Origin: Nitrosovibrio sp. Nv17
GTDB taxonomy: Bacteria; Pseudomonadota; Gammaproteobacteria; Burkholderiales; Nitrosomonadaceae
Length of the DNA: 55,876 bases
Reading direction: 5' to 3'
NCBI RefSeq assembly: GCF_900119085.1
Contig: NZ_FPIQ01000019.1
Coordinates: 3,253-59,128, forward strand
A program made the position numbers and the translations under genes. The notes under the pieces were generated by a model that was given only the letters and a program-made list of their open reading frames with translations, was not told where the DNA came from and made no database searches. Below are positions 1-55,876 of the stretch, piece by piece; positions within the stretch are counted from its first letter, which is position 1; each line of letters starts with the position of its first letter.

Positions 1-36
1 GTTCCGGCCAGAGCGCAAATCCCAACCTGCTATACT
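1..36 (+). CRISPR. Terminal repeat of a type II-C CRISPR array
   Basis: The first 36 bases behave as a CRISPR repeat. Bases 8-26 are a perfect 19-nt reverse complement of 4536-4554, the anti-repeat of the tracrRNA upstream of cas9. Pairing with that tracrRNA means the crRNA is transcribed on the plus strand, toward cas2. The repeat ends in TGCTATACT, an extended -10 promoter element. Type II-C repeats of Neisseria carry such an element so that each crRNA can be transcribed from its own repeat. The rest of the array lies left of the window, so only one repeat is seen and repeat length is inferred from the family norm. As the repeat next to cas2, it is probably the leader-distal one. Confidence 0.85.
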
Positions 37-42
37 CGAAAC

Positions 43-76
43 TCACCATCCTCTTGATAAATATAGAGGATGGTGA
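43..76. terminator. Perfect 12-bp hairpin between array end and cas2
   Basis: Bases 43-54 (TCACCATCCTCT) and 65-76 are perfect reverse complements around a 10-nt loop. The hairpin lies between the last repeat and the 3' end of cas2, where the plus-strand crRNA transcript and the minus-strand cas mRNA converge, so a bidirectional terminator or RNA-stabilising stem is likely. No long U tract follows on either strand, so it is not a textbook intrinsic terminator. Confidence 0.55.
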
Positions 77-105
77 ATATCGGGCGTCCAGAGCCATGGT
101 AATCT

Positions 106-432
106 CTAAAACAAACAGTACTGATCTGGAGATTTTTTGGACGCTCGTTTGATTTTTCCATAGAAAGTAATAATGCGTTCGTACTGCTTATCCGTAAATT
201 GCAAAATATTTACCCTCCCCCCACTGGGCAAACACCTCTCCACTTGTGAGCAATAAGTATCGACCTGGCCTTGACTGTTACAAAATCGCATGTAAACAGA
301 AAACTGCGACATCTCAAATCCCATATCAAGTAACGCATTCCGAAATTCTGTCGCTGCCTTACGCTCAGCTCTCTCAATCACTGGCAAATCGAACATCACC
401 ATGATCCACATGAGTCGATATCCAGATAACAT
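106..432 (-). CDS. cas2: CRISPR-associated endonuclease Cas2
   Basis: 108 aa, the usual Cas2 length. It begins with a ferredoxin-like beta strand ending in MVMFDLP, which carries the conserved Asp (D15). Cas2 dimers bridge two Cas1 dimers in the complex that integrates new spacers. It is the last gene of the minus-strand cas9-cas1-cas2 operon, 15 bp after cas1, and ends about 70 bp from the CRISPR repeat. The gene is AT-rich like the rest of the cas block. The identification rests on motif, size and context. Confidence 0.93.
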   Translation of the reverse strand: MLSGYRLMWIMVMFDLPVIERAERKAATEFRNALLDMGFEMSQFSVYMRFCNSQGQVDTYCSQVERCLPSGGRVNILQFTDKQYERIITFYGKIKRASKKSPDQYCLF

Positions 433-447
433 TTTTCGGACTATTTC

Positions 448-1371
448 TCAGTTTAGTGCGGAAGCCATATCTATAGGCAATCCGGGAAGGGGTAAATCAA
501 GCTTGTTTCTTTCACCTATAAATACCTGAGCCAATGAAGTAGCCAGCCTCTGAACGCAAACTAGGACAGGCGTTGCTCCCATACCAGTTTGCATATCTTC
601 ATATATCGTCCTAACCAATGCGCGCTTGCTCTCAGATGTAATCAATCTCTCTCCATTTCTGTTCAGCAACCACACCTTCAGATCAATGATGGGGCGAAAA
701 GGCTCCATCAGATCATCCACTAACCGCATGGCATTCCCCTCATTCCGATGATGTATTCCAAGGGTTGGGTGTAGCCCTGCCGCCACTACTGACCTCGCTG
801 TAGCGGCCCGCAGAACTGTATATCCATAATTTAGCATGGCATTCAATCCCCCTTCCTGCTGATCGCGTCGAAAATCACTACCAAATAATAGGCCCCAGTA
901 ACGCCGTGCTCCCTGTGCTTCGAGATTATCCGGATCTCCAGACCGCACCTTACGGATCAAATATCGAAGGGGTATATCTGGTGCACCGGTAGCTTCAAGA
1001 ACAATGGCTTGCTGTTGCAGTTTGGATTTGACAATCTCAGCCCACAAACGCTTCATCAATGGTTGTCCGGCCGCAAGCTGCGCATCGAAACGCTTGGCCT
1101 GCTGATAATTTCCATCAATAGTCACCAGCATGCCTACAGCATTATGGTTTGCGGCACACAATACAAAAGGAACACAGCGCTCGGTTAAGGCCACCAACAG
1201 GTTATTGGTGTAGCTGAGGCCATGTGCATTGGCTATAAGCGCAACAATATCATCCAGAGGAACCTGACCGAGCTCCTTGCGCTCACCCTGTGTATCCTGC
1301 ACCACCAGAAAACCTCGAGAAAGAAACAGATGCCGGCGGTCATCAGCAATTTCGACGATGCGTCCTATCAC
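448..1371 (-). CDS. cas1: CRISPR-associated integrase Cas1 (type II)
   Basis: 307 aa. The metal-binding triad of Cas1 is visible: E151 in EAQGARRYW, His in the GIHH motif at 205-208, and Asp in LVDDLMEPFRP near 217-226. Cas1 is the integrase that inserts protospacers at the leader end of the array, working with Cas2 and, in type II systems, with Cas9 and often Csn2. No csn2 or cas4 lies in this locus, which identifies it as subtype II-C. The gene starts 5 bp after the cas9 stop, so the three genes are probably co-transcribed. All catalytic residues appear intact. Confidence 0.96.
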   Translation of the reverse strand: MIGRIVEIADDRRHLFLSRGFLVVQDTQGERKELGQVPLDDIVALIANAHGLSYTNNLLVALTERCVPFVLCAANHNAVGMLVTIDGNYQQAKRFDAQLAAGQPLMKRLWAEIVKSKLQQQAIVLEATGAPDIPLRYLIRKVRSGDPDNLEAQGARRYWGLLFGSDFRRDQQEGGLNAMLNYGYTVLRAATARSVVAAGLHPTLGIHHRNEGNAMRLVDDLMEPFRPIIDLKVWLLNRNGERLITSESKRALVRTIYEDMQTGMGATPVLVCVQRLATSLAQVFIGERNKLDLPLPGLPIDMASALN

Positions 1372-1376
1372 TCGGA

Positions 1377-4300
1377 CTATCCTTTAAAACCAGGATCCTG
1401 GAGCTTTCCTGTTGGTGAAATCGTAACACGGCGCGCTTTGAGCAATTGAAGAGAGCTGGCTTTCTTTGAGATATACGAAAAAGGGTCTTCTTTGTTTCTG
1501 TTTCTCGCGTCGACATTTGCTTCATTTATATCAGCCATAAATACTTGTCCATTACTACTCAACTTCGCTACTCGCATTACCCGCAATATCCCATCAATAT
1601 GCAATCGAATCGTATCGTCGATCATCAACCGCATCACCAGTGATTCTCCGTTAAATCCCGTGCGAGAATCTCTTAGCTTTGCAATCCCACCCTTACGCAC
1701 TATTTGATATGCCATATATGTCGAAATGACATTCCCTTTCCATTTTCCACCTTCATCGCAAATGATTTCGATACAGTAATTGCTATCTCCTTTGTAACCC
1801 TTATAAGGACGCGGCTCTCCATTCGGTAAGAAGCCATGCCGATCCCCCACGCCGGTATCCGTGATTTCTATGACCTTCAAGTTCTCCTCTATATATATAC
1901 GTTGCCCCCCTTCCACCTTATGAAAGCCAATTTTTCCATCGCCGAGCAGGCCATATGCAGTATCATTGTGCATGGCACCTTCATGACCATGGTCTGGCTT
2001 ATGGCTGGTGTAAGTATGCCTAATCGCACGTTCCACATGTTCCCGATAACTCTCCCACGGCAAGGGCATGTTCGCCACAAGCCGATCTAGTTGGCTCTCT
2101 CGTGAACTGGCGCTGGCGGATGCAAACCGCTGTAACAAACCCTGGTCAGTTACAGCTATCACACAAGCATCCACCGCATGATGACGATGATCATTACGAT
2201 TCTTTTCACCCCTCAACCCCAGAATACCATTCAACCCCAGCTTTGCACGCAATAGGGCTGTCATTCGCCCAGGAATGACACGGGTATGCGGGCAAATCAA
2301 GCTTAGATACTCCTTGGCAACCCTGCTCATATACCGCGTGTCATTCAACGCACGTGCAAGAAAACCAGCATCATCTTTCAACCAATTCCGATAACCATCC
2401 TCGCCAAAGCGATAGCGCTTGGCCTTAGGCATACGCTCGGCCCTTTCCAAGATATCAGAATAATCAAAACCACTTGGATTTTGTGCCCCAAAAGCATCCC
2501 AGGGAGTGCGATTACCTTTGGCCCGATTGGCAAGACGAAGACAGACAGTTTTATTGTTCAGGCTATCATCCAAGGTTTGAGAGAAAGGTAAAATATGCTC
2601 AACCTCCACTTCGTCGCTTAGCAGCATGCTCACACTGATCTGTGTCCCTGAGTAAGGGCAGCGACGATCCGCTGGATCCGATCCCAGTTCCTCCCACAGA
2701 ATCATTTTCTGAATATCTGCATTTCTCACTCTTTCCTCATCGACATTCAGAATCCGCGCAATCTCTGCACGTAATCGTCTATTACGTTTTTGATTCTCAG
2801 CCTGACGCTTATTTTCCTCATTACGCTGATCCTTACTTTGCTTCAAGTCCCGGGCCACCTCCACAATTACCTCACTGGGATGCCCATACCGCTTGATCAG
2901 GGCGTTCACAACAAGACGTACTTGATTCAAGCAAACGTGTACGGTGGGATTGGCTATTCGGCCATAGCGTTTTTCATCTTTATCCTGAGGATCGTTGCTC
3001 CCGAAGCCGACATGGCGTTGCAAGGCTCTTCCATAATAGGGTAATTCCAACAGTACTTCGCCGGTGACTGATGCACCAATGTGACTGTGATGTTCAAAAC
3101 CTGCAGCTATCACCGCTTTGTCATACGTAATCACCTCTCTGCGTAACTCTGGAAGAATGCGATCTATAGCTATCTTGCATAATCCTCCGTAGCCTTCCGG
3201 CAATCCAACATTGGCAATGGCTTCCGCGCGCTCCTCATCCACATCTGTTTCATTACGCAACCAGGAAATCAATTGGCTCATGTTTTCTTCTTTACACAGC
3301 TTTAGAACTATCTCATCCTGTTTTTCCTCACTAAATGAGAACCAGTCTTCTCCGAAATACTTATCTTTGCTCAAAATAGCATTGGTAATGTTGCCTTTGA
3401 GTTCCTGGCGTCTCTGATCTTCCAGATTGAATTGTACCGAGCCGTTCATTCCCAACAATTTCTTTATCTCGGGAAACGTACGCTTACCATATCTCTCAAG
3501 AGATCCAACGAGATCATCACGTTGCTTTAACGTAAGTGTTTCCTCTTTCAAATTTTCGCCCAGAATACGCAAGTTATTCACTTCCTGATACAGGCGAAAA
3601 CGTTGCACGCTGGGCAACGCCATCGGTGCACGCTCTTCATCGGGAATGAATGTACAACGACCCGGTCTGATTGGTTTGAGAGGCCTCTGATAAAGCAATA
3701 TATCCTTGAGTTCTATACGTGCCGCTTCATTGAACAACACCGGATTGAATTCGGATTGACTCTTCCATAAAACATCGAATTCCTGCTCGATCATGGCACG
3801 ATCGACATAAAGATCGTAATTTTTGTTAATACGCGTTTTCCCATCATCATTGATGGTTCTTTTTTCTCTGTACCGTGCTCGGACACCCCATCCCAATTTA
3901 TGGCGGTTGTTCAACCATTCGCCCACCGTGCGACAATTCTCCGATGCAAGGGCATTTCTCAAACGAGTGATGGCCGTCTTCAATACACTGGAGTCATCGT
4001 TCTTTTGGTCTGTTTTACGATTGCTCTTGAATCCACGTCGTTGGTTGATATGAAACAATGCACGACCAAATTCCCCGGGAGTGAGTGCCTCATTCAATCC
4101 CTTTGCCCGCAGAAAATAAGGATCCAGAAGCTCCAATGCCTTGCGTTGAGCCTTCTCTGAAGGAAAAAATCCGTATTGGATCAGGGCATTCAACATTCGG
4201 CACCTACGCCTCAAGAAGCGATCACGACGCCTTCGCATGGCTCGAGCCTTCCGCCTCGTAACAGCCAATGAAGATCCATCCTTTGGATTCCGGCCATCTG

Positions 4301-4436
4301 AGAAAATACGTACCCCGGTTTTTATTACCGCACAGGGCTGATCGCTCGTATCCAGGCGAACCAGCGCCCATCCGATCGATGTCGACCCCAAATCGAGGCC
4401 CAAGCGATAGCGCATTTTATGTAACATGGTTCGCAC
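1377..4436 (-). CDS. cas9: Type II-C RNA-guided endonuclease Cas9
   Basis: 1019 aa, a compact Cas9 (the Neisseria enzyme is about 1080 aa). RuvC-I is GLDLGSTSIGW with D15. The arginine-rich bridge helix spans about 61-82. RuvC-II is VIVEVARD with E526. The HNH core is EVEHILPFS with H614 and N627/N628 in SLNNKT. RuvC-III is HRHHAVDAC with H753 and D756. All nuclease residues are present, so both strands of a target should be cut. The ATG at 4436 has a GAGGAGGGG ribosome site upstream, while the next Met (residue 8) has none, so I keep the longer start. The PAM-interacting C-terminus is too divergent for a PAM prediction. First gene of the cas9-cas1-cas2 operon, divergent from the tracrRNA. 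Confidence 0.97.
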   Translation of the reverse strand: MRTMLHKMRYRLGLDLGSTSIGWALVRLDTSDQPCAVIKTGVRIFSDGRNPKDGSSLAVTRRKARAMRRRRDRFLRRRCRMLNALIQYGFFPSEKAQRKALELLDPYFLRAKGLNEALTPGEFGRALFHINQRRGFKSNRKTDQKNDDSSVLKTAITRLRNALASENCRTVGEWLNNRHKLGWGVRARYREKRTINDDGKTRINKNYDLYVDRAMIEQEFDVLWKSQSEFNPVLFNEAARIELKDILLYQRPLKPIRPGRCTFIPDEERAPMALPSVQRFRLYQEVNNLRILGENLKEETLTLKQRDDLVGSLERYGKRTFPEIKKLLGMNGSVQFNLEDQRRQELKGNITNAILSKDKYFGEDWFSFSEEKQDEIVLKLCKEENMSQLISWLRNETDVDEERAEAIANVGLPEGYGGLCKIAIDRILPELRREVITYDKAVIAAGFEHHSHIGASVTGEVLLELPYYGRALQRHVGFGSNDPQDKDEKRYGRIANPTVHVCLNQVRLVVNALIKRYGHPSEVIVEVARDLKQSKDQRNEENKRQAENQKRNRRLRAEIARILNVDEERVRNADIQKMILWEELGSDPADRRCPYSGTQISVSMLLSDEVEVEHILPFSQTLDDSLNNKTVCLRLANRAKGNRTPWDAFGAQNPSGFDYSDILERAERMPKAKRYRFGEDGYRNWLKDDAGFLARALNDTRYMSRVAKEYLSLICPHTRVIPGRMTALLRAKLGLNGILGLRGEKNRNDHRHHAVDACVIAVTDQGLLQRFASASASSRESQLDRLVANMPLPWESYREHVERAIRHTYTSHKPDHGHEGAMHNDTAYGLLGDGKIGFHKVEGGQRIYIEENLKVIEITDTGVGDRHGFLPNGEPRPYKGYKGDSNYCIEIICDEGGKWKGNVISTYMAYQIVRKGGIAKLRDSRTGFNGESLVMRLMIDDTIRLHIDGILRVMRVAKLSSNGQVFMADINEANVDARNRNKEDPFSYISKKASSLQLLKARRVTISPTGKLQDPGFKG

Positions 4437-4489
4437 CCCTCCTCTTTTGCTGGGAACCTATGAAACTTTCTTCGAATCCCTATTATCCC

Positions 4490-4518
4490 TTGACGCCTCA
4501 GCATTTTGCCATTATAGT
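4490..4518 (+). promoter_or_regulatory. Sigma-70 promoter of the tracrRNA
   Basis: TTGACG (4490-4495), a 17-bp spacer and TATAGT (4513-4518) make a near-consensus promoter. The predicted start is near 4525, about 11 nt before the anti-repeat core. On the opposite strand 4516-4511 reads TATAAT, a possible -10 for cas9, but its -35 is poor. The two divergent promoters may overlap. Confidence 0.8.
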
Positions 4519-4524
4519 CATCAA

Positions 4525-4614
4525 TACGCTAGTAAGTTGGGATTTGCGCTCTGGACGCTAACAAGCTGAAAGATGCACTAAATGATAAGGCCGCTATATG
4601 CGGCCTTATTTCAT
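4525..4614 (+). ncRNA. tracrRNA of the II-C CRISPR-Cas9 system
   Basis: A roughly 85-90 nt RNA is predicted from a consensus promoter to an intrinsic terminator. Bases 4536-4554 are a perfect 19-nt complement of CRISPR repeat bases 8-26, with weaker pairing on both sides, so this is the anti-repeat. The following CTGAAAGATG resembles the CUGAAAAGAUG element after the anti-repeat in Neisseria tracrRNA. The RNA pairs with pre-crRNA repeats, is trimmed if RNase III acts, and loads Cas9. It is transcribed divergently from cas9. The exact 5' end is inferred. Confidence 0.88.
4587..4614 (+). terminator. Intrinsic terminator of the tracrRNA
   Basis: AAGGCCGC (4587-4594), loop TATAT and GCGGCCTT (4600-4607) form a perfect 8-bp stem followed by ATTTCATTT. 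This sets the 3' end of the tracrRNA and may also be the terminal hairpin bound by Cas9. Confidence 0.85.
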
Positions 4615-4820
4615 TTATCCTTGAAGCGATTCGTTGCCAGCTTTTCTGGATTATGAGTCTTGCCTTCCACCCCAACATTCATGACCTATCCTTTTTCAAG
4701 TCGACAATAGCAGACACCTCCAATCAGGACTTGAAGCATAGAAATACAGAAATTTGACGCCCTGCCTCGGCGCCGTGTAACGTTCGGCCCTGATCGAGCA
4801 TCTCCGGAACCTTCCATCCC
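4615..4820. other. Non-coding junction between the cas block and the GC-rich chromosome
   Basis: No convincing gene. The sequence changes from AT-rich (4615 to about 4765) to GC-rich after about 4770. This is the likely right edge of the acquired CRISPR-Cas segment. I saw no tRNA end, direct repeat or insertion-sequence end here. The promoter of the downstream synthase gene should lie here but no clear one was identified. Confidence 0.5.
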
Positions 4821-5861
4821 TTGAGCACCGACCCCATCGCGCACGAGCTGCTGCACGGCATTCTCAGGCAGGTCTCGCGCTCGTTCTACCTCACGCTCCG
4901 GGTGCTGCCGGCGCCGGTGCGGGACCAGATGGGGCTGTCGTACCTGTTCGCGCGCGCGGCCGACACCATCGCCGATACGGATCTGATCGACCGCGACCGG
5001 CGCCTGGCCTACCTGCACCGGTTCCAGGCGCAGTTCCGGAATGATGCGATAGACTGGCAGGCGGTGCGGGAGATCCAGGCCGCGCTGGTCCCGCACCAGC
5101 GCGATTCCGCGGAGGGCGTCCTGCTGCAGCGGCTGGAGGACTGCCTGAAGATATACGAGGGCTACGAGGCAGGCGACCGCGCCCGCATCCGCTGGCTGAT
5201 GGAGGTGCTGCCCCAGGGCATGGAGATGGACCTCACCCGCTTCCCCGCCGATGTGCCGGGGCGGCCGGTGGCGCTGTCCACGCTGGAGGAGCTGGACCGC
5301 TACACCTATCACGTCGCGGGATGCGTGGGGGAATTCTGGACCCGGATGGTGTGCGCGCACAGCCCGGGGATGGCGCGCTGGAATGTCGAGGAGATGTCCG
5401 CCCTGGGGGTGCGGTTCGGCAAGGGCCTGCAGCTCACCAACATCGTCAAGGATATCGCGCGCGACCTGCACAACGGCCGCTGCTACATGCCGGACGAGCT
5501 CCTGCACGAGGCCGGGCTGAAAGCCCATGACCTGCTGGACGAGGCGAGCCTGCCCGCCTTCCGGCCGGTATTGGATCGAATCATCCGGCTCGCGGTGGCG
5601 CACCTGGACGCGGGCTGGGCCTATACGCTGGCGATCCCGGCCGGGGAGGTGCGTCAGCGGCTGGCCTGCATGTGGCCCATCCTGCTGGCGGGCGAGACGC
5701 TGTGGCGCGTGGCGGCCGCCCCCGGCCTGCTCAACCCGGCCGTCAACGTGAAGGCCCCCCGCAGCACGGTGTACCGCGTGATGGCGGTGACGGCCCTCAC
5801 CGCCGCCAATGGAACGGTGGCCACCGCCTGGTGGAACGGGATCCGCGCGCGCATCGCCTGA
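4821..5861 (+). CDS. Squalene/phytoene synthase family protein
   Basis: 346 aa. Two aspartate-rich motifs that bind prenyl diphosphates through Mg2+ are visible: ADTIAD (D48, D52) and NIVKDIARD (D211, D215). YHVAGCVGEFW near 163-173 is also typical. The family condenses two farnesyl (or geranylgeranyl) diphosphates head to head into squalene (or phytoene). Which product is made cannot be decided here, since no hopene cyclase or carotenoid desaturase lies nearby. A hydrophobic C-terminal tail (about 318-340) suggests membrane association. The start is TTG at 4821 without a strong ribosome site and is the least certain part. The transporter gene follows after 15 bp, suggesting an operon. Confidence 0.88.
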   Translation: MSTDPIAHELLHGILRQVSRSFYLTLRVLPAPVRDQMGLSYLFARAADTIADTDLIDRDRRLAYLHRFQAQFRNDAIDWQAVREIQAALVPHQRDSAEGVLLQRLEDCLKIYEGYEAGDRARIRWLMEVLPQGMEMDLTRFPADVPGRPVALSTLEELDRYTYHVAGCVGEFWTRMVCAHSPGMARWNVEEMSALGVRFGKGLQLTNIVKDIARDLHNGRCYMPDELLHEAGLKAHDLLDEASLPAFRPVLDRIIRLAVAHLDAGWAYTLAIPAGEVRQRLACMWPILLAGETLWRVAAAPGLLNPAVNVKAPRSTVYRVMAVTALTAANGTVATAWWNGIRARIA

Positions 5862-5876
5862 GAATATGCCACAAGG

Positions 5877-7529
5877 ATGAATACGACACCCACGCCCCCC
5901 GGATTGATCGCCGGCCTGCACCGCTGGCTGGATGACAACATCCTCTCGCTGGGCCGGGAGATGCGCCTGTCGTACCTGCCGCCGCTGATGGTCTACGTCG
6001 CCGCCGGGATTTCCGGCCTGACGGGAATCGTGGGCACCTTCTACGTCAAGGAGCGCCTGGGACTGTCCGCCGAGTTCCTGGCGGCGCTGGGGTTCTGGAT
6101 GATGCTGCCGTGGGCGCTGAAGATGCCGCTCGGCCACCTGGTGGATCTCGTGTGGCGCTGGAAGAGCCTGCTGGTCTACCTGGGGGCGGGGCTCATCGCG
6201 CTGAGCCTGCTGATCATGATCGGCCTGCTCGGGCATACCGAGGCCATGCACGCCCTAGCGCCGGTGGAGGCCTGGTACGTGACCTCCGCCCTGCTCGCGC
6301 CCATCGGCTACGTGCTGCAGGACGTGGTGGCGGACGCCATGACGGTGGAAGCGGTGCCGCGCGTGGACGGGCAGGGGCAGCCGCTGGATCTGGAGGCGCG
6401 CAAGTCGATGCACGTCACCATGCAGACGCTGGGGCGCGTGGCCATCATCAGCGGCGGCGTCCTGGTCTCGGTCATGAACGTGTTCCTGCTGCAGGGCGTG
6501 GGCGAGCTGCCGGAGGCGGACAAGGCCGCGACCTACCTGTTCGTGTACGAGCTGGCGCTGATCATTCCCGTCGTGTCGGTGCTGGGCGTCCTGCTCGCCA
6601 CCTGGCTGCGGCGCCAGGAAATGGCGCGGCTGGCCGCGCAGGGGCACAGCCGCGAGGCCTCCGAGGCGCTGCTCGGCCTCCACAACGAACCGCCACCGGT
6701 CAACTGGTGGATACTGGGCGGGGGGCTGGCCTTTACCGTTGTTTCGCTGAGCGTCGGCCTCAGCCGCATCGCCTGGGGGGAGGAGATCATCTTCCTCGTC
6801 TCGATGGCGATCGTGCTGTTCCTGATGTGGCGCCTCACGGGGGAACTCGAGCCGGACGCGCGCAACGTGCTGGTGGGCACCGCCGTGCTGATCTTCGTCT
6901 TCCGCGCCGTGCCGGGGCCGGGCGCAGGCTCCACCTGGTGGATGATCGACGAACTGGGCTTCGACCAGTCGTTCCTCGCGACGCTGTCGCTGATCGGCGC
7001 GGTGCTGACCCTTGCCGGCATGTTCATCTTCCGCCGCTTCATGGCGGAGCGCTCGATCGCCTACATCATCGGCGCGCTCACCATCGCGGGGACGATCCTG
7101 TCGCTGCCGATCATCGGGATGTACTTCGGGCTGCACCACTGGACCGCCTCCGTCACCGGCGGCGTCGTGGATGCCCGCTTCATCGCCGTCATCGACACGG
7201 CGCTGGAGTCGCCCCTGGGGCAGATCGCGATGATCCCCATGCTGGCGTGGATCGCCAATTCCGCGCCGGAAAAACTCAAGGCGACCTTCTTCGCGGTCAT
7301 GGCCTCGTTCACCAATCTCGCCCTGTCCGCCTCCCAGCTCGCCACCAAGCACATCAATCAGATCTTCGTCGTCGCGCGCGAGGTGAAAGACCCGCTCAGC
7401 GGTGCCGTCACCGTGCCCGCCGACTACGGCGCGCTGGGCATCCTGCTCATCACGGTGACGGCGATCGGCTTCGCGATGCCCATGCTGTCCATCCTGCTGC
7501 TGCGGCAAACGCGCTTCCGCAACGCCTGA
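5877..7529 (+). CDS. BT1-like MFS transporter
   Basis: 550 aa, strongly hydrophobic, with about 12 membrane segments. The early GHLVDLVWRWKSLL loop and the later APIGYVLQDVVADAMTVE segment resemble the BT1 (folate-biopterin) branch of the major facilitator superfamily. The substrate is unknown; BT1 proteins move pteridines or folate in protozoa and plants, but bacterial members are mostly uncharacterised. The gene starts 15 bp after the prenyl synthase gene and is probably co-transcribed, so a lipid-related substrate is also possible. That is inference from context only. Confidence 0.7.
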   Translation: MNTTPTPPGLIAGLHRWLDDNILSLGREMRLSYLPPLMVYVAAGISGLTGIVGTFYVKERLGLSAEFLAALGFWMMLPWALKMPLGHLVDLVWRWKSLLVYLGAGLIALSLLIMIGLLGHTEAMHALAPVEAWYVTSALLAPIGYVLQDVVADAMTVEAVPRVDGQGQPLDLEARKSMHVTMQTLGRVAIISGGVLVSVMNVFLLQGVGELPEADKAATYLFVYELALIIPVVSVLGVLLATWLRRQEMARLAAQGHSREASEALLGLHNEPPPVNWWILGGGLAFTVVSLSVGLSRIAWGEEIIFLVSMAIVLFLMWRLTGELEPDARNVLVGTAVLIFVFRAVPGPGAGSTWWMIDELGFDQSFLATLSLIGAVLTLAGMFIFRRFMAERSIAYIIGALTIAGTILSLPIIGMYFGLHHWTASVTGGVVDARFIAVIDTALESPLGQIAMIPMLAWIANSAPEKLKATFFAVMASFTNLALSASQLATKHINQIFVVAREVKDPLSGAVTVPADYGALGILLITVTAIGFAMPMLSILLLRQTRFRNA

Positions 7530-7599
7530 GCAGCCCGCCGGCTTGACAATGCCACACCCGCCCTCCATCATTCGGCGGGTAATGGAAGGAGGGTTCGCG

Positions 7600-7902
7600 A
7601 TGCAGCGGCTGCAATCCCCATCGAGGCAGAAAGGCGGCATCACGTTGTTCGCGGTGGTGCTGGTCGTCTTCGCCGCGTCGATGGCGTACTGGCTCTGGCG
7701 CGCCCATGTGCAGGTGTCGCTGGAAATCGATCTCGCCTGCCGCCTGCCGGAGGCGGCGGCGTGCGCTGCCGCCCGGGGGCGCTATGCGGACAGCTTCTAC
7801 GCGGCCTGGCTGGGCCAGATGTTCCCCTGGGTGCTCCCTTTCGTCCCCGCCTTCATCTACGTGGTCTTCTTCCGCTGGCTGCGCGGAAACCGCCAGCCCT
7901 GA
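7600..7902 (+). CDS. Small two-helix membrane protein, unknown function
   Basis: 100 aa from the ATG at 7600, which has AGGAGG 8 nt upstream; an in-frame ATG at 7543-7545 lacks such a site. Residues about 12-33 and 77-96 form two membrane helices. Between them is a loop with two Cys (in LACRLPEAAACAAARGRY), which would face the periplasm if both ends are cytoplasmic and could form a disulfide. It starts 70 bp after the BT1-like gene. I do not recognise the family. Confidence 0.65.
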   Translation: MQRLQSPSRQKGGITLFAVVLVVFAASMAYWLWRAHVQVSLEIDLACRLPEAAACAAARGRYADSFYAAWLGQMFPWVLPFVPAFIYVVFFRWLRGNRQP

Positions 7903-7935
7903 TGCCCGGACGACCCGCGTGATTCCCCTGCGATC

Positions 7936-9102
7936 CTAGGGCCTCCCGGCGGAAACGGCGAACGGCAGTTCCGCCTGGCTGGGCGGATCGAAGCCCGCAC
8001 GCAGATCGCTGCCGCAGACCAACCCCCCGACCCGCACTCCCAGCAGGCGCAGCCTGCGATCCAGCGGCACCCGCCGCAGGCACTCCTCCGCTGCGCGGCG
8101 GATGGCGGCGGCATCGGCCGTAGGGCCGGGCAGCGTGAGATCCCGAGTGACGGTGCGGAAATCGGCATACCGCAGCTTGATGCCGATGGTGCGCCCGAGG
8201 TAGTCCCGGCGCTGGAGATCGCGCGCCACCTGCACGCACAGCGCCGTGAAGATCTCGCCCAGGATAGCGCGGTCATGGCGTGCGTGCAGGTCGCGATCGA
8301 AGGTGGTCTCGCGGCTGAACGACTTGCGCTGCGCATCCGTAACCACCGGGCGCGCGTCGATTCCGTGCGAGGCCTCCTGCAGCCAGTGGACGTATCCGGG
8401 GCTGAAGTGCCGCGCCAGGAAATGCGGATCGGCGCCCGCCAGGCCGCCGATGGTGGCGATGCCCAGTTCCCCGAGCCTGGCCGCCGCCTTGGGGCCGATG
8501 CCGTTGATTTTCCTCACCGGCAGCGGCCAGATGCGCCGCGGGACATCCTCCGGCGCCAGGAGGGTGAGGCCGTCCGGCTTGTCGAGATCCGAGGCGATCT
8601 TCGACAGCAGCTTGTTGGGCGTAATGCCGATGGAGCAGGACAGTCCCGTGGCCGCCCGCACCGCCTGCTTGATGCGCCGCCCCAGCGGCAGCGCCTCCTC
8701 CGACAGGTCACTCAGGTCGGCGTAGATCTCGTCGATGCCGCGATCCTCGATGCGCGGGGCGATGCCCGCCACGGCGGCCTTGAACAGATTCGAATGGTGG
8801 CGGTAGGCGGCGAAGTCGGCGGGCAGGAGGATCGCCTCCGGCGCCAGCGCCGCCGCCTTCATGAGGCCCATTCCGGAAGAGACGCCGAACGCCCGGGCCT
8901 CATAGGTGGCGGTGGTGACCACGCCGCGTCCCGCGTAGTCCCGCAGGCGCGGGAAGGCCCATCCGCCCTCCCGCCGCGGCGCCGGCCGCCGCTCATTGCG
9001 CCCGCCGACCACGACGGGCGCCCCGCGCAGCCCGGGATAGCGCAGCAGCTCGACCGACGCATAGAACGCGTCCATGTCGAGATGGGCGATGCGCCGCGTC
9101 AT
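7936..9102 (-). CDS. dinB: DNA polymerase IV (Y family)
   Basis: 388 aa error-prone translesion polymerase. Catalytic acidic residues are D9 (HLDMDAFYAS) and D124-E125 (GIDEIYADL). YEARAFGVSSGM near 67-78 is the conserved fingers motif, and SIGITPNKLLSKIASD precedes the helix-hairpin-helix thumb. About 20 extra residues (near 36-57, ending FPRLRDYAGRG) match an insertion common in betaproteobacterial DinB. The start is ATG at 9102: the frame stays open much further upstream but that part overlaps the ybbP-like gene and has no DinB content. Last gene of the ybbA-RND-ybbP run, 41 bp after it. Confidence 0.95.
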   Translation of the reverse strand: MTRRIAHLDMDAFYASVELLRYPGLRGAPVVVGGRNERRPAPRREGGWAFPRLRDYAGRGVVTTATYEARAFGVSSGMGLMKAAALAPEAILLPADFAAYRHHSNLFKAAVAGIAPRIEDRGIDEIYADLSDLSEEALPLGRRIKQAVRAATGLSCSIGITPNKLLSKIASDLDKPDGLTLLAPEDVPRRIWPLPVRKINGIGPKAAARLGELGIATIGGLAGADPHFLARHFSPGYVHWLQEASHGIDARPVVTDAQRKSFSRETTFDRDLHARHDRAILGEIFTALCVQVARDLQRRDYLGRTIGIKLRYADFRTVTRDLTLPGPTADAAAIRRAAEECLRRVPLDRRLRLLGVRVGGLVCGSDLRAGFDPPSQAELPFAVSAGRP

Positions 9103-9143
9103 CCCGCCTGCCCGAAATGCGCCTGGCATGGCCTCATGGCGCT

Positions 9144-11648
9144 TCAGAGCCGGCGCAGCACCACCAGGGGCGGAGTCGACAGCACGGAGCGCGTTCCCAT
9201 GAGTCCGGCAAGCATGACGCCCGCCATGCCCGCGAACACGCCGATCAACCCTATCCAGGGATTGGGCGTATAGGGCAGGTTCAGTGCGTATTCGCTGATG
9301 ACATAGCCCAGCGCGCTGGCGCCGGCGGCGGCGAACAGCCCGGCCAGGCCGCCGAGCACGGCGAATTCCGCGGCCCAGGCGCGCGCGAGCTGGCCGCGCC
9401 GCGCGCCCAGGGTGCGGAAAATGGCGGCTTCGTGGATGCGCTCGTCCTGGGTGGAGGCGATCGCGGCATACAGCACCGCCAGGCCCGCCATGAGGGTGAA
9501 CAGGAACACGAACTCGATCGCGCGGGTCACCTGCCCGATCATCTTGTGGACCTGGGCGATGATGGTCGCCACGTCGATCACCAGCAGATTCGGGAACGCC
9601 TTGGCCAGCTTGTTCGCCACGTCCATGTGCGCCGGCGGCATGTAGAAGCTGGTGATGTAGGTCGCCGGGTATGCTTCCAGCACGCCCGGCGGCGTCAGCA
9701 CGAAGAAATTCACGCGGAACGTATCCCAGTTCACCTTCCTCAGGCTGGTGATGGTGGCGGAAAGCGAGGATCCTGCGATATCGTAGGTCAGGGTGTCGCC
9801 CAGGCCCACGCCCACCCGCCTGGCGATGCCCTCCTCCATCGACATCACCGCCCTGCCCGCGTCCGAGCCGTTCCACCAGTGGCCTTCCACGATCTGGTTG
9901 TCATCCTGCATCTCCTGTGCCCACGACAGGTTGAACTCGCGCTCGATCTGCCGCCGCGCCTGGATGTCGGCATAGTCTTCGGTGACGATGGGATTGCCGT
10001 TGATCGCCGTCAGGCGCCCGCGCACCATGGGGAAGATCGGGGGACGCTCGAGGCCGTGCTGGTCGAAGAATGCGGCCAGCGGCTCCAGCTGGTCCTGCTG
10101 GATGTTGACCAGGAAATGATCGGGCGCGTCCGGCGGCAGGCTGCTGCGCCAGTTCTGCAGCAGGTCGTCGCGGATCAGCGTCAGCGCCAGCAGCGCCATC
10201 AGCCCCAGCCCCAGCGCCACCGCCTGCACCACGCTGGCGGCGGCGCGCCGCCGGATGCTGGCCAGGCCGTAGCGCAGCGCCCCGCCCGTCTGGCTGCGCA
10301 TGCGCGCCAGCCCCCTGATCAGCAGCAGGCCCAGCATGCCGAACACGCCGACCGCCGCCACGAATCCACCCATCACGGAAATCCCCAGGCGCACGTCGTC
10401 GGCCTTCCATACGAACAACAGCGTGAGTGCCGCCAGCCCCAGCGCATAGCCTGCCAGGCTGTGGCTGTTGCTCGTGCCGATGTCGCGCCGCAGCACGCGC
10501 AGCGCCGGCACGCTGCGCAGGTTGATCAGCGGCGGGAGCGCAAAGCCGATGAGCAGCACCATTCCGGTCAGCAGCCCGTGCACGCCGGGCCAGATGCCCG
10601 GCGCGGGCAGCTCCGTCTCCACCATCTCGGCCAGCCACAGCGCCAGCACCTCCTGCGAAAAAAAGCCGAGCAGGCAGCCGGTCCCGCTGGCGACCAGCCC
10701 CAGCACGCTGAAGTGCAGGAGATAGAGTCCCAGTATCGCCGCCTGGCTGGCCCCCAGGCAGCGCATCACGGCGCATCCGTCCAGGTGGCGCTGGGTGAAG
10801 CGCCGTACCGCGAGCGCAGCGGCGGCCGCCGCCAGCACCACGCTCGCCAGGGCAGCAAGGCTCAGGAATTTCTCCGCACGCTCCAGCGCCGACTTGATTT
10901 CGGGACGGGCGTCGCGGATGCCCTCGATGCGCTCCCCCAATGCCAGGCGCGGCTGCGCCCAGGCCCTGAAGTTCTCCACCGCGCCGTCCTCGCCCGCCAC
11001 CAGCAGGCGGTAGCCCACCCGGCTGCCCTGCTGGATCAGGCCGGTCGCGGGCAAATCCGCCGCGTTGATCAGTACCCGGGGCCGCAGATTGATGAAGCCG
11101 ATCGAATGGTCCGGCTCCTCGGTGATCAATGCATCCACGGTGAAGCGCGTCGCGCCCAGCTCGATGCTGTCGCCTTGCCGCAGCGCCATCTGCGCCATGA
11201 GCTTCTCGTCCACCCACGCCGATCCCGAGGGAGGAATCGCGCCCGCGACCCGGTCGGGGCGGAGGCCCTGCACCTGGCCGAACTCGCCGCTGACGCGCAG
11301 GTCCCCGCGCAGGGGATAGCCTTCGGTCACCGCCTTGATCTCGGTCAGCTGGCTGTTCTCGTCCTTCACGGCCATGCTGGGGAACCTGGCCGCGGTGGAC
11401 ACCGCCAGCCCGCGCCGCAACGCCTCTTCGCGAAAGCCCGGCGCCAGCGGATGGTCCGAGTGGATGATCAGATCCGCCCCCAGCAGCTGGTTGCCCTGGC
11501 GGGAAAGCGCCGCCTGGACACGATCGGCGAAGAACCCCACGGTGGTCATGCCGCCCACGGCGATCACCAGCGCGAAGCCCAGCACGCGCAATTCTCCCGC
11601 GCGCCAGTCGCGGCGCAGCATCCTCAGCGACAGCCTGACCAGGTTCAT
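9144..11648 (-). CDS. ybbP: YbbP-like ABC permease (FtsX/MacB family)
   Basis: 834 aa. An N-terminal membrane helix (about 22-42) is followed by a large periplasmic domain, then two FtsX-type bundles (about 250-420 and about 710-830) with extra helices between. This matches YbbP of Escherichia coli, the permease partner of the YbbA ATPase. The substrate is unknown; a link to lipid or lipoprotein handling is suggested for the family and by the nearby tesA. In E. coli ybbA and ybbP are adjacent. Here an RND pump and its fusion protein stand between them. It starts 22 bp after the RND gene. Confidence 0.88.
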   Translation of the reverse strand: MNLVRLSLRMLRRDWRAGELRVLGFALVIAVGGMTTVGFFADRVQAALSRQGNQLLGADLIIHSDHPLAPGFREEALRRGLAVSTAARFPSMAVKDENSQLTEIKAVTEGYPLRGDLRVSGEFGQVQGLRPDRVAGAIPPSGSAWVDEKLMAQMALRQGDSIELGATRFTVDALITEEPDHSIGFINLRPRVLINAADLPATGLIQQGSRVGYRLLVAGEDGAVENFRAWAQPRLALGERIEGIRDARPEIKSALERAEKFLSLAALASVVLAAAAAALAVRRFTQRHLDGCAVMRCLGASQAAILGLYLLHFSVLGLVASGTGCLLGFFSQEVLALWLAEMVETELPAPGIWPGVHGLLTGMVLLIGFALPPLINLRSVPALRVLRRDIGTSNSHSLAGYALGLAALTLLFVWKADDVRLGISVMGGFVAAVGVFGMLGLLLIRGLARMRSQTGGALRYGLASIRRRAAASVVQAVALGLGLMALLALTLIRDDLLQNWRSSLPPDAPDHFLVNIQQDQLEPLAAFFDQHGLERPPIFPMVRGRLTAINGNPIVTEDYADIQARRQIEREFNLSWAQEMQDDNQIVEGHWWNGSDAGRAVMSMEEGIARRVGVGLGDTLTYDIAGSSLSATITSLRKVNWDTFRVNFFVLTPPGVLEAYPATYITSFYMPPAHMDVANKLAKAFPNLLVIDVATIIAQVHKMIGQVTRAIEFVFLFTLMAGLAVLYAAIASTQDERIHEAAIFRTLGARRGQLARAWAAEFAVLGGLAGLFAAAGASALGYVISEYALNLPYTPNPWIGLIGVFAGMAGVMLAGLMGTRSVLSTPPLVVLRRL

Positions 11649-11670
11649 GATGGATTCCCCAGTGCGCCCG

Positions 11671-14600
11671 TCATGCTCCCTCCCGTCCGCGGCCGCCCTC
11701 GTCCTGCCGGAAATCCGGATCCGTCTCCAGCTTGAGCGGCCCCGTGCCGGAGAAGCGATCCAGGTAGAGATAGATCACCGGGGTGATGAACAGCGTGATG
11801 ACCTGGGAGAACAGCAGCCCCCCCACCACGGCGAGCCCCAGGGGCTGGCGCACCTCGGCCCCCGCGCCCAGGCCCAGGGCGATCGGCAGCGCGCCCATCA
11901 GCGCCGCCAGCGTGGTCATCATGATCGGCCTGAAGCGCAGCAGGCAGGCCGTGCGGATCGCCTCGAACGGCGCCATGCCGCCGTCACGCTGCGCCTCAAG
12001 CGCGAAGTCGATCATCATGATGGCGTTCTTCTTGACGATGCCGATCAGCATCAGGATGCCGATCATGGCGATCACCGAGAGCTCGATGCCGAACAGCCAC
12101 AGCATCGCCAGCGCACCCACGGCCGCGGAGGGCAGGCCCGACAGGATGGTGAGCGGATGGATGTAGCTTTCGTAGAGCACGCCGAGCAGCACGTAGATGA
12201 CCAGCAGTGCCGCCACGATCAGCACCACCTGGCTGGTCTGCGTGGACTCGAACGCCGCCGCGTCGCCGGCGTAGCTGGTGAGTATGCTGGCCGGCAGGCT
12301 CAATTCGCGCTTGAACTGCTCGATGCGCGCCGAGGCCTCGCCCAGGGCGGCGCCGGGAGCCAGGTTGAACGAGACGGTGACGGCCTCCAGCTGCCCGGCA
12401 TGGTTGATCGCGAGCGGCCCGACCTCGCGCCGCACCGAGGCGACGCTCGACAGCGGCACCAGTGCGCCGTTGCGGGCGCGCAGGTAGATCTTGCCGAAGG
12501 CGGTCTCGTCGGCACGATCCTCGTCGGCCATCTGCAGGATGACCTGGTACTGGTCGATCGAGGTGAAGATGGTGGAGACCTGGCGCTCGCCGAACGCGCT
12601 GTAGAGCGCGGAGCGGATATCCGCGATCTGCACCCCCAGCAGGTTGGCCTTGTCGCGGTCGACGGCGAGCACCGCCTGCAGCCCCTTCAGCTGCGAGTCG
12701 CTGGTGACGTCCTGGAAGATGGCGTCCTGGCGCATGCGCGCCATGAGCGACTCCGACACGCCGTACAGCTCTCCGGAATGGACGCTGCGCAGGACATACT
12801 GGTAGCGGCTCTTGCTGAGGCGGCCGCCCAGCCTGAGATTCTGCAGGGAATTGATGAAAATGCTGACACCGGGCATGGCGCCCACCTCGCGCCGCAGTTC
12901 CCCGATGACCTCCGTCATGGAGGCGCGCTCGCCGCGCGGCTTCAGTGTCATGAACAGGCGTGCGCTATGGCTGTCGCTGGCGTAGACGTTGAGCGTATGC
13001 ACCGCGGGATTGGCGCGTATGACGCCGTCGACGCGCAGCAGGAGCTCGGACATGGCCGGAAACGAAATGTCCTCCACCGCGTCCACCGTGATCAGCGCCT
13101 GTCCCGTGTCCTCGTCGGGAAAGAATCCCTTGGGCAATATCATGAACAGCAGGCCGCTGGCGACGAAGGTTCCCACGGCGATCGCCAGCACCAGGCGGCG
13201 ATGGCGCAGCGCCTGGTCGAGGACGCGCTCGTAGATGCCCATGAGCCAGGCGAATCCGCGTTCGAACCATTCGGTCCACCGCAGGCTGCCGGCCTCGGAT
13301 TCATGCCCGACGACGTAGCGGCTGGTCATCATCGGCACCAGCGTCAGGGACACCACCGCCGACATCATGACGGCGATGCCCACGACCGCGGCAAACTCGT
13401 GGAACAGCAGGCCGATCACGCCGGGCATGAAGAATATCGGGATGAACACGGCGACCAGCGACAGGGAGATGGACATGATGGTGAAGCTCACTTCGCGGGA
13501 GCCGTCCAGTGCCGCCCGCAGCGGGGATTTGCCCAGTTCCATGTGGCGCACGATGTTCTCCAGCATGACGATGGCATCGTCCACCACCAGCCCGACCGCA
13601 AGCGTGATGGCGAGCAGCGAGATGTTGTCCAGGCTGTAGCCGAGGGCCCGCATCATCGCGACCGTCCCGAGCAGGGAAATGGGCAGGGACAATGCCGGGA
13701 TCAGGGTGGCGGAGGCCTTGCGCAGGAACAGGAAGATCACCAGCAGCACCAGCACGATGGTGATGCCCAGGGTGACCTGCACGTCGTGTATCGACTCGCG
13801 GATCGACACCGAGCGGTCGCTGTACAGCCGGAGCTGGACGGACGACGGCATCTGCTCGACCAGTTCCGGCAGGATCGCCTTGATGGTATCCACGGTCGCC
13901 ACCGTGTTGGCGCCCGGCTGGCGCTCCACCGCCAGGGTGATGGCGCGCTCGCCGTTGACCCAGCTCGCGGTCTTGATGGACTCCACGCTGTCTTCCACGT
14001 CCGCCACTTCCGACAGCCGCACCGGATTGCCGCTGGGAGAGGTCGCGACGATCAGCTGCGCGAACTCGGCGGCGCTGGCGAGCTGGCGGTTGGCCTGGAT
14101 GGTCAGGCTCTGGCGCGGGCCGTCGAGCGTGCCCACGGGCGTGTTGACGTTGGCGCTGCGCAGCGCGCCGGCGACGTCGTCCAGTGTCAGGTTGCGCACC
14201 GCGAGCGCCTCCGCGTTCACGCGCACGCGCACGGCATATTTCTTCTGCCCCCTGATCTGGACCTGCGCGACGCCCATGATCGTCGAGAGCGTGGGCGCGA
14301 TGAGATCCTCGGCGTAGCGGTTCAGGTCGAACAGGGACATCGACGGCGAGGTCAGGGCCAGGTAGACGATGGGCGCCTCCGCGGGATTGACCTTGCGGTA
14401 GGAAGGCGGCGTCGTCATCTCGATCGGCAGGGATCGCTGGGCGCGCAGCAGCGCCGCCTGCACGTCCACCGATGCGCTGTCGATGTCGCGATCCTGCTCG
14501 AATTCCAGCGCGATCTCGGTGTTGCCCAGCCGGCTGGTCGAACTGATCACGGCAAGCCCCGGAATGGTGGAGAACTGCCGCTCGAGCGGGGTGGCCACGG

Positions 14601-14784
14601 AGGACGCCATGGTCTCGGGACTCGCGCCCGGAAGCAGGGCGGTGACCGTGATGGTGGGGGTATCGTAGCTGGGAAGCGCGGCGATGGGCAGGCCGCCGTA
14701 GGCGATGACGCCGGCGATGACGGAGGAAAGCGACAGCAGCACCGTCATCACCGGACGGCAGATGCACAGTTCGGGCAGGTTCAT
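11671..14784 (-). CDS. RND efflux pump, inner-membrane subunit (MdtB/MdtC-like)
   Basis: 1037 aa, full AcrB-family length, with 12 expected membrane helices and two large periplasmic loops. The proton-relay aspartates are in GLVVDDAIVMLENIVRHM (near 400-415). The sequence is closest in feel to the MdtB/MdtC/MuxB branch that exports drugs, bile salts or siderophores. Its ATG shares one base with the stop of the fusion-protein gene upstream (TGATG), so translation is coupled. No outer-membrane factor is encoded in this operon; the pump presumably recruits one from elsewhere. Confidence 0.93.
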   Translation of the reverse strand: MNLPELCICRPVMTVLLSLSSVIAGVIAYGGLPIAALPSYDTPTITVTALLPGASPETMASSVATPLERQFSTIPGLAVISSTSRLGNTEIALEFEQDRDIDSASVDVQAALLRAQRSLPIEMTTPPSYRKVNPAEAPIVYLALTSPSMSLFDLNRYAEDLIAPTLSTIMGVAQVQIRGQKKYAVRVRVNAEALAVRNLTLDDVAGALRSANVNTPVGTLDGPRQSLTIQANRQLASAAEFAQLIVATSPSGNPVRLSEVADVEDSVESIKTASWVNGERAITLAVERQPGANTVATVDTIKAILPELVEQMPSSVQLRLYSDRSVSIRESIHDVQVTLGITIVLVLLVIFLFLRKASATLIPALSLPISLLGTVAMMRALGYSLDNISLLAITLAVGLVVDDAIVMLENIVRHMELGKSPLRAALDGSREVSFTIMSISLSLVAVFIPIFFMPGVIGLLFHEFAAVVGIAVMMSAVVSLTLVPMMTSRYVVGHESEAGSLRWTEWFERGFAWLMGIYERVLDQALRHRRLVLAIAVGTFVASGLLFMILPKGFFPDEDTGQALITVDAVEDISFPAMSELLLRVDGVIRANPAVHTLNVYASDSHSARLFMTLKPRGERASMTEVIGELRREVGAMPGVSIFINSLQNLRLGGRLSKSRYQYVLRSVHSGELYGVSESLMARMRQDAIFQDVTSDSQLKGLQAVLAVDRDKANLLGVQIADIRSALYSAFGERQVSTIFTSIDQYQVILQMADEDRADETAFGKIYLRARNGALVPLSSVASVRREVGPLAINHAGQLEAVTVSFNLAPGAALGEASARIEQFKRELSLPASILTSYAGDAAAFESTQTSQVVLIVAALLVIYVLLGVLYESYIHPLTILSGLPSAAVGALAMLWLFGIELSVIAMIGILMLIGIVKKNAIMMIDFALEAQRDGGMAPFEAIRTACLLRFRPIMMTTLAALMGALPIALGLGAGAEVRQPLGLAVVGGLLFSQVITLFITPVIYLYLDRFSGTGPLKLETDPDFRQDEGGRGREGA

Positions 14785-15995
14785 CAGCCACCCGCCGGAG
14801 CGTGCGCCGCCGGACCCGCCCCGGCCGCCCGGCCCCGCGGATCGCTTTCCGTCACGAGATTTCCCGGCTTGAGGTTCTGCGCGCCTTCGACCACCACGCG
14901 CATGCCCGACGCCAGGCCTTCCCCCTCGATCACGGCGATCCCGTCCTGCACCAGGCGCACCGCCGTCGCCACCGCTTCCACCGTGCCGTCGCCGCGGATG
15001 GCGTAGACGAAGGTACGCTCCGGCCCGGTCTGCACCGCCTGCACCGGCACCTGGAGCGCGTCGGAGAATTGGCGCGGCGACAGTGTCACGCTGACGAACA
15101 TGCCGGGCCAGAGGTGCCTGTCCGCGTTCGGAAACTCGGCCTTGAGAACGATGGTGCCGCTCGCCGTGTCGACGACATTGTCCATGAATATCAGGTGGCC
15201 CTGGCGCGCCGGCTGTCCCTCGGCGCTCAGCGTCACGATCACCCTGCCCTTCGCCAGGGCCTGCTGCAGCGGCACGAACTCACGCTCCGGCAGGGTGAAG
15301 TTGACGTTGATCGGATCGACCTGCGTGATGGTCACCAGCGCATCGTTGGGTTGCACCAGGCTGCCCTGGTACACGGGAACCACGCCGGTGCGTCCGGAAA
15401 TGGGCGCGACGATCTCGCTGAAGCCGCGTGCGACACGGCTCGCGTCCAGCGAAGCCTCGTCCACGGAAAGCTGGGCGCGCAGGCCGTCCACCTGGTTCTC
15501 GGCCACTTCCAGCGCTGCCCGGGAAATGAAATTCTGCCTGAACAGCTCGCGCTGCCGCTCCAGGTTGCGTTCCGCGTTCAGCAGATCGGCGCGCGACCGG
15601 GCCAGCTGCCCCTGCATCCGGTTGAGATTGGCATCCTCGGTGCGCGCATCCAGAGAGAAGAGCTTCTGGCCTGCCTGCACATACTGCCCCTCCTGGATGT
15701 GCACCGCACGGATCATGGCGCTCAGCTGCGGCCGCACCACCACCATCTGCTGGGCCGATACGGTGCCGTTGGCCGCCAGCCTGACCGCCACGTCGCCGCG
15801 GGTGACCGCGGCGGCCACGACATGGATCGCGCCGTCCCTGCCGCCGTTGCGCTTGCCGTCCGCCACGGCGGAACGATGGTGCCAGTTCCAGGCGAGGACG
15901 AGCAGCGCGGCCAGTGCGACGCCTGCCAGGCCAAGGCCGATGCGCCGTCCGCTGCCCGCCGGCCTCTCCGGTGCGCCCTGCATCGGGTGGGTCAA
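14784..15995 (-). CDS. RND periplasmic adaptor (membrane-fusion protein, MdtA-like)
   Basis: 403 aa. A signal-anchor helix (about 20-40) is followed by a lipoyl-like half, an alpha-helical hairpin (about 115-190), the second lipoyl half and beta-barrel domains. The tail (about 390-403) is Gly/Ala/Pro-rich. It links the RND pump to an outer-membrane channel. The start is TTG at 15995 with GGAAGGG about 7 nt upstream, and the TTG overlaps the ybbA stop as TTGA. The ATG at 15983 is an alternative with poorer spacing. Confidence 0.9.
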   Translation of the reverse strand: MTHPMQGAPERPAGSGRRIGLGLAGVALAALLVLAWNWHHRSAVADGKRNGGRDGAIHVVAAAVTRGDVAVRLAANGTVSAQQMVVVRPQLSAMIRAVHIQEGQYVQAGQKLFSLDARTEDANLNRMQGQLARSRADLLNAERNLERQRELFRQNFISRAALEVAENQVDGLRAQLSVDEASLDASRVARGFSEIVAPISGRTGVVPVYQGSLVQPNDALVTITQVDPINVNFTLPEREFVPLQQALAKGRVIVTLSAEGQPARQGHLIFMDNVVDTASGTIVLKAEFPNADRHLWPGMFVSVTLSPRQFSDALQVPVQAVQTGPERTFVYAIRGDGTVEAVATAVRLVQDGIAVIEGEGLASGMRVVVEGAQNLKPGNLVTESDPRGRAAGAGPAAHAPAGG

Positions 15996-16678
15996 TCGAC
16001 GACCCTTCCCGCGGCAAGCCGTATGCGCGAGGCGCAGCGGGCGGACAAGGCCTCGTCATGGGTCACCAGGATCAGCGTCGTTCCAAGCTCACGGTTCAAT
16101 TCGAACATCAGCTCGATGATCTGTGCGCCCGTGGCGGAATCCAGGTTGCCGGTGGGCTCGTCGGCCAGCAGCAGCTGCGGCTGCGTGACGAATGCGCGCG
16201 CGATGGCGATGCGCTGCTGCTCGCCTCCCGACAGCTGCCGCGGATAGTGGGTCAGGCGCATGCCCAGTCCGACCCGCTGCAGCAGCTCGCGCGCCGCGGT
16301 CTGCGCATCTTGCGCCCCCATCAGCTCCAGCGGCAGCATCACGTTCTCCAGCGCCGTCAGCGCGGGCAGCAGCTGGAACGACTGGAACACGAAACCGAGA
16401 ATACGGCCGCGCAACGCCGCGCGCGCATCCTCGTCCAGCAGGAAGATGTCTTCCCCGCCGAGCTGCACCTTGCCGGTCGTGGGCACGTCCAGGCCCGCCA
16501 GCAGGCCCAGCAGGGTCGATTTTCCCGATCCCGACGCTCCCACCACGGCAACGGAATCGCCCGAATTTACTTTGAGATTGATGTCCTCCAGAATAGTCAG
16601 CTGATCGTCGCCGGTGCTGACGCACTTGGTCAGGGCGAAGGTCTGCACCACGGGCTTTCCAGTCGGGTCATCCACCAT
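15992..16678 (-). CDS. ybbA: YbbA-like ABC transporter ATPase
   Basis: 228 aa, LolD/MacB-type ATPase. Walker A is GASGSGKST, the signature is LSGGEQQRIAIARA and Walker B is LLADEPTGNLD. It should power the YbbP-like permease encoded two genes downstream. As in E. coli it is divergent from tesA, but here the two start codons overlap in CATG (16676-16679), leaving no intergenic promoter space. First gene of the five-gene minus-strand run ending in dinB. Confidence 0.92.
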   Translation of the reverse strand: MVDDPTGKPVVQTFALTKCVSTGDDQLTILEDINLKVNSGDSVAVVGASGSGKSTLLGLLAGLDVPTTGKVQLGGEDIFLLDEDARAALRGRILGFVFQSFQLLPALTALENVMLPLELMGAQDAQTAARELLQRVGLGMRLTHYPRQLSGGEQQRIAIARAFVTQPQLLLADEPTGNLDSATGAQIIELMFELNRELGTTLILVTHDEALSARCASRIRLAAGRVVD

Positions 16679-17327
16679 GAGATACTTCCACGCCTTTCTT
16701 CTCCATATGCTGCTTGCCGCGCTGTCCGTTCACGCCGGCATCGCCTCCGCATCCACCACCATCATGGTGTTCGGCGACAGCCTGTCGGCCGGATACGGGT
16801 TGCCGCAGGAAGCGGGCTGGGTCAGCCTGCTGCAAAAAAAGCTCCCCGCGCGCCCGCCCACCCGCCTGGTCAACGCCAGCATGAGCGGCGAAACCGCGGC
16901 AGGCGGACGTGCCCGCATCGAACAGGCGCTCAGGACCCATCGTCCGGACATCGTCATTCTCGAGCTTGGGGGCAATGACGGATTACGCGGCGCATCCATC
17001 GGTTCCATCCACGACAATCTGGAGGCGATCATCGAGGCCTGTCTGCGAACGGGTGCTGCGGTGCTGCTGACGGGAATGCAGCTGCCGCCCAATTATGGCA
17101 TAGCATACACGCAAAAGTTTCAGGATATTTACGCGCAGCTGGCGGCTCGCCACCGGCTCAAACTGGTGCCTTTCCTGCTGGACGGCTTCGGCGACCGGCG
17201 CGAGTTTTTTCAGGCGGATGGAATACATCCGAACGCGCAGGCGCAGCACAGGATCGTGGAAAACGTGTGGAAGGTGCTGCAGACGATGCTGGGACCGCGC
17301 CCCACCATCGCGAGCGGGCATGACTGA
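16677..17327 (+). CDS. tesA: TesA-type GDSL esterase (lysophospholipase/thioesterase)
   Basis: 216 aa with a signal peptide (about 1-24, MRYFHAFLLHMLLAALSVHAG), so periplasmic. SGNH motifs are all present: GDSLSAGYG with the nucleophile Ser, the Gly of block II, GGNDGLRG with the oxyanion Asn, and DGIHPN with catalytic Asp and His. The family hydrolyses acyl-CoA, lysophospholipid and ester substrates. The ATG at 16677 overlaps the divergent ybbA start by two bases. The in-frame ATG ten codons later could also be used, since it would still give a short signal peptide. Confidence 0.92.
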   Translation: MRYFHAFLLHMLLAALSVHAGIASASTTIMVFGDSLSAGYGLPQEAGWVSLLQKKLPARPPTRLVNASMSGETAAGGRARIEQALRTHRPDIVILELGGNDGLRGASIGSIHDNLEAIIEACLRTGAAVLLTGMQLPPNYGIAYTQKFQDIYAQLAARHRLKLVPFLLDGFGDRREFFQADGIHPNAQAQHRIVENVWKVLQTMLGPRPTIASGHD

Positions 17328-17365
17328 TCAGATGCCGGCCTCCTTGCGAACCGCCGGCAACCCGG

Positions 17366-18172
17366 CTACCAGAACTTCCACCACGAATCTTCGCGCGCCG
17401 CGACGGAATCCGGGAAGAACCGGCTGTCGGGAAAGTTCTTTCTCATCACGCGCTCGGCATCGTCGCGCAGGTCGAACATCCCCAGGGCATCGTAGGCCTT
17501 TATCATGATGTGCAGCGCTTCCTCGGTGGCCGGGGTCTGCGGATACTCCTTCAGCGTGAACTGGGCCCGGTTGAGGGCCGCGACATAGCCGCCGCGCTTC
17601 ATGTAGTAGCGCGCCACCTGCACCTCGCCCAGCGCCACCACATTGACCAGATGCTTCATCCGCTGGACGGAGTCGGCCGCATACTTGCTGCCGGGAAAGC
17701 GGGTGACCAGCTCCCTGAAGCTGTCGAACGACTCGCGCGAAGCCTTGGGGTCGCGCTCGCTCATGTCCTGGTTGAGTATCTTTTCCGAGACGACGCCCAT
17801 CAGGCCGAGATCGTCGTTGAAATTCGCCAACCCCTTGAGATAATAGGCGTAGTCCACGTTCGCATGATTCGGATGCAGCTTGATGAAGCGGTCTGCGGCG
17901 GCAATGGCGCTCGCCTGCTCGCCCTCCCGGTAGTGGGCGTAGCCGACTTCGAGCTGTGCCTGCTGGGCGTAACGCCCGTAGGGATAGCGTGCCTCCAGCT
18001 GCTCGAACAGGCGGATGGCGGCGGCGTAGTTGCCGTTGGACAGCTCCGACTTGGCCTCGGTATAGAACTTGCCGGCGGACCAGCTCTTGGAATCCTCCGC
18101 GCTGTCCTGCCTGGGGAACAGGCCGCAGGCGGACAACAGCAACGCCATCAATAAGACTACACTACGGGACAT
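17366..18172 (-). CDS. bamD: Outer-membrane assembly lipoprotein BamD
   Basis: 268 aa. The signal peptide ends in the lipobox LLSAC with lipidated C16. The rest consists of TPR helices (for example FYTEAKSELSNGNYAAAIRLFEQLEARYP), as in the BamD/ComL family. BamD is the essential lipoprotein of the BAM complex that folds outer-membrane proteins. As in E. coli it lies head to head with rluD. Here the two ATG codons overlap in CATG (18170-18173). A TATAAT at 18213-18208 within rluD codons would serve this gene. Confidence 0.95.
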   Translation of the reverse strand: MSRSVVLLMALLLSACGLFPRQDSAEDSKSWSAGKFYTEAKSELSNGNYAAAIRLFEQLEARYPYGRYAQQAQLEVGYAHYREGEQASAIAAADRFIKLHPNHANVDYAYYLKGLANFNDDLGLMGVVSEKILNQDMSERDPKASRESFDSFRELVTRFPGSKYAADSVQRMKHLVNVVALGEVQVARYYMKRGGYVAALNRAQFTLKEYPQTPATEEALHIMIKAYDALGMFDLRDDAERVMRKNFPDSRFFPDSVAAREDSWWKFW

Positions 18173-19211
18173 GGAGCATTCGCCGAAAAGCGGGGATGGA
18201 CGCCCGCATTATAGCGCAAAGCCCGGATCGTTCGCACCGGCGGCGCGGGCCGTCGAACTGGTCATTCCTCCGGCCTGCGCGGGCATGCGGCTGGATGCGG
18301 CGCTGGCCCGGCTGCTGCCCGACTGGTCCCGCAGCCGGCTGCAGGCGGGCATACTGGAACAGCGCATTCGCCTGGAAGAAGGCGCCGCCCTGCCCAGGAA
18401 AACGGTGTGGGGAGGGGAAAGGGTGCGGATCGCGCCCGCCGCGAGCGATGGCGCGGAGGGCCCGCACGCCGCCGAAGCCATCGCGCTCGCCGTCATCCAT
18501 GAGGACGACGCGATCCTGGTCATCGACAAGGCGCCGGGACGGGTGGTGCATCCCGGCAACGGCAACCGCCGGGGCACCCTGCTCAATGCCCTGCTGCATC
18601 ATGCGGCGCATCTGGCGGCCCTGCCGCGTGCGGGCATCGTCCACCGGCTCGACAAGGAAACCAGCGGCCTGCTGATGGTGGCCAAGACCCTGGAAGCCCA
18701 GACCAGCCTGGTACGGCAGCTGCAGAGCCGCACCGTCCGGCGCGAGTACCTGGCGCTGGTGCTGGGCGAGGTGGCCAGCGGCGGACGGGTCGACGCGCCG
18801 ATCGGGCGCCATCCGGTGCAGCGCACCCGGATGGCCGTCACCGCGCGCGGCAAGGAAGCGTGCACGCACTATCGCGTCGAGGAAAGGCTCGATGGCTGCA
18901 CCCTGTTGCGATGCAGCCTGGAGACCGGCCGCACGCACCAGATCCGCGTGCACATGCAGGCCCTCGGCCACCCGCTGGTGGGCGACCCCGTCTACGGCGG
19001 GAAACCGGGGAAAGCCCCGGTGGAGATCGCACGCCTGATCGCCGGCTTTCCCAGGCAGGCGCTGCACGCGCAGCGGCTGGCATGCACCCATCCGCAACAT
19101 GGCGGCCACATGCAATGGGAAGCGTCCCTGCCGTGCGACATGGACGGGCTGCTGCGGGCGCTGCGGCAGCGACGGGAACCGGAACCCGCGGGGCGCCAGG
19201 CAACGGCATGA
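18171..19211 (+). CDS. rluD: 23S rRNA pseudouridine synthase RluD
   Basis: 346 aa. An S4 RNA-binding domain (about 28-90, RLDAALARLLPDWSRSRLQ) precedes the RluA-type catalytic domain. The catalytic Asp is in GIVHRLDKETSGL. RluD isomerises uridines in helix 69 of 23S rRNA. The ATG at 18171 is the only plausible start close to the S4 domain, since no ATG, GTG or TTG follows in frame before the domain begins. It overlaps the divergent bamD ATG. The stop overlaps the start of pgeF (ATGA), so the two are translationally coupled. Confidence 0.93.
   Translation: MEHSPKSGDGRPHYSAKPGSFAPAARAVELVIPPACAGMRLDAALARLLPDWSRSRLQAGILEQRIRLEEGAALPRKTVWGGERVRIAPAASDGAEGPHAAEAIALAVIHEDDAILVIDKAPGRVVHPGNGNRRGTLLNALLHHAAHLAALPRAGIVHRLDKETSGLLMVAKTLEAQTSLVRQLQSRTVRREYLALVLGEVASGGRVDAPIGRHPVQRTRMAVTARGKEACTHYRVEERLDGCTLLRCSLETGRTHQIRVHMQALGHPLVGDPVYGGKPGKAPVEIARLIAGFPRQALHAQRLACTHPQHGGHMQWEASLPCDMDGLLRALRQRREPEPAGRQATA
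18208..18213 (-). promoter_or_regulatory. Candidate -10 box for bamD inside the rluD coding region
   Basis: On the minus strand 18213-18208 reads TATAAT, a perfect -10, about 36 bp upstream of the bamD ATG. The matching -35 position (TGCGAA, 17 bp further) is weak. Because bamD and rluD start codons overlap, this box lies within rluD codons 13-15. Confidence 0.55.
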
Positions 19212-19957
19212 ACGACTGGATCGTCCCGGACTGGCCTGCACCCGCCAACGTCAGGGCCTTGTTCACCACGCGCAACGGCGGTATCGGCAGCGGGCCGTAC
19301 GCCAGCTTCAACCTCGGAGACCACGTCGGCGACGATCCCGGAACCGTCAGGCATCACCGCGCGCAACTGCGCCGCATGCTGCCCGGAGAGCCCGCCTGGC
19401 TGCGACAGGCGCACGGCACGACGGCGGTCGACATCGACAGCCGGGATCCCGCGGCCCCCTGCGACGGCGACGCCGCATTCAGCAGGCGTGCCGGCGGCGT
19501 CTGCGGGGTGCTGGTCGCCGACTGCCTGCCGATACTGCTGTGCAGCCATGCCGGCACCCTGGTCGGCGCCATCCATGCGGGATGGCGGGGATTGGCGGGC
19601 GGCATCGTCGAGCAGACAATCTCCGACATGCGCCGGGCGGATCCCTCCGGCGCGCCGATCATGGCCTGGCTCGGGCCCGCGATCGGCCCCGCCCGCTTCG
19701 AGGTGGGCGAGGATGTCCACCTGGCGTTCGCCGCCGGGGACGGGCGCTCCGCCTCGGCGTTCCGGTCCCATCCGACCGAGGGTGGAAAATGGCTGGCCGA
19801 CATCTTCCTGCTGGCACGCCAGCGGCTGGCCCGGGCCGGCGTGACCGCAATCCATGGCGGAGGCGTCTGCACCTTCGACAACCCGGACGCCTTCTTCTCC
19901 CATCGCCGGGACGGCCGCACCGGACGCATGGCGGCGCTCATCTGGCTGGAGCGGTGA
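19208..19957 (+). CDS. pgeF: Peptidoglycan editing factor / laccase-domain protein (YfiH)
   Basis: 249 aa of the YfiH/DUF152 family. Metal-site motifs are visible: VADCLPILLC, HAGWRGLAGG and GGGVCTFDNPDAFFSHRRDGRTGR. Members have been described as polyphenol oxidases, as purine nucleoside-acting enzymes, and as PgeF, which removes mis-incorporated residues from peptidoglycan precursors. The gene overlaps rluD by ATGA and follows the conserved bamD/rluD/yfiH arrangement. Confidence 0.92.
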   Translation: MNDWIVPDWPAPANVRALFTTRNGGIGSGPYASFNLGDHVGDDPGTVRHHRAQLRRMLPGEPAWLRQAHGTTAVDIDSRDPAAPCDGDAAFSRRAGGVCGVLVADCLPILLCSHAGTLVGAIHAGWRGLAGGIVEQTISDMRRADPSGAPIMAWLGPAIGPARFEVGEDVHLAFAAGDGRSASAFRSHPTEGGKWLADIFLLARQRLARAGVTAIHGGGVCTFDNPDAFFSHRRDGRTGRMAALIWLER

Positions 19958-19999
19958 GGGACAACATCTTTTTCAATGATGACGCTCCCATGAAGGGGG

Positions 20000-20005
20000 T
20001 ATAAT
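20000..20005 (+). promoter_or_regulatory. Candidate -10 box for the ZIP transporter gene
   Basis: TATAAT at 20000-20005 lies about 140 bp upstream of the GTG start of the ZIP gene and just after pgeF. No good -35 is seen at 16-18 bp. The implied leader of about 130 nt has no gene and no riboswitch that I recognise. Confidence 0.45.
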
Positions 20006-20144
20006 TCCAGGTTTTGTCCAACTTCCTTCCGACCCTCCGGCTGATGATCGCCCCGCCTCCCCACCGCCTCCCGCAACACCGTCTGTCAGCGGATGTCATG
20101 ATCCATCGGAATTTTCATGACTTCAGCATTAAGCGCCCGGTCTC

Positions 20145-20948
20145 GTGTCCACGCTGACCTGGATCATCGCCACCACCTTTCTGGGTGGGGTGCTCAGCGT
20201 GCTGTTCGCCGCCGCGCTGACCTTCAACACCCGGACGTCATGGGTGCAGATGCTGATTTCGTATGCGATCGGCGCGCTGCTGGGCGCCGCGTTCCTCAAT
20301 GCCCTGCCGGAAGCGCTGGAGATATCCAGGGATCCCGGCCAGATGACGGGGGTCGTCCTGTTCGGCATCCTGCTGTTCTTCATCCTGGAAAAACTGGTGC
20401 TATGGCGCCACTGCCACATGGACACCTGCGAGGCCCACGATCCGCTGCATGCCCTGGAGCACGCGGCGCCCCTGCCCACGCACGACCATGGCCGCAGCGG
20501 CATGCTGATCATGCTGGGCGATACGTTCCACAATTTCGTCGACGGCATCCTCATCGCGGCGGCGTTCATGGCGGACATACACCTGGGCATGGTGACGGCC
20601 ATCGCCATCATCGCCCACGAAATCCCCCAGGAAGCCGGGGACTTCCTGATCCTGCTCAACTCCGGCTATACCCGGCGGCAGGCGCTGCTCTTCAATCTGC
20701 TGTCCAGCTTCGCCACCCTCGTCGGCGCCTTGCTGACCTACTTCATGCTGCAGGACATGAACCACCTGATCCCCTCGCTGCTGGGACTGGCGGCGGCCAG
20801 CATGATCTACGTGGCCATGGCCGATCTGATCCCGGGCCTGCACAAGCGCCCGGAAATCGGCGCCACCATCCAGCAGGTCGCGCTGATCACCCTGGGAATC
20901 GGCTCCATCTGGCTGGCGGGAAACCTTTTCTCCCATCATCACGCCTGA
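20145..20948 (+). CDS. ZIP family divalent-metal transporter
   Basis: 267 aa with about eight membrane helices. The two metal-binding helices are recognisable: DTFHNFVDG (H129, N130, D133) and AHEIPQEAGD (H158, E159, E163). A His-rich loop (about 89-115) precedes them. ZIP proteins import Zn2+ or other divalent ions into the cytoplasm. The start is GTG at 20145, since an ATG would truncate helix 1; no strong ribosome site is visible. A weak hairpin at 20950-20978 lies just after the stop. Confidence 0.9.
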   Translation: MSTLTWIIATTFLGGVLSVLFAAALTFNTRTSWVQMLISYAIGALLGAAFLNALPEALEISRDPGQMTGVVLFGILLFFILEKLVLWRHCHMDTCEAHDPLHALEHAAPLPTHDHGRSGMLIMLGDTFHNFVDGILIAAAFMADIHLGMVTAIAIIAHEIPQEAGDFLILLNSGYTRRQALLFNLLSSFATLVGALLTYFMLQDMNHLIPSLLGLAAASMIYVAMADLIPGLHKRPEIGATIQQVALITLGIGSIWLAGNLFSHHHA

Positions 20949-21140
20949 ACGTTCCGCAACCCGCCCCACGGTGGAACGCCCTCGTCCCCTGCCGCGCCCG
21001 GCAGGATCCTCGGCATCGCCGGGCTGCGTGTCCCACCGGCAGGGTCGATCTTTCGTGCCTGCCGGGATGGGCACCGATATCCCTCATGTCAAAGCGGTGA
21101 AACCAGAGGGACTTATTGCAGTCAGAATGATGACGTCGCA

Positions 21141-21169
21141 TTGACGGGCAGGCATTCCGCGAGGATACG
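21141..21169 (+). promoter_or_regulatory. Candidate promoter of the cytochrome c'-like gene
   Basis: TTGACG (21141-21146), a 17-bp spacer and GATACG (21164-21169). The -35 is good and the -10 weak. It lies about 30 bp upstream of the TTG start. The rest of the 250-bp gap 20949-21199 shows no gene. Confidence 0.4.
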
Positions 21170-21199
21170 CCAGATTTTCCACGCACAATGGAGGTTCGC

Positions 21200-21694
21200 T
21201 TGAAAAGATCGGGAAAGATACTGGCCATCGTTCTGGGTGGCATGGCCATGGCCGCAACGGCATCCAATCGGATCGACACACGGCAGATCCTGTCCTTCAG
21301 CGAAGCGCAGCGGCACCACGTCCTGACCGAAATGCGCGCGCTGCTGTCCGGAACACAAGGCATTCTGGATGCGATCCTGAAAGAGGACATGGAAGCGGCG
21401 GCACGGCATGCACGTTCGCTGGGCATGGGCATGGCGCACCAGGCCGAGGATCGTCTCAAGTCCATCCTGCCCAGGGAGTTTCTGCAGCTGGGGATGTCGG
21501 TGCACCAGGATTTCGACCGGATCGCCGCGGATGCGGAATCCTTGAAGGATCCGCAGCACACCCTCCGGCAGTTGAACGAATCGTTGAAGAAATGCAGCGC
21601 CTGTCACGCAGGCTATCAGATTCGAGTGGAAGTATCCTCAGAACCAGGGAACACCGCGGCGGATGCCCATGATGGGGGCCACGCCCACCCCTGA
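21200..21694 (+). CDS. Cytochrome c'/c556-like periplasmic haem protein
   Basis: 164 aa with a signal peptide (MKRSGKILAIVLGGMAMAATA). The single haem site KKCSACHAGYQIR (C132, C135, H136) is near the C-terminus after a run of helices, which is the cytochrome c' layout. Members bind NO or transfer electrons; this one's role is unknown. A His/Asp-rich tail (DAHDGGHAHP) ends the protein. The start is best placed at TTG 21200, because GGAGG sits 5 nt upstream. The ATG at 21188 would place that GGAGG inside the gene and give a less typical signal peptide. Confidence 0.78.
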   Translation: MKRSGKILAIVLGGMAMAATASNRIDTRQILSFSEAQRHHVLTEMRALLSGTQGILDAILKEDMEAAARHARSLGMGMAHQAEDRLKSILPREFLQLGMSVHQDFDRIAADAESLKDPQHTLRQLNESLKKCSACHAGYQIRVEVSSEPGNTAADAHDGGHAHP

Positions 21695-21767
21695 TCCTTT
21701 ACAAAAAACGACCAGGGCCGGGACGGTCTTCGCGGAAAACCGCCCCGATCCTGATACTTTCATGGCT

Positions 21768-21815
21768 GTTATTATTGTTTTGTCGTTATTATTATTGGTT
21801 ATTGTTGTTATTGTC
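21768..21815. repeat. TTA/TTG low-complexity tract
   Basis: About 48 bp of nearly pure TTA, TTG and GTT triplets (for example TTATTATTATTGG) in otherwise GC-rich DNA. It lies between the converging 3' ends of the cytochrome and PEP-CTERM genes. No gene is seen in the 175-bp gap 21695-21869. Confidence 0.7.
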
Positions 21816-21869
21816 ATATGACTGCGCCTTCAGTTCCCAGCCATTTCCTCCCTCCTGAAGCCTGTCAGC

Positions 21870-22625
21870 CTACACCCCCCGGCGGCGCCCGCTGGCCCAG
21901 AGACCCGTCAGGGCGATACCCAGCAGCGCGAGGGTTCCCGGCTCCGACACCGGTACCTGCGGATCCGGATCGGGAGGCGGCACCTCGATCACCGGCAGGT
22001 TGCCCGCGATCGCGCTGATCTTGAAATAGTCCTCCTTCTTGTCGAAGTTCCCGCCGACCTGTTGCGGCGCCAGGATCAGATAGCGCCCCACGAGATCGGT
22101 ACCGAAGGAAGCGAGATGGTTGATGGAAACATTGCTGAAATTGAACAGGCTGAATCCGAGTCCGGCGAGATCCGTTACCTTCTCCCCGGTGAAGTCATAG
22201 CCCGCCCCGAGCGTTTCCCCGCCGATCCACGCGCGAACGTCGGAGTCATTGGACCGCCAGCCGATTTCGAAACCGACGGGATTGTAGCCGCCGTCGCCGA
22301 ATTCGAACACCACGAATTCGTCCCGGCCGGCGTTGTCGGTCGCATGATTGGGGGATCCTGTCCCTTCGCCGGGACTCCTGACCCCTATCCCGCCGTCGAA
22401 GATATTGATGGTGGCCTTCTGGAAGGCCCCCGTGCCATTGCTGTTGCTGGTCGCATAGGCGCGCGCCTTGAGGACCTCCCCGCCCGCGGTGAAGGTGTAG
22501 GTGTTGCCCGCATTGCCATGGTTGCGCGTGCCTGCGGTGGTGTCCCAGGTGATGGGCACGGCACCGGCAGCGCCCGCCAGGCCCGTCGCCAGGATGATCA
22601 CTGCCCCCTTGGTCAGCTTGCTCAT
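21870..22625 (-). CDS. PEP-CTERM sorting-domain exported protein
   Basis: 251 aa. A signal peptide (MSKLTKGAVIILATGLAGAAGA) is followed by a Gly/Asn-rich beta-type domain. The C-terminal PEP-CTERM signal is VSEPGTLALLGIALTGLW followed by ASGRRR. Such proteins are cut and anchored by an exosortase (EpsH), usually in species that make exopolysaccharide and biofilm. No exosortase is in the window. The ATG at 22625 has GGAG just upstream, so the longer open frame is not used. The central domain is not recognised. Confidence 0.88.
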   Translation of the reverse strand: MSKLTKGAVIILATGLAGAAGAVPITWDTTAGTRNHGNAGNTYTFTAGGEVLKARAYATSNSNGTGAFQKATINIFDGGIGVRSPGEGTGSPNHATDNAGRDEFVVFEFGDGGYNPVGFEIGWRSNDSDVRAWIGGETLGAGYDFTGEKVTDLAGLGFSLFNFSNVSINHLASFGTDLVGRYLILAPQQVGGNFDKKEDYFKISAIAGNLPVIEVPPPDPDPQVPVSEPGTLALLGIALTGLWASGRRRGV

Positions 22626-22725
22626 GCCATTCTCCGTAGAAAAGGATACTGCTCCGTGATGCCGCCGCGCCTGTCGCCGCAAGCCCGTCTGCCATAAGCA
22701 AAGCAATTCCCGTGCCATGATATGA

Positions 22726-22739
22726 TTATCCATAGATAA
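22726..22739. promoter_or_regulatory. TTATC-CATA-GATAA palindrome upstream of the PEP-CTERM gene
   Basis: A perfect 5-bp inverted repeat with a 4-bp centre in an AT-rich patch about 100 bp upstream of the PEP-CTERM start. It may be an operator. It has Fur-like GATAA halves but does not fit a full Fur box. Confidence 0.35.
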
Positions 22740-22824
22740 CAATCGCTTGGAAAATACCGGGGAGAACTGTCCAACGCCGCTGTAAGAAGCTCCGACACGG
22801 CGGGCGAGCGCGGCGGTGCAATCT

Positions 22825-22833
22825 TGCTATACT
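22825..22833 (+). promoter_or_regulatory. Extended -10 promoter of the MCE operon
   Basis: TGCTATACT at 22825-22833 is an extended -10 element. Transcription would start near 22840, about 20 nt before the ATG at 22860. No good -35 is seen, which is acceptable for an extended -10. It argues against any start of the permease gene before 22840. Confidence 0.6.
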
Positions 22834-22859
22834 GTAGCCTCGCTCCATCCGTGTCCGCC

Positions 22860-23996
22860 ATGATGCAGAAAAACCAGCATGATTCTTCTGCCACGCTGCA
22901 TCGCTCCATCGGTGAGGAAGGTTTCCCTCTGCTGGAACTGGGCGGAAGATACACGCTGGCCGCCATGGGCCGGCGTCTGCATGCGCTTCCCGCCGAACTG
23001 GCGCGGCACGCGGCCGAACCCGGGCTGCGGTGGGATCTGAGGGGGATCGAACAGATGGATGACGCCGGCGCGATACTGCTGTGGCGGGCCTGGGGATCCC
23101 GCCGTCCCGATCACCTCCTGCTGCGGCCCGAGCAGGAACGGCTGTTCAGCCGCATGGAAGCCGCTCCTGCCCCTCCCGCGGCCGTGCCGCGCGACGCATG
23201 GTGGCCCATGATGATGCTGGGCCGGGGTATCCTGCTGCTGTGGGAACACCTGGTCGCCTTGGTTGCGCTGATCGGGCAGATGCTGCTGGACGTCCGCTAC
23301 CTCGCCACCCACCCCGCCCGTCTCCCATGGCGCGAAATCTCCGCCAATCTGTACCGTACCGGCGCGCAGGCGCTGGGCATCACGGCGCTGGTGGGGTTCC
23401 TGATCGGCGTCGTATTGAGCTTCCTGTCGTCGAGACAGCTGCAGACCTTCGGTGCCGACATCTTCATCATCAACATCCTCGGCATCAGCATCATCCGCGA
23501 ACTGGGCCCGATGCTGGCCGCCATCCTCGTGGCGGGGCGCTCCGGCTCCTCCATGACCGCGCAGCTGGGTGTGATGCGGGTCACGGAAGAACTGGACGCC
23601 CTCACCGTGCTCGGCATTTCCCACAGTCAGCGGCTGATCCTGCCGAAAGTCCTGGCGCTGGGCATGGCGATGCCGCTGGTCGTGCTGTGGACCAGCGCCG
23701 TCGCCCTGCTGGGCGGAATGATCGTCGCCGAGATTCAGCTGGGATTGAACCACCGCTTTTTCCTGGACAAGCTGCCGGACGTGGTGCCGATCGCCAACCT
23801 GTGGCTGGGCCTGGGCAAAGGCATGGTGTGCGGCATGGTGATCGCACTCATTTCCTGCCATTTCGGCCTGCGGATAAAATCCAACACCGAAAGCCTCGGC
23901 GCCGGCACCACGAACTCGGTCGTGACCGCGATCACCGTGGTGATCATCATCGATGCCATCTTCGCCGTCGTGTTCTCCAATGTCGGATTGACATAG
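22860..23996 (+). CDS. mlaE: MlaE-type ABC permease with N-terminal STAS domain
   Basis: 378 aa. An N-terminal STAS-like domain (about 15-105; LRGIEQMDDAGAILLWRAW is its core) is fused to a MlaE membrane domain from about 150 on (GFLIGVVLSFLSSRQLQTFGAD, RELGPMLAAILVAGRSGSSMTAQLG). In E. coli the STAS protein MlaB is separate from MlaE; here both are in one chain. MCE systems move phospholipids or other lipids between membranes. The start is ATG 22860 or 22863, because an extended -10 box lies within the earlier open frame. First gene of a four-gene operon. Confidence 0.92.
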   Translation: MMQKNQHDSSATLHRSIGEEGFPLLELGGRYTLAAMGRRLHALPAELARHAAEPGLRWDLRGIEQMDDAGAILLWRAWGSRRPDHLLLRPEQERLFSRMEAAPAPPAAVPRDAWWPMMMLGRGILLLWEHLVALVALIGQMLLDVRYLATHPARLPWREISANLYRTGAQALGITALVGFLIGVVLSFLSSRQLQTFGADIFIINILGISIIRELGPMLAAILVAGRSGSSMTAQLGVMRVTEELDALTVLGISHSQRLILPKVLALGMAMPLVVLWTSAVALLGGMIVAEIQLGLNHRFFLDKLPDVVPIANLWLGLGKGMVCGMVIALISCHFGLRIKSNTESLGAGTTNSVVTAITVVIIIDAIFAVVFSNVGLT

Positions 23997-24009
23997 GGAC
24001 CGCAGGACG

Positions 24010-24783
24010 ATGGGCAAAACCTGTATCATCGAGGTCGAGGGGCTGCATACCCGCTTCGGCAGCCACGTGGTGCACCGGGACATCAGCCTGTGCGTGCGCC
24101 CCGGGGAGGTGCTGGCGCTGGTGGGGGGATCGGGCAGCGGCAAGACCGTGCTGATGCGCCAGATGCTGGGCCTGGAAACCCCGGCGGCAGGCAGCATCCG
24201 GGTTTTCGGCGAATCGCTGCACGGGCACGATCGCGAGGCACTGCAATCGCTGCGCAACCGCTGGGGGGTGCTGTTCCAGAAAGGCGCACTGTTCAGCGCA
24301 CTTTCGGTCTATGACAATATCGCCCTGCCGATGCGCGAGCTGCGCACCCTGAGCGAAGGCATGATACGGGACCTCGTCATGCTCAAGCTGAAAATGGTGG
24401 ATATCGGAGCCGAGCACGCCGCCAAGATGCCGGCCGAGCTCTCTGGCGGCATGATCAAGCGCATTGCGCTGGCACGCGCCATGGCGCTGGACCCGGAACT
24501 GTTGTTCCTGGACGAGCCCACCGCCGGCCTGGATCCGCAACTCGGCGAAGCGTTCGTCAAGCTGATCCATGCGATGCGTACCGAACTGACTTTGACCATC
24601 GTCATGGCGACGCATGACCTGGACACGCTGGTGGCGCTTTCGGACCGCGTGGCGGTCCTGGCGGAGCAGCGCATCGTGGCACTCGGCAGCCTGCAGGAGG
24701 TCGCGGGCATGGAACATCCGTTCATCGCCAGCTTCTTTCGCGGCGAGCGCGGACAGAAAGCCCTGGGCAACACCCTGTCATAG
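24010..24783 (+). CDS. mlaF: MCE transporter ATPase (MlaF-like)
   Basis: 257 aa. Walker A is GGSGSGKTVL, the signature is LSGGMIKRIALARA and Walker B is LLFLDEPTAGLD. It drives the MlaE-type permease encoded 13 bp upstream. The MCE substrate-binding protein gene follows after 9 bp. Length and motifs are ordinary for MlaF. Confidence 0.94.
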   Translation: MGKTCIIEVEGLHTRFGSHVVHRDISLCVRPGEVLALVGGSGSGKTVLMRQMLGLETPAAGSIRVFGESLHGHDREALQSLRNRWGVLFQKGALFSALSVYDNIALPMRELRTLSEGMIRDLVMLKLKMVDIGAEHAAKMPAELSGGMIKRIALARAMALDPELLFLDEPTAGLDPQLGEAFVKLIHAMRTELTLTIVMATHDLDTLVALSDRVAVLAEQRIVALGSLQEVAGMEHPFIASFFRGERGQKALGNTLS

Positions 24784-24792
24784 GAGAGCATC

Positions 24793-25716
24793 ATGGAGAA
24801 TCGCGCCCATGCCCTTGCAGCCGGCCTGTTCGTCATCGTGCTGAGCGTGGCCGTCGCGGCGGTGGTCATGTGGTTCAGCGGAGAAACGACGACGCGCGAC
24901 AAATACCTTCTGGTCTCCGAGTTTCCGGTGACCGGCCTCAATTCCCAGGCGGTGGTGCGCTATCGTGGAGTCAGCGTCGGCAAGGTGGAGGACATCCGCC
25001 TGGATCCGGAGAATTCCCATCGAATCCTGATCCGCATCGCCGTCGATCGGGATCTGACGCTGACCCGGGACGCCTATGCGCAACTCGGCTACCAGGGACT
25101 GACCGGCCTTGCCTTCGTCCAGCTGAACGACGAGGGCAAGCAGACCGAACGGCTGGCGACGGATGCGGACCATCCCGCGCAGATCCCCTTTCGTCCCTCT
25201 GCGCTGGACAGCATCGCCGAGTCGGGACAGCGCCTGCTCAGCAATGCCAATGAGCTGGTGGAACAGTGGAATGCGCTATTTGATGAACAGAATCTGGTCC
25301 GGCTCACCCATATACTGGAAAACACCCGGAACGCCACCGGACGGATGAACGACACCCTCCATCAGCTGGAGCCCAGCCTCGCATCGCTGCCGGGGCTGGT
25401 CGCGGACGCGGGCTCGACGCTGAGGCATACCGATCAGCTCATGGTCGACCTCCGGCAGCTGTCGGCACGCATCGGCCAGGAGGGAGGGCCGGTCGACGGC
25501 CTTTCGCATACCGCCCGGGAACTGGTCGACACCCTGCACAAGCTGCGCCAGGCTTCGGATGGCATCACGCGCAACTCTCACACGGTGGACCGCGTGCTGC
25601 TGCAGATCGAGGAGCAGCCGCGCAGCCTGCTGTTCGGCCGCTCCCCCCCGCCTCCGGGGCCGGGCGAGGCCGGTTTCGTGCCGCCCGTGGCAACCTCGCA
25701 GGAAAACGCCCGATGA
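24793..25716 (+). CDS. mlaD: MCE (MlaD) family lipid-binding protein
   Basis: 307 aa. One N-terminal membrane anchor (about 8-28) is followed by a single MCE domain (about 35-115; VTGLNSQAVVRYRGVSVGKVEDI is typical), then a long helical periplasmic region to residue 290. E. coli MlaD is only 183 aa, so the C-terminal 150 residues are extra and could form a tube or coiled bundle toward the outer membrane. The stop overlaps the lipoprotein start (ATGA). Confidence 0.9.
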   Translation: MENRAHALAAGLFVIVLSVAVAAVVMWFSGETTTRDKYLLVSEFPVTGLNSQAVVRYRGVSVGKVEDIRLDPENSHRILIRIAVDRDLTLTRDAYAQLGYQGLTGLAFVQLNDEGKQTERLATDADHPAQIPFRPSALDSIAESGQRLLSNANELVEQWNALFDEQNLVRLTHILENTRNATGRMNDTLHQLEPSLASLPGLVADAGSTLRHTDQLMVDLRQLSARIGQEGGPVDGLSHTARELVDTLHKLRQASDGITRNSHTVDRVLLQIEEQPRSLLFGRSPPPPGPGEAGFVPPVATSQENAR

Positions 25717-26342
25717 AGAATCTGCTGATCCTCGCGGTCGTGCTGGTCTCAGGATGCGCCGCCCTCCGATCCCAGCCGCCGCTCTCCGTCTACGATCTTG
25801 GCACCGGGTCTCTGCAGGAGCACGCCGCTGCGCCTGAACCCGAACCTTCCGCCCCCCGCAGGAGCGTGCGGATGACGATCACCGCGCCGGTCTGGCTGGA
25901 CAGCCCGGCCATCCGTTATCGGCTGGCCTATCACGATCCTGCCAGGATTCACGTCTACTCGGGCAGCCGCTGGGCCGGCACGCCCGCAGCCCTGCTGGCG
26001 CAACGCGTCAAGGATCGCATCGCCGCGGCCGGTCGCGAAGTGACGATCGCCCCCGGGGAAGGCGTCCGCGCGGACTATGCGCTGCATCTCGAACTGGAGG
26101 AGTTCTCCCAGGTGTTCGACAGCCCCCGTGGAAGCCACGTCGTGGTGAAGCTGCACGCCAGCCTCGTCCGGCCCGGCCAGCGCACGCTCGCCGCCCAGCG
26201 CGGCTTCAACGTGGAGCAACCCGCACAGGAAGCCAGCGCAGCTGGGGCTGCCCATGCGCTGGCCGCCGCGAGCGACCGGGCCGCCGGCATGCTGCTGGAC
26301 TGGCTGGAACACGAACTGTCCGATCCGCGCGACCGCGGCTAG
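25713..26342 (+). CDS. ABC-type transport auxiliary lipoprotein (PqiC/YmbA family)
   Basis: 209 aa. Lipobox LVSGC with C15. The body carries the YDLG segment after the anchor and a C-terminal stretch (ALAAASDRAAGMLLDWL) like the PqiC/YmbA (ABC_trans_aux) family. It is expected in the outer membrane as the partner of the MCE protein, in place of MlaC/MlaA. It overlaps the MCE gene by 4 bp. The mla-type ATPase, permease and MCE with a pqi-type lipoprotein is a known alternative set in betaproteobacteria. Confidence 0.85.
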   Translation: MKNLLILAVVLVSGCAALRSQPPLSVYDLGTGSLQEHAAAPEPEPSAPRRSVRMTITAPVWLDSPAIRYRLAYHDPARIHVYSGSRWAGTPAALLAQRVKDRIAAAGREVTIAPGEGVRADYALHLELEEFSQVFDSPRGSHVVVKLHASLVRPGQRTLAAQRGFNVEQPAQEASAAGAAHALAAASDRAAGMLLDWLEHELSDPRDRG

Positions 26343-26510
26343 GCGGGATTCCTCCTCCCAGCCTCTGCGGCCCTTCCAATGCCCAGGAAGGTCCCGCCGC
26401 GCATCCCTGCGGCAGCGGACCTGCGACAATTTGCCGCATTCCTTCATCTTCCCGTTGCACCGATAATGCGGGAATACTGCTCGCAGGATCGGAACGGAGA
26501 AGGAACGACC

Positions 26511-27557
26511 ATGGAACGCCCATCAGCCCTCGTGGCGTGCGTGCTCATGCTGCCGCTGCTCGGCGCGTGCGCGGGCAACGCCATCCAGACAAGGCCCGCG
26601 GCCTCCGGACAGGAGAAATCCGCCGCCGCCGACTATCCTACCGTGGAGCGCGCCGTCGCGGGCTGCGCAGAGGGAGAACCGGCGTTCGACTGCGATCGCC
26701 GCGCCATCCTGGCGATGGCCGGCAACTACCTGGTCAGGTTCAACTTCGACGAAACCGTGGTGTTGCAGCCGGGCTACGAGCGCAGGGCCCCCAAGCGCAG
26801 CGGGGCCTTCGAGCAGGTCGTGCTGGTCGAGGATGCGGGCAGGCGGATTTCGCTGCAGCACATCCTGGTCATGGGCGACAAGGTGACGAAGCACTGGCGT
26901 CAGGACTGGGTGTACGAAGCGGCGCAGCACTGGGTCTACGTCGGCGGCCAGCGCTTCGAGGCGCGCGCGCGCAACGCCGAGACGATACCCGGCACGTGGA
27001 CGCAACTGGTCTACGAGGTCAATGACGCTCCCCGCTATGCAGGCGACGGAAAATGGAACCACCGGTACGGCGTGTCGACCTGGACCTCGGAACGCAGCTG
27101 GCGGCCGCTGCCCCGGCGCGAGTACACCACCCGCGATGACTACCAGCTGATCAATGCCGAGAACCGCCATACCATCGGCCCTCAGGGGTGGACGCACGAG
27201 CAGGACAATACCAAGGTGGTGCGCAAGGAACAGGGAAAGGACACCGTCCTGGTGCGCGAGTTCGGCTTCAACGAATACCGGCGCATCGAGGGCTTCGACT
27301 TCGGAGCCGCGGAAACCTACTGGCGGGACACGGCTGAATTCTGGGCCCGGATACGCGCCCGCTGGGACAGCGAATTCAATGCCGACGGCTCGCTGAGGCT
27401 GTCGGTACGCCCCGGGGACGAGGCCTTCAACAAGGCGATCCTGGAAACGGCGGACGACTACCGGAAGGATCCCCGCTTCGAGGCCTACCAGGCAAGGCTG
27501 GACGACATCTTCCGCCGCTTCGTCAACGTCGGCCACACGGCTTCGCTGTCCCGCTGA
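26511..27557 (+). CDS. DUF6607-like lipoprotein
   Basis: 348 aa with a signal peptide and lipobox LLGAC (C20). The body is rich in W/Y: GNYLVRFNFDETVVL, VEDAGRRISLQHILVMGD, KHWRQDWVYEA and YRRIEGFDFGAAETYWRDT. I match this to the uncharacterised DUF6607 family with moderate confidence. The start ATG 26511 has GGAGAAGGA upstream. It is separated from the MCE operon by 168 bp that hold no other gene. Function unknown; probably a periplasm-facing beta-rich protein. Confidence 0.6.
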   Translation: MERPSALVACVLMLPLLGACAGNAIQTRPAASGQEKSAAADYPTVERAVAGCAEGEPAFDCDRRAILAMAGNYLVRFNFDETVVLQPGYERRAPKRSGAFEQVVLVEDAGRRISLQHILVMGDKVTKHWRQDWVYEAAQHWVYVGGQRFEARARNAETIPGTWTQLVYEVNDAPRYAGDGKWNHRYGVSTWTSERSWRPLPRREYTTRDDYQLINAENRHTIGPQGWTHEQDNTKVVRKEQGKDTVLVREFGFNEYRRIEGFDFGAAETYWRDTAEFWARIRARWDSEFNADGSLRLSVRPGDEAFNKAILETADDYRKDPRFEAYQARLDDIFRRFVNVGHTASLSR

Positions 27558-27575
27558 GCCACCGAACCGGGCGCT

Positions 27576-28256
27576 TCATTCGGCCGTATCGAGCACCCTC
27601 TGCAGCGTCGCGCCACCCCGGCCGGGGTTGGCGCGGATGAGGCGCTCCTCCCCTGCCATCTCCAGATACAGCGCTTCCAGCGCCTTCTGCGCGATATAGT
27701 CCTCCACGTTCGCATACCTCTCGGCCACCAGGCCGAGCTTGCCGCCCTTGCGGACGAAGTCCTGGTATTTCCGGGCGAGATCCACCTCCCCCATGACGCC
27801 GCGCACGACGGGCGGGAACTCGCGCGCCAGCCTCTCCGAGGCATGGGCGCGAAAATATCGGGTCGCTGCATCGCCTCCCTCCGCCAGGAGGGCCGCGGGG
27901 TCCTCCACCGGCATCCGCGCCACCGCCTCCGCCAGCAGCGTGCGCGCCTCGTCCGTCGCGACCGCCATCTCGGCCACGCGGTTCATGCCCGTGACCAGAT
28001 TGTCCGCATGCTTGCCCGCTCCCAGTGCCCGCATCATGCTCTCCGCTTTCTGCAGCGTGCCGGGCAGGGGAATCCGCACCAGCGGATTCTCCAGAAATCC
28101 ATTGGCGACGCCCAGCGTATCGACCGCGGCATGCGCGCACTGGAGCAGCATCTGCCTCAGGCCGTCGGCCCTCTCCGCGTCCGACGACCCATCGTTGTCC
28201 GCGCCAGCGGCGGACACGCACACCAGAAATCCGGCAAGAACGGCAGCGATACGCAT
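27576..28256 (-). CDS. DUF4197 family exported protein
   Basis: 226 aa with a signal peptide (MRIAAVLAGFLVCVSAAGA). The helical domain with FLENPLVRIPLPGTLQKAESMMRALG and a C-terminal ALEALYLEMAGEERLIRANP segment fits DUF4197. In this family the gene is usually solitary and the function unknown. It converges with the DUF6607-like gene, leaving an 18-bp gap. Confidence 0.82.
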   Translation of the reverse strand: MRIAAVLAGFLVCVSAAGADNDGSSDAERADGLRQMLLQCAHAAVDTLGVANGFLENPLVRIPLPGTLQKAESMMRALGAGKHADNLVTGMNRVAEMAVATDEARTLLAEAVARMPVEDPAALLAEGGDAATRYFRAHASERLAREFPPVVRGVMGEVDLARKYQDFVRKGGKLGLVAERYANVEDYIAQKALEALYLEMAGEERLIRANPGRGGATLQRVLDTAE

Positions 28257-28313
28257 GATCAGCTTCTCCTCGATCGTTCCGCCGGGTCTCCCGCCAGCGT
28301 CCGTGCAGACACG

Positions 28314-29258
28314 CTACGTCAGGCCGGCCTCATGCGCCTGCTGGTCGGCGTGATAGCTGGAACGCACCATCGGGCCGCAAGCGGCGTTGCGATAGCCCAT
28401 CTCCAGGGCGGCACGCTCGAACGCCCTGAATCCCTCGGGCGGCACATAGCGCAGCACGGGCAGGTGCCCGGTGCTGGGCTGCAGGTACTGGCCGATGGTG
28501 AGCATCTCCACGTCATGCCTGCGCAGGTCGCGCATCACCTCCAGGATCTCCTCGTCCGTCTCGCCCAATCCCAGCATCAGGCCGGATTTGGTGGGGATGT
28601 GCGGGAAGCGCGCCTTGAAATCCTTCAGCAGCTTCAGGGAGTGCGCGTAGTCGGCGCCCGGACGGCACTGCCGGTAGAGGCGCGGCACGGTTTCCAGGTT
28701 GTGGTTCAGCACATCCGGCGGGCAGGCGGAGAGCCGCTCCAGCGCAACCTCCAGCCTGCCGCGGAAATCGGGCACGAGAATCTCTATCCTGGTGTGCGGC
28801 GAATGCGCGCGCACCTCGCGGATGCAGTCGGCGAAATGCTGCGCGCCACCGTCGCGCAGGTCGTCGCGATCGACGCTGGTGATGACGACGTACTTCAATC
28901 GCATCGCGGCGATGGAACGCGCCAGATGGACAGGCTCCTCCGCATCCGGGGCGAAGGGCTTGCCGTGCGCCACGTCGCAGAAGGGGCAGCGGCGCGTGCA
29001 CAGGTCGCCCAGTATCATGAAGGTGGCGGTGCCCTTGCCGAAGCACTCGCCGATGTTGGGGCAGGAGGCTTCCTCGCACACCGTGTGCAGCTTCTGCTCC
29101 CGCAGGATGCGCTTGACCTCGTGGAACCCCTGGCTGTTGGACGAGCGCACGCGGATCCAGGAGGGCTTGCGCAGGATTTCGCCCGGCGCCTGCGGGACGA
29201 TCTTGATCGGGTTGCGTGCGGTCTTGTCCGCGCCCTTCTGGCGGATTTCAGTGGTCAT
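28314..29258 (-). CDS. lipA: Lipoyl synthase
   Basis: 314 aa radical-SAM enzyme that inserts two sulfurs into octanoyl-protein to make lipoate. The auxiliary cluster cysteines are C61, C66 and C72 ([12 protein letters not shown]), and the SAM cluster is C87, C91, C94 (CTRRCPFC). The RSSYHAD end carries the Ser that ligates the auxiliary cluster. It lies 57 bp after lipB. A possible own promoter, TTGACG on the minus strand at 29318-29313, lies in the 3' end of lipB and the gap. Confidence 0.97.
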
Positions 29259-29315
29259 GAGCGTTCACGATGAGATCCCTATCTGCGTTGCGTATGATAT
29301 CACCCAAACGCTGCG

Positions 29316-29996
29316 TCAAGGCGCGCCGTGGCGCCCTCCCGGCGGCAGCGTTCCCGGCATGGCCGCTCCACGCGCGGCGGCGGGCACGGCCGTGCCGCAC
29401 AGCCTTGCCTGCAGCCTGTCGGCCAGGGCCTCGCCCAGGGCGGCGGCATCGGCGGCAATGCCGAGATCGCGCGTCTGCGTGACCTGCAGGCCGGGGTAGC
29501 CGCAGGGATCGATGGCGGCAAACGCGCCCAGGTCCATGTCCACGTTGAGCGCCAGCCCATGGTAGCAGCAGCCGTTCCTGATCTTGAGTCCCAGCGCCGC
29601 GATTTTCAGGCCATCGACATACACCCCCGGCGCTTCCACCCGCCCTGCGGCCGCGATGCCATGGTCCCGCAGCAGGTCCGCCACGGCGCCCTCCATGCCG
29701 CGCACCAGCTCCCGCACCCCGAATCCGAGACGGCGAAGGTCGAGCAGGAGGTAGGCGATGACCTGGCCCGGGCCATGATACGTGATCTGTCCGCCGCGAT
29801 CGGTACGGATCACGTCGATGTCGACCGCGTGCAGGAGATGCTCCGGCCTGCCGGCCACGCCCTGGGTATAGACCGGCGGATGCTGCAGCAGCCAGATCTC
29901 GTCCGGCGTGCTCCTGGTGCGCGCGGCCGTGAACGCCTTCATCGCCTCCCAGGTGGCAAGGTAGTCCGCCAGCCCGGCATGCCTGCGGATTCTCAA
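29316..29996 (-). CDS. lipB: Octanoyl-[acyl-carrier-protein]:protein transferase
   Basis: 226 aa. It moves octanoate from ACP to lipoyl domains, the step before LipA. Motifs: GGQITYHGPGQVIAY, VYVDGLKIAALGLKI with the catalytic Lys, and DPCGYPGLQVTQ with the acyl-accepting Cys. The tail after about residue 200 (CGTAVPAAARGAAMPGT) is not conserved. It follows ybeD by 10 bp. Confidence 0.96.
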   Translation of the reverse strand: MRIRRHAGLADYLATWEAMKAFTAARTRSTPDEIWLLQHPPVYTQGVAGRPEHLLHAVDIDVIRTDRGGQITYHGPGQVIAYLLLDLRRLGFGVRELVRGMEGAVADLLRDHGIAAAGRVEAPGVYVDGLKIAALGLKIRNGCCYHGLALNVDMDLGAFAAIDPCGYPGLQVTQTRDLGIAADAAALGEALADRLQARLCGTAVPAAARGAAMPGTLPPGGRHGAP

Positions 29997-30006
29997 TTCC
30001 GGATGC

Positions 30007-30360
30007 TCAGAGCGCCATGATCACCATCGGGTGATCGCACAGTTCCCGGTACAGCGCGTCCAGCTGCGCGCGGGACAGGGCACGGATGGTGCAGGTCAGG
30101 CTGAGATAGGTGTTCTTTCCGCTGAACCTCACTTCCATCCCGCTCTCGTCGAAATCCGGCGCGTGGCGCTTTACGATCTCCACCACCTCGCGCACGAAAT
30201 CCAGCTTCCCGTCCCCCCGGGAAGCGGAAGACAGCGCCGTCCCCTGGCCGTTGCGCGGAACGGCCGACCCCGCCGGCAGTCCGTCCACGCGTCCCATGAT
30301 CTTGACGGGAAAGTCGCAGGGATACTCGATCAGGGAGGGGGGCGCCGACGCGTCGTCCAT
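30007..30360 (-). CDS. ybeD: YbeD/DUF493 family protein
   Basis: 117 aa. The core LIEYPCDFPVKIMGR and the C-terminal SGKNTYLSLTCTIRALSRAQLDALYRELCDHPMV match YbeD. The family is usually near 87-95 aa; about 25 residues (near 27-52, PAGSAVPRNGQGTALSSASR) appear inserted. YbeD has an ACT-like fold and is thought to regulate lipoate or cell-wall genes, which fits its place between dat and lipB. Confidence 0.88.
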   Translation of the reverse strand: MDDASAPPSLIEYPCDFPVKIMGRVDGLPAGSAVPRNGQGTALSSASRGDGKLDFVREVVEIVKRHAPDFDESGMEVRFSGKNTYLSLTCTIRALSRAQLDALYRELCDHPMVIMAL

Positions 30361-30372
30361 CGATGGAAAGTC

Positions 30373-31233
30373 TCAGAAGGGAGACCCGTTTCCCCGCATG
30401 ACCCGCTCCTTGTAGTCCTGGTAAAGACGGTGCAGCAGGGCGAACGCCGCCCCCGGCCGCCCATCTCCCACCGGCCGGCCATCGAGGCGGGTAACGGGCA
30501 GAATCTCCTTGGTGGACGAGGTCAGCAGTATCTCCTGGGCGGTGCGCAGTTCATGCTCGGAAACCGTCCTGATCTCATGCCGAATCCCGCGGGCCACGGC
30601 AATCTCGAGCACGATGTCATAGGTTATGCCGGGCAGCATCAGATGATTCTTGGGCGGGGTCAGCAGCACGCCGTCCTTCAGGACGAAGATGTTGCTGGCC
30701 GCGCCCTCCGTCATGAAACCGTCGCGCAGCAGTATCGTCTCGCGGGCGCCGGCGTCGACCGCCATCTGCCGCAGCAGCACGTTGGGCAGCAGGGAAATCG
30801 CCTTGATGTCGCAGCGCAGCCAGCGGTTGTCGGCGGCCGTGACGGCGGGAATCCCGGTGGCCAGCAATTCCTGGGGCGGAACCAGGAGCGGATTGCTCAT
30901 GATGAACACGGTCGCCGCGGTATCCTCCGGAAAGGCATGATCGCGCCTTGCCACGCCGCGGGTGACGTGCAGGTACAACGACTGGTCCTCTCCGGCATTG
31001 CCGGCGACGATCCGCCCCAGCAGCGCGCTCCACTCCTCGTCGCTGTGCGGATTCGCCAGGCGGATGCCGTCGAGGCTGTGCTGCAGGCGGCGCAGGTGCT
31101 CCGCCAGGCGGAAGGGCCTGCGGGAATACACCGGGATGACCTCGTATACGCCGTCCCCGAATATGAAGCCCCTGTCCAGCACCGGGACGCGGGCTTCCTC
31201 GATGGGCATGAAGTCACCGTTGAGATAGATCAT
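30373..31233 (-). CDS. dat: D-amino acid aminotransferase (PLP class IV)
   Basis: 286 aa. The fold-type IV enzyme has the PLP lysine K144 in RCDIKAISLLPN, an N-terminal VPVLDRGFIFGDGVYEV and the phosphate-binding EGAASNIFV. It interconverts D-alanine and D-glutamate with keto acids for cell-wall synthesis. Branched-chain aminotransferases share the fold, but the RGFIFGDGVYEV pattern and the dacA neighbour favour D-amino acids. It lies between dacA and ybeD. Confidence 0.9.
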   Translation of the reverse strand: MIYLNGDFMPIEEARVPVLDRGFIFGDGVYEVIPVYSRRPFRLAEHLRRLQHSLDGIRLANPHSDEEWSALLGRIVAGNAGEDQSLYLHVTRGVARRDHAFPEDTAATVFIMSNPLLVPPQELLATGIPAVTAADNRWLRCDIKAISLLPNVLLRQMAVDAGARETILLRDGFMTEGAASNIFVLKDGVLLTPPKNHLMLPGITYDIVLEIAVARGIRHEIRTVSEHELRTAQEILLTSSTKEILPVTRLDGRPVGDGRPGAAFALLHRLYQDYKERVMRGNGSPF

Positions 31234-31275
31234 GATGGCGATCGTGTCGGTGGAATCGATGGACGAGGCGGCGCG

Positions 31276-32418
31276 CTAGTTGAACAGCAGCTGCAGGCTG
31301 TCCCATGCCCGGCCGAAGAAGCTGGCCACGCCCACGGTCTCCAGCGCGACCAGCGGATGCTCCGCCATGGGCTTGCCCTGGAACGTGAACTTCACCATGC
31401 CCACCTTCTGCCCCGCGCTGACCGGCGCGATCAGGGGTTGCTTGTATTCCATCTTGGCCTTCAGCTTGTCCGCCTGCCCCTTTGGAAACGAGAAGTATAC
31501 ATCGTCGCCGAATCCCGTCCTGAGCCTGCCTTGCGTACCCTTCCACAGCGGCAGGGCGGTGACCTCCCGCTCCTTCTCGTACAGGCGCACGGTATCGTAG
31601 AACTGGAAGCCGTGGTTCAGCAGGCGCTGGCTCTCCACGGTGCGCGCGTGGTCGGAGGCGGCTCCCATCACGATGGAGATCAGGCGGCGCTCCCCGCGCC
31701 TGGCCGAGGCCGCGAGGCAGTAGCCGGCAGCCTCGGTATGGCCGGTCTTGATGCCGTCGACGTTGGGGTCGAGCCACAGGAGGCGATTGCGGTTGGGCTG
31801 CGTGATGCTGTGGTAGGTGAACTCGCGCAGCGAATAGAGCGGATAGTACTCGGGGAAGTGGCGCATCATGGCTGCCGCCAGCAGCGCCAGGTCCCGCGGC
31901 GTCGAATAGTGATCCGGGTGCGGCAGGCCGGTGGCATTGGCGAAGCGCGTGTTGCGCATGTCCAGGCGCGCCGCCTCCTTGTTCATGATCTGCACGAAGG
32001 CGTCTTCCGAGCCGGCGATGGTCTCAGCCAGCGCCACGCAGGCATCGTTGCCGGATTGGACGATCATGCCGCGTATCAGTTCGTCGACCGTCACCGGTTT
32101 GCCGGGCTCGATGAACATGCGCGAACCCGGGGTGCGCCAGGCATGCTCGGAAACGGGAACCACCTGCGTCAGGGTGAGGCGCTTCTGCCTCAGGGACAGG
32201 AATGTGATGTACGCCGTCATCAGCTTGGTGAGCGACGCAGGCTCCACGCGCTCCTGCGTGTTCAGTCCGGCCAGGGTCTGGCCGGACTGGAAATCGACCA
32301 GGATATAGGATTTCGCCGCGACCGACAGCGTGGGTTGCGGCGCCACGTCGTGCCCGGGTTGCTGGGCGCCCAGGGGGAGCGCCGAGAGGCACAGCAGCGA
32401 CAGAAATAACCGTTTCAT
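31276..32418 (-). CDS. dacA: D-alanyl-D-alanine carboxypeptidase (PBP5/6 type)
   Basis: 380 aa. Serine-peptidase motifs: PASLTKLM (SxxK), QSGNDAC (SxN) and GIKTGHTEAAG (KTG). The C-terminal domain ends in an amphipathic anchor (VASFFGRAWDSLQLLFN). The enzyme trims the terminal D-Ala of peptidoglycan stems in the periplasm. The ATG at 32418 is preferred over a TTG four codons earlier because the signal peptide MKRLFLSLLCLSALPLGAQ starts there. Confidence 0.95.
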   Translation of the reverse strand: MKRLFLSLLCLSALPLGAQQPGHDVAPQPTLSVAAKSYILVDFQSGQTLAGLNTQERVEPASLTKLMTAYITFLSLRQKRLTLTQVVPVSEHAWRTPGSRMFIEPGKPVTVDELIRGMIVQSGNDACVALAETIAGSEDAFVQIMNKEAARLDMRNTRFANATGLPHPDHYSTPRDLALLAAAMMRHFPEYYPLYSLREFTYHSITQPNRNRLLWLDPNVDGIKTGHTEAAGYCLAASARRGERRLISIVMGAASDHARTVESQRLLNHGFQFYDTVRLYEKEREVTALPLWKGTQGRLRTGFGDDVYFSFPKGQADKLKAKMEYKQPLIAPVSAGQKVGMVKFTFQGKPMAEHPLVALETVGVASFFGRAWDSLQLLFN

Positions 32419-32487
32419 GGCGAACCGCAAAAGCAGCCATTATATCCCAGGCTGCCGAGCCGCGTTGCCGGCGGCAGCGCGTGCCCG

Positions 32488-32829
32488 TCAACGCGCGCTG
32501 CGGCATACGCTGAATCCGTCGTTCCAGCCCATGCGGTATTGGCCGTCGCTGGCGAAACGCTGCTCGTTCTTGCGCCCGTACGAGGTTTTCTTGGCGGTTT
32601 CGCAGCCGTCGACGTAGCCTTCCTTGAAGGCGGGCGAGTAGCCGGCCAGGTTGTAGGCGGGACGGGTGCTGGGAGGCTGCGGCGCCACGGGGCGCGCTTG
32701 CGGATCCGAAGCCGGCGGCGGACCGGGGGAGGCATCCCCGTCGGATCCCTGCTCCCGCTCCGCATCCAGCGTCGCGCAGCCCGCAATCAAAGCCGTCAGA
32801 AAGATCATCCCGTAGCCGATGCGTATCAT
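32488..32829 (-). CDS. Small lipoprotein of unknown function
   Basis: 113 aa with lipobox LIAGC (C18). A Pro/Ser-rich linker (about 30-60) precedes a compact domain with the echoing motifs FKEGYVDGCETAKK and YRMGWNDGFSVC; its two Cys may pair. I do not recognise the family. It is followed on the same strand by dacA (69 bp gap) and preceded by the HerA-like gene. Confidence 0.7.
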   Translation of the reverse strand: MIRIGYGMIFLTALIAGCATLDAEREQGSDGDASPGPPPASDPQARPVAPQPPSTRPAYNLAGYSPAFKEGYVDGCETAKKTSYGRKNEQRFASDGQYRMGWNDGFSVCRSAR

Positions 32830-32880
32830 CTCGAACCCCCCTTTGACGGTCCCGCCATGACGGCGAAGCGCCGGAAGACT

Positions 32881-34413
32881 TCAGCGTCTGCGTCCGCCGC
32901 CGAACATGCCTCCCAGCACGCCCCTCAGGATTTCGCGGCCCATCTGCGAACCGATCGAACGGGCCGCACTCCTGGCGGCGGCGTCGAGTATGCCCGGCTG
33001 GCGCCCGCCGCGGGGGCCGGTCCTGCCGAGCAGCATCTCGCCCAGCGCATCCATGACGCCGCCGCCCGGCGCACCCGCTGGCGCCCTAGCCGCGGCCGGC
33101 TGTTCCTGCTCGCCCGCTGTCTCCTGCATGCCCGCAGCGCGGCTCCTGAGAATCTCGTAGGCGGATTCGCGATCCACCTCCTTCTCGTAGTGCCCGTGGA
33201 TCACCGACGCTCGGGTGATGGCCGCGCGCTCCGCCTCGGCCAGCGGACCGATGCGCGACGCGGGCGGCAGAATGAATGCCCGCTCCACCACCTGGGGGCG
33301 GCCCTTCTCATCCAGCAGGGAGACCAGCGCTTCCCCCACCGCCAGTTCGGTGATGGCCTTCTCGGCGTCGAAACCGGAATTGGCGCGCAGGGTCTGCGCG
33401 GCGGATCGTACCGCCTTCTGGTCGCGCGGGGTGAACGCACGCAGGGCATGCTGCACGCGGTTGCCCAGCTGCCCCAGCACGCTCTCGGGAACGTCGAGCG
33501 GATTCTGCGTGACGAAGTACACGCCGACCCCCTTGGAGCGTATCAGGCGCACCACCTGCTCGATCTTCTCCAGCAGGGCGCGGGGTGCCTCGCTGAACAG
33601 GAGATGGGCTTCATCGAAGAAAAAGACAAGCCTCGGCTTCTCCGGATCGCCGACCTCCGGCAACCGCTCGAACAGCTCCGACAGTATCCACAGCAGGAAG
33701 GTCGAGTACAGCTTGGGCGCATGCATGAGCCTGTCGGCGGCAAGAACGTTGATCATGCCGCGACCGCGCGCGTCGGTCTGCATCAGGTCGTCGATGTCCA
33801 GCATGGGTTCGCCGAAGAATCGCCCGCCCCCCTGCTGCTCGATCTCGAGCAGCGCGCGCTGGATCGCACCGATCGAGGCGGCGGAAACGTTGCCGTATTC
33901 CACGGTGAAGCGCTTCGTGTTCTCGCCGACGAACTGCAGCATCGCCCGCAGATCCTTCATGTCGAGCAGCAGCAGGCCGCTGTCGTCCGCAATCCTGAAC
34001 ACCAGCGCCAGCACGCCCTGCTGGGTGTCGTTCAGGTTGAGCAACCGCCCGAGCAGCAACGGGCCCATGTCGGAGATGGTCGCGCGCACCGGATGCCCGG
34101 CACTGCCGTATACGTCCCAGAACGTCACCGGGCTCGCCTCCCATTGCGGTGCGTCGAGGCCGAGCCGCGCCAGGCGCTCCCGCATCTTGGGCGAATCCGT
34201 GCCCGCGGCGGCCAGCCCCGCCAGGTCGCCCTTGACGTCGGCCATGAATACCGGCACGCCGATCGACGACAGCCGCTCGGCCATCACCTGCAGCGTGACG
34301 GTCTTCCCGGTGCCGGTAGCGCCGGCGATGAGGCCGTGCCGATTGGCCAGACCGGGCAGCAGCAGGATGGGATGGTCGGATATCGCGATCGGCAGCGGCT
34401 CTGGCATGGTCAT
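32881..34413 (-). CDS. HerA-like ATPase (YjgR/DUF853 family)
   Basis: 510 aa. Walker A is GATGTGKT (31-38), followed by [14 protein letters not shown] and the Walker B-like [12 protein letters not shown]. The late [19 protein letters not shown] motif is typical of the HerA C-terminal/DUF853 family, whose role is unclear. The last 60 residues are low-complexity Gly/Ala/Arg. The start is Met at 34413 (MTMPEPLPI); the longer open frame upstream adds 20 unconserved residues. Confidence 0.88.
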
Positions 34414-34536
34414 GATGGAGGGTATCGGATGATGTGACGTACTATTGTAGGGGCCAAGGCAGGGGGTCCGCAATCGGCAGCCTCGGAAGCGGATGACCGG
34501 GGCGGCCCCGATGCCGACAGGGCATGTACGGTCGCC

Positions 34537-35457
34537 TCATCCGGCCCAGCGGGCGATCTCCAGCGCCAGCAGCAACAGCAGCCACAGCATCAGCGTACGC
34601 CAGATCAGCCCGATCGCACTCTGCAGGAAATCCGCGTCGGCTTCGTCGCCCACGCCCACCTCCGGGCGGTGATATTGTCCGTTCGGCTCGCGCAGCGCGT
34701 CGCCCAGGCGCACCCCGAGCGCACCCGCGCCGCTGGCGAGGATGACGCCTTCGGCCTGGTTGAGCCAGGAGGCCGCCTGCACCCGCCAGCAGTACACCGC
34801 GTCCTCGAAATTTCCCGCGATCGCGAAACCCGCGGCGGTCGATCTCGCCGGGATCCAGTCCACGATCTCGAATGCCCGGGCCGCGAAATGGCCGAACGCA
34901 TCCGGCGCCCGCACCCGCCCGCCCCAGCGCGCGCTCAGCAGGTCGGAAAGCCGGTACAGCACCGGGCCCAGAGGTCCGGGCAGCAGCACGAAGCAGACGA
35001 TGATGGCGAACACATGGCGATGCGCATGGATCAATCCCGATTCGATGACGCAGCGGGCGATCTCCGTGTCATTGCAGGCCTCCAGCGACGCACCGCTCCA
35101 TCCCTGCGACAGGTCCCGCGCCAGGGGCGTGTCCCCGCTCCTGAGCGCATCCCGGATCCCGGCCAGCGCATCGCCCAGCCGGCGGAAACTCAGCGTGGAA
35201 TACAGTATCGCCACGTTCCACATCCACCCCAGCAGCGGGCTGAAGCCATACAGGACATGATGGATCCATCCCGTCAGCGCCAGCACCGGCACCACCGCGA
35301 GAATCCAGGCGGCGATGCCGTGGCGGCGCATCCCGGTGTCGAAATAGCGCTCCACCATGTCCGCGTACGCGGAAAACAGCGAAGCGAACCGATCCTGGCT
35401 CCTGCCGGGACGCCAATACTCCAGCGCGAGGGCAAGAATCAACGAAAACAGGGTCAT
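34537..35457 (-). CDS. CobD/CbiB family membrane protein
   Basis: 306 aa with an early ALALEYWRP helix, several membrane segments (about 48-68, 150-172, 285-305) and FEIVDWIPARSTAAGFAIAGNFEDAVYCW, the core of the CobD/CbiB and AmpE-like group. True CobD makes the aminopropanol arm of cobalamin, but no other cobalamin gene is in the window, so the actual role is open. It follows sucD on the same strand with a 25-bp gap. Confidence 0.82.
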   Translation of the reverse strand: MTLFSLILALALEYWRPGRSQDRFASLFSAYADMVERYFDTGMRRHGIAAWILAVVPVLALTGWIHHVLYGFSPLLGWMWNVAILYSTLSFRRLGDALAGIRDALRSGDTPLARDLSQGWSGASLEACNDTEIARCVIESGLIHAHRHVFAIIVCFVLLPGPLGPVLYRLSDLLSARWGGRVRAPDAFGHFAARAFEIVDWIPARSTAAGFAIAGNFEDAVYCWRVQAASWLNQAEGVILASGAGALGVRLGDALREPNGQYHRPEVGVGDEADADFLQSAIGLIWRTLMLWLLLLLALEIARWAG

Positions 35458-35482
35458 GTCCGCACGGCTCCGGCTGGACGGC

Positions 35483-36367
35483 TCATGCAGCCTTGAGCGC
35501 CGACTTCAACAACCTGCCCATTTCCGCCGGATTGCGCGTCGTCCGGATGCCGCATGCCTCCATCACCGCGAGCTTTTCCTGGGCGGTTCCCTTGCCGCCG
35601 GAGATGACCGCGCCCGCATGCCCCATGCGTCTGTCCGGCGGGGCGGTGACGCCGGCGATGAAGCCCACCACCGGTTTCTTCATGTGATCCCTGATCCAGC
35701 GGGCGCACTCCTCCTCGTCGCTGCCTCCGATCTCGCCCACCATCAGAACCGCATCGGTTTCGTCGTCGTCGTTGAACAGCCGCATCACATCCAGGTGGCG
35801 CAGCCCGTTCACGGGATCGCCGCCGATGCCGACGCAGGTGGACTGTCCCAGCCCCTGCTCCATCAATTGCGCCACGGCCTCGTAGGTCAGGGTGCCGGAA
35901 CGCGACACCACGCCGACGCGCCCCTTCCTGTGGATATGGCCGGGCATGATGCCGATCTTGATCTCGTCGGGCGTGATGATCCCGGGGCAATTGGGGCCGA
36001 TCAGCCGGGTGCGCCGGCCCTCCATGCGGCGGCAGGTACGCAGCATGTCGTGCACCGGGATGCCCTCGGTGATGCAGACCACCAGGTCCAGCTCGGCATC
36101 GACCGCCTCGTCGATGGCGGCGGCCGCGAACGGCGGCGGCACGTAGACGACGGACACCGTGGCGCCGGTCGCCTGTTTCGCTTCCCTGACGGTGGCGTAG
36201 ACCGGGATCCCCTCGAAATCCTCGCCCGCCTTCTTCGGATTCACGCCGGCGACGAAACAATTCCTTCCGTTGGCGTACTCCCGGCACATGCGCGTATGGA
36301 ACTGACCGGTCCTGCCTGTCATGCCCTGGGTCATGACCCGGCTGCCGGCGTCGATCAGGATCGCCAC
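35483..36367 (-). CDS. sucD: Succinyl-CoA synthetase, alpha subunit
   Basis: 294 aa from GTG 36367, which has AGGAGG 7-8 nt upstream; the sequence [17 protein letters not shown] is the normal SucD N-terminus. CoA-binding ([10 protein letters not shown]) and the phosphohistidine loop near [10 protein letters not shown] are present. The enzyme interconverts succinyl-CoA and succinate in the TCA cycle. It overlaps the end of sucC by 13 bp. Confidence 0.97.
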
Positions 36368-37551
36368 GGCGAAGCCTCCTCTCCCGACGGAATGCCCGCC
36401 GCCCTCACCGCCTGCTGCGCGGCATCCGCCATGCTGTCCGCGGAAATGACGGGCAGGCCGGATTCTGCCAGGATTTTCCTGCCCAGGTCCGCGTGGGTGC
36501 CCTGTAGACGCACCACCAGCGGAACGTTCAGTCCCACTTCTCGCGCCGCAGCTACCACGCCGGCAGCGATCACGTCGCATTTCATGATCCCGCCGAATAT
36601 GTTCACCAGCACGGCCTTCAGGCGGGAACTGCGCAGCATCAGCTTGAACGCTTCCGTCACCTTCTCGGTCGTGGCGCCCCCGCCCACATCGAGAAAATTC
36701 GCGGGGCTCGCCCCGTAGAGCTTGATGATGTCCATGGTTGCCATCGCCAGGCCGGCGCCGTTCACCAGGCAGCCGATGCTCCCGTCCAGGGGGATGTAGG
36801 AAAGCCCGTGCCCGGATGCCTCGGCCTCCACCGGATCCTCTTCCTCGATATCCCGCAGCGCGGCGATCTCGGGATGGCGAAACAGGGCATTGTCATCGAA
36901 ACTCATCTTCGCATCAAGGGCTGCGAGCCGGCCGTCGCCGGTCAGGATCAGCGGGTTGATCTCCACCAGGGTGGCGTCGGTGCCGACAAAGACCCGGTAC
37001 AGATCCAGCAGCAGCGAGCGTGCCTGGCCCAGGGCGGATTCCGGGATGCCCATGCCGCGGGCCACGCTGTCGGCTTCACTCGCGCACAGCCCGGCGAGCG
37101 GGTCGATGAACACCCTGCGGATTCTTTCCGGCGTCCGCATGGCCACCTCCTCGATGTCCATGCCGCCCTCCGGGCTGGCCATCAGGCACGCGCGCCGGCT
37201 GCTCCGGTCCACCACCAGGGCGAGGTAGAACTCCCTTTCGATCTCCACGCCCCGCTCCACCAGCAGCAGCCGCACCACCCGTCCCTGCGTGCCGGTCTGC
37301 GGCGTGATGAGCGTCATGCCCAGCATCTTCCCGGCAAAGTGCTTCACTTCGTCGAACGATGCCGCCACCCGCACGCCGCCCCCTTTGCCGCGGCCGCCGG
37401 CATGAATCTGCGCCTTGACCGCCCACGTGCCGCCTCCCAGGGCCTTGGCGCCGCGTACCGCCTCCTCCACGCTGGAGACGGCGACGCCTTCAGGGACGGG
37501 AACACCGAAGGTGCGCAGGATCGCTTTCGCCTGATATTCGTGGATTTTCAT
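36355..37551 (-). CDS. sucC: Succinyl-CoA synthetase, beta subunit
   Basis: 398 aa. The ATP-grasp N-terminus ([20 protein letters not shown]), the [16 protein letters not shown] nucleotide loop and [16 protein letters not shown] / [11 protein letters not shown] of the ligase domain are all there. It carries the nucleotide site of the TCA-cycle enzyme. The last codons overlap sucD by 13 bp in another frame. A promoter with an inverted repeat lies just upstream. Confidence 0.97.
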
Positions 37552-37576
37552 CGTCTCTCTTCCGGCGTGAAAAGGA

Positions 37577-37602
37577 AGTATAGCGCAATAACCCCATTGC
37601 GC
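37577..37602 (-). promoter_or_regulatory. sucCD promoter with inverted repeat in the spacer
   Basis: On the minus strand 37582-37577 reads TATACT (-10), about 26 bp upstream of the sucC ATG. Immediately upstream, GCGCAAT (37583-37589) and ATTGCGC (37596-37602) form a perfect 7-bp inverted repeat around AACCCC, occupying the -10/-35 spacer. This is where a repressor operator would sit. Confidence 0.5.
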
Positions 37603-37728
37603 CAGGGATGAAGCGGAGGCACCCGTGACGCATGCATATCAGGCGGCTGTCGTCGGGCGATCTCCGGTTTCCCGAGGAAGCCGAGACCTGAAGCATTCGG
37701 GCAACGGCGGCCCAGGCTCCAAGGAATT

Positions 37729-37757
37729 TTGTCATTCCCCGCTGCAGGTGCTAAGAT
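37729..37757 (+). promoter_or_regulatory. Promoter of the small ORFs at 37.8-38.5 kb
   Basis: TTGTCA (37729-37734), a 17-bp spacer and TAAGAT (37752-37757), with TGC forming an extended -10. The predicted start is near 37764. It precedes the 79-codon ORF by about 58 nt. Confidence 0.65.
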
Positions 37758-37821
37758 TGACGGGCAGCCCGTGGAACTGGCCGGACAGGCTGGGAACCCG
37801 AGCCGCCACCAGGACGCCCTT

Positions 37822-38061
37822 ATGCCGAAAGACGATACGCCTGCGCCATCCAACGTCATTCTCCTGTTCCCCTCCGCCCGGCCCGCGGGCCCGGATTCAG
37901 GACGCGGTCACAGGAAGAGGGGCCCGGAAAGACGGCAGCACAGCCGCAGGCGGCCCGACCGGCCTGACCAGGGGCCGGGCGAAAGGGAGCTCCCGGATCG
38001 TCGCCAGCGATGTCGGCGGCACGGGTGCGCCACCGCTCCAGCTTCGGAACCGATACCGTGA
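37822..38061 (+). CDS. Small Arg-rich hypothetical protein
   Basis: 79 aa from ATG 37822, with AGGA 7 nt upstream and a good promoter further up. The N-terminus (MPKDDTPAPSNVILLFPSA) looks like a real protein start; the rest is Arg/Pro-rich (GPERRQHSRRRPDRPDQ). Another frame is also open here, so a frameshift between this ORF and the next cannot be excluded. Function unknown. Confidence 0.45.
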   Translation: MPKDDTPAPSNVILLFPSARPAGPDSGRGHRKRGPERRQHSRRRPDRPDQGPGERELPDRRQRCRRHGCATAPASEPIP

Positions 38062-38089
38062 CCACGCGCCTTGCCCGGCGATCCCGACC

Positions 38090-38455
38090 GTGAAGCACGC
38101 CAAGGCCGGATCGGACGCAGAGGGGGATGCCCTCGAATCGCCTGCGCATATCCCGGAGCCCTCGTCCGAGGAGCTGCGGCGGTCGCACGACATCATCCAG
38201 GCGCTGATGTCGACCCTGCCCGCCGCTGAAAAGACGGAACTCATGAACCTGCTGCAAACCCTCGCCGCGGGGGAAGGATCCCGTACCCAGATGAACGTTG
38301 CCCGGCAACGGGCGCTGAAAATCGTGTCGGATGCCTGCAAGCCCGCCTTCCCCCATGAGAAGGACGTCGGAATGCCTCCAGCCGATACGGCCGGAGGCAA
38401 GGGGCGCGTATCGCGCACCGGGGAGCGGCGGCGGGGTGACCGGCGGCGGAAGTAG
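38090..38455 (+). CDS. Hypothetical protein with Arg-rich tail
   Basis: 121 aa from GTG 38090; the frame is open further upstream. The middle (SSEELRRSHDIIQALMSTLPAAEKTELMNLL and following) looks like a true helical protein. The end, GERRRGDRRRK, echoes the GPERRQHSRRR of the preceding ORF. It may be one gene with it if a frameshift exists, or a second gene on the same transcript. Start and function uncertain. Confidence 0.45.
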   Translation: MKHAKAGSDAEGDALESPAHIPEPSSEELRRSHDIIQALMSTLPAAEKTELMNLLQTLAAGEGSRTQMNVARQRALKIVSDACKPAFPHEKDVGMPPADTAGGKGRVSRTGERRRGDRRRK

Positions 38456-38518
38456 ATCTCCACCTCCGGTCATGGGATGCAAGTCGGCCCGACCCCCGAA
38501 CACCGGGGCGCTCCTTCC

Positions 38519-41500
38519 CTATCGGGGTCTGTCAGGCAGAACCGTTGCTTCGCTTCGCGAGGAATTCCGCAGGAAAGCGAATATCCCCCTTCCCGCCGGG
38601 TATCCGTCGGCGCGCTCTTCCGATCGTCCCAGAATGGCGTAGCAGACCGGCGTCAGCACCAGGCTTGCGGCCATGCCCACCAGCAGGCCGACCGTCAGCG
38701 AAAGCGTCATGGGGATGAGAAACTGGGCCTGCTCGCTGGTCTCCAGCAGCGTCGGGAAGAACCCCACGAAATTGGTCAGGAAGGCCAGCAGGATCGGCCG
38801 GAAACGGGCACGGCACGCCTCGACGATGAGTTCCGCGACGGGGCGTCCGCCATGGCCGTGCTTCTGTACGTAATCCAGGAGCACCAGGCTGTCGTTCACC
38901 ACCACGCCGCTGGCCGCGATCATCCCCACCAGGGACTCCATGGACAACGGCATGCCGATGATCCAGTGGGCCCACACGGCCCCGCTCCAGGCGACCGGCG
39001 CGCCCAGCAGGAAGATCAGCGGCTTGGTGTAGGAACGAAACGGAACGGCGATCAGGGCATACATGACCATCAGCGCGATCGCCGTATAGAACGCCAGGGT
39101 GCGCACCGTCTCCTCCTGCTCCTGGCGCTCCTCCCCGATATCCACGCGCAACCCCGGGAAATCCCGCTTCATCGCCGGAATGTCCGAGTTTTCCAGCCTG
39201 TCGTAGATGGCGTTGACATCCGCCTGCCTGGCATCCACCTGGGCCTGAATCTTGATGATCCGCTGCCGGTCCTGCCGGAACAGCTTCGCCTGACCCGCAA
39301 TGAAGCCGATGTCCGCCAGCACCCCCAGGGGCGCCTGGGCGTCGTTGGGCAGCCGGATGGGAAGGTTTTGCAGATCCTCCAGGGACTGCCGCTCGTTCCG
39401 GGGCAGGCGCACCATCACCTTGACCTCGTTCTGTCCCCGCTGCAGGCGGTGCACCTCGTCGCCGAAGTAGCCATGGCGCATCTGCTCTGCGAGATTCTCC
39501 AGATCCAGCCCCATGTGCTGCGCCTCGGGCTTGAGCCGCAACCGGATCTCGGGCTTGCCCGTCACCGCCGAATCGACGACGTGGGAAACGCCCGGATAGG
39601 CAGCCAGCGTCTGCTTGAGCCGGTTGGCGGCCTGCGCCAGGGTGGACGGGTCGGCCGCGCTCAGATCCAGTTCGAGGTCGTAGGGCACCGCTCCCTGCTT
39701 GTAGTAGAAATCGAGCCGCGCCCGGCCGAGGTCTCCCACCCGCTTGCGCCACTCCCGGATGAGCTCTTCCACGGCCACGTGCCGCCGCCCCACGGGTGAG
39801 AGCTCCGTGAAGAACCCGGCGCTGTTCTCGGCGACGATGGTCTCCAGTCCGACGATCACGCTTTGCCGGATACCCGGGTCCCTGGCCCTGGCCTCCGCGT
39901 CGAGATGGTCCCGCAACTGCAGGAAGGCGAGCTCCACCTGTCGCGCCAGACGGCGGGTCTCGCTGTAGGGCATGTCCTCGGGAACCTTCAACTGCACCCA
40001 GAAGCTGTCCCGGGTCACGTCCGCCTGCAGGCTGACCCGGACGTGGCCGCTTGCGACCAGGGTCGCCGCCAGCGCCACCATCACGATGAAAATGGCGACA
40101 GTGAGATAGCGCCAGGCGAGCGCGCCTTCCAGCAGGGGGGTATAGACCCGCAGGACGAAATCCTGCAGGCGCCGGTTGAGTCCCGCGCGAATGCGCATCA
40201 GCAGCGTGGGGGCCGCGGGTGTCCCGGGAACGATGGCGAGGTGCGCAGGCAGGATCAGCAGGGCCTCGACCAGGGAAAAGATCAGGGTCAGGATCATCAC
40301 CAGGCAGATCGGCTTCATCATCTCGCCCACCCAGCCCGGCAGGAACAGCCCCGGCAGGAAAGCCACCAGCGCGATCATCACGGCGACGACGACGGGCAGC
40401 GCGACCTCGCGCGTCCCCGAAATCGCCGCCTCCAGGTGAATGGCCGGCCACCGGGGGGCGCCGCGAACCATGTTCCGCGTCAGGCGCCCCCTGCCGGCGT
40501 CCTCCTGCTTCGCGTAGATGGATTCTCCGATGATGATGGCATCGTCCACCAGGATGCCCATCGCCAGCAGGAAACCGAACAGCGAGAGCATGTTGAGGGA
40601 GATGTCCAGCATCGGCATCAGCCAGAAGGCGCCGAATATGGAGGTCAGTATCCCGATCCCGGCCCAGATCGCCACCCTGAGATGCAGAAACAGCGTCAGC
40701 ACCAGGCACACCAGGACGAATCCGGTGAGCCCGTCCTCGAGCAGCGTCACGATCCGCTCCTCGTAGGCCTGCGAACTGTCCCACCAGGCGATCAGCGACA
40801 GCCCTTCCGGCAATTGCGGCTGCATTTCCGCCACGTACGCCTTGACCCGGCGGGCCACCGCGACGGTGTCCTGCTCGGCATGGATCTCCCAGCCCTGCGC
40901 TGCGGCGCCGTTGTGGCGCAACTCCACCGAGCGCTCCTCCAGCCCGTCGGTCACGGTGGCCACGTCCCGCAGCAGCAGGCGCGTGCCGTCGGGATTCACG
41001 CGCAGCACCAGGTTGCCGAGCGCCAGCGCGTCCTCCGCCCTGCCCTTGACGCGCAGCAGCAGCTCCCCCTGGGGACTCTTGACCGCCCCCCCGGGCAGGT
41101 CGACGGAGGCACGCCGCACGATCTCGGTGACCTCGTGCAGGGACAGGCGATGCTGGCGCAGACGCTCCGACGAAACCTCGATGGCGATCTCGTACGCCAC
41201 CTCGAAGTAGTTGATGGCGCGGGTCACGCCCGGAATCCGCGCCAGATCCCCCTGGATGCGGTCACCCAGGCGCTTGAGCGTGAGCGTGTCGCTCGGCCCG
41301 TGCAGCGCCACCACGATGACGCCCTCGTCGCCGATGCGATAGGCCGGGCGTATGTCGATCCTTTCCAGTCCCTTCGGCAGCCGCTGTATCGCCTGTACGC
41401 GCCCGCGCAGGGTGCTCATCACCTGCTCCTTGTCGTGATCGGGCAGGATGGAGACCTTGATGTTGCACTCGCCCTCGATGATCTCGGCATGCAACCGCTT

Positions 41501-41773
41501 CACGCCGGGAAGATTGTAGATGGCCTCCTCGATGCGGACGCAGACGGATTCCTCGATCTCCTGCGGGCCCGCGCCGGGATAGAAAGCGATGACCTCGATC
41601 TGCTGCGGCGTGAAACGCGGAAAGACCTGCTTGTCCATCAGGAACAGGCTGCCGGCGCCGCCCAGCAGGATGAGCAGCATCAGGAGATTGGCCGCCACCG
41701 GATTGGAGGCGAACCAGGCGATCAGCCCTCCGGCCGGAGGACCCATGGCCTGGAGCAACGGCCTGCGCCTCAT
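38519..41773 (-). CDS. RND efflux pump of the siderophore operon
   Basis: 1084 aa. The HAE1/AcrB-type organisation is clear: first helix (about 17-36), periplasmic loop, then ILVDDAIIIGESIYA with the proton-relay aspartates near residue 400, and a second helix bundle at the C-terminus. The N-terminus (MRRRPLLQAMGPPAGGLIAWF) differs from the other pump in the window. The ATG directly follows the TAG of the fusion-protein gene. It ends the line of genes led by the sigma factor, so siderophore export is a reasonable inference. Confidence 0.92.
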   Translation of the reverse strand: MRRRPLLQAMGPPAGGLIAWFASNPVAANLLMLLILLGGAGSLFLMDKQVFPRFTPQQIEVIAFYPGAGPQEIEESVCVRIEEAIYNLPGVKRLHAEIIEGECNIKVSILPDHDKEQVMSTLRGRVQAIQRLPKGLERIDIRPAYRIGDEGVIVVALHGPSDTLTLKRLGDRIQGDLARIPGVTRAINYFEVAYEIAIEVSSERLRQHRLSLHEVTEIVRRASVDLPGGAVKSPQGELLLRVKGRAEDALALGNLVLRVNPDGTRLLLRDVATVTDGLEERSVELRHNGAAAQGWEIHAEQDTVAVARRVKAYVAEMQPQLPEGLSLIAWWDSSQAYEERIVTLLEDGLTGFVLVCLVLTLFLHLRVAIWAGIGILTSIFGAFWLMPMLDISLNMLSLFGFLLAMGILVDDAIIIGESIYAKQEDAGRGRLTRNMVRGAPRWPAIHLEAAISGTREVALPVVVAVMIALVAFLPGLFLPGWVGEMMKPICLVMILTLIFSLVEALLILPAHLAIVPGTPAAPTLLMRIRAGLNRRLQDFVLRVYTPLLEGALAWRYLTVAIFIVMVALAATLVASGHVRVSLQADVTRDSFWVQLKVPEDMPYSETRRLARQVELAFLQLRDHLDAEARARDPGIRQSVIVGLETIVAENSAGFFTELSPVGRRHVAVEELIREWRKRVGDLGRARLDFYYKQGAVPYDLELDLSAADPSTLAQAANRLKQTLAAYPGVSHVVDSAVTGKPEIRLRLKPEAQHMGLDLENLAEQMRHGYFGDEVHRLQRGQNEVKVMVRLPRNERQSLEDLQNLPIRLPNDAQAPLGVLADIGFIAGQAKLFRQDRQRIIKIQAQVDARQADVNAIYDRLENSDIPAMKRDFPGLRVDIGEERQEQEETVRTLAFYTAIALMVMYALIAVPFRSYTKPLIFLLGAPVAWSGAVWAHWIIGMPLSMESLVGMIAASGVVVNDSLVLLDYVQKHGHGGRPVAELIVEACRARFRPILLAFLTNFVGFFPTLLETSEQAQFLIPMTLSLTVGLLVGMAASLVLTPVCYAILGRSEERADGYPAGRGIFAFLRNSSRSEATVLPDRPR

Positions 41774-43030
41774 CTAGGGAGCGTCTCCCGCCGCAACGCC
41801 GGCAGCGCCCCCCGACCCCGAGCCGCCTCCCAGCCCCTGTGCGTCGACCGGCCCGCTTCCCAGGTCGGGCGTCACCAGGTCGGGATGGATTTTCATGCCC
41901 TCCACCGGCACGTCCACGTGGGACACGACGATCCGGTCTCCCGTCTCCAGGCCGCCGTTCACCAGCACGCGATCCTTCTCGCGGCGCAGGACCTTCACCC
42001 GCAGGATCTGCAGACGCGCCTCTGCGTCGAGGCGCAGCACCTCATCGGCGGCGTTGACCGCACCCGGCGGCAGCACGAACAATGCAGGCAGCACCCGGCC
42101 CTCGATCTCCGCCTTGACGAACAGCCCCGGCATGAGGGGCGGCCGCCCTTCCTTCGCCGCGTAGGGATCCTCCACCTCGGCCACGGCGTACAGCAATCCG
42201 GTGCGCTCGTCCAGCGCGCCTTCGGTGCGCACGATACGGCCTGGCCAATGCTGCTCGACGCCTCCGAACTCCGCGGTCAGCACCACCCGCGGTAACGGGG
42301 CGGGCTGGCCCTTCTGACGGCCCAGCGACAGGTCGAGGTAGGCGAACTGGTCGGTTGCCAGCGGCAGCCGCACCTGGGCGACGTCCGTGGCGTAGAGGCG
42401 GGCCAGCTTTTCGCCCGGCTGCACGTACTGGCCCAGACCGATGCTCCGGTTGCGCACGCGTCCCGCGAACGGCGCCCGCCATTCGCAGCGGCTGCGCTGC
42501 AGCCGGGCCTTGATCAGGTCGGCGCGCGCCGCCTTCCGCTTTGCACGCGCCTCCGCGAGTTGCGGCTCGCGCAGCGTCAGCGGCGTCGGCGCGCCCTCCC
42601 CGAGGGAATTCCATTCGGTACGCGCCTGTTCGGCCTGGGCTTCCTCCATGACGACCTGACGCTCCGCCTCGGCGATGCGAGCCGAAGCCGCCGCGATGGC
42701 GTAGTCGTAGTCACGCGAATCGATAGAGATCAGCGCCTCGCCCGCGGCAAAGAAGCCCCCCGCCACCAGGCTCGGATGCAGGCGCACCACCTGACCCGCC
42801 ACCTCCGGCACCAGGTCGATCTCGGTGCGCGGCACCACCACCCCCTGGGAGCGGATGTTCAGCTTCAGCGCCTGCGGCTCCACCCGCATCACCTGGGCGA
42901 CCGGCGGTTCGACGTCCCGTGCCCGCGATTCCAGCTGCGGCCGGTAGGCGACGAGCGCCCACGCGGCGCTGATGCCGGTCAGCAACACCAGCACCGGGAT
43001 GAGAACCTTCAGATTGGCCTTGCGCCTCAC
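41774..43030 (-). CDS. RND periplasmic adaptor of the siderophore operon
   Basis: 418 aa HlyD/AcrA-type fusion protein. A signal anchor (about 8-27) precedes lipoyl and coiled-hairpin regions (long charged helices about 110-175) and a beta-barrel. A Gly/Ser-rich tail (GLGGGSGSGGAAG) ends it. The start is GTG 43030; GTGA overlaps the stop of the outer-membrane factor. It links the RND pump to that factor. Confidence 0.9.
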   Translation of the reverse strand: MRRKANLKVLIPVLVLLTGISAAWALVAYRPQLESRARDVEPPVAQVMRVEPQALKLNIRSQGVVVPRTEIDLVPEVAGQVVRLHPSLVAGGFFAAGEALISIDSRDYDYAIAAASARIAEAERQVVMEEAQAEQARTEWNSLGEGAPTPLTLREPQLAEARAKRKAARADLIKARLQRSRCEWRAPFAGRVRNRSIGLGQYVQPGEKLARLYATDVAQVRLPLATDQFAYLDLSLGRQKGQPAPLPRVVLTAEFGGVEQHWPGRIVRTEGALDERTGLLYAVAEVEDPYAAKEGRPPLMPGLFVKAEIEGRVLPALFVLPPGAVNAADEVLRLDAEARLQILRVKVLRREKDRVLVNGGLETGDRIVVSHVDVPVEGMKIHPDLVTPDLGSGPVDAQGLGGGSGSGGAAGVAAGDAP

Positions 43031-44403
43031 ACACCGCCTCCCAGGGCAAGATAGAGATTGATCCGGTTGTTGAGCAGCTGTCTCTTGATGGCCAGATGCG
43101 CGCTTTGTGCGTTCAAGGTGCTACGGTAGCTGTCCAGCAGCGTCAGAATCTCGATCATGCCGAGGCGGTAGGAATAGATGGCCAGACGGCGGCTGGCCTC
43201 GGTCTGCTCGACGGCTTCCTTCAGGGCCTTCTCCTGTCCCCGCAGCCATTCCTCGGCCGCCAGCATCTGCTCCACTTCGCGGAACGCATTGAGCGCCGCG
43301 CTCCTGTACTGGTTGAGCGCCTCTTCCACATGAGCCTCGCGCAGCTGAATCTCCCCCTGGATGCGCCCGCCGGTGAACAGCGGCTGCACCAGGCCCATGA
43401 CGACGTTCCAGGCAAGCGCACGGGGATCGACCAGCTCCGTCAGCGCGGTGCTGCGCGTCCCTCCCGCGGCGGTCAGCGTGATCCGCGGCAGCAGCAGCTT
43501 CCTCGCGCTTGCCGCCCGGGCATCCGCGGCATGCAGCCGGTCCAGTGCCGCGACCAGATCCGGGCGCCGCTCCAGCAGTTCTGAAGGCAGCCCCGCGGGC
43601 AGGTCCATGGGGAGTTCGGGCAACATCGCGACGCGTTCCGGGCTGCCCGCGGGATAGCGCCCCAGCAGCACCTCCAGGCGGCGGGCGATCGCCTGCACCT
43701 GGTTGCGGGCCTGGCCAAGCTGCACTTCGGCACTGGCCAGATCGGTGAGCGCCAGGCGCACATCCAGGGCCGTCGTCAGACCGCGGGCAAAGCGGCCGCG
43801 TACCAGCTCCACGATGGTGCGCCGATCCTGGATCGACTGCTCGGCCACGCCAGCCTGCAGCTGCGCCTCGACCAGACTGAAATAGTCCTGCGCCACCCTG
43901 GCCGCCAGCGACAGCCGGGCACCTCGGAAATCGGTTGCGGCAGCGCTGGCTTCCTGCACGGCAGCCTGCCTGGTATCGCGTATTCTCCCCCATACGTCCA
44001 CTTCCCAGCTCAGATTGAACATGGCGTCGAACACGCTGAAGTGCGCGGTGCCGAATCCAGCCTCGCGTATCCGAACCTGCTCGAAGTTCGGGGAGAAGGA
44101 TACTTGCGGCCAGAGACCGGCGCCGTCGATGCGGACCTGCGCCACCGCCGCGTCCACCCGCGCCGCGGCAACCTTCAGATCGTAGTTCGCGGTCAACGCA
44201 TCGTGCACCACCGCACTCAGCGTCGGATCCCCGAAGATCTCCACCCACCGGTCATCCACCGGCAGGCTCGGTTCGGCAATGGTACTCCATCGAGAAGGAA
44301 TCGGGACGCCAATCTCTCCGGCATGCCGCGGCACTGGCGCCTTGCAGCCGCTGATCGCGGCCGGGATCAGTGCGAGGAGGAGAATTCTCGGGATGCTTGA
44401 CAC
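43027..44403 (-). CDS. NodT/OprM-type outer-membrane efflux lipoprotein
   Basis: 458 aa from GTG 44403. The signal peptide has lipobox ISGC. Two OEP repeats follow; WVEIFGDPTLSAVVHDALTANYDLKVAAARVDAAVAQVRI and LSWEVDVWGRI are typical. The long open frame upstream of 44403 overlaps the ABC exporter gene and is not coding. It completes a tripartite pump with the next two genes, overlapping the fusion-protein gene by 4 bp. Confidence 0.9.
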   Translation of the reverse strand: MSSIPRILLLALIPAAISGCKAPVPRHAGEIGVPIPSRWSTIAEPSLPVDDRWVEIFGDPTLSAVVHDALTANYDLKVAAARVDAAVAQVRIDGAGLWPQVSFSPNFEQVRIREAGFGTAHFSVFDAMFNLSWEVDVWGRIRDTRQAAVQEASAAATDFRGARLSLAARVAQDYFSLVEAQLQAGVAEQSIQDRRTIVELVRGRFARGLTTALDVRLALTDLASAEVQLGQARNQVQAIARRLEVLLGRYPAGSPERVAMLPELPMDLPAGLPSELLERRPDLVAALDRLHAADARAASARKLLLPRITLTAAGGTRSTALTELVDPRALAWNVVMGLVQPLFTGGRIQGEIQLREAHVEEALNQYRSAALNAFREVEQMLAAEEWLRGQEKALKEAVEQTEASRRLAIYSYRLGMIEILTLLDSYRSTLNAQSAHLAIKRQLLNNRINLYLALGGGV

Positions 44404-44449
44404 TTCCTGTTCGATTACCTTGTCCGGTACCGGCCAGCGCCGCTGCGCC

Positions 44450-46135
44450 CTATACCGGCATGGCCTCCATTCGATGGTTGTCCTGCGGTTCGCCATCGAA
44501 GACCAGTTGGCCGTCCTCCATGCGCACCAGGCGATCCGCCAGGTGAAAATAGCGGTCATCGTGGGAAATGACAAGCGCGGTCTTGCCCGCCGCCTTCAGT
44601 TCCGGCAGCAGTTCGCGGTAGAACACATCCTTGAATACGGGATCCTGATCCGCCGCCCACTCGTCGAATACCAGGAAGGGCCTGTCCTCCAGCAGGGCCG
44701 CCACCAGCGCCAGGCGCTTGCGCTGCCCCTGCGAAAGGGTGCGCGTGGTGAAGGCCCCGTCCCGCACCTGCACCTTGTGCTGCAGGTGCAGCTTCTCGAG
44801 CAGCCGGTTACCCTTCTCGTCCAGCTCTGCCCGCCCGGCTTCCAGCAGCCGGTCGAACAGATAGAAATCGGAAAAGATGGCGGAGAAGGTCTGCCGGTAG
44901 CGGTCGCGGCTGGCGTCGTCGATGATCTCGCCGTCGAGCCGCACCTCCCCTTCCTCGGGCGGATAAAGCCCTGCCAGCAGCTTGGCGAGCGTGGTCTTGC
45001 CGCTGCCGTTGCCGCCCACCAGGAAGACGATTTCACCGCGATGGAACGTCAGGTGGATCGGCCCCATGGTGAACAGCTCGTCGCTCTGCTCGTGGTAGTA
45101 GCGATGCACGGCGCCGCGGATGGCGAGACTGGAAAAAGACCGGGCATCCTCCTCGCCGGGCAGCAGCGCCTCGCTCGCCGGTATGTCCCGAGTGATCTCG
45201 TCGATGCGTTCGGCCGAAACCCGTGCCAGGTTGGCGCGGGGAATGTTCATCAGCAACACCTCCAGCGGCGTCACCATGTACACGAAGACCAGGGCGAATC
45301 CGGTCATGATGCGGGTGCGATCCGGAACGTCCCCCACCAGCACGAACAGCACCAGGCCGATGAACGCGAAAATCAGGAAATTGCCCCAGCTGGCCGAGGC
45401 GACGAAGATCGACATGCCCAGAGTCCGCTCCCGGCGCACCGTCTCGATGGAGCGGCCGAGGACATCCCGCGAGAATGCGGCACCCTTCCTCCGGTTCAGG
45501 CGCAGTTCCTTGGCGCCGTCGGTGATCGCCCGGAAATGCTCGAACAGGCTGTCCTGTTCCCTCGATGCCACGTCCAGATGGCCGATCGCGCGCAGGTGTG
45601 CGAGATGGTAGCCCAGGGACCCCAGTCCGATGACCACGATCGCCATGGCGAACACCTGCCACGACAGCAGCGCCATGTATACGAGGCAGCCGGTTACGAT
45701 GACCGCATTGGTCACGATGGCGGGCACGCTGACGAAGAATTCCGCCACGTTGGCGCTGTGCTCCGACAGCGCGGACTGGATCCTCGCACCGCCCACCCTC
45801 TCCAGATGACGGAAATCGGCTGCCATGACCTTCCCGGTGATGAACGAGCGCATGTCCGCGTGGGCGCGCTGGCTCAGGCGCTCGAACAGGACGCTCGCCA
45901 GCATCTGGCTCGCCATCACCAGCACCGCCGTGGCGGCGAATGTCCATGCCAGGGCGATCCTGGCATCGTCGCCCGAGGTCAGGGCCTCGTTGATCTGAGA
46001 CAGCATGAGTACGCTGCAGACGCCGTGCACGACGCTGGCCGCCGCGGCGCACAGCAGCAGGAGCCGGGATCGCCCGATGAGATAGGTCAGCACGTCATGT
46101 TCACGCTTTGGATCATCGAAACGGGGCGGCGGCAT
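44450..46135 (-). CDS. Cyclic-peptide/siderophore ABC exporter (PvdE/SyrD family)
   Basis: 561 aa half-transporter with the membrane part first and the ATPase second. Walker A is GGNGSGKTTL, the signature is LSQGQRKRLALVAAL and Walker B is FLVFDEWAADQDP, the form typical of PvdE/SyrD. Six membrane segments lie before about residue 320. PvdE moves the pyoverdine precursor to the periplasm; here the likely cargo is the NRPS product. It follows the PPTase by 73 bp. Confidence 0.92.
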   Translation of the reverse strand: MPPPRFDDPKREHDVLTYLIGRSRLLLLCAAAASVVHGVCSVLMLSQINEALTSGDDARIALAWTFAATAVLVMASQMLASVLFERLSQRAHADMRSFITGKVMAADFRHLERVGGARIQSALSEHSANVAEFFVSVPAIVTNAVIVTGCLVYMALLSWQVFAMAIVVIGLGSLGYHLAHLRAIGHLDVASREQDSLFEHFRAITDGAKELRLNRRKGAAFSRDVLGRSIETVRRERTLGMSIFVASASWGNFLIFAFIGLVLFVLVGDVPDRTRIMTGFALVFVYMVTPLEVLLMNIPRANLARVSAERIDEITRDIPASEALLPGEEDARSFSSLAIRGAVHRYYHEQSDELFTMGPIHLTFHRGEIVFLVGGNGSGKTTLAKLLAGLYPPEEGEVRLDGEIIDDASRDRYRQTFSAIFSDFYLFDRLLEAGRAELDEKGNRLLEKLHLQHKVQVRDGAFTTRTLSQGQRKRLALVAALLEDRPFLVFDEWAADQDPVFKDVFYRELLPELKAAGKTALVISHDDRYFHLADRLVRMEDGQLVFDGEPQDNHRMEAMPV

Positions 46136-46208
46136 GCGAGAGTCATATCAGCGACGCCGGCATCCGGCCCGACTCCGTCGGCCGGCCCCGTCCGGGCAGC
46201 AGGTGAGG

Positions 46209-46925
46209 TCACACGCTGCACGGGCACGATACCGCCCACGGATGTTCCTGCTGCAGCGCGAGGGCGGCCGAGTATCCGACGGGCGCATCGAGGGGCCAGA
46301 CCGCAATCTCGCCCCATTCGGGACGGTCGTGCAGCACCTGGTAGCCTTCCCCGACCTCGCTGCGCGGCAGGATGGAGATGGCCTGCAGGTACTCCGCGAT
46401 CCCCTGTCCGAGCGCCTTGAGCGTGGCCTCCTTCGCCGTCCAGCGCGCCATGAAGTCATCGATCGCGGTGCCGGGCCGCAGCGCGACCAGCCGCTCGCGG
46501 CGGGTGAAGACGTGGGCGCCCAGCTCCCGCACCTCGGCAGCGCCTGCGTGACACTCGATATCGACACCTATCGGTCGCCCGCTCGAAAAGGCGATCATGG
46601 CGTGGCTGCCGGCATGCGAAACATTGAACTCAATTCCCGCACCACTGTCAAGTTCGGGCTTGCCATGGGCATTGGCCGCAAAACGCAATTCTCCCGCCCG
46701 CCGACCCGTGCGCCGGGCGAGCAGCTGCCGCAGCGCCGACCGCGTCGCGACCGCGCGCACCCTGTCCGCGTGCCGGTGAAACCTCCATGCCCGGTTGCGC
46801 TCGTCCTCGCTCAGCAGGGCGAGGTCGGATGGGTGCAGAGGCGCCTGCAGGTCCAGATCGAGCCACCATACCGCGACGTCCGCCGGAACCGTCCGGGGCA
46901 GTGGCAGCGGCCGGATCTCGTTCAT
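46209..46925 (-). CDS. 4'-phosphopantetheinyl transferase, Sfp type
   Basis: 238 aa. The Mg2+/CoA motifs are GVDIE (D122, E124) and RWTAKEATLK (W162, K165, E166). It attaches the phosphopantetheine arm to the PCP domains, activating the NRPS at the end of the window. The gene sits between mbtH and the ABC exporter. The gap to mbtH (46926-47038) is GC-rich and holds no gene. Confidence 0.94.
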   Translation of the reverse strand: MNEIRPLPLPRTVPADVAVWWLDLDLQAPLHPSDLALLSEDERNRAWRFHRHADRVRAVATRSALRQLLARRTGRRAGELRFAANAHGKPELDSGAGIEFNVSHAGSHAMIAFSSGRPIGVDIECHAGAAEVRELGAHVFTRRERLVALRPGTAIDDFMARWTAKEATLKALGQGIAEYLQAISILPRSEVGEGYQVLHDRPEWGEIAVWPLDAPVGYSAALALQQEHPWAVSCPCSV

Positions 46926-47038
46926 CGACCGCCGCTCCCGCGGACAGATCCCATCCTGCGCTCCGGCCCGGCCCGGGAGGCCGCCTTTTCACCGGCCCCG
47001 GACGGCAGCCCCGCTTCATGCATGCGGCATCATCCGGA

Positions 47039-47269
47039 TCACTGTTCGGGAGCGGACGCCTGCCCGTCCATGAACCGCCTCAGGCTGAGCGGACGCATGT
47101 CGGTCCATACTTTGTCGATGTGGTCCAGGCAGGTCTGCTTGTCCGCGAGTATGCCGGTATCGGTCCAGCCCGCCGGAATGGCCTTCCAGTCCGGCCAGAT
47201 GGAATACTGTTCCTCATGGTTGATCAGCACACGGAATGTCCCGTCTTCACGATCGAAGCAACTGGTCAT
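47039..47269 (-). CDS. mbtH: MbtH-like NRPS accessory protein
   Basis: 76 aa. The signature NHEEQYSIWPDW (17-28), W35 and the C-terminal W55-TDMRP (55-60) are exact MbtH features. MbtH proteins bind adenylation domains and are needed for their solubility or activity. Ribosome site AAAGGACAG precedes the ATG. It lies 64 bp after the sigma-factor gene, whose only insert is a hairpin. Confidence 0.96.
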   Translation of the reverse strand: MTSCFDREDGTFRVLINHEEQYSIWPDWKAIPAGWTDTGILADKQTCLDHIDKVWTDMRPLSLRRFMDGQASAPEQ

Positions 47270-47309
47270 GGCTCTGTCCTTTTTCGCGTCATGGATGATG
47301 AGTGCCGGG

Positions 47310-47323
47310 GCTCCCCCGGGAGC
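47310..47323. other. GC hairpin between sigma factor and mbtH genes
   Basis: GCTCCC/GGGAGC (47310-47315 and 47318-47323) form a short palindrome in the 64-bp gap after the sigma-factor stop. It could tune the ratio of sigma factor to downstream gene expression. No U tract, so not a full terminator. Confidence 0.35.
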
Positions 47324-47333
47324 GGTGAATGCG

Positions 47334-47843
47334 TCAGGCCGGCTGCAGCACCGATCGGCAATGATCGATGGCCTGGTGGATCAGGATGTTGACCAGCGAG
47401 GTGGAAATATCCAGTTCCTTGGCGATGGCGCGATGGGTGTGCCCTTCCAGGCGATGGAGCTCGAAGGCCCGGCGCGTGCGCTCGGGCAGCTCGGAGATCG
47501 CCTCCGCCACCAGATTCAGGTGCTGGCGGCCGCTCACGATGGTTTCCGGCATCGCGGTGTGGCAGGGAACATGCAATCCGTCATCCTCGCTCTGGAAGAG
47601 ATGAACCTCCAGGGAGAGGCGGCGGCGATAGTCGATCGCCAGGTTGCGCACCATCTGCAGCAGATACGCGGCAGGATTCCTGATGTCGATGGTTGCACCT
47701 CCCTCGGAGATCTTCAGGTAGACATCCTGCACCACGTCTTCCGCCCGTTCCGGATTGCCCAGGATTCTCAGAGCGGCCCAGCGCAACTGTGACCGGTAAG
47801 CCATGAACACCTCATCCAGGCCAGCCTGCTTCCCAACGATCAT
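47334..47843 (-). CDS. ECF sigma factor, FecI/PvdS iron-starvation type
   Basis: 169 aa. Region 2 is MAYRSQLRWAALRILGNPER...DVVQDVYLKI and NPAAYLLQMVRNLAIDYRRR; region 4 is LPERTRRAFELHRLEGHTHR plus the helix-turn-helix AIAKELDISTSLVNILIHQA. No FecR-type anti-sigma gene lies next to it in the window, which fits the PvdS/OrbS mode (Fur-regulated, free sigma). The start is ATG 47843 with GGGAG upstream; the longer frame would overlap the Fur-like box. It leads the mbtH-PPTase-exporter-RND line. Confidence 0.93.
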   Translation of the reverse strand: MIVGKQAGLDEVFMAYRSQLRWAALRILGNPERAEDVVQDVYLKISEGGATIDIRNPAAYLLQMVRNLAIDYRRRLSLEVHLFQSEDDGLHVPCHTAMPETIVSGRQHLNLVAEAISELPERTRRAFELHRLEGHTHRAIAKELDISTSLVNILIHQAIDHCRSVLQPA

Positions 47844-47871
47844 GACGACACTCCCATGGTAAAAATAGCAA

Positions 47872-47893
47872 CAATAACGAGAACTATTATCAT
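47872..47893. promoter_or_regulatory. Fur-like box upstream of the sigma-factor gene
   Basis: Minus strand: GATAATAGTTCTCGTTATT agrees with the Fur consensus GATAATGATAATCATTATC at 12 of 19 positions and closely matches the common ATGATAATAATTCTCATT variant. It lies about 30-50 bp upstream of the sigma-factor ATG with a TATGAT/GATAAT -10 overlapping it, so Fur-Fe2+ would block that promoter. Confidence 0.7.
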
Positions 47894-48073
47894 ATACCAT
47901 TCTTTCACGTGTACGCCATTTTTTACATTGCGGCCTCCTTCACCGCCAGCTGAAATGATTCACCAGATTCATCAATGCCTTATATTGCAGCATCCATTTT
48001 CATGAATCCCGCAACGCAGCCTGGAGGAGAAGACGAGGCGGGGAACGGCGGCCCCGACAGAGTATCGGGCCAC
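47894..48073. other. Intergenic regulatory region, remaining part
   Basis: No gene is supported between the sigma-factor control region and the ECF promoter at 48074. The first part is AT-rich; 48000-48073 is GC-rich. Confidence 0.5.
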
Positions 48074-48098
48074 TAAACAATGAGGCGTTCCATCCGTC
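48074..48098 (+). promoter_or_regulatory. Iron-starvation ECF promoter (PvdS/OrbS type)
   Basis: TAAA (48074-48077), a 17-nt spacer and CGTC (48095-48098). This is the element described for the ECF sigma factors PvdS (TAAAT...CGT) and OrbS (TAAA-N17-CGTC). Transcription would start near 48105, about 55 nt before the acyltransferase ATG. It is probably recognised by the divergent sigma factor. Confidence 0.65.
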
Positions 48099-48158
48099 TT
48101 TGACTGTGTTGCACGCACATTCTCCCCGAACCGACGCCTTGCGGAGACGAATCCCTTG

Positions 48159-49259
48159 ATGGACATGCAGCGCACGCACCTCCAGGCCCCCCCCGGCACC
48201 ATGCCGTCCCTGGCATCCCATCCCGACGGGATTCCCTATCGGGCGACATGCCGGGAGGATGAGCTGTGGCTGAAGGGCGACGCCGGGAGAGACCGCACGT
48301 CGACATGGCGGCTGCTGCGCCGGTCGGATGGGCTCGAGCTCGAGTGGTTCGGCCCCGGGTCCGGCATCCCGCCGCGTACGACCGATCTGCTGGCTGCGCT
48401 GGAGGTCGCCTTTGCCCGCCATCCGGACCAGGGCAGGTTGCGCCTTGCAGCGCCCCTGGTGAACGAGGATGTCGACACGCTGCTTCGATCCGGAATACTG
48501 CTCAGGCAGGAAGACGGGCAGCTGGTCGTCCATGTCGAACTCCTGTGGCAGCAGCCCAGGCTCTGGCTGTGCCCCCCGACCCCGCCATGCTTTCCCGTGT
48601 CTCACGTCCTCTCTGAGGGGCGGCGCCACCCCCTGCGGCCGCCCAAGCCGGTCGGCACCGTCTATCGGCGGCACATTCCCTGGCTCGACCGCACGCTTTC
48701 GTTCCGCTCCGTGGACATTCCCCACGACCTGGAATGCTTCCATCGCTGGATGAACGAGCCGGAGGTGGCGCGCGCCTGGGGGGAAGCCGGCGAGCTTCCC
48801 AGGCACCGGGACTACCTGGAGCGCATCGCGGCCGATCCGCACGCCGCGGGACTCATCAGCTGCCTCGACGGCGAGGCATTCGGCTATTTCGAGATGTACT
48901 GGGCCCGGGAAGATCGGATCGCACCTTTCTACGACGTGGAAGACTTCGATCGCGGCTGGCACGTGCTGATCGGGGAGCCGCGCTTCCGGGGCAGGCCCTT
49001 CATCACCGCCTGGATGCCCTCCTTCTCTCACTACCTGTTCCTGGACGACTGCCGCACCCGTCGCATCGTGATCGAGCCGCGCGTGGACAACCACCGGATG
49101 ATACGCAGCCTGGGCAAGTGCGGCTACGCCTGCCTGAAGGAATTCGACTTCCCCCACAAGCGCGCCATGCTCGGCATGCTGACACGGGAACGCTTCTTTG
49201 CGGAGCGCCTGTGGATTCCGCGCGCCGCCGCCGCGGCACCTTCCCTGTCCCTGCTCTGA
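48159..49259 (+). CDS. IucB/RhbD-type N-hydroxy amino acid acyltransferase
   Basis: 366 aa. The C-terminal GNAT domain (about 170-350) has the siderophore-acyltransferase run: RWMNEPEVARAWGE, EAFGYFEMYWAREDRI, GRPFITAWMPSFSHYLFLDD, RRIVIEPRVDNHRMI, YACLKEFDFPHKRAM. These enzymes acylate N-hydroxylysine or N-hydroxyornithine. With an ornithine monooxygenase next door, N5-acyl-N5-hydroxyornithine is the likely product. The start is ATG 48159 with GGAGA upstream. The N-terminal 150 residues are less conserved, as in IucB. Confidence 0.88.
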   Translation: MDMQRTHLQAPPGTMPSLASHPDGIPYRATCREDELWLKGDAGRDRTSTWRLLRRSDGLELEWFGPGSGIPPRTTDLLAALEVAFARHPDQGRLRLAAPLVNEDVDTLLRSGILLRQEDGQLVVHVELLWQQPRLWLCPPTPPCFPVSHVLSEGRRHPLRPPKPVGTVYRRHIPWLDRTLSFRSVDIPHDLECFHRWMNEPEVARAWGEAGELPRHRDYLERIAADPHAAGLISCLDGEAFGYFEMYWAREDRIAPFYDVEDFDRGWHVLIGEPRFRGRPFITAWMPSFSHYLFLDDCRTRRIVIEPRVDNHRMIRSLGKCGYACLKEFDFPHKRAMLGMLTRERFFAERLWIPRAAAAAPSLSLL

Positions 49260-49269
49260 GGAGCCCGCC

Positions 49270-50583
49270 ATGCACATCCACGATCTGATCGGTATCGGTT
49301 TCGGTCCCTCCAACATTGCGCTGGCCATCACCCTGGATGAAAAGCAACAGCAGGGCAGCAGGACGGACTTCTTCTTCATCGAAAGGCAGCCGGGCTTCGC
49401 CTGGCACGCCAACATGATGCTGGACAATGCGCACATGCAGATTTCCTTTCTCAAGGATCTGGCGACCCTGCGCAATCCTTCGAGCCATTTCACGTTCATC
49501 AACTACCTGCACCAGAAGCGGCGCCTGCAGGACTTCATCAACCTGAAGACCTTCTTCCCCAGCCGGCACGAGTTCAACGACTATCTCGCCTGGGCCGCGG
49601 GGCATTTCGACGACCGCTGCGCCTACGGCGAGGAAGTCTTCGAGATCCTTCCGGAACAGCATGCCGGCCAGGTCACCCATCTTCGCGTACGCACACGCAA
49701 CCCCCAGGGCGTGGTGCGCGAACGCGCCGCGCGCAACCTCGTCGTCAGCGTGGGAGGAACCCCCAACATCCCCGAATGCTTCAGAGCACTCGAGAATGAC
49801 AAAAGGATATTTCATTCGAATTCCTATCTGAGTACGATTGCGCAACGCGAGAATGCCAGGAAGATCGCGGTGGTCGGCGCGGGCCAGAGTGCCTCCGAAA
49901 TCTTCATGGATCTGCACCACCGCTTTCCCGATTCCCGCGTCGACCTGATCATGCGCGGACGCTCCATCAAGCCTTCGGATGACAGCCCGTTCGTCAATGA
50001 GATATTCAACACCGATTTCACCGACTTCGTGTTCAGCCGCCCCGCTCCGGAGCGCAGTGCCCTGATCGAGGAGTTCTGGCATACCAACTATGCGGCCCCC
50101 GATCTCGTGCTGATCGAGCAGATTTTCAACGTGCTCTACCAGCAGAAGGTGACCGGCAACCTGCGCCACCGCTTCCTGCGCCGCCACGAGGTGGCGGCGG
50201 CCCATGCCGCGCCGGACGGCATCCGGCTGACCCTGCGCGATCTCAACACCGCCACCGAATACGCCGTCGCCTACGATGCCATCGTGCTGGCGACGGGCTA
50301 CACCCACGACCGCCACAGGATCCTGCTGGGAGCCCTCGCCCCCTACCTGGGAGACTTCACGGTGAATCGTGAATACCGCATCCAGAGCACGCCGGATTTC
50401 CAGCCCGCCATTTTCCTGCAGGGTGCGTGCGAGTCCAGCCATGGCCTGAGCGATACCCTGCTGTCGGTCACGGCGGTGCGCACCGACGAAATCGGACAGA
50501 CGCTCCTGGACGTCATCCACCAGTCCCTGGCGCAAAGGATGAGAACCCAGTACGCGCCCCTGCCGATCAGCGAAGCGCTGTGA
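49270..50583 (+). CDS. L-ornithine N5-monooxygenase (PvdA/SidA family)
   Basis: 437 aa. The FAD site is GIGFGPSNIALAI near the N-terminus, the NADPH site is VVGAGQSASEIF, and ATGYTHDRH and SHGLSDTLLSV are further family motifs. The sequence follows PvdA closely (QISFLKDL, RNPSSHFTFINYLH, FINLKTFFPSRHEFNDYL), favouring ornithine over lysine. It makes N5-hydroxyornithine, the hydroxamate precursor. ATG 49270 has GAGGAG upstream, 10 bp after the acyltransferase. Confidence 0.94.
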   Translation: MHIHDLIGIGFGPSNIALAITLDEKQQQGSRTDFFFIERQPGFAWHANMMLDNAHMQISFLKDLATLRNPSSHFTFINYLHQKRRLQDFINLKTFFPSRHEFNDYLAWAAGHFDDRCAYGEEVFEILPEQHAGQVTHLRVRTRNPQGVVRERAARNLVVSVGGTPNIPECFRALENDKRIFHSNSYLSTIAQRENARKIAVVGAGQSASEIFMDLHHRFPDSRVDLIMRGRSIKPSDDSPFVNEIFNTDFTDFVFSRPAPERSALIEEFWHTNYAAPDLVLIEQIFNVLYQQKVTGNLRHRFLRRHEVAAAHAAPDGIRLTLRDLNTATEYAVAYDAIVLATGYTHDRHRILLGALAPYLGDFTVNREYRIQSTPDFQPAIFLQGACESSHGLSDTLLSVTAVRTDEIGQTLLDVIHQSLAQRMRTQYAPLPISEAL

Positions 50584-50625
50584 AAGCCGGAACCATCCCC
50601 GCGGCAGGCCGCCGGTGTTCCATCG

Positions 50626-51610
50626 ATGCCGCTCGATCCTGATCTCGCCGCGTTTCTCGAACTGGTCGCAGCGGGAGCCGGCGGCGGCCTGCCCCTGCAC
50701 CGGCTCCCGCCCGCCGAGGCGCGCAGGCGGTACGATGCCTCCACGCTGTCGCTCGACCCTCCCGGGCCGCGGCTGGCGGCAGTGCAGCCGATCGGCATTC
50801 CCTGCCGCGACGGCGTGGAAATCCCGGCCCGTCTCTATGTTCCCGGGCCGGATGCTCCGCAGGGGGCGTCCGGCCAGCCGGTGCTGCTGTACTTCCACGG
50901 CGGCGGCTACTGCGTCGGCAGCCTCGACTCCCACGACTCGCTCTGCCGGGCGCTGGCGGCGCTGACACCGTGCCGCGTCCTGAGCGTGGCCTACCGGCTC
51001 GCTCCGGAGCACCGGTTTCCGCAGGCGGTGCACGACGCCCAGGATGCCTATCTGTGGCTGCTGTCCCAGGGCGCGGCGCACGATCTGGATTCCCGGCGCA
51101 TCGCGGTCGGCGGGGACAGCGCCGGCGGCACCCTCGCGACCGGGCTGGCGATCGCCGCGCGCGTCGCCGCCTGGACGCCGCCGGCCCACCAGGTGCTGCT
51201 CTACCCGTGCACCAGCGTGCGGCAGGACACTGCCTCGCACCAGCGCCTGGCGCAAGGCCATCTGCTCGAGGCGGCGACGCTGCAATGGATGTACGGCAAC
51301 TACCTGCGCGATGAAGGCGATCGCCTGGACTGGCGCTTCGCGCCGCTGGCGGCGCCCACGCTCGCCGGCCTGCCGCCCGCCTTCATCGCGCTGGCGGAGT
51401 TCGATCCCCTGGTGGACGAGGGCGTCGCCTACGCCGAGCGGCTGAAGCGCGAGGGCGTGGCGACGGAACTCAGGATCTACGCGGGCATGACCCACGATTT
51501 CGCCCGCCTCGGGAACATCGTCCCGGCGGCGGCGGACCGGCTGCGCCGGGACATCGCGGCCGTGCTGGCGCGCGCATTCGCCCCGGGGGCGGCGCACGCC
51601 GGGAAGGAAT

Positions 51611-51630
<20 letters not shown>
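50626..51630 (+). CDS. HSL-type alpha/beta hydrolase
   Basis: 334 aa hormone-sensitive-lipase family esterase. Oxyanion motif HGGG (91-94), nucleophile GDSAGG with S165, acid D260 (EFDPLVDE) and H290 (MTHDF) are complete. It lies 42 bp after the monooxygenase, so co-expressed. It is not of the Fes/IroE esterase type; a role in hydrolysing the siderophore or trimming an acyl group is inference. Its last 20 bp overlap the 3' end of the converging NRPS gene. Confidence 0.9.

Positions 51631-55876
<4,246 letters not shown>

What the first reader, a model, noticed from the sequence alone, without database searches (positions are those of the whole stretch)
1..4614. Compact type II-C CRISPR-Cas9 locus with intact nuclease and tracrRNA
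Seen: 1019-aa Cas9 with all RuvC (D15, E526, H753, D756) and HNH (H614) residues, cas1, cas2 and no csn2 or cas4. A tracrRNA with a 19-nt perfect anti-repeat is fully delimited by a consensus promoter and a terminator. Known: such small II-C enzymes vary widely in PAM and temperature range. Inference: a functional system whose PAM is not predictable from this sequence.
Basis: partly seen in the sequence, partly recalled or inferred. Interest (0 to 1): 0.8.

Follow-up and report, generated by a model that had tools for sequence, protein, structure and literature searches.

The report
Intact type II-C CRISPR-Cas9 locus
This is a complete, normal-looking CRISPR-Cas9 immune locus of a kind shared by many betaproteobacteria; the useful extra is a first hint of which short DNA tag (PAM) this Cas9 group looks for.

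Summary
Window 1-4614 holds tracrRNA, cas9 (1019 aa), cas1 and cas2; a 36-nt repeat array continues left of position 1 (six repeat copies, two of them partial, and three spacers readable; the rest reads N). The 19-nt anti-repeat is real: across 49 loci repeat and anti-repeat change together (0 of 2000 shuffles reach the observed pairing). All 51 repeats compared end in a -10-like hexamer, as in C. jejuni, where each repeat is a promoter. It is a new member of a known kind (61 related loci, Cas9 56-72% identical), foreign in composition (47% vs 67% GC). Its PAM-interacting region has no sequence relative among solved structures but a Cas9-like predicted fold. 'PAM not predictable' is too strong: seven protospacers of relatives have G at +2 and a purine at +5; the three from Cas9s of our PI class fit NGCNRT. 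This is provisional: a homologue of one of them has A at +2, and no protospacer was found for the locus's own spacers. In 10 of 59 relatives a toxin-antitoxin-type gene sits between cas9 and cas1.

The parts
1..36 (+). Cas-proximal terminal CRISPR repeat, crRNA sense GTTCCGGCCAGAGCGCAAATCCCAACCTGCTATACT; its 3' end (TGCTATACT) looks like an extended -10 box
   Evidence: five further copies (two partial) on contig C32 left of the window; -10-like 3' hexamer in 51 of 51 repeats compared
37..82 (.). Inverted repeat between array and cas2, probable shared terminator of convergent transcripts
   Evidence: 18-nt arms 37-54 and 65-82, 89% complementary; 14-pair stem at 41-78, 0 of 100 shuffles as long; longest stem in this gap at least 8 pairs in 38 of 50 loci, ours included
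106..432 (-). cas2 (108 aa)
   Evidence: TIGR01573, PF09827, PADLOC Cas2_II
448..1371 (-). cas1 (307 aa), type II
   Evidence: TIGR03639 cas1_NMENI 233 bits, cut-off 120
1377..4436 (-). cas9 (1019 aa), RuvC and HNH residues intact
   Evidence: TIGR01865 639 bits, cut-off 100; catalytic residues conserved
1377..2069 (-). C-terminal part of Cas9 (residues 790-1019) holding the PAM-interacting region, PI class I (my name)
   Evidence: SaCas9-like fold by Foldseek
4490..4518 (+). sigma70-type promoter of the tracrRNA (TTGACG-17-TATAGT)
   Evidence: consensus match only
4525..4614 (+). tracrRNA; anti-repeat 4536-4554, terminator stem 4584-4610
   Evidence: start inferred from the promoter

Best explanation
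A complete type II-C CRISPR-Cas9 adaptive immune locus, acquired horizontally by a Nitrosospira-like ammonia oxidiser. Inferred working: cas9-cas1-cas2 are made as one operon. The tracrRNA is made from its own promoter on the opposite strand. Each repeat starts its own crRNA through its -10-like 3' end, reading towards cas2 and stopping at the hairpin at 37-82. The anti-repeat pairs with the 5' part of the repeat, RNase III trims the duplex, and Cas9 cuts DNA that matches the spacer and carries a 3' PAM. The PAM probably has G at +2 and a purine at +5, perhaps NGCNRT. Cas1-Cas2 add spacers. Shown by sequence: the parts, the residues, the co-variation, the array. Inferred: transcription, processing, cutting, PAM, spacer uptake.
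For: Families; catalytic residues; array on the parent contig; repeat:anti-repeat co-variation in 49 loci, 17.55 of 18 pairs for cognate vs 16.18 (sd 0.10) for shuffled partners, 0 of 2000 shuffles; -10-like repeat ends in 51 of 51, with the C. jejuni precedent (passages of PMC3656092); full-length model matched best to Nme1Cas9 by Foldseek E-value; GC 47% vs 67%; one genus ortholog in 22, at another place; homology with four of four genus members compared starts only at window 4754-4812.
Against: The cas-distal end of the array is cut by an IS630-like transposase fragment, and most of the array is unreadable. Two of three readable spacers differ by one base, and none was matched in viral contigs or 125 family genomes. 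The promoter match is weak statistically. For the PAM: seven flanks only, one homologous site with A at +2 (AH03), and none from this locus.
Confidence: 0.9

Rival explanations
1. A relic: genes still open, but the array no longer takes up spacers because the IS element removed its far end (possibly the leader), so immunity is frozen.
For: IS630-like transposase fragment abuts a truncated repeat at contig 442-471; near-duplicate spacers.
Against: cas1, cas2 and cas9 are all open and match their families; which end is the leader end is not known to me for this family.
Confidence: 0.2
2. Cas9 kept mainly for a non-immune role such as gene regulation.
For: No protospacer found for the locus's own three readable spacers.
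Against: Both nuclease sites are intact; a few spacers of relatives match phage or prophage-like genes; cas1-cas2 retained.
Confidence: 0.04
3. The locus belongs to another organism and was binned into this genome by mistake.
For: GC 47% in the locus vs 67% in the rest of the window.
Against: It lies on one contig with a squalene-synthase-like gene (homologous in 4 of 4 genus members compared) and a transporter gene found in 22 of 22 genus members.
Confidence: 0.03

Closest known systems
Type II-C systems of betaproteobacteria, e.g. Nitrosomonas sp. Nm33 (L058) and Nitrosospira sp. Nsp11 (L038/G010)
   Same: gene order, tracrRNA place, repeat, conserved tracrRNA tail CGCTAACA[AC]G (59 of 61 upstream regions, ours included), hairpin between array and cas2
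   Different: Cas9 56-72% identical across the 61 loci; Nsp11 has a different PI domain (43% identical in that part)
Nme1Cas9 (Neisseria meningitidis)
   Same: best Foldseek E-value for the full model (3e-35, but TM only 0.33); cas9-cas1-cas2 plan (recalled)
   Different: no sequence match of the PI profile to it; Nme1 orthologs typically show minimal or no preference at PAM positions 1-4 (PMC9433092, section 5 read), whereas G at +2 is suggested here
GeoCas9/ThermoCas9
   Same: best PDB sequence match, 239 bits
   Different: the match ends at residue 803, near the start of the C-terminal region
SaCas9 C-terminal domains
   Same: best Foldseek matches of the C-terminal model (E 4e-5); SaCas9's NNGRRT (recalled) also has a purine at 5 and T at 6
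   Different: about 16% identity, TM about 0.4; SaCas9 is type II-A (recalled); base contacts not mapped
C. jejuni minimal type II-C
   Same: -10-like element in the 3' part of each repeat (PMC3656092, passages)
   Different: the TGn of an extended -10 is in only 18 of 51 repeats here, ours among them; no RNA data

Membership tests
Type II-C CRISPR-Cas | cas9 with RuvC and HNH nuclease residues | tested here: met
Type II-C CRISPR-Cas | cas1 and cas2 of type II next to cas9 | tested here: met
Type II-C CRISPR-Cas | no csn2 (II-A) and no cas4 (II-B) in the operon | tested here: met
   no room for a further gene between tracrRNA, cas9, cas1, cas2 and array; csn2/cas4 not searched elsewhere in the genome
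Type II-C CRISPR-Cas | tracrRNA complementary to the repeat | tested here: met
   19 contiguous pairs plus co-variation in 49 loci
Type II-C CRISPR-Cas | repeat-spacer array | tested here: met
   36-nt repeats, spacers of 31, 30 and 30 nt; six copies readable, two partial
Type II-C CRISPR-Cas | Cas9 groups with II-C Cas9s | tested here: inconclusive
   top sequence and fold matches are Geo/Thermo/Nme Cas9, which I recall as II-C; no tree with II-A/II-B outgroups was built
Type II-C CRISPR-Cas | array transcribed against the cas operon | tested here: inconclusive
   follows from repeat orientation and -10-like ends; no RNA data
Nme-type (N4-anchored) PAM | little or no base preference at PAM +1 to +4 | tested here: inconclusive
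   G at +2 in 7 of 7 chosen protospacers of relatives argues against it, a homologous site with A for it; none is from this locus

The most novel reading that the evidence does not exclude
This betaproteobacterial Cas9 family reads a PAM with a fixed G at +2 and a purine at +5, and swaps the rest (NGCNRT for the PI class of this Cas9, NGNAAG for the Nsp11 class) by exchanging PI-domain modules on a nearly constant nuclease body, giving a compact Cas9 with a PAM geometry unlike the Nme group's.
Probability: 0.35. Interest if true: 0.45.

Novelty: new member of a known kind. Interest (0 to 1): 0.3.

Why it matters
It adds a complete, compact (1019 aa) Cas9 with a delimited guide-RNA scaffold from an ammonia oxidiser, and gives a concrete, testable PAM guess for a betaproteobacterial Cas9 family whose PAM-interacting region has no sequence relative in the PDB. 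The discrete PI classes on one nuclease body are a natural series for asking how PAM specificity changes.

Tried and rejected
Own spacers: two 20-21-base patterns from the PAM-proximal ends of the three readable spacers found nothing in viral contigs; the readable array stretch in 125 family genomes gave arrays and weak matches only. Weak matches rejected as chance: G017 (not aligned by hand); G095, 9 mismatches; 13 viral contigs with the 16-mer of an L053 spacer, none within 7 mismatches over the full spacer. G088 was fetched and gave no spacer match within 9 mismatches. Weak matches of G005 and G025 and single repeat-like matches in G083, G092:C59 and G133 were not followed.

Protospacer searches that gave none: L018, L048, L056, L027, L026, L029 arrays in phages; L010 and L048 in plasmids, only a related Limnohabitans array; L058, G090, G092 arrays in the family; L010 array in 399 genomes of the order, array-like matches only (places not inspected); two L025 spacers in viral contigs. 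The genome searches score only two or three candidates per genome with these queries, so misses there are weak.

Rfam: no match at E up to 1 on L007, the contig's first 8300 bases, so the tracrRNA rests on co-variation. Full-length model: mean pLDDT 71, pTM 0.41, too weak for residue-level PAM contacts; mapping PAM residues was dropped. Considered and rejected: a second Cas9 in the genome (one match only).

Papers: two searches held no paper; the listings (20 of 50, 10 of 14 and 5 of 5 shown) name none on these Cas9s by title. The catalogue of 79 Cas9s (PMC7606464) was seen as passages: three genus names tried are not in its main text, but its species list is in supplements I could not read, so a family member may have been tested there. 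PMC3936727 was seen as passages only.

Full report
Place. The window is contig C32, 3253-59128, of a 2.84-Mb genome. Its GTDB genus is that of Nitrosospira sp. Nsp11: genome G010 is 'same genus', and its contig of 272,063 bases has the same length as the Nsp11 record listed, and the same spacers. That naming is my inference.

Observation. cas2 (106-432), cas1 (448-1371) and cas9 (1377-4436) are all on the minus strand and open. They match Cas2, type II Cas1 and Cas9 models above curated cut-offs and PADLOC Cas1_II, Cas2_II and Cas9. Of 61 related loci, 59 gave a Cas9 frame long enough to align; the two dropped, L059 and L065, have Cas9 split over two open frames. In those 59, E526, H614, N637, H753 and D756 are invariant. 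D15 is D in all 56 whose frame reaches it; the frames used for L042, L045 and L057 do not (one search counted 57 because L045 was aligned there by chance).

Array. The window begins in the last repeat. On the contig to its left five more copies are readable, two of them partial. Two runs of N (1239 and 1314 bases) hide the rest; the distances across them (1271 and 1350) are not whole numbers of 66-base units, which fits gaps of estimated size, but I cannot tell assembly gaps from withheld sequence. The three readable spacers are 31, 30 and 30 nt; the last two differ by one base. At the cas-distal end a transposase fragment with a DDE_3 domain (IS630-like by recall) abuts a truncated repeat. 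End to end the array region spans about 2.85 kb, some 43 units if it is all array.

Guide RNAs. The 19-nt anti-repeat is at 4536-4554. In 49 loci (ours included) with both a repeat and an anti-repeat, cognate partners form on average 17.55 of 18 pairs; partners dealt at random form 16.18 (sd 0.10), and 0 of 2000 shuffles reach the observed value. Several pairs show changes on both sides. Shuffling does not correct for relatedness. Three of the 49 pair less well (L066 13, L030 9, L048 16); L030 has one extra base before the tail and is misaligned by my fixed register. The tracrRNA tail CGCTAACA[AC]G is found in 59 of 61 regions upstream of cas9, ours included; L042 and L055 lack it. Folding of 4527-4618 gives z = -3.15. 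All 51 repeats (50 loci plus ours) end in a hexamer of the form TANNNT, and 18 of 51, ours included, also have the TGn of an extended -10 box. In C. jejuni such ends are promoters that start each crRNA within the spacer (passages of PMC3656092); the same is inferred here. Between array and cas2 lies a 14-pair inverted repeat (0 of 100 shuffles as long). In 38 of 50 loci, ours included, the longest stem in that gap has at least 8 pairs; in 12 it has fewer, and in some of the 38 the longest stem is not next to the repeat or is not beyond chance.

Origin. The locus has 47% GC against 67% for the rest of the window; five other contigs of the genome sampled at one end have 57-65%. Among 22 other genus members one, G010, has an ortholog (67% identity); two more (G013, G018) have only distant Cas9 matches. 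In G010 the cas9 contig (C19) differs from the one with the neighbouring transporter gene (C15), a gene found in 22 of 22 genus members. In four of four genus members compared, homology to the window starts at 4754-4812, just right of the tracrRNA. A Limnohabitans plasmid, pTEGF4, carries the same kind of locus at 64.5% Cas9 identity. Horizontal acquisition is the simplest reading.

PI domain. The best-scoring phmmer stretches against solved Cas9s end at residue 853 or before. A 30-sequence profile of residues 790-1019 finds no Cas9 in the PDB up to E = 1; one unrelated chain scored 0.58. The predicted model of this part (pLDDT 75) matches SaCas9 best by Foldseek (E 4e-5, TM about 0.4) and mostly other Cas9s after it. 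So the fold is a Cas9 C-terminal fold with diverged sequence. Within the family, residues 956-1000 fall into discrete classes; ours is marked NGQ[IV]F..EANVDARNR (classes drawn by eye).

PAM. 392 spacers from 17 arrays were searched against phages; three spacers gave a plausible protospacer. L010 spacer 1 in Xanthomonas phage Pfeifenkraut: 28 of 30, flank TGCGGTCA. The same gene in PaMx42 (3 mismatches) and LPPA15 (2) gives TGCGGTCA and TGCGGTCG; in Erwinia phage AH03 (2) it gives TACGGTCA, with A at +2; these are homologues, not counted apart. An L044 spacer in Limnohabitans phage DC31: 28 of 30, E 0.04, flank TGCGATAA; one virome contig has the same flank. An L025 spacer in a river Microviridae genome: 29 of 30, flank GGCCATGC. 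All three Cas9s are of the PI class of ours. The class was drawn, after the L010 flank was known but before the other two. From 20 Nsp11 spacers in 125 family genomes three protospacers were found: TGCAAGCG, AGGAAGCA, GGAAAGAG, with 3, 3 and 0 mismatches; the first two lie on one contig of G020, about 14 kb apart. From 14 G029 spacers one was found with 4 mismatches: GGGTAATT. Over these seven, +2 is G in 7 of 7 and +5 is A in 6 and G in 1; no 5' flank position exceeds 4 of 7. Seven random flanks share some position with probability 0.0026; three random flanks share at least three of eight positions with probability 0.012 and at least four with 0.001. The class of our Cas9 reads NGCNRT (n = 3, three fixed positions), the Nsp11 class NGNAAG (n = 3, four fixed positions). 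This is a lead, not a result: small n, several accepted mismatches, and no protospacer for this locus itself.

Verdict. An ordinary but complete and well-conserved type II-C locus, probably working: a new member of a known kind. What the tools add is the array, the co-variation of the guide-RNA pair, evidence of mobility, the PI classes and a testable PAM guess.

Noticed in passing
L025, L032, L036, L037, L040, L043, L047, L057, L060 (between cas9 and cas1); L023 likewise: In 9 of 59 relatives a Gp49/RelE-like gene followed by an HI1420-type antidote-like gene sits between cas9 and cas1, and in L023 a BrnT-like gene does (Pfam run on 4 example proteins only: the Gp49-type of L036 and L037, the antidote of L036, the BrnT of L023; the rest by motif). 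An 11th locus, L044, has a gap without such genes. One paper search showed no title reporting it; listing only seen.
   Followed up: partly
L007:3-471: Transposase fragment (DDE_3; IS630-like by recall) at the contig end abuts a truncated CRISPR repeat, so an insertion cut the cas-distal part of the array.
   Followed up: partly
L007:1807-1836 and 1873-1902: Two neighbouring spacers differ by a single base (TGAGGAGAGGGTGAAGAACAGGAGGAGAGG and the same with C at base 25).
   Followed up: partly
L038, L048, L049, L051 versus the rest of alignment A1: The start of the C-terminal region exists in two versions (HEGAMHNDTAYG, and FEGSMFKETSYG or like it) on similar nuclease bodies, suggesting domain swaps.
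   Followed up: no
window 4700-55876: GC of the chromosomal part of the window is about 67%, while three same-genus genomes have about 55% around the same transporter gene at 86-87% protein identity.
   Followed up: no
L052:10031-10863; L059 and L065 cas9: A gene that looks like a transposase (by eye, no family search) lies between cas1 and cas2 in L052; cas9 is split over two open frames in L059 and L065.
   Followed up: no
G106:C1:1359237-1359663 and 2873179-2873689: A Nitrosomonas relative (by contig coordinates the MAG_20 record of L009) carries two separate stretches that match the same kind of repeat array, 1.5 Mb apart.
   Followed up: no
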